The notes under the pieces: generated by a model
The model's input: only the letters and a program-made list of their open reading frames with translations
Database searches by the model: none
What the model was told of the DNA's origin: nothing
Shown here: one piece after another, positions 1-12,969 of the stretch
Layout: the number at the start of each line of letters is the position of its first letter
Numbering within the stretch: position 1 is the first letter of the stretch
DNA from: Bacteriovoracaceae bacterium UBA2428
GTDB lineage: Bacteria; Bdellovibrionota; UBA2428
Assembly: GCA_002343545.1 (NCBI GenBank)
Contig: DDRA01000019.1
Location: 456-13,424, forward strand
Direction of reading: 5' to 3'
DNA length: 12,969 nucleotides
Position numbers and translations under genes: made by a program

Positions 1-610
1 TATGCTCGGGCAGCTTGCCAAAGCAAAAGCCGGGGTCGAGCCATAGCGCCTCGCGCGCACAACCGGCCGCGACAGCCGCCTCCACGCGCCCGAGCAGATA
101 GTCCCTCACCTCGCGGACCACGTCGTCATAACGAGGCTCCTGCTGCATGTTCGTGGGGTCGCCCTTCATGTGCATGAGTATGAGCACGCAGTGCCGCTCG
201 GCGCAGAGGCTCAGCATCCTGGGGTCGTGAGTGGCTGCACTGACATCATTGACAATGTCGGCCCCGGCGTCCAGGGCGGCCCGGGCCGTGGAGGCGTTGC
301 GCGTGTCGATGCTGACAGGCACCTTTACGCCTTGGGCCCGCAGCGCGCGGATCACCGGCAGGACCCGGGCCTGCTCCTGCTCCGGGGTCACGGGCGCAGC
401 ACCGGGTCTCGTGCTTTCTCCGCCGACGTCGAGGATGTCTGCGCCATCGGCGATCAGCTTCAGGCCATGCTCAAGCGCGGCCTGAACCGAATCATGGCGG
501 CCGCCGTCAGAAAAGCTGTCGGGCGTTACATTGACGATGCCCATGACCAGGGGCAGTGTCAGGCCGGTCACGGGCGACGGAACTCGAAGCAGATCCAGGG
601 GCGATGCCAT
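1..610 (-). CDS. folP: Dihydropteroate synthase, 3' end beyond left edge
   Basis: FolP condenses p-aminobenzoate with 6-hydroxymethyl-7,8-dihydropterin diphosphate to give dihydropteroate, a cytoplasmic step of folate synthesis and the target of sulfonamides. About 203 residues are visible of a family usually near 270-290, so the C-terminal quarter is outside the window. Reading from the ATG at 610, the family motifs occur in order: NVTPDSFSDGG near residues 26-36, DVGGESTRPGA, the SIDT strand, IVNDVS, LMHMKGDPTNMQ, and LDPGFCFGK at the edge. An in-frame TGA lies 27 bases upstream of the ATG, so no longer start is possible; the ribosome-binding site is weak. It follows ftsH after 94 bases, in the ftsH-folP order common in Proteobacteria. 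Hand count of leucine codons: 13 CTG to 6 CTC, unlike most of the window (see findings). Identity is secure. Confidence 0.95.
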   Translation of the reverse strand, partial: MASPLDLLRVPSPVTGLTLPLVMGIVNVTPDSFSDGGRHDSVQAALEHGLKLIADGADILDVGGESTRPGAAPVTPEQEQARVLPVIRALRAQGVKVPVSIDTRNASTARAALDAGADIVNDVSAATHDPRMLSLCAERHCVLILMHMKGDPTNMQQEPRYDDVVREVRDYLLGRVEAAVAAGCAREALWLDPGFCFGKLPEH

Positions 611-704
611 GACGAATGCCCGCTTGCCAAACCTTCAGGGATAATACCGACAAGGGCGACCCGCCGGCCGCCCCCAGATCAGTACCGACTATACTCGACT
701 CAGG
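611..704. other. ftsH-folP intergenic gap
   Basis: These 94 bases separate the ftsH stop from the folP start. No hairpin followed by a T-run is visible, and I found no promoter with both elements. On the minus strand TATTAT resembles a -10 box, but no -35 lies at a workable distance. The gap is longer than the 9-base tilS-ftsH junction, so folP may be read through from ftsH or have a promoter I cannot recognise. Confidence 0.4.
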
Positions 705-2657
705 CTAGGCCGTTCCCGGCTGCTCCGAGGGGGGCACGTACCCCGCGCGGTCCAGCGCGGCCTTCTCGTTGGCTCGTTCCTCAAGTTGCTTGTGCTTCAT
801 GGCCGCCTGCACGCGCTTGCGTTCTTCTTCGTCGTGCTTGCGCTTGTCGTCGATGTTCTTGCCTTCCATGATCCACTCGACGTCCGCACGCTCCAGCGTC
901 TCGTACTTGAGCAGCGCTTCGGCGATGGCATCAAGGCGGTCACGGTGCGTGACCAGTTTCTCCTTGGTCTGAACGTAGGCTTCGTCCGTCAGGCGGCGCA
1001 TTTCTTCGTCAATGGCCTTGGCCGTGGTGTCGCTGTGCAGCGTGGGCTTGCTGGTAGCGTAGCCCATATAAGTCTGGTCTTCGTCCGGCGAATAGTTGAG
1101 CAGCCCGAGCTTGGGGCTCATGCCCCACTCAGCCACCATGCGCCGCGAGAGATTCGTCGCCTGCTGAATGTCATTGGCCGCGCCCGCGCTGATTTCACTG
1201 AACACGATTTCTTCGGCCGCCCGTCCACCGAACAACACCTCCAGCATGGCCTGGGCGCGCCTTTGTCCGATGTTGTAGCGGTCCTTCTCCGGCAGACTCA
1301 TGGTGGCGCCAAGCGCGTGGCCGCGCGGAATGATCGTGACCTTGTGGACGGGATCGTTGCCCGGCACGAGGGCGCCCACGATGGCGTGGCCGGACTCGTG
1401 GTAGGCCGTGTGCTTCTTCTCTTCGTCCGACATGACGAGGCTCTTGCGGGCCGAGCCCATGACGACCTTGTCCTTGGCGAATTCAAAGTCCCAGTTCGTG
1501 ACGAGGTCGCGGTCGCTGCGGGCCGCGTTGAGCGCCGCCTCGTTCACGAGGTTCTCGATGTCGGCGCCCACGAAGCCGGGGGTGCCGCGCGCAATGTTCT
1601 CGAGGTTGATGTCCCCCGCGAGCGGGATCTTCTTGGTGTGAACCTTGAGGATGGCGAGACGACCGCGGAGGTCGGGTTTCTGCACCATGATACGACGGTC
1701 AAAGCGACCCGGACGCAGGAGCGCGGGATCGAGCACGTCGACGCGGTTCGTGGCCGCGATGATGATGATACCTTCGTTCCCCTCGAAACCGTCCATCTCG
1801 ACGAGGAGCTGGTTCAAGGTCTGTTCGCGTTCGTCGTGACCGCCGCCGAGGCCCGCACCACGGTGACGACCGACGGCGTCGATTTCGTCGATGAAGATGA
1901 GGCAGGGCGCCGACTTCTTCGCGTTCTCGAAGAGCGAGCGGACGCGCGAAGCGCCCACACCGACGAACATCTCGACGAAGTCCGAACCCGAGATCGAGAA
2001 GAAGGGCACGCCCGCTTCGCCGGCCACGGCCTTCGCGAGGAGGGTCTTACCCGTGCCCGGAGGACCGATGAGCAGAGCGCCTTTCGGGATCCGGCCGCCG
2101 AGGCGGGTGAACTTCTTGGGGTTCTTGAGGAAGTCGACGACTTCCTCGAGTTCGAACTTCGCTTCGTCGCAGCCCGCGACGTCGCTGAAGCGCAGCTTGC
2201 TCTGGTTCTCGCTGAAGAGCTTGGCGCGCGATTGGCCGAAGCTGAGGGCCTTGTTCGAGCCGCTCTGGAGCTGACGCATGAAGAGGAAGAAAATGCCCAG
2301 AATCAAAAGTACGGGCACCCACGACAGCAGCGCCGTCTGCAGGAAGCTCGGCTTGGGCTCTTCCTTGAAGTCCGGACGAATGCCGTGCTTCATCATGATC
2401 CCTTGGTAGAGATCCGAGCGGGAGCCCGTCGAGGTGAAGGCGGCCCCGTCTTTATAGGGGGGCTTGAACTTGCCGACGACCTGCGACTCGCCGCGATAAG
2501 TCACGGACTCGACTTTGCCTTCTTCCACGAGACGCATCATCTCGGAGAAGGAAATCTCGTTTTCCTTTTTCGTGGAAACTTGGGACTGCCCGACCAACCA
2601 AAGGATCCCGCCGATCGCGAGCATCCAGATTAGGACGAATCGAAGATTCGACTTCAT
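705..2657 (-). CDS. ftsH: ATP-dependent zinc metalloprotease FtsH
   Basis: FtsH is a membrane-anchored hexameric AAA+ protease that extracts and degrades misfolded membrane proteins and some short-lived cytosolic regulators. The 650-residue length is normal. Seen in order: TM helix at about residues 6-24, a periplasmic domain, a second TM helix near 108-128, Walker A GPPGTGKT at 198-205, the pore motif F231-V-G, Walker B with D257-E258, the second region of homology ([19 protein letters not shown]), the zinc motif HESGH at 420-424, and the third zinc ligand D496. The tail is charged and helical. The ATG lies 9 bases after the tilS stop, so the two are probably co-transcribed and coupled. Leucine codon choice switches from CTC-rich (30 CTC to 7 CTG) before about position 1300 to CTG-rich (9 CTG to 4 CTC) after it, which suggests a mosaic gene or an assembly joint. 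Function is certain; uniform ancestry is not. Confidence 0.98.
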
Positions 2658-2666
2658 TCTTTCAGG

Positions 2667-4073
2667 TTAGCACGGCGCGGGAACGTCGTTCAAACGATCT
2701 TCAAAGAAAGACTCGAGCGACACGGAGCGGCCGCTCGCATCGGCGCGGTACGCCGGCAAGACTTGCAAACCGACGAGGGCCACGACCTTGTCGGGATTCT
2801 CGGCGGAGCAAAGCAAAGGCCACGCTTTGTGATACGGCGCAGGAATCTTGAGCAGCTTGAGCAGACGCTCGACCTCGGCCTCGCCTCGACGCGGAGTGCG
2901 AACGACGAGCGGCCACGGCAAACGGTCCCAAGCCAAGCGCTGCGCCTTGGCGGATTCCGAGCCAGGTTGGCGGAACACGAGAAAAACGCTGAGCCCCCAG
3001 GGGCGAAACGCCTCGGGGCTTCCCGGCAGGAAGCTCCACGCCATCGAGGTGCCGAGGTCGAAGCGCTTGCCGATCTCGATCGCGACGGGTTCGCTCCACG
3101 CCGCACCGAAGTCCATCTCGCGCGAGAACTGTAGGCTGTCCGCCCGACGGAAAAAAGTCCCTTGCGGCGCCACGAGATCCTCCCCCTCGAGGAGGGCTTC
3201 GACGAGGGCCGGCAACGGTTCCAAACGGAGGTCTTCGAGCCAGACCTTCACGAGACGTCGTTGGAGCGAACGCGGAAAGCGCTCCTTCAAATCGAGCGGG
3301 AGCAGCGCCGTGCCGGGACGCGCGGCGGCGTGCAAGTGCGCCCGCAGCCAGGTTTCGGTGTCGGCTTCTTCGTCTTCGAGACGCTCGGCCGCGCGCGCGA
3401 GGTTGCGCACGGCGCCCTGGCGCAGCTCCTCGACCTTGGGGAGCACTTCGCGGCGCAAGCGATTGCGCAGGTAGGCCCCGCGCTCGTTCGAAGGATCCTC
3501 AACCCAGGCGAGCCCGTTCGTGCGGGCGTACTCCAGCAGCTCCGCGCGCGTCGCCCACAGCAAGGGACGCACGTAGAGGCCCGCGACGGGCGCGATGCCC
3601 GAGAGGCCCCGACTTCCCGCGCCCGAGACGGCGCGCATGAGGAAGGTCTCGGCGTTGTCGTCGGCGTGGTGGGCCGTCGCGATGCGGCGGGCGCGGCGTT
3701 CCTTCGCGCATTCCTCCAGGACCTCGCGCCGCGCTTCGCGCCACGCGGCCTGGTTCATCTCGGTCGGCTTGGGCAAACGCAGGCGGTGCCCCGGCACGCC
3801 GAGCCGCTGGGAGAGTACCTCGACCCAGACACCCTCGCGCTCGGAAGCGACCCCACGCACGCCGTGGTCGACGTGCACGATCTCGACTTCGATGCGCAGG
3901 AGGTGGGCGACTTTCGTGAGGGCATCGGCGAGGACGCTCGAATCGAGCCCGCCCGAACACGCCAGCAGCACGCGGTCGCCCTCGGCGAAGAGTTTCTTCT
4001 CGCGCGCGTACTTCAACAGCTGTTGGAGAAAGCGGGACTGCATCGGAGCGAAGGTCTGCGTTTGAGCGTCCAT
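2667..4073 (-). CDS. tilS: tRNA(Ile)-lysidine synthase TilS
   Basis: TilS attaches lysine to C34 of the tRNA-Ile CAU anticodon using ATP, which changes the tRNA from reading AUG to AUA and from methionine to isoleucine identity. It is essential in most bacteria. The 468-residue product has the PP-loop SGGLDS at residues 40-45, then HVDHGVRG near 68-75, and the TilS signature HHADDNAETFLMR near 135-147. The C-terminal region (about 385-455, with RTPRRGEAE and a following AWPLL) matches the TilS C-terminal tRNA-binding domain. The ATG at 4073 has GAGGG six bases upstream. Met11 could be an alternative start, since the first ten residues carry no motif. It sits 47 bases after the GYF-like gene and 9 bases before ftsH, so it is the middle of a minus-strand operon. 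Identity is secure. Confidence 0.96.
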   Translation of the reverse strand: MDAQTQTFAPMQSRFLQQLLKYAREKKLFAEGDRVLLACSGGLDSSVLADALTKVAHLLRIEVEIVHVDHGVRGVASEREGVWVEVLSQRLGVPGHRLRLPKPTEMNQAAWREARREVLEECAKERRARRIATAHHADDNAETFLMRAVSGAGSRGLSGIAPVAGLYVRPLLWATRAELLEYARTNGLAWVEDPSNERGAYLRNRLRREVLPKVEELRQGAVRNLARAAERLEDEEADTETWLRAHLHAAARPGTALLPLDLKERFPRSLQRRLVKVWLEDLRLEPLPALVEALLEGEDLVAPQGTFFRRADSLQFSREMDFGAAWSEPVAIEIGKRFDLGTSMAWSFLPGSPEAFRPWGLSVFLVFRQPGSESAKAQRLAWDRLPWPLVVRTPRRGEAEVERLLKLLKIPAPYHKAWPLLCSAENPDKVVALVGLQVLPAYRADASGRSVSLESFFEDRLNDVPAPC

Positions 4074-4120
4074 GTTCCCTCAACCTCGGGGTCCTTCCGA
4101 GAACCCCCAACGATCCGGTC

Positions 4121-5128
4121 TTAGTTCATCTCGGCCGGCGGCATCTCGCCGCCTTCGATCATCGCTTCGGACGGCGGCGGCGCCATCGACGGCTCCTCGT
4201 AGACTTCGGGCGGCTCGATCGACGCGGGCTCGGGCCCTTCCGAGGCTTCCATCGCGGGCGGCGGCACTTCGCCGTTCGAAAGCCCCGCGCCCGGCTGGGG
4301 CATTTCCTCGGGCCGCAGCGCCATCGCCGACGGATCGTGGCCCGGCTCGGCGACCGGAGGCGGCGGCACGACCTGCCCCTCGGACTCGGGCAGGAGCGTC
4401 GGCGTGGACATGTGCGACGTCGCGGGAGGCGCTTCCTCCGCGCGCGGCGCCATGCGAAGCTTCACGTCTTCCGCCGAAACGGGACGTCGGCGCGCGGCCG
4501 GCGGCGGGGCGGCGGCCGGCGTCTCGGCCGCGCGCGCATCGACCGCCCGCGGCTCCCGCACGGACGCGATGTCGCGCGAGGACTCCGAAGCCTTCGGCTT
4601 CCAGTAGAGTCCCGCGGCGACGGCGCCGACGAAAACGAAGGATAATCCGATGGCCCCCGGCGAAAAGCGGAAGCCCGCGTTTTCGGCCCAGGGAGAAATC
4701 GTCGCGGGTCCCGGGACTTCGGGTTTGCGCGGCGGCGCCGAGCGCGTGCTTTCGGCGTCGTCGCGGCGGCGGCTCTCTTCGCCCCCCACGAGGTCCACGG
4801 GATTCACCCGGGCCGCGAAGGCTTGCGAAGGCGTCACGCCGCCGAAAGTCGGCGAGGTCGACGAGAACACCCGGGGAAGATTCGTGGGCGTCGGCGCGCT
4901 CGGCGCGGCCGCCCCCCCCGAAACCTTGCGCTCGGCGAGTTGGGCGAAAACCTGGGTCTCCGGCCACACGTCCATGATTCGACGGTAGTGGATTTCGCCC
5001 CGCTTCAGGTCGTCCAGGCTGATCACGAAATCGTGAAGGTGGTAGTGCCCCTGGGCGCAACCGCGAACGAAGACATCCCTGTCGAAGGGACCTTCGTGGC
5101 GCCGGTTTTTCAGAATAAGCCACCCCAT
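4121..5128 (-). CDS. GYF-like domain, single-TM, proline-rich tail protein
   Basis: This 335-residue protein has three parts. Residues 1-60 resemble a GYF_2-type domain: W3, a KN turn, then GPF at 13-15, and a final DVWPE. Residues 60-155 are low-complexity and rich in Pro, Ser and Ala. One hydrophobic helix lies at about 157-176 (AIGLSFVFVGAVAAGLYW), flanked by a KPK stop-transfer. The last 160 residues are dominated by Pro, Glu, Ala and Met (PPPAMEA, MAPPPSEAM, EMPPAEMN). Without a signal peptide the likely topology is GYF-like domain in the cytoplasm and proline-rich tail in the periplasm. Canonical GYF domains bind proline-rich peptides, so a partner with such a stretch is plausible, but none is shown. 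It is the promoter-proximal gene before tilS-ftsH-folP, 47 bases from tilS. AAAGG sits almost against the ATG, which is unusually close. Specific function is unknown. Confidence 0.75.
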   Translation of the reverse strand: MGWLILKNRRHEGPFDRDVFVRGCAQGHYHLHDFVISLDDLKRGEIHYRRIMDVWPETQVFAQLAERKVSGGAAAPSAPTPTNLPRVFSSTSPTFGGVTPSQAFAARVNPVDLVGGEESRRRDDAESTRSAPPRKPEVPGPATISPWAENAGFRFSPGAIGLSFVFVGAVAAGLYWKPKASESSRDIASVREPRAVDARAAETPAAAPPPAARRRPVSAEDVKLRMAPRAEEAPPATSHMSTPTLLPESEGQVVPPPPVAEPGHDPSAMALRPEEMPQPGAGLSNGEVPPPAMEASEGPEPASIEPPEVYEEPSMAPPPSEAMIEGGEMPPAEMN

Positions 5129-5135
5129 ACCTTTA

Positions 5136-5158
5136 TCTTAGCCCCCCTTTAGAAAGGG
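5136..5158 (-). promoter_or_regulatory. Inverted repeat upstream of GYF-like gene, possible operator
   Basis: CCCTTT at 5145-5150 and AAAGGG at 5153-5158 form a perfect 6-base inverted repeat with an AG spacer. On the minus strand it lies just before TAAGAT, a 4/6 match to a -10 box, and ends 17 bases from the GYF-like start codon. I see no good -35 hexamer. There is no T-run on either side, so a terminator for the upstream secreted-protein gene is unlikely. It may be an operator or a chance palindrome. Confidence 0.3.
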
Positions 5159-5210
5159 CCGAAACAAAAAGTTGGCGCTGCGGGTCGAAAAATGACAACG
5201 AACGGAAAAC

Positions 5211-5822
5211 CTATTGAACGAGGTCACGAACCTTTTCGCGCCCCAGCGAACGGGCCCGGCGAATATCTTGGAGCTTGGAGGCCGTGAAAGCCGCACGATC
5301 CTTGAGCTTTGCGTTCCGCGCGATTCCCTCGAGCATGAGCTGCTTGGCGTCGTTCAAGAGCTTCGTCGAGATCGCGGCCAAATGATCATGAAGCCCCGCA
5401 TCAGAGCTCGAGACCTGAAGGAGGGTGCGGGCCTGGCCGGGTTTGAACTCGGCGTTGCGGATCTGCTTGTAGGTGCAAAGCTGGCGGATCAGCAGGCGAT
5501 CCATCGGGCTTTCCTCCTGCAGGTTCGGAAACTGGGCCTGAAAGGCCGCGCGCAGTTCGGAAACCGAGAACAAGTTCACGACCGGATCGACGCCGGGGCC
5601 TCGACGGGCCGCCATGGAAGCGATCGTGGACTCGTAGAAGGACAAGAAGCGCGACGTGTCCTGGAACGCCGACTCGCAGCCTTCCGGCATCTGCTCGTCC
5701 TCGAAGGCCAAACCATCGAAGCTCACGACCTTCGTGGCGGCCCCGGCTCGGGGCGCGAGGAGCGAGAGCCCCGCAACGGCAAAAGCGACGAGCGCGGAAG
5801 TGGGAGAAGCAAACTTCGGCAT
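5211..5822 (-). CDS. Orphan secreted protein with Sec signal peptide
   Basis: I do not recognise this 203-residue protein. It starts with a typical Sec signal peptide: short basic start, hydrophobic core at about 10-22, and an AGA motif at 26-28 giving likely cleavage before A29. The mature part is about 175 residues and mainly helical by composition. It has only two cysteines, C49 and C116, so one disulfide in the periplasm is possible. The C-terminus is rich in Lys and Arg. No catalytic motif, repeat or lipobox is seen. The ATG at 5822 lacks a strong ribosome-binding site. It is divergent from the DUF4340-cyclophilin gene across only 56 bases and lies 82 bases upstream of the GYF-like gene on the same strand, so it could head that operon or be transcribed alone. 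Confidence 0.75.
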
Positions 5823-5878
5823 GGAATCAGTTTACCGCACAATTGACTTTTCGCCATTTCGGCTGGATTCAAGGACTT

Positions 5879-7825
5879 ATGGCAAAGCGCAACCCCCTTC
5901 AGCGAAGTCTCCTCCTTTTGACGTTGGCCGCCGCCGCCGTCGGTCTCACTTGGTTCGTGCTCAAGCCCGGCCGCGACAAAGCCGAGGCCGACAAAGACAA
6001 AGCCAGCCTCCTCTACGCCGACCTCGAGCGCCCGAAACTCCTCGAGATCAAGCTCGAAGGCCCCGGGGGCGCCTTCACGATCAAGCGCAAGGCCGACAAG
6101 GCCGAGGAGTGGCTCGTGTCGGAGGGCGCGAAGACCTACGACGCCGATCGCGCCACCGTGGACGGCCTGCTTTCGACGGTGCTCGCCGCGAAAAAAGAAA
6201 ACACCCTCCCCGTCACCGACCTCGCGAGCGTCGGCCTGAACCCGCCCCACCACAAACTCGTTGTCGGCACGGCGAAGGAGCTGCAGCTCGGTTTGGACAC
6301 GCCGGTCGACTACCTCGTCTACGCCAAGTGGTCCGACTCTCCCGAAGTCTTCTTGACCTCGCGCTCGCTGCGCTTCGGGGTCGACAAGAAGCTCTCGGAG
6401 CTCCGTAACCGCAAAGTCTTCGACGCCAAGCTCGAGACCCTCGCCGCCATCGAGGTCCAGAGCGCGGGCTTCGAGAAGACCCTTCCCTACAAACTTCGCT
6501 TCGAGAAGAACGAAGCCGGCGAGTGGAAGCTCGCGGGGCCGAAGCCCCTCAACGTCGAAGTCGCCGAGATCAAGGCTTGGCTCGACGGGCTGAATACGCT
6601 GACCGTGCTGGGCTTCGAGAGCGAAGTGCCGGCCGACCGCGCCAAGCTCGGCTTTGGGCGTCCCGTCGCGACGCTGCGCCTTTTCCAGGGCGACGGCAAA
6701 GCCGCGCCGATCGAATGGCAGCTCGTCGAGAACGTGAAGTGGGAGAACAAGACGAAGACCTCGAAGTTCTTCTTCGCCCGCCTGGACGCCGAGTCGACTT
6801 TTGAGGTCGCCGACACCTACCGCGACAACTTCCGCCTCGACGCGTTCCGCTTCCGCCCGAAGGCCGTGACCGAGATCAACAAGGCCGACGTCACCGCGAT
6901 CACGATCGGCGACGGCAAGGAAACCTTCGACCTCAAGCGGGTCGGCGCGGATTGGAAGATCGGCGACGCGCCGGCCAAGGCCGACGTCGTGAACCGCCTG
7001 CTCGACGGCCTGACGGGCCTCAAGGCCGAAGCCTTCGAGGATAACCTCTCTTCGATCGCGGGCGGTTTCGCGAACCCGACCCGCACCGTCGAGTTCCGCG
7101 GCCAGAAGGACGGCGCCGAAAAGAGTCTCGGACTGCTTGTCTTCGGAGCGAAGCGGGGTCTAGACAAGGTCCTCGTTCGCGCCGTCGGCATGGACGCCCC
7201 CGGCGTGGTGACGCTGAAGCTCGAAGACGTCGTGCCCGCCGGAAGTGCCGCCTACCGCGCGGCGGCTCCCGCGGCCGAAGCCCCGAGCGCCCCGACCCCA
7301 GAGAAAGGAAAACCCGTGAAACTCGAAGCCACCGTCAGCTCCACGAAAGACATCAAGAAGCTCCCCGAAGCGAACCTCAAGCCGAACCACGAGTACACGG
7401 CCGAGATCACGCTCGAGAGCGGCCGCAAGATCAAGATTACCTTCGAAGCGACGAAGTCGCCCTACACCGTCTCGAACTTCGTGCACCTCGCGCGCAACAA
7501 GTTCTACGACGGCGTCAAATTCCACCGCGTCATCAAGGGCTTCATGGCCCAAGGTGGCGACCCCATGGGCACCGGCACCGGCGGCCCGGGCTGGGACTTC
7601 GCCGACGAGAAGAATGACCTTCGCCACGTGCGCGGCGTGCTCTCCATGGCGAACCGCGGCCCGAACACGAACGGCTCGCAGTTCTTCATCGTGACGGACC
7701 CCTCGCATCACCTCGACGGCAAGCACACGATCTTCGGCAAAGTGACCGAGGGCTTGGAAGTCGTCGACGCCGTCAAGCAAGGCGAAGTCATGAAGAGCGT
7801 CGAAATTTTCGAACGCGCCCTTTAG
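5879..7825 (+). CDS. Membrane-anchored DUF4340-type protein fused to cyclophilin PPIase
   Basis: The 648-residue product has an N-terminal membrane anchor at about 10-28, then a long DUF4340-type region. I see three repeat-like units near residues 53-108, 190-250 and 340-390, each with strands, a central WxhxG/W pattern and a closing helix. A Pro/Ala linker (about 461-480) leads to a complete cyclophilin from about 500 to the end. The active-site block [15 protein letters not shown] keeps the catalytic arginine, and [14 protein letters not shown] and [11 protein letters not shown] are intact; histidine replaces the usual tryptophan before LDGKH, as in many bacterial cyclophilins. DUF4340 proteins often accompany GldG-type ABC exporter genes, but none is here. 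With this anchor both domains would face the periplasm. An ATG start with AAGGA nearby is preferred over the TTG at 5843. An internal start at 7316 may release a free PPIase. Confidence 0.88.
7303..7318 (+). promoter_or_regulatory. Internal ribosome-binding site and GTG start for free cyclophilin
   Basis: Inside the linker of the fusion gene the bases GAAAGGAAAACCC run into a GTG at 7316-7318. AGGA is six bases from this GTG, better spaced than the site of the full-length start. The GTG is codon 480 and in frame, so it would give a 169-residue protein (7316-7825) holding the whole cyclophilin domain and no membrane anchor. That is the ordinary size of a stand-alone bacterial cyclophilin. The stretch is also A-rich for this genome. 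Use of this start is inference. Confidence 0.5.
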
Positions 7826-7846
7826 GCCTTTCGAAGGAATTGAGCG

Positions 7847-8398
7847 GTGAGAGTAGAAACGGGCGTCCGGGCCTTGCTTTGGCTCGCGAACGTCGCGCTG
7901 ACCCTGACCTGGCTCGTCGCGTGGGCGATGGGCCGGGTGGCCGCTTCTTTTTCGGCCGAGCTCTCGCCGCTCCGCTTGCACATCGCGATGGGCAGCCTCG
8001 CGACGCTGCTGAGCCTCTTCGCGTCGACCTGCATCCTGTTCTACTTCATCGGTACGGGGCTCTGGATGCGCGACCAGGCCAAAGAAATCGTCGTCCTCGA
8101 CCGCAAGGCGGGGCTCGAAGTCTGGCGTCTCTACGAAGAGGCCAACCGTCTGAAGGCCGGCCCCTTCGCCTTCGCGACCTTCGGCCTTGCCCTCGGGCTC
8201 TTCGGTTACATCCTGGGCGGCGCCACGCACGTCGGCGCCATTCCGCCTTGGGTGCACCCGACGCTCGCGACCTTGCTCGTCGCGAACAACTGGATCGCCC
8301 AGCGCTTCACCTTCCGGAACATGGTCAAAAACGTGGCGTACCTCGACGAAGCCTCGGACCGCCTCGACGCGGCCGAAGCCGCCGCGCGCCCGGGTTAA
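7847..8398 (+). CDS. Small multi-pass membrane protein of unknown function
   Basis: I do not recognise this 183-residue protein. It has hydrophobic helices at about residues 9-29, 45-74 and 106-127, and a weaker fourth near 137-150. A charged loop (about 75-103, with RDQAKE, EEANR) lies between the second and third, and a charged helical tail ends the protein. Histidines sit at membrane edges: H45, H128 and H137. Paired histidines in helices can ligate haem, but there is no recognised cytochrome signature and I make no such call. The GTG start is preceded by AAGGA with eight bases between. It begins 21 bases after the cyclophilin fusion stop and is followed by the ferredoxin gene, so it is probably co-transcribed. 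Its place next to a ferredoxin and DsbD hints at a redox role, which is inference only. Confidence 0.75.
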   Translation: MRVETGVRALLWLANVALTLTWLVAWAMGRVAASFSAELSPLRLHIAMGSLATLLSLFASTCILFYFIGTGLWMRDQAKEIVVLDRKAGLEVWRLYEEANRLKAGPFAFATFGLALGLFGYILGGATHVGAIPPWVHPTLATLLVANNWIAQRFTFRNMVKNVAYLDEASDRLDAAEAAARPG

Positions 8399-8447
8399 AT
8401 TCCCTTTAAAATTTCCTTGAGAAGACCGCGATTTAAGGGGAGAATTT
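8397..8447 (+). promoter_or_regulatory. Possible hairpin covering the ferredoxin ribosome-binding site
   Basis: AAATTC at 8397-8402 pairs with GAATTT at 8442-8447. The next bases CCTT can pair with AAGG or GGGG in the opposing arm after a short bulge, giving ten or eleven pairs. The arm on the right contains AAGGGGAG (8435-8442), the ribosome-binding site nine bases before the ferredoxin ATG, so folding could limit ferredoxin translation. There is no T-run, so an intrinsic terminator is less likely. The fold is a hand estimate. Confidence 0.35.
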
Positions 8448-8451
8448 CCGC

Positions 8452-8682
8452 ATGGCTGATAATTCGCAAAAACAAGCGGAGAACACCCCGGGTCAATGGT
8501 ACGTCGATGTGAACTGCATCGACTGCGACGTTTGCCGCGAGACCGCGCCGAACAACTTCACGCAGCAAGCCGAAAAGGGCTACAGCTACGTCATGAAGCA
8601 ACCCGCGACGCCCGAAGAAGCGGCGCAGTGCCAGGAAGCCATGGAGTCCTGCCCCGTCGAAGCCATCGGCAACGACGGCTGA
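8452..8682 (+). CDS. Single-cluster [4Fe-4S] ferredoxin
   Basis: A 76-residue electron carrier. Cysteines C22, C25 and C28 form CIDCDVC, and C67 followed by P68 closes the cluster in SCPVEAIG. All four ligands are cysteine, so a 4Fe-4S rather than a 3Fe-4S cluster is expected. C60 is a fifth cysteine seven residues before C67, at a place where single-cluster ferredoxins often carry one. There is no signal peptide, so it is cytoplasmic. The ATG has a strong AAGGGGAG nine bases upstream. The gene lies 53 bases after the membrane protein and 10 bases before the HAD phosphatase. Its redox partner is not evident in the window. The neighbouring DsbD takes electrons from thioredoxin in known cases, so a direct link is not assumed. 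Confidence 0.92.
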   Translation: MADNSQKQAENTPGQWYVDVNCIDCDVCRETAPNNFTQQAEKGYSYVMKQPATPEEAAQCQEAMESCPVEAIGNDG

Positions 8683-8692
8683 TCGGGTTCTT

Positions 8693-9364
8693 TTGCTGCC
8701 TTCGAGCCGCTGGATCGTCGTCACCGATTTTGACGGCACTTTGACCGAACAAGACGTCGGGAATGAGCTCTGCAAAGAGTTCATTCCCGATCTTTTTTTG
8801 GAATTGCAGACGGCCTACCGCGCCCAGAAACTTTCCCTCCGCGAGATGCAGCCGCGCATGTGGAGCGACTTCCCCTGCGGCGAGGCGCGTTTCCGCGAGC
8901 GCGCGGCGCAGATCGGCCGCCTGCGTCCGGGCGTCGTCGAATTCCTTCGCCTTTGCCGCGACCGCGAGGTTCCCGTCTACGTGGCGAGCTGCGGACTGCG
9001 CCCCTACATCGAGGCCGTGCTCGACCGCACGTTGCCGGCGGAGCTCCGCGGCGTCGTGCGCGAGATCCGCTGCAACGAGGCGCGCTTCGAAGGCGAGCGT
9101 CTCGCGCGTTTCGAAACGCCCGACGACGATCCGACTTCGCCCTACCCGCTCGATAAGGGCGCATGGTGCCGCGCGCTGCGCGAGCGGCTGGGCGCGCGCG
9201 TGCTCGGCATCGGCAACGGCTCGAGCGATCGCACCTTTCTCGGCCAAAGCGACGAGCTCGCGGCGACCGAAGCGCTCGCGACCTATTTCGAGCGCCAAGG
9301 AGCCGACTTCCGACGTTTCACCGATTTCCGGGACCTGCTCGACGTCCAAGCGCTCCGGGCCTAA
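8693..9364 (+). CDS. HAD-superfamily phosphatase, MtnX-like
   Basis: A 223-residue cytoplasmic HAD hydrolase. Motif I is DFDGT with nucleophile D12 and acid/base D14, motif II is S99 in VASCG, motif III is probably K155 in PLDKG, and motif IV is GNGSSD with D179. The run after motif I (TLTEQDVGNELCKEF) and the SLREMQPRM helix resemble MtnX, the enolase-phosphatase-type enzyme of methionine salvage, and phosphoserine-phosphatase relatives. No other methionine-salvage gene is nearby, so the substrate is open. Motif IV has asparagine (N175) where aspartate is usual, which may alter magnesium binding. The start is taken as TTG 10 bases after the ferredoxin stop because the DFDGT strand needs a start this close; CTG at 8696 is an alternative. 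Tight spacing suggests translational coupling with the ferredoxin. Confidence 0.85.
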   Translation: MLPSSRWIVVTDFDGTLTEQDVGNELCKEFIPDLFLELQTAYRAQKLSLREMQPRMWSDFPCGEARFRERAAQIGRLRPGVVEFLRLCRDREVPVYVASCGLRPYIEAVLDRTLPAELRGVVREIRCNEARFEGERLARFETPDDDPTSPYPLDKGAWCRALRERLGARVLGIGNGSSDRTFLGQSDELAATEALATYFERQGADFRRFTDFRDLLDVQALRA

Positions 9365-9375
9365 GCTCGACCGCG

Positions 9376-11088
9376 GTGAGAGCCTCCTCCGTTGAACGTA
9401 GCCGCCACTTCCTGCTGGGCTTGATCGGCGCCGTCGCGCTTTTCGCCGGGTCGGCCACGGCGCTGGAGCGCCCCCGCGCCGTCACGACCGAAGAAGCTCC
9501 CCGCGAGATCCTGCGCGCCGTTTTGCCTTCGGCCTGGCTCCTGGAAAACCACGTCCGCAGCGAGCTCGACGGCGGCCTCGAGGGGCACCTGCTCGTCGAG
9601 GTCCAGATCCAGACGCGCAACGGGTTTCAGATCTACGAAGACAAAACCTCCTTCTGGTCCGAAGCCGACGAAAACCTCGGGCGGCGACCCTGGGAAGTCG
9701 AGGTCGTCGAGTTTCCGAAGGCCTTCGAGTTCTTCGACCCCATCTCGAAGACGCTCAAACGCGGTTACCGCGGCGAAGCGATCTTCCGTCTCAAGCTCAA
9801 GCTTCCGGAAGGCTCGCGCGGCCGCCTCAACCCCGGCGCGGCCATCCCCCTCGTCGTCGGCTTCCAAGCCTGCAACGATCGGCTTTGCCTTTTTCCGGCG
9901 GCGCTGCGCCTCGACCTTCGCTTGGCCGCGCCGACCCTCGCGCCCGCGGGCTTGCTCGACCGGCTGAACGCGCGGCTCTCGGGCGCGCTCAGCCAAGGCG
10001 GGGAATTCGGCTTCTTCACGATCTTCGCCTTGCTCGTCGCGGGCCTGCTCACGGCCTTCACGCCTTGCGTGTACCCGCTCTACCCCATCACGATCGGAAT
10101 CTTCGGGCGCTGGAGCGCGAAGGCCCACGTGTCGCCGCTGCGCTTGGCCCTCGCCTACTGCGGCGGGCTCACGCTCAGCTACGCCTTGCTCGGGCTCGTC
10201 TCGGCCGCGACGGGCGCCGTCTTCGGGTCGCTCACGCAGAAGCCCGCCTTCCTGATCGGCGTCGGGGTCGTCATCCTTATCTCGGCCGCCGGATTCTCGG
10301 GGCTCTTCGAGTTCACGCCCCCGAGTTGGCTGCTCAAGCTTTTCGGCTCGTCTTCGGACGACGCTCGCCCGTCGAGCCCCGCCGCGCTCACCACGAAGGC
10401 GGCCTTCATGGGCGCGGGCCTCGGCATCGTCGCCGGCCCCTGCGTGGGTCCCGTGCTCGTCGTGCTGCTGGCCTGGCTTTCGACGCGACTGCAAGGCGGC
10501 GGCTCGGCTTACCTGAGCGGCTTCTTCCTGCTTGCCGTCTTCGGGATCGGCATGAGCCTGCCCTTCCTCGCGATCGGGCACCTCATCGTGCGCATGGGCG
10601 GGCGCCCCACGCTCGGGCGCTTCACGCCTTACTTCAAGCACCTCGGCACGGCCCTCATGATCGGCAGCAGCGCGTTCTTCCTCGTCCCCGGACTCAAGCT
10701 CGCCTTCCGCGACGCGCCCGTGCGCGCCGAGCGCCGCTACCCCGTCGCCCACCTGCCGGAATGGACGAAGACCCGCCCGACCGTCATCGACTTCCGCGCG
10801 GACTGGTGCACGGCCTGCTTGCAGCTCGAAGCCGAGACCTACCCCGACGCGGCGGTCTCGGCTTTCTTCGAGGGGGACGCTCCGCGTTTCGATTTCGTCG
10901 AGGTCGACCTGACCGAGACGAGCCCGACCAACGACGAGATCGCGAAGCGCTTTTCCGTGGTGAGCCTCCCGACCGTGCTCTTCGCCCGTCCGGGCGGCGA
11001 GATCTGCGCGACGCTAAGCCTCTTCGGCTTCGAGAACGCCTCAGCGTTCCGCGCGCGGCTGGAACGCGCTGAGCGCGAGTGCCGCTAA
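9376..11088 (+). CDS. dsbD: Thiol:disulfide interchange protein DsbD
   Basis: DsbD carries electrons from cytoplasmic thioredoxin across the inner membrane to periplasmic thiol proteins. The 570-residue product matches E. coli DsbD (565) in size and layout. A signal peptide (about 1-30, ATA before LE) precedes the periplasmic alpha domain with C166 and C171 (CNDRLC). The beta membrane domain follows, with C231 in FTPCVYPLYP and C356 in GPCVGP. The thioredoxin-like gamma domain has C478 and C481 in ADWCTAC. All six working cysteines are therefore present. The GTG start is 11 bases after the HAD stop. A longer reading frame back to 9163 exists but would run through the conserved end of the HAD gene, and the signal peptide begins at the GTG. 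The ribosome-binding site is poor, so coupling to the upstream gene is likely. Its end overlaps the opposing transporter gene by 48 bases. Confidence 0.95.
   Translation: MRASSVERSRHFLLGLIGAVALFAGSATALERPRAVTTEEAPREILRAVLPSAWLLENHVRSELDGGLEGHLLVEVQIQTRNGFQIYEDKTSFWSEADENLGRRPWEVEVVEFPKAFEFFDPISKTLKRGYRGEAIFRLKLKLPEGSRGRLNPGAAIPLVVGFQACNDRLCLFPAALRLDLRLAAPTLAPAGLLDRLNARLSGALSQGGEFGFFTIFALLVAGLLTAFTPCVYPLYPITIGIFGRWSAKAHVSPLRLALAYCGGLTLSYALLGLVSAATGAVFGSLTQKPAFLIGVGVVILISAAGFSGLFEFTPPSWLLKLFGSSSDDARPSSPAALTTKAAFMGAGLGIVAGPCVGPVLVVLLAWLSTRLQGGGSAYLSGFFLLAVFGIGMSLPFLAIGHLIVRMGGRPTLGRFTPYFKHLGTALMIGSSAFFLVPGLKLAFRDAPVRAERRYPVAHLPEWTKTRPTVIDFRADWCTACLQLEAETYPDAAVSAFFEGDAPRFDFVEVDLTETSPTNDEIAKRFSVVSLPTVLFARPGGEICATLSLFGFENASAFRARLERAERECR
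11040..11073. other. Hairpin in the overlap of convergent dsbD and EamA ends
   Basis: CTCAGCGTTCC (11040-11050) pairs with GGAA plus CGCTGAG (11061-11073), giving eleven pairs with a two-base bulge and a ten-base loop. A second, alternative stem GAACGC/GCGTTC (11034-11049) places the transporter stop codon in its loop. Neither is followed by a T-run on either strand, so this is not a classical intrinsic terminator. It may still slow or end convergent transcription, or be a by-product of G+C-rich coding sequence. Confidence 0.35.
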
Positions 11089-12009
11089 GATCAGGGCGCC
11101 GCCGATAAGCTTGAAGCTTCCGATCGGCTCCGAAAGGAAAACGGCCGCGAGGATCGTACCGAAGACCGGTTGGATGAAAAGCGAAAGCGCGACGGACGCC
11201 ACGTTCAGGTAGCGGAGGGCGTGGATCCAAAAGAGGTAGCTCGCCGTGGTGCCCACCGGGCCGAGCCAAAGGAGCGCGATAACCTGGTCACGACCGATGC
11301 GCGCGGCGAGCGTCGACACGTCCAGGCGCCCCGTCGCTAGCAAGACGAGCGTCAACGCGAAGAAGCCCACCGTGAGGGCGATGCCAAAGATCCAAGCCGG
11401 CTCGCGGCGACGCGAAACGAGCTTGGCGCTTCCCACCGAGAAGGTCGACTCGCCGAACATCGACAGCAGGAGCGCGAAATTTCCGAAGAAGCGCAGGCTG
11501 CCCTGCACGGAATCCGCCATGGCCGTCGGCCCCGAGAGCACGCAGAAGCCGAAGAGGGCGAGCGCGAAGCCGGCGCGATCCTGCGGCGAAAGGGGATCGC
11601 GCAGGAAGACCCAAGCGAGCCCCACCGTGATGAGCGGCTCCATCGCGACGATGAGGGCGTTGTCGCTCGCGTGCGAAACGGCGAGGCCGCTGAGTTGGAG
11701 CCAAGGCGCGAGGCAAAAATTCAGGAGGCCGATGAGCGCGAGCAAAGCGACGTCCACCCCCGACACCGGCCGAGCTGCTGCCGGCCGAGGCGCGGCCAGG
11801 TCGGCTTCGGGGAGCTTTGGAGCACGCCCGCGACGCCAAGCCTTCACGGCCAAAAACCCGACCGCGAAGGCGACCCAAGCCGAGCCGTAACGAAGCCAGG
11901 CGGCCTCGGCCGGGGTGAAAACGCGCAGCAGGATCTTGCCCATGATGGGATGCGCGGACCAGAGGAGGTTTCCCAGCAGCAATCCCAAGAAGTAAAGGCG
12001 CGCGCGCAT
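11041..12009 (-). CDS. EamA/DMT-superfamily transporter
   Basis: A 322-residue inner-membrane protein with about ten hydrophobic helices in two halves, as in EamA (DUF6) drug/metabolite transporters. The first half ends with EPLITVGLAWVFLRDPLS and the second with QPVFGTILAAVFLSEP, the equivalent duplicated signature of the family. A Pro/Ala-rich cytoplasmic loop lies at about residues 63-82. Members export amino acids, purines or other small metabolites, and substrate cannot be told from sequence. The ATG at 12009 has AAGAAGG with seven bases to the start. It is transcribed alone, toward dsbD, with a 48-base tail-to-tail overlap, and is divergent from the secreted-protein gene at 12184. No clear sigma-70 promoter is visible upstream on its strand. 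Confidence 0.9.
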   Translation of the reverse strand: MRARLYFLGLLLGNLLWSAHPIMGKILLRVFTPAEAAWLRYGSAWVAFAVGFLAVKAWRRGRAPKLPEADLAAPRPAAARPVSGVDVALLALIGLLNFCLAPWLQLSGLAVSHASDNALIVAMEPLITVGLAWVFLRDPLSPQDRAGFALALFGFCVLSGPTAMADSVQGSLRFFGNFALLLSMFGESTFSVGSAKLVSRRREPAWIFGIALTVGFFALTLVLLATGRLDVSTLAARIGRDQVIALLWLGPVGTTASYLFWIHALRYLNVASVALSLFIQPVFGTILAAVFLSEPIGSFKLIGGALILAALALSAFQPRAER

Positions 12010-12062
12010 GCCATCGCCTTCTTAGGCCCTCGGCCGGAGAAAGTCACACGCCCCCCGCCGCG

Positions 12063-12105
12063 CTTTTCGACGCCTGTTTAACTTTTCGACACTTCTGCCG
12101 AAAAG
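12063..12105. repeat. Three CTTTTCG motifs in the divergent intergenic region
   Basis: CTTTTCGAC occurs twice as direct repeats, at 12063-12071 and 12082-12090, start to start 19 bases. The inverted form CGAAAAG is at 12099-12105, so the second and third copies make a perfect 7-base inverted repeat with a ten-base spacer. They lie between the divergent EamA transporter and secreted-protein genes and overlap the sigma-28-like promoter. They could be regulator binding sites. The block is A/T-richer than its surroundings, which fits a control region. Confidence 0.4.
12078..12104 (+). promoter_or_regulatory. Candidate sigma-28 (FliA) promoter
   Basis: TTAACTTT (12078-12085), 11 bases, then GCCGAAAA (12097-12104). 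The enterobacterial sigma-28 consensus is TAAAGTTT, 11 bases, GCCGATAA. This is 6/8 and 7/8 with exact spacing. Transcription would start near 12111, about 70 bases before the secreted-protein ATG. No flagellar gene is in the window, so sigma-28 control is an inference from the match alone. Confidence 0.5.
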
Positions 12106-12183
12106 AAGCCCGTAAGCCCTTGTCTCGACGGCAGCCCGCGCGGCACGCGCGTTGCACCTTCCGGGTAAGGGGGACGGAGAGCG

Positions 12184-12969
12184 ATGAAAAGAATTTGGGC
12201 CTTTCGCGCGCAAGCCGGCTTCGCCGTCCTCGCGGCTTTCGCGGCGCCGCGCCCGGCCTCGGCCGACGTGAAGAGCACGCTCCTCAAGCCCTTCCACGCC
12301 GTCGACCGCCTCGTCCGCGGCCGCGACCAGGAAAAGGCCGTGCTCGTCACGCAAAACAAGCAAGACCTCCAAGTCTTCGACGACGGGCTCGGCCGTCTCG
12401 CCGAGCGGATGGCCGACCTCACGCTCTGCGTGCGCGGCAACGCCGTGAACGGCGTGGATGCCTCGACCCTCGAGTGGTACCTGGGCGATTCGCTCGGGGC
12501 TTGGCTCGCCTCGGTCGAGCGCGACTTTAACCCCTCGCTCAAGCTCTCGCTCGAGAAACGCGAATTCGCCGAACGTTACGTGGCGGCACTCAAGAAGCGT
12601 CTCGAGGGCTCCGAGGTTCCGAAGAGCCTCGAGACGCTCGGGCTCATGCTCGAAGCTTCCGTCGACCAAGCCCTCCACCGCGCGCGCACCGAGGACGTCG
12701 CGGTCGGCGGCGGCGCCCGCTCGCTCAAGCTTCTCAACCCGCCCACGCGCCGCCAGCTCAGCGAAGTCGTGGCGAGCAACCACAACGCGACCCTCGCGAG
12801 CCTCCAGCCGAACTGCTCGGACCGTCGCAAGGGTTCCGCGTTCTACGAAACGCCGAGCTTCGGCCACCGCGCCCCGGCCAGCGTCGAGACGGCGGCTTCG
12901 GCAACGGTCCCCTACACGCCGCCGCGCCTGACCCCCTCGATGCCCGCCACGAGCGGCGCCGCCCCGAGC
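12184..12969 (+). CDS. Orphan secreted protein, 3' end beyond right edge
   Basis: An open reading frame of 262 codons without a stop at the window edge. I do not recognise it. A Sec signal peptide is clear: KR at the start, a hydrophobic AGFAVLAAFAA core, and ASA at 25-27 with cleavage before D28. The mature part has a helical, charged section to about residue 200, cysteines C82 and C211 (a possible disulfide), then a Pro/Ser/Thr/Ala-rich stretch from about 230 that resembles a linker, so another domain may follow outside the window. The ATG has AAGGGGGA and GGAGA upstream. It is preceded by a sigma-28-like promoter and three CTTTTCG motifs, and is divergent from the EamA transporter. If the promoter is real the protein may belong to a motility-phase regulon. 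Confidence 0.7.
   Translation, partial: MKRIWAFRAQAGFAVLAAFAAPRPASADVKSTLLKPFHAVDRLVRGRDQEKAVLVTQNKQDLQVFDDGLGRLAERMADLTLCVRGNAVNGVDASTLEWYLGDSLGAWLASVERDFNPSLKLSLEKREFAERYVAALKKRLEGSEVPKSLETLGLMLEASVDQALHRARTEDVAVGGGARSLKLLNPPTRRQLSEVVASNHNATLASLQPNCSDRRKGSAFYETPSFGHRAPASVETAASATVPYTPPRLTPSMPATSGAAPS

Follow-up and report, generated by a model that had tools for sequence, protein, structure and literature searches.

Can one gene supply a cyclophilin to two compartments of the same cell? The question is raised by a gene in the DNA analysed here (12,969 nucleotides, henceforth the window, from a genome, G000, that is 74% complete), in which a DUF4340 protein and a cyclophilin are joined in a single reading frame. 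The first-pass annotation had pointed to an AAGGA followed by an in-frame GTG (codon 480) in the linker between both modules, giving a 169-residue product, and had read this pair either as the source of a PPIase for two compartments or as the old ribosome-binding site of a gene fusion. From sequence comparisons we infer initiation, topology, dual activity and selection, and we consider it very probable that the gene makes two proteins, one anchored and the other a free cytoplasmic cyclophilin, as one case of an arrangement that spans the phylum.

Table 1. Features of the DUF4340-cyclophilin gene, in window positions.
Feature	Position	Strand	Description or basis
Full-length gene	5879..7825	+	membrane anchor (N-terminal) + DUF4340 + cyclophilin; 648 aa, ATG start
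Hydrophobic anchor segment, about residues 10-28	5906..5962	+	sequence; helix 6-43 in AF2 model; topology inferred
Best DUF4340 (PF14238) stretch, residues 216-387	6524..7039	+	domain match
Flexible linker, residues 464-476 with pLDDT <50	7268..7315	+	AF2 model
Internal Shine-Dalgarno (SD) core AAGGA, GTG 6 nt further on	7305..7309	+	sequence; anti-SD duplex -5.6 kcal/mol
Internal in-frame start GTG, codon 480	7316..7318	+	sequence; aligned starts in three relatives
Predicted short product, free 169-aa cyclophilin without export signal	7316..7825	+	sequence, domain match, model order
Cyclophilin domain PF00160, residues 510-639	7406..7795	+	domain match

The fusion gene and its internal start

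The fusion gene ends with a stop at 7823-7825, and the GTG at 7316 is in frame with the ATG at 5879. Both modules score above their curated cut-offs, PF14238 with 103.6 bits in the fusion protein (cut-off 25) and PF00160 with 152 bits in the full protein and 156 in the short form (cut-off 21.7). The cyclophilin motifs FHRVI, FxxQGGD and NGSQFF, which we take to have catalytic roles, are all kept, most of their residues being invariant across 37 aligned rows, and the short form aligns with structure 2mvz. At the other end, two complete orthologues aligned from residue 1 on, and a hydrophobic N-terminal segment is common to those orthologues that are complete there. Such an anchor would place the remainder of the fusion beyond the cytoplasm; the long form thus appears to carry an export signal, and the short form, which begins after the hydrophobic N-terminus, appears to have none. 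An AF2 model built from 32 sequences (mean pLDDT 88.8, pTM 0.60) shows disorder over residues 464-476 and regains order at about 480, so that the short form would begin where the folded module begins. In the proposed mechanism, ribosomes starting at 5879 would produce the membrane-anchored DUF4340 protein, with its cyclophilin held outside the cytoplasm, and those recruited by the SD at 7305-7309 would start at GTG 7316 and yield a free cyclophilin of 169 residues that remains cytoplasmic. PPIase activity is predicted for both forms and in both compartments. Separately, the third gene downstream of the fusion (9208-11088) codes for a DsbD-like protein (DsbD_N, DsbD_TM, thioredoxin), another envelope protein-folding factor encoded close by.

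The pair described in the first-pass annotation was confirmed at 7303-7318: GAAAGGAAAACCC occupies 7303-7315 and is followed directly by the GTG, with a spacer of 6 nt after the AAGGA core. At the long start of this gene an AAGGA lies as close as 3 nt upstream, and none is evident at the long starts of two relatives, G002 and G001. Taken in one genome, the codon-480 site is unremarkable. Strong internal sites (SD of at least 5 nt, spacing 5-9, ATG or GTG; sampled ORFs of at least 250 aa, overlapping ORFs kept) occur at 0.2-0.4 per 1000 codons (0.28 in G000, i.e. 27 in 95,209 codons; 0.18 and 0.41 in two relatives), and a second internal GTG at codon 80 (window 6116-6118), with AGGAG at 6 nt, pairs more strongly with the anti-SD (-8.5 vs -5.6 kcal/mol); one genome is therefore insufficient for the claim. 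The codon-80 site is absent from G001 and G002, and the excess over chance lies in conservation at the aligned position.

Local features of the site were also recorded. Its codons AAA GGA AAA are minority choices in the window gene (GGA for 4 of 54 Gly, AAA for 16 of 62 Lys). Compared with other positions in the same gene, the mRNA near the internal start has little structure, ranking 8 of 609 positions from the least structured in G000, 66 of 628 in G002, 137 of 614 in G001 and 98 of 364 in G003. A scan of 5800-7900 for an internal promoter detected no sigma-70-like site, which is a weak test because other promoter types, and the organisms that have them, are outside its reach.

Conservation within the fusion family

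Among 59 genomes searched (G000 and 58 relatives) four have the fusion: G000-G003 (completeness 66-94%), the full set of genomes examined from its class. In each it is the only PF00160 match. These four genomes make up the DNA evidence for the fusion, the copy in G003 having its N-terminal side cut off by the end of the contig. No new DNA orthologue was recovered from public genome contigs, which returned only G001 and G002, or from viral contigs. At the aligned place in the linker we found AAAGGAAAACCC-GTG in G000, AAAGGAAAAAAA-GTG in G002 and AAGGAGAAAAAGAAA-ATG in G001, and in G003 AAGG alone, 13 nt before an ATG, without a good SD. The start codons of the three relatives (GTG, ATG, ATG) fall at the aligned place or at most two codons away. 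The internal AGGA and GTG, whose lack of conservation would have spoken against the original proposal, are thus conserved as SD plus start at the DNA level in three of four fusion genes, G003 being weak.

When codons were shuffled synonymously, keeping the protein, an SD of at least 5 nt plus a start arose in 0.78% of shuffles for G000, 9.3% for G002 and 29% for G001; G003, with no SD within spacing 12, counts as a miss. Around the site, the codons of G000 and G002 agree at all seven identical residues, vs 148 of 281 gene-wide (P=0.01), and the remaining five pairs of fusion genes gave no significant result (P 0.05-0.42). The codon-level evidence inside the four fusion genes, one of them a miss, is modest.

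At the protein level the family is larger, with 36 distinct fusion proteins (37 alignment rows, from which P0082, the protein of G001 itself, is left out). V or M stands at residue 480 in 27 of them; the other nine have K, T or I there and a Met at 479, 481 or 482. A nearby Met accompanies all nine proteins without V or M at 480 vs 2 of the 27 others (Fisher 5.8e-7, uncorrected for relatedness and hence too small, because the rows are related and the nine fall by eye in about five groups). Across these proteins the start-capable residue slides in register and is not lost.

The DUF4340 segment of the family led to no further fusion: it matched in 27 of 368 genomes of the phylum, namely G000-G002 and 24 others, where it lies in frames of 266-505 aa, some of them close to contig ends. 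These stand-alone proteins (family f3 and others) are homologous to the N-terminal module of the fusion, with no cyclophilin fused as far as the frames show. Outside the class, genomes in which the two modules were both found encode them in separate genes, and P0125 is a predicted free cyclophilin of 172 aa that, at the protein level, has the same starting point as the short form of the fusion. Both observations fit the suggestion that the fusion kept an old ribosome-binding site. In passing, five small cyclophilins with a signal or anchor and no DUF4340 (P0126-P0129, P0132) have the fusion's N-terminal extension ('K-M/L-E-x-x-V...KKLE'-like), a start-like Met recurring in P0126 and P0127.

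Exported cyclophilins across the phylum

The same layout is found behind ordinary signal peptides, as AAAGGAG...ATG in G014, AAAAAGGAGTAAAAATG in G042 and AAGAAGGGAAAAGACATG in G047, the last of these in the cyclophilin of Bdellovibrio bacteriovorus (99-100% identity to proteins of that species, including strain Tiberius). The pattern, described in the first-pass annotation for the fusion gene, thus extends to exported cyclophilins across the phylum. Under the explanation proposed here, the cytosol would need a cyclophilin, coming either from a dedicated gene or from internal initiation within the gene for the exported enzyme. In genomes that lack a separate cytosolic gene, an exported cyclophilin's gene would keep the internal SD and start near the beginning of the catalytic domain; where one is present, the exported paralogue would usually be without the site.

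From 341 genomes with PF00160 matches, a first set of 108 was taken (one per genus, mostly at least 90% complete), and the DNA of all its 180 cyclophilins was classified as 134 exported, 36 cytosolic, 6 large other fusions and 4 DUF4340 fusions. A site was defined as an in-frame SD of at least 4 nt at spacing 4-12 plus an ATG or GTG that lies past the signal, between -32 and +1 residues relative to where the domain begins. The thresholds were fixed after a first look and ahead of the formal count (hydrophobicity cut-off changed from 1.9 to 1.6, window -32..+1, domain anchor re-set). Under these rules three genomes had no exported copy. The site was present in 68 of 73 genomes without a separate cytosolic cyclophilin and in 1 of 32 with one (p=3e-20); G338 was assigned to the exported class by hand, and excluding it leaves 67/72. 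Requiring an SD of at least 5 nt gave 53/73 vs 0/32. The difference is repeated within families (without vs with a cytosolic copy: f6 13/13 vs 0/3, f7 2/2 vs 0/10, f8 2/2 vs 0/12, f11 10/11 vs 0/5). An SD is also present at the long start in 46 of the 63 site-bearing exported copies that have a called long start. A second kind of large cyclophilin fusion was seen, with frames of 620-710 aa and an N-terminal part that by eye resembles helical repeats (L070 in G045, L071 in G005, L190 in G055, L208 in G314, L209 in G313 and L288 in G356).

Because the thresholds had followed a first look, the rules were frozen and applied to fresh genomes. This hold-out consisted of 59 further genomes with 88 cyclophilins, picked by match number and family before their sequences were read; five had no exported copy. 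The site was found in 32 of 38 genomes without a cytosolic copy vs 3 of 16 with one (p=8.8e-6). Two hand corrections were made: the cytosolic copy of G089, first classed as exported with a site (a favourable error), was moved, and a contig-edge fragment of G257, first classed as cytosolic, was dropped. The corrected hold-out count is 32/38 vs 2/16, and the corrected pooled count 100/111 vs 3/48 (family-stratified P=5.4e-14). In 23 of the 24 genomes that lack a cytosolic gene and have two or three exported copies, exactly one site was present. With these counts the association between the site and a missing cytosolic gene stands as an observation, as do the sequence and its conservation.

Exceptions do occur. 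In the hold-out, no association is seen within family f7 taken by itself (2/4 vs 1/2), and the site is missing in 11 of the 111 genomes without a cytosolic gene, seven of these assemblies being at least 93% complete (G030, G331, G287, G367, G335, G284 and G322). At the finest scale, in the 12 genomes examined of genus g9, the site was found in all four single-gene genomes and in one (G224, a weak GTG) of the eight that have an exported and a cytosolic gene. In g9, which belongs to Bdellovibrio's family, the exported and cytosolic genes were seen in tandem (L186 in G008, and the g9 loci among L318-L340), with tens of bases separating the domain matches, as if two genes had replaced one gene with two starts.

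Several controls bear on the rules themselves. Over the interval used for the site, an SD plus start out of frame (two frames pooled) was found in 8 of 91 exported proteins without a cytosolic gene and 2 of 48 with one in the first set, and in 1/48 and 0/16 in the hold-out. Anti-SD energy was also taken ahead of the best in-frame ATG or GTG, with no SD threshold. Its median was -5.60 kcal/mol without a cytosolic gene (137 proteins) vs -0.05 with one (64 proteins; p=2e-7), 0.00 out of frame, and -6.85 where cytosolic cyclophilins start (58 rows, including two doubtful ones, G338 and the G257 fragment). The separation is clear yet incomplete, since -4 kcal/mol is reached by 71% of proteins without a cytosolic gene vs 25% with one. 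Seven variants of the rules left the direction unchanged (p between 3e-20 and 4e-13 when an SD was required, 8e-7 for ATG alone). As a control in another protein, FKBPs were read in 20 site-bearing genomes, 19 of which have just one cyclophilin gene. Of the 54 matches, 20 loci were covered, and 19 of these are exported; an SD plus start lay within 32 codons of the FKBP domain in 2 of the 19 exported FKBPs, and anywhere past the signal in 6 of 19.

A tree of 267 domains requires the site to be gained or lost at least 33 times among exported copies. On the starred branches 3-4 of 10 independent pairs were informative, which is too few, almost all agreeing in direction (median p 0.25). Gene sharing has probably been gained and lost repeatedly across the phylum, Bdellovibrio included, alternating with a duplicated cytosolic gene; it appears to persist where a DUF4340 protein of 480 residues replaces the export signal. 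The window gene is the most extreme case seen, its export part being a complete DUF4340 protein.

Alternative readings and known systems

The SD and start might be a fossil, left from a once-free cyclophilin gene when DUF4340 or a signal peptide was placed before it, and now unused. The separate modules outside the class and the starting point of P0125 agree with such an origin. However, a relic should decay, and this one persists in 100 of the 111 genomes that lack a cytosolic gene, over many families, and is absent in 45 of 48 with one; moreover its start codon shifts in register rather than being lost. A relic alone is insufficient, because the exported cyclophilins of the phylum keep the site without a cytosolic gene and rarely with one, and we regard it as very unlikely. 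A little less credible again is a constraint on the protein, by which a K-rich linker and a hydrophobic residue 480 would be conserved for folding, with the SD and start as by-products. The AF2 model shows a short strand at residues 480-481, and V480 could be a structural hydrophobic residue in that strand bridge; Lys-rich linkers easily encode AAGG, and in aligned column 805 AAGG and ATG are common to three of the four fusion genes where the protein is conserved. Folding of the domain would not, however, account for a start that is absent from most exported paralogues when a cytosolic gene exists, for an SD that is encoded by differing residues (K-G, K-E), or for out-of-frame controls as low as 8/91 and 2/48 with anti-SD energies near 0.

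SD-like elements may pause ribosomes, and the element sits just past the export signal or between domains, where a translational pause could aid export or domain folding with no start involved. A pause, however, does not need an in-frame ATG or GTG at SD spacing, and it would be expected regardless of a cytosolic gene, yet the site depends on the absence of that gene; exported FKBPs of site-bearing genomes, with an SD plus start near the domain in 2/19 only, also speak against it. We hold this to be the least probable of the readings, an extremely improbable one. Two products from one gene, supplying a PPIase to two compartments as originally interpreted, is the reading favoured by the conservation of the site and by the phylum-wide association.

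One gene for two compartments has a precedent in the same enzyme family, since a single Neurospora crassa gene gives the mitochondrial and cytosolic forms of cyclophilin. The logic is that of the window gene; the differences are that Neurospora is a eukaryote and the target there is the mitochondrion, and that here the envelope and the cytoplasm would be served by the proposed SD-driven internal initiation. In E. coli the same two compartments are served by two genes rather than one, PpiA being the periplasmic and PpiB the cytoplasmic cyclophilin, and within the phylum such a two-gene layout, the alternative to gene sharing, is seen in most of f7 and f8 and in part of f6 and f11. Internal starts in bacteria have usually been reported gene by gene, in few model species. 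The start described here is a sequence prediction, is conserved across a phylum and is for the most part absent beside a separate gene; its conservation, together with that absence, therefore amounts to comparative evidence for function.

A Salmonella study describes N-terminal proteoform pairs from in-frame starts, among them short forms of PagC and OmpX without the signal peptide, for which its authors suggest a different localisation (PMC11005335). These pairs, like the window gene, have two in-frame starts in one gene; unlike them, the present arrangement is phylum-wide within a single enzyme family and alternates with a separate cytosolic gene. In phage endolysins such as LysTP712, Lys170 and CTP1L, an internal SD and ATG free a C-terminal domain, LysTP712 also having a signal peptide (PMC6832245). 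As in the fusion, a start inside a multidomain gene releases the C-terminal module, which there is a cell-wall-binding domain serving the endolysin and here would be an enzyme for a second compartment. Internal-start proteoform pairs are thus already known (PMC11005335, PMC6832245); among the titles and abstract openings listed by searches of open-access literature, none described an internal cytosolic start in a bacterial cyclophilin or in an exported protein, nor the phylum-wide, exchangeable form. Gene sharing and separate genes form a natural series here, down to one genus. Annotation gives one protein of such a gene and hides the other: in P0360 (Bdellovibrio sp. HCB-162) the annotated start is the internal Met, giving 168 aa, and in P0253 (strain Tiberius) it falls between the two starts, giving 192 aa.
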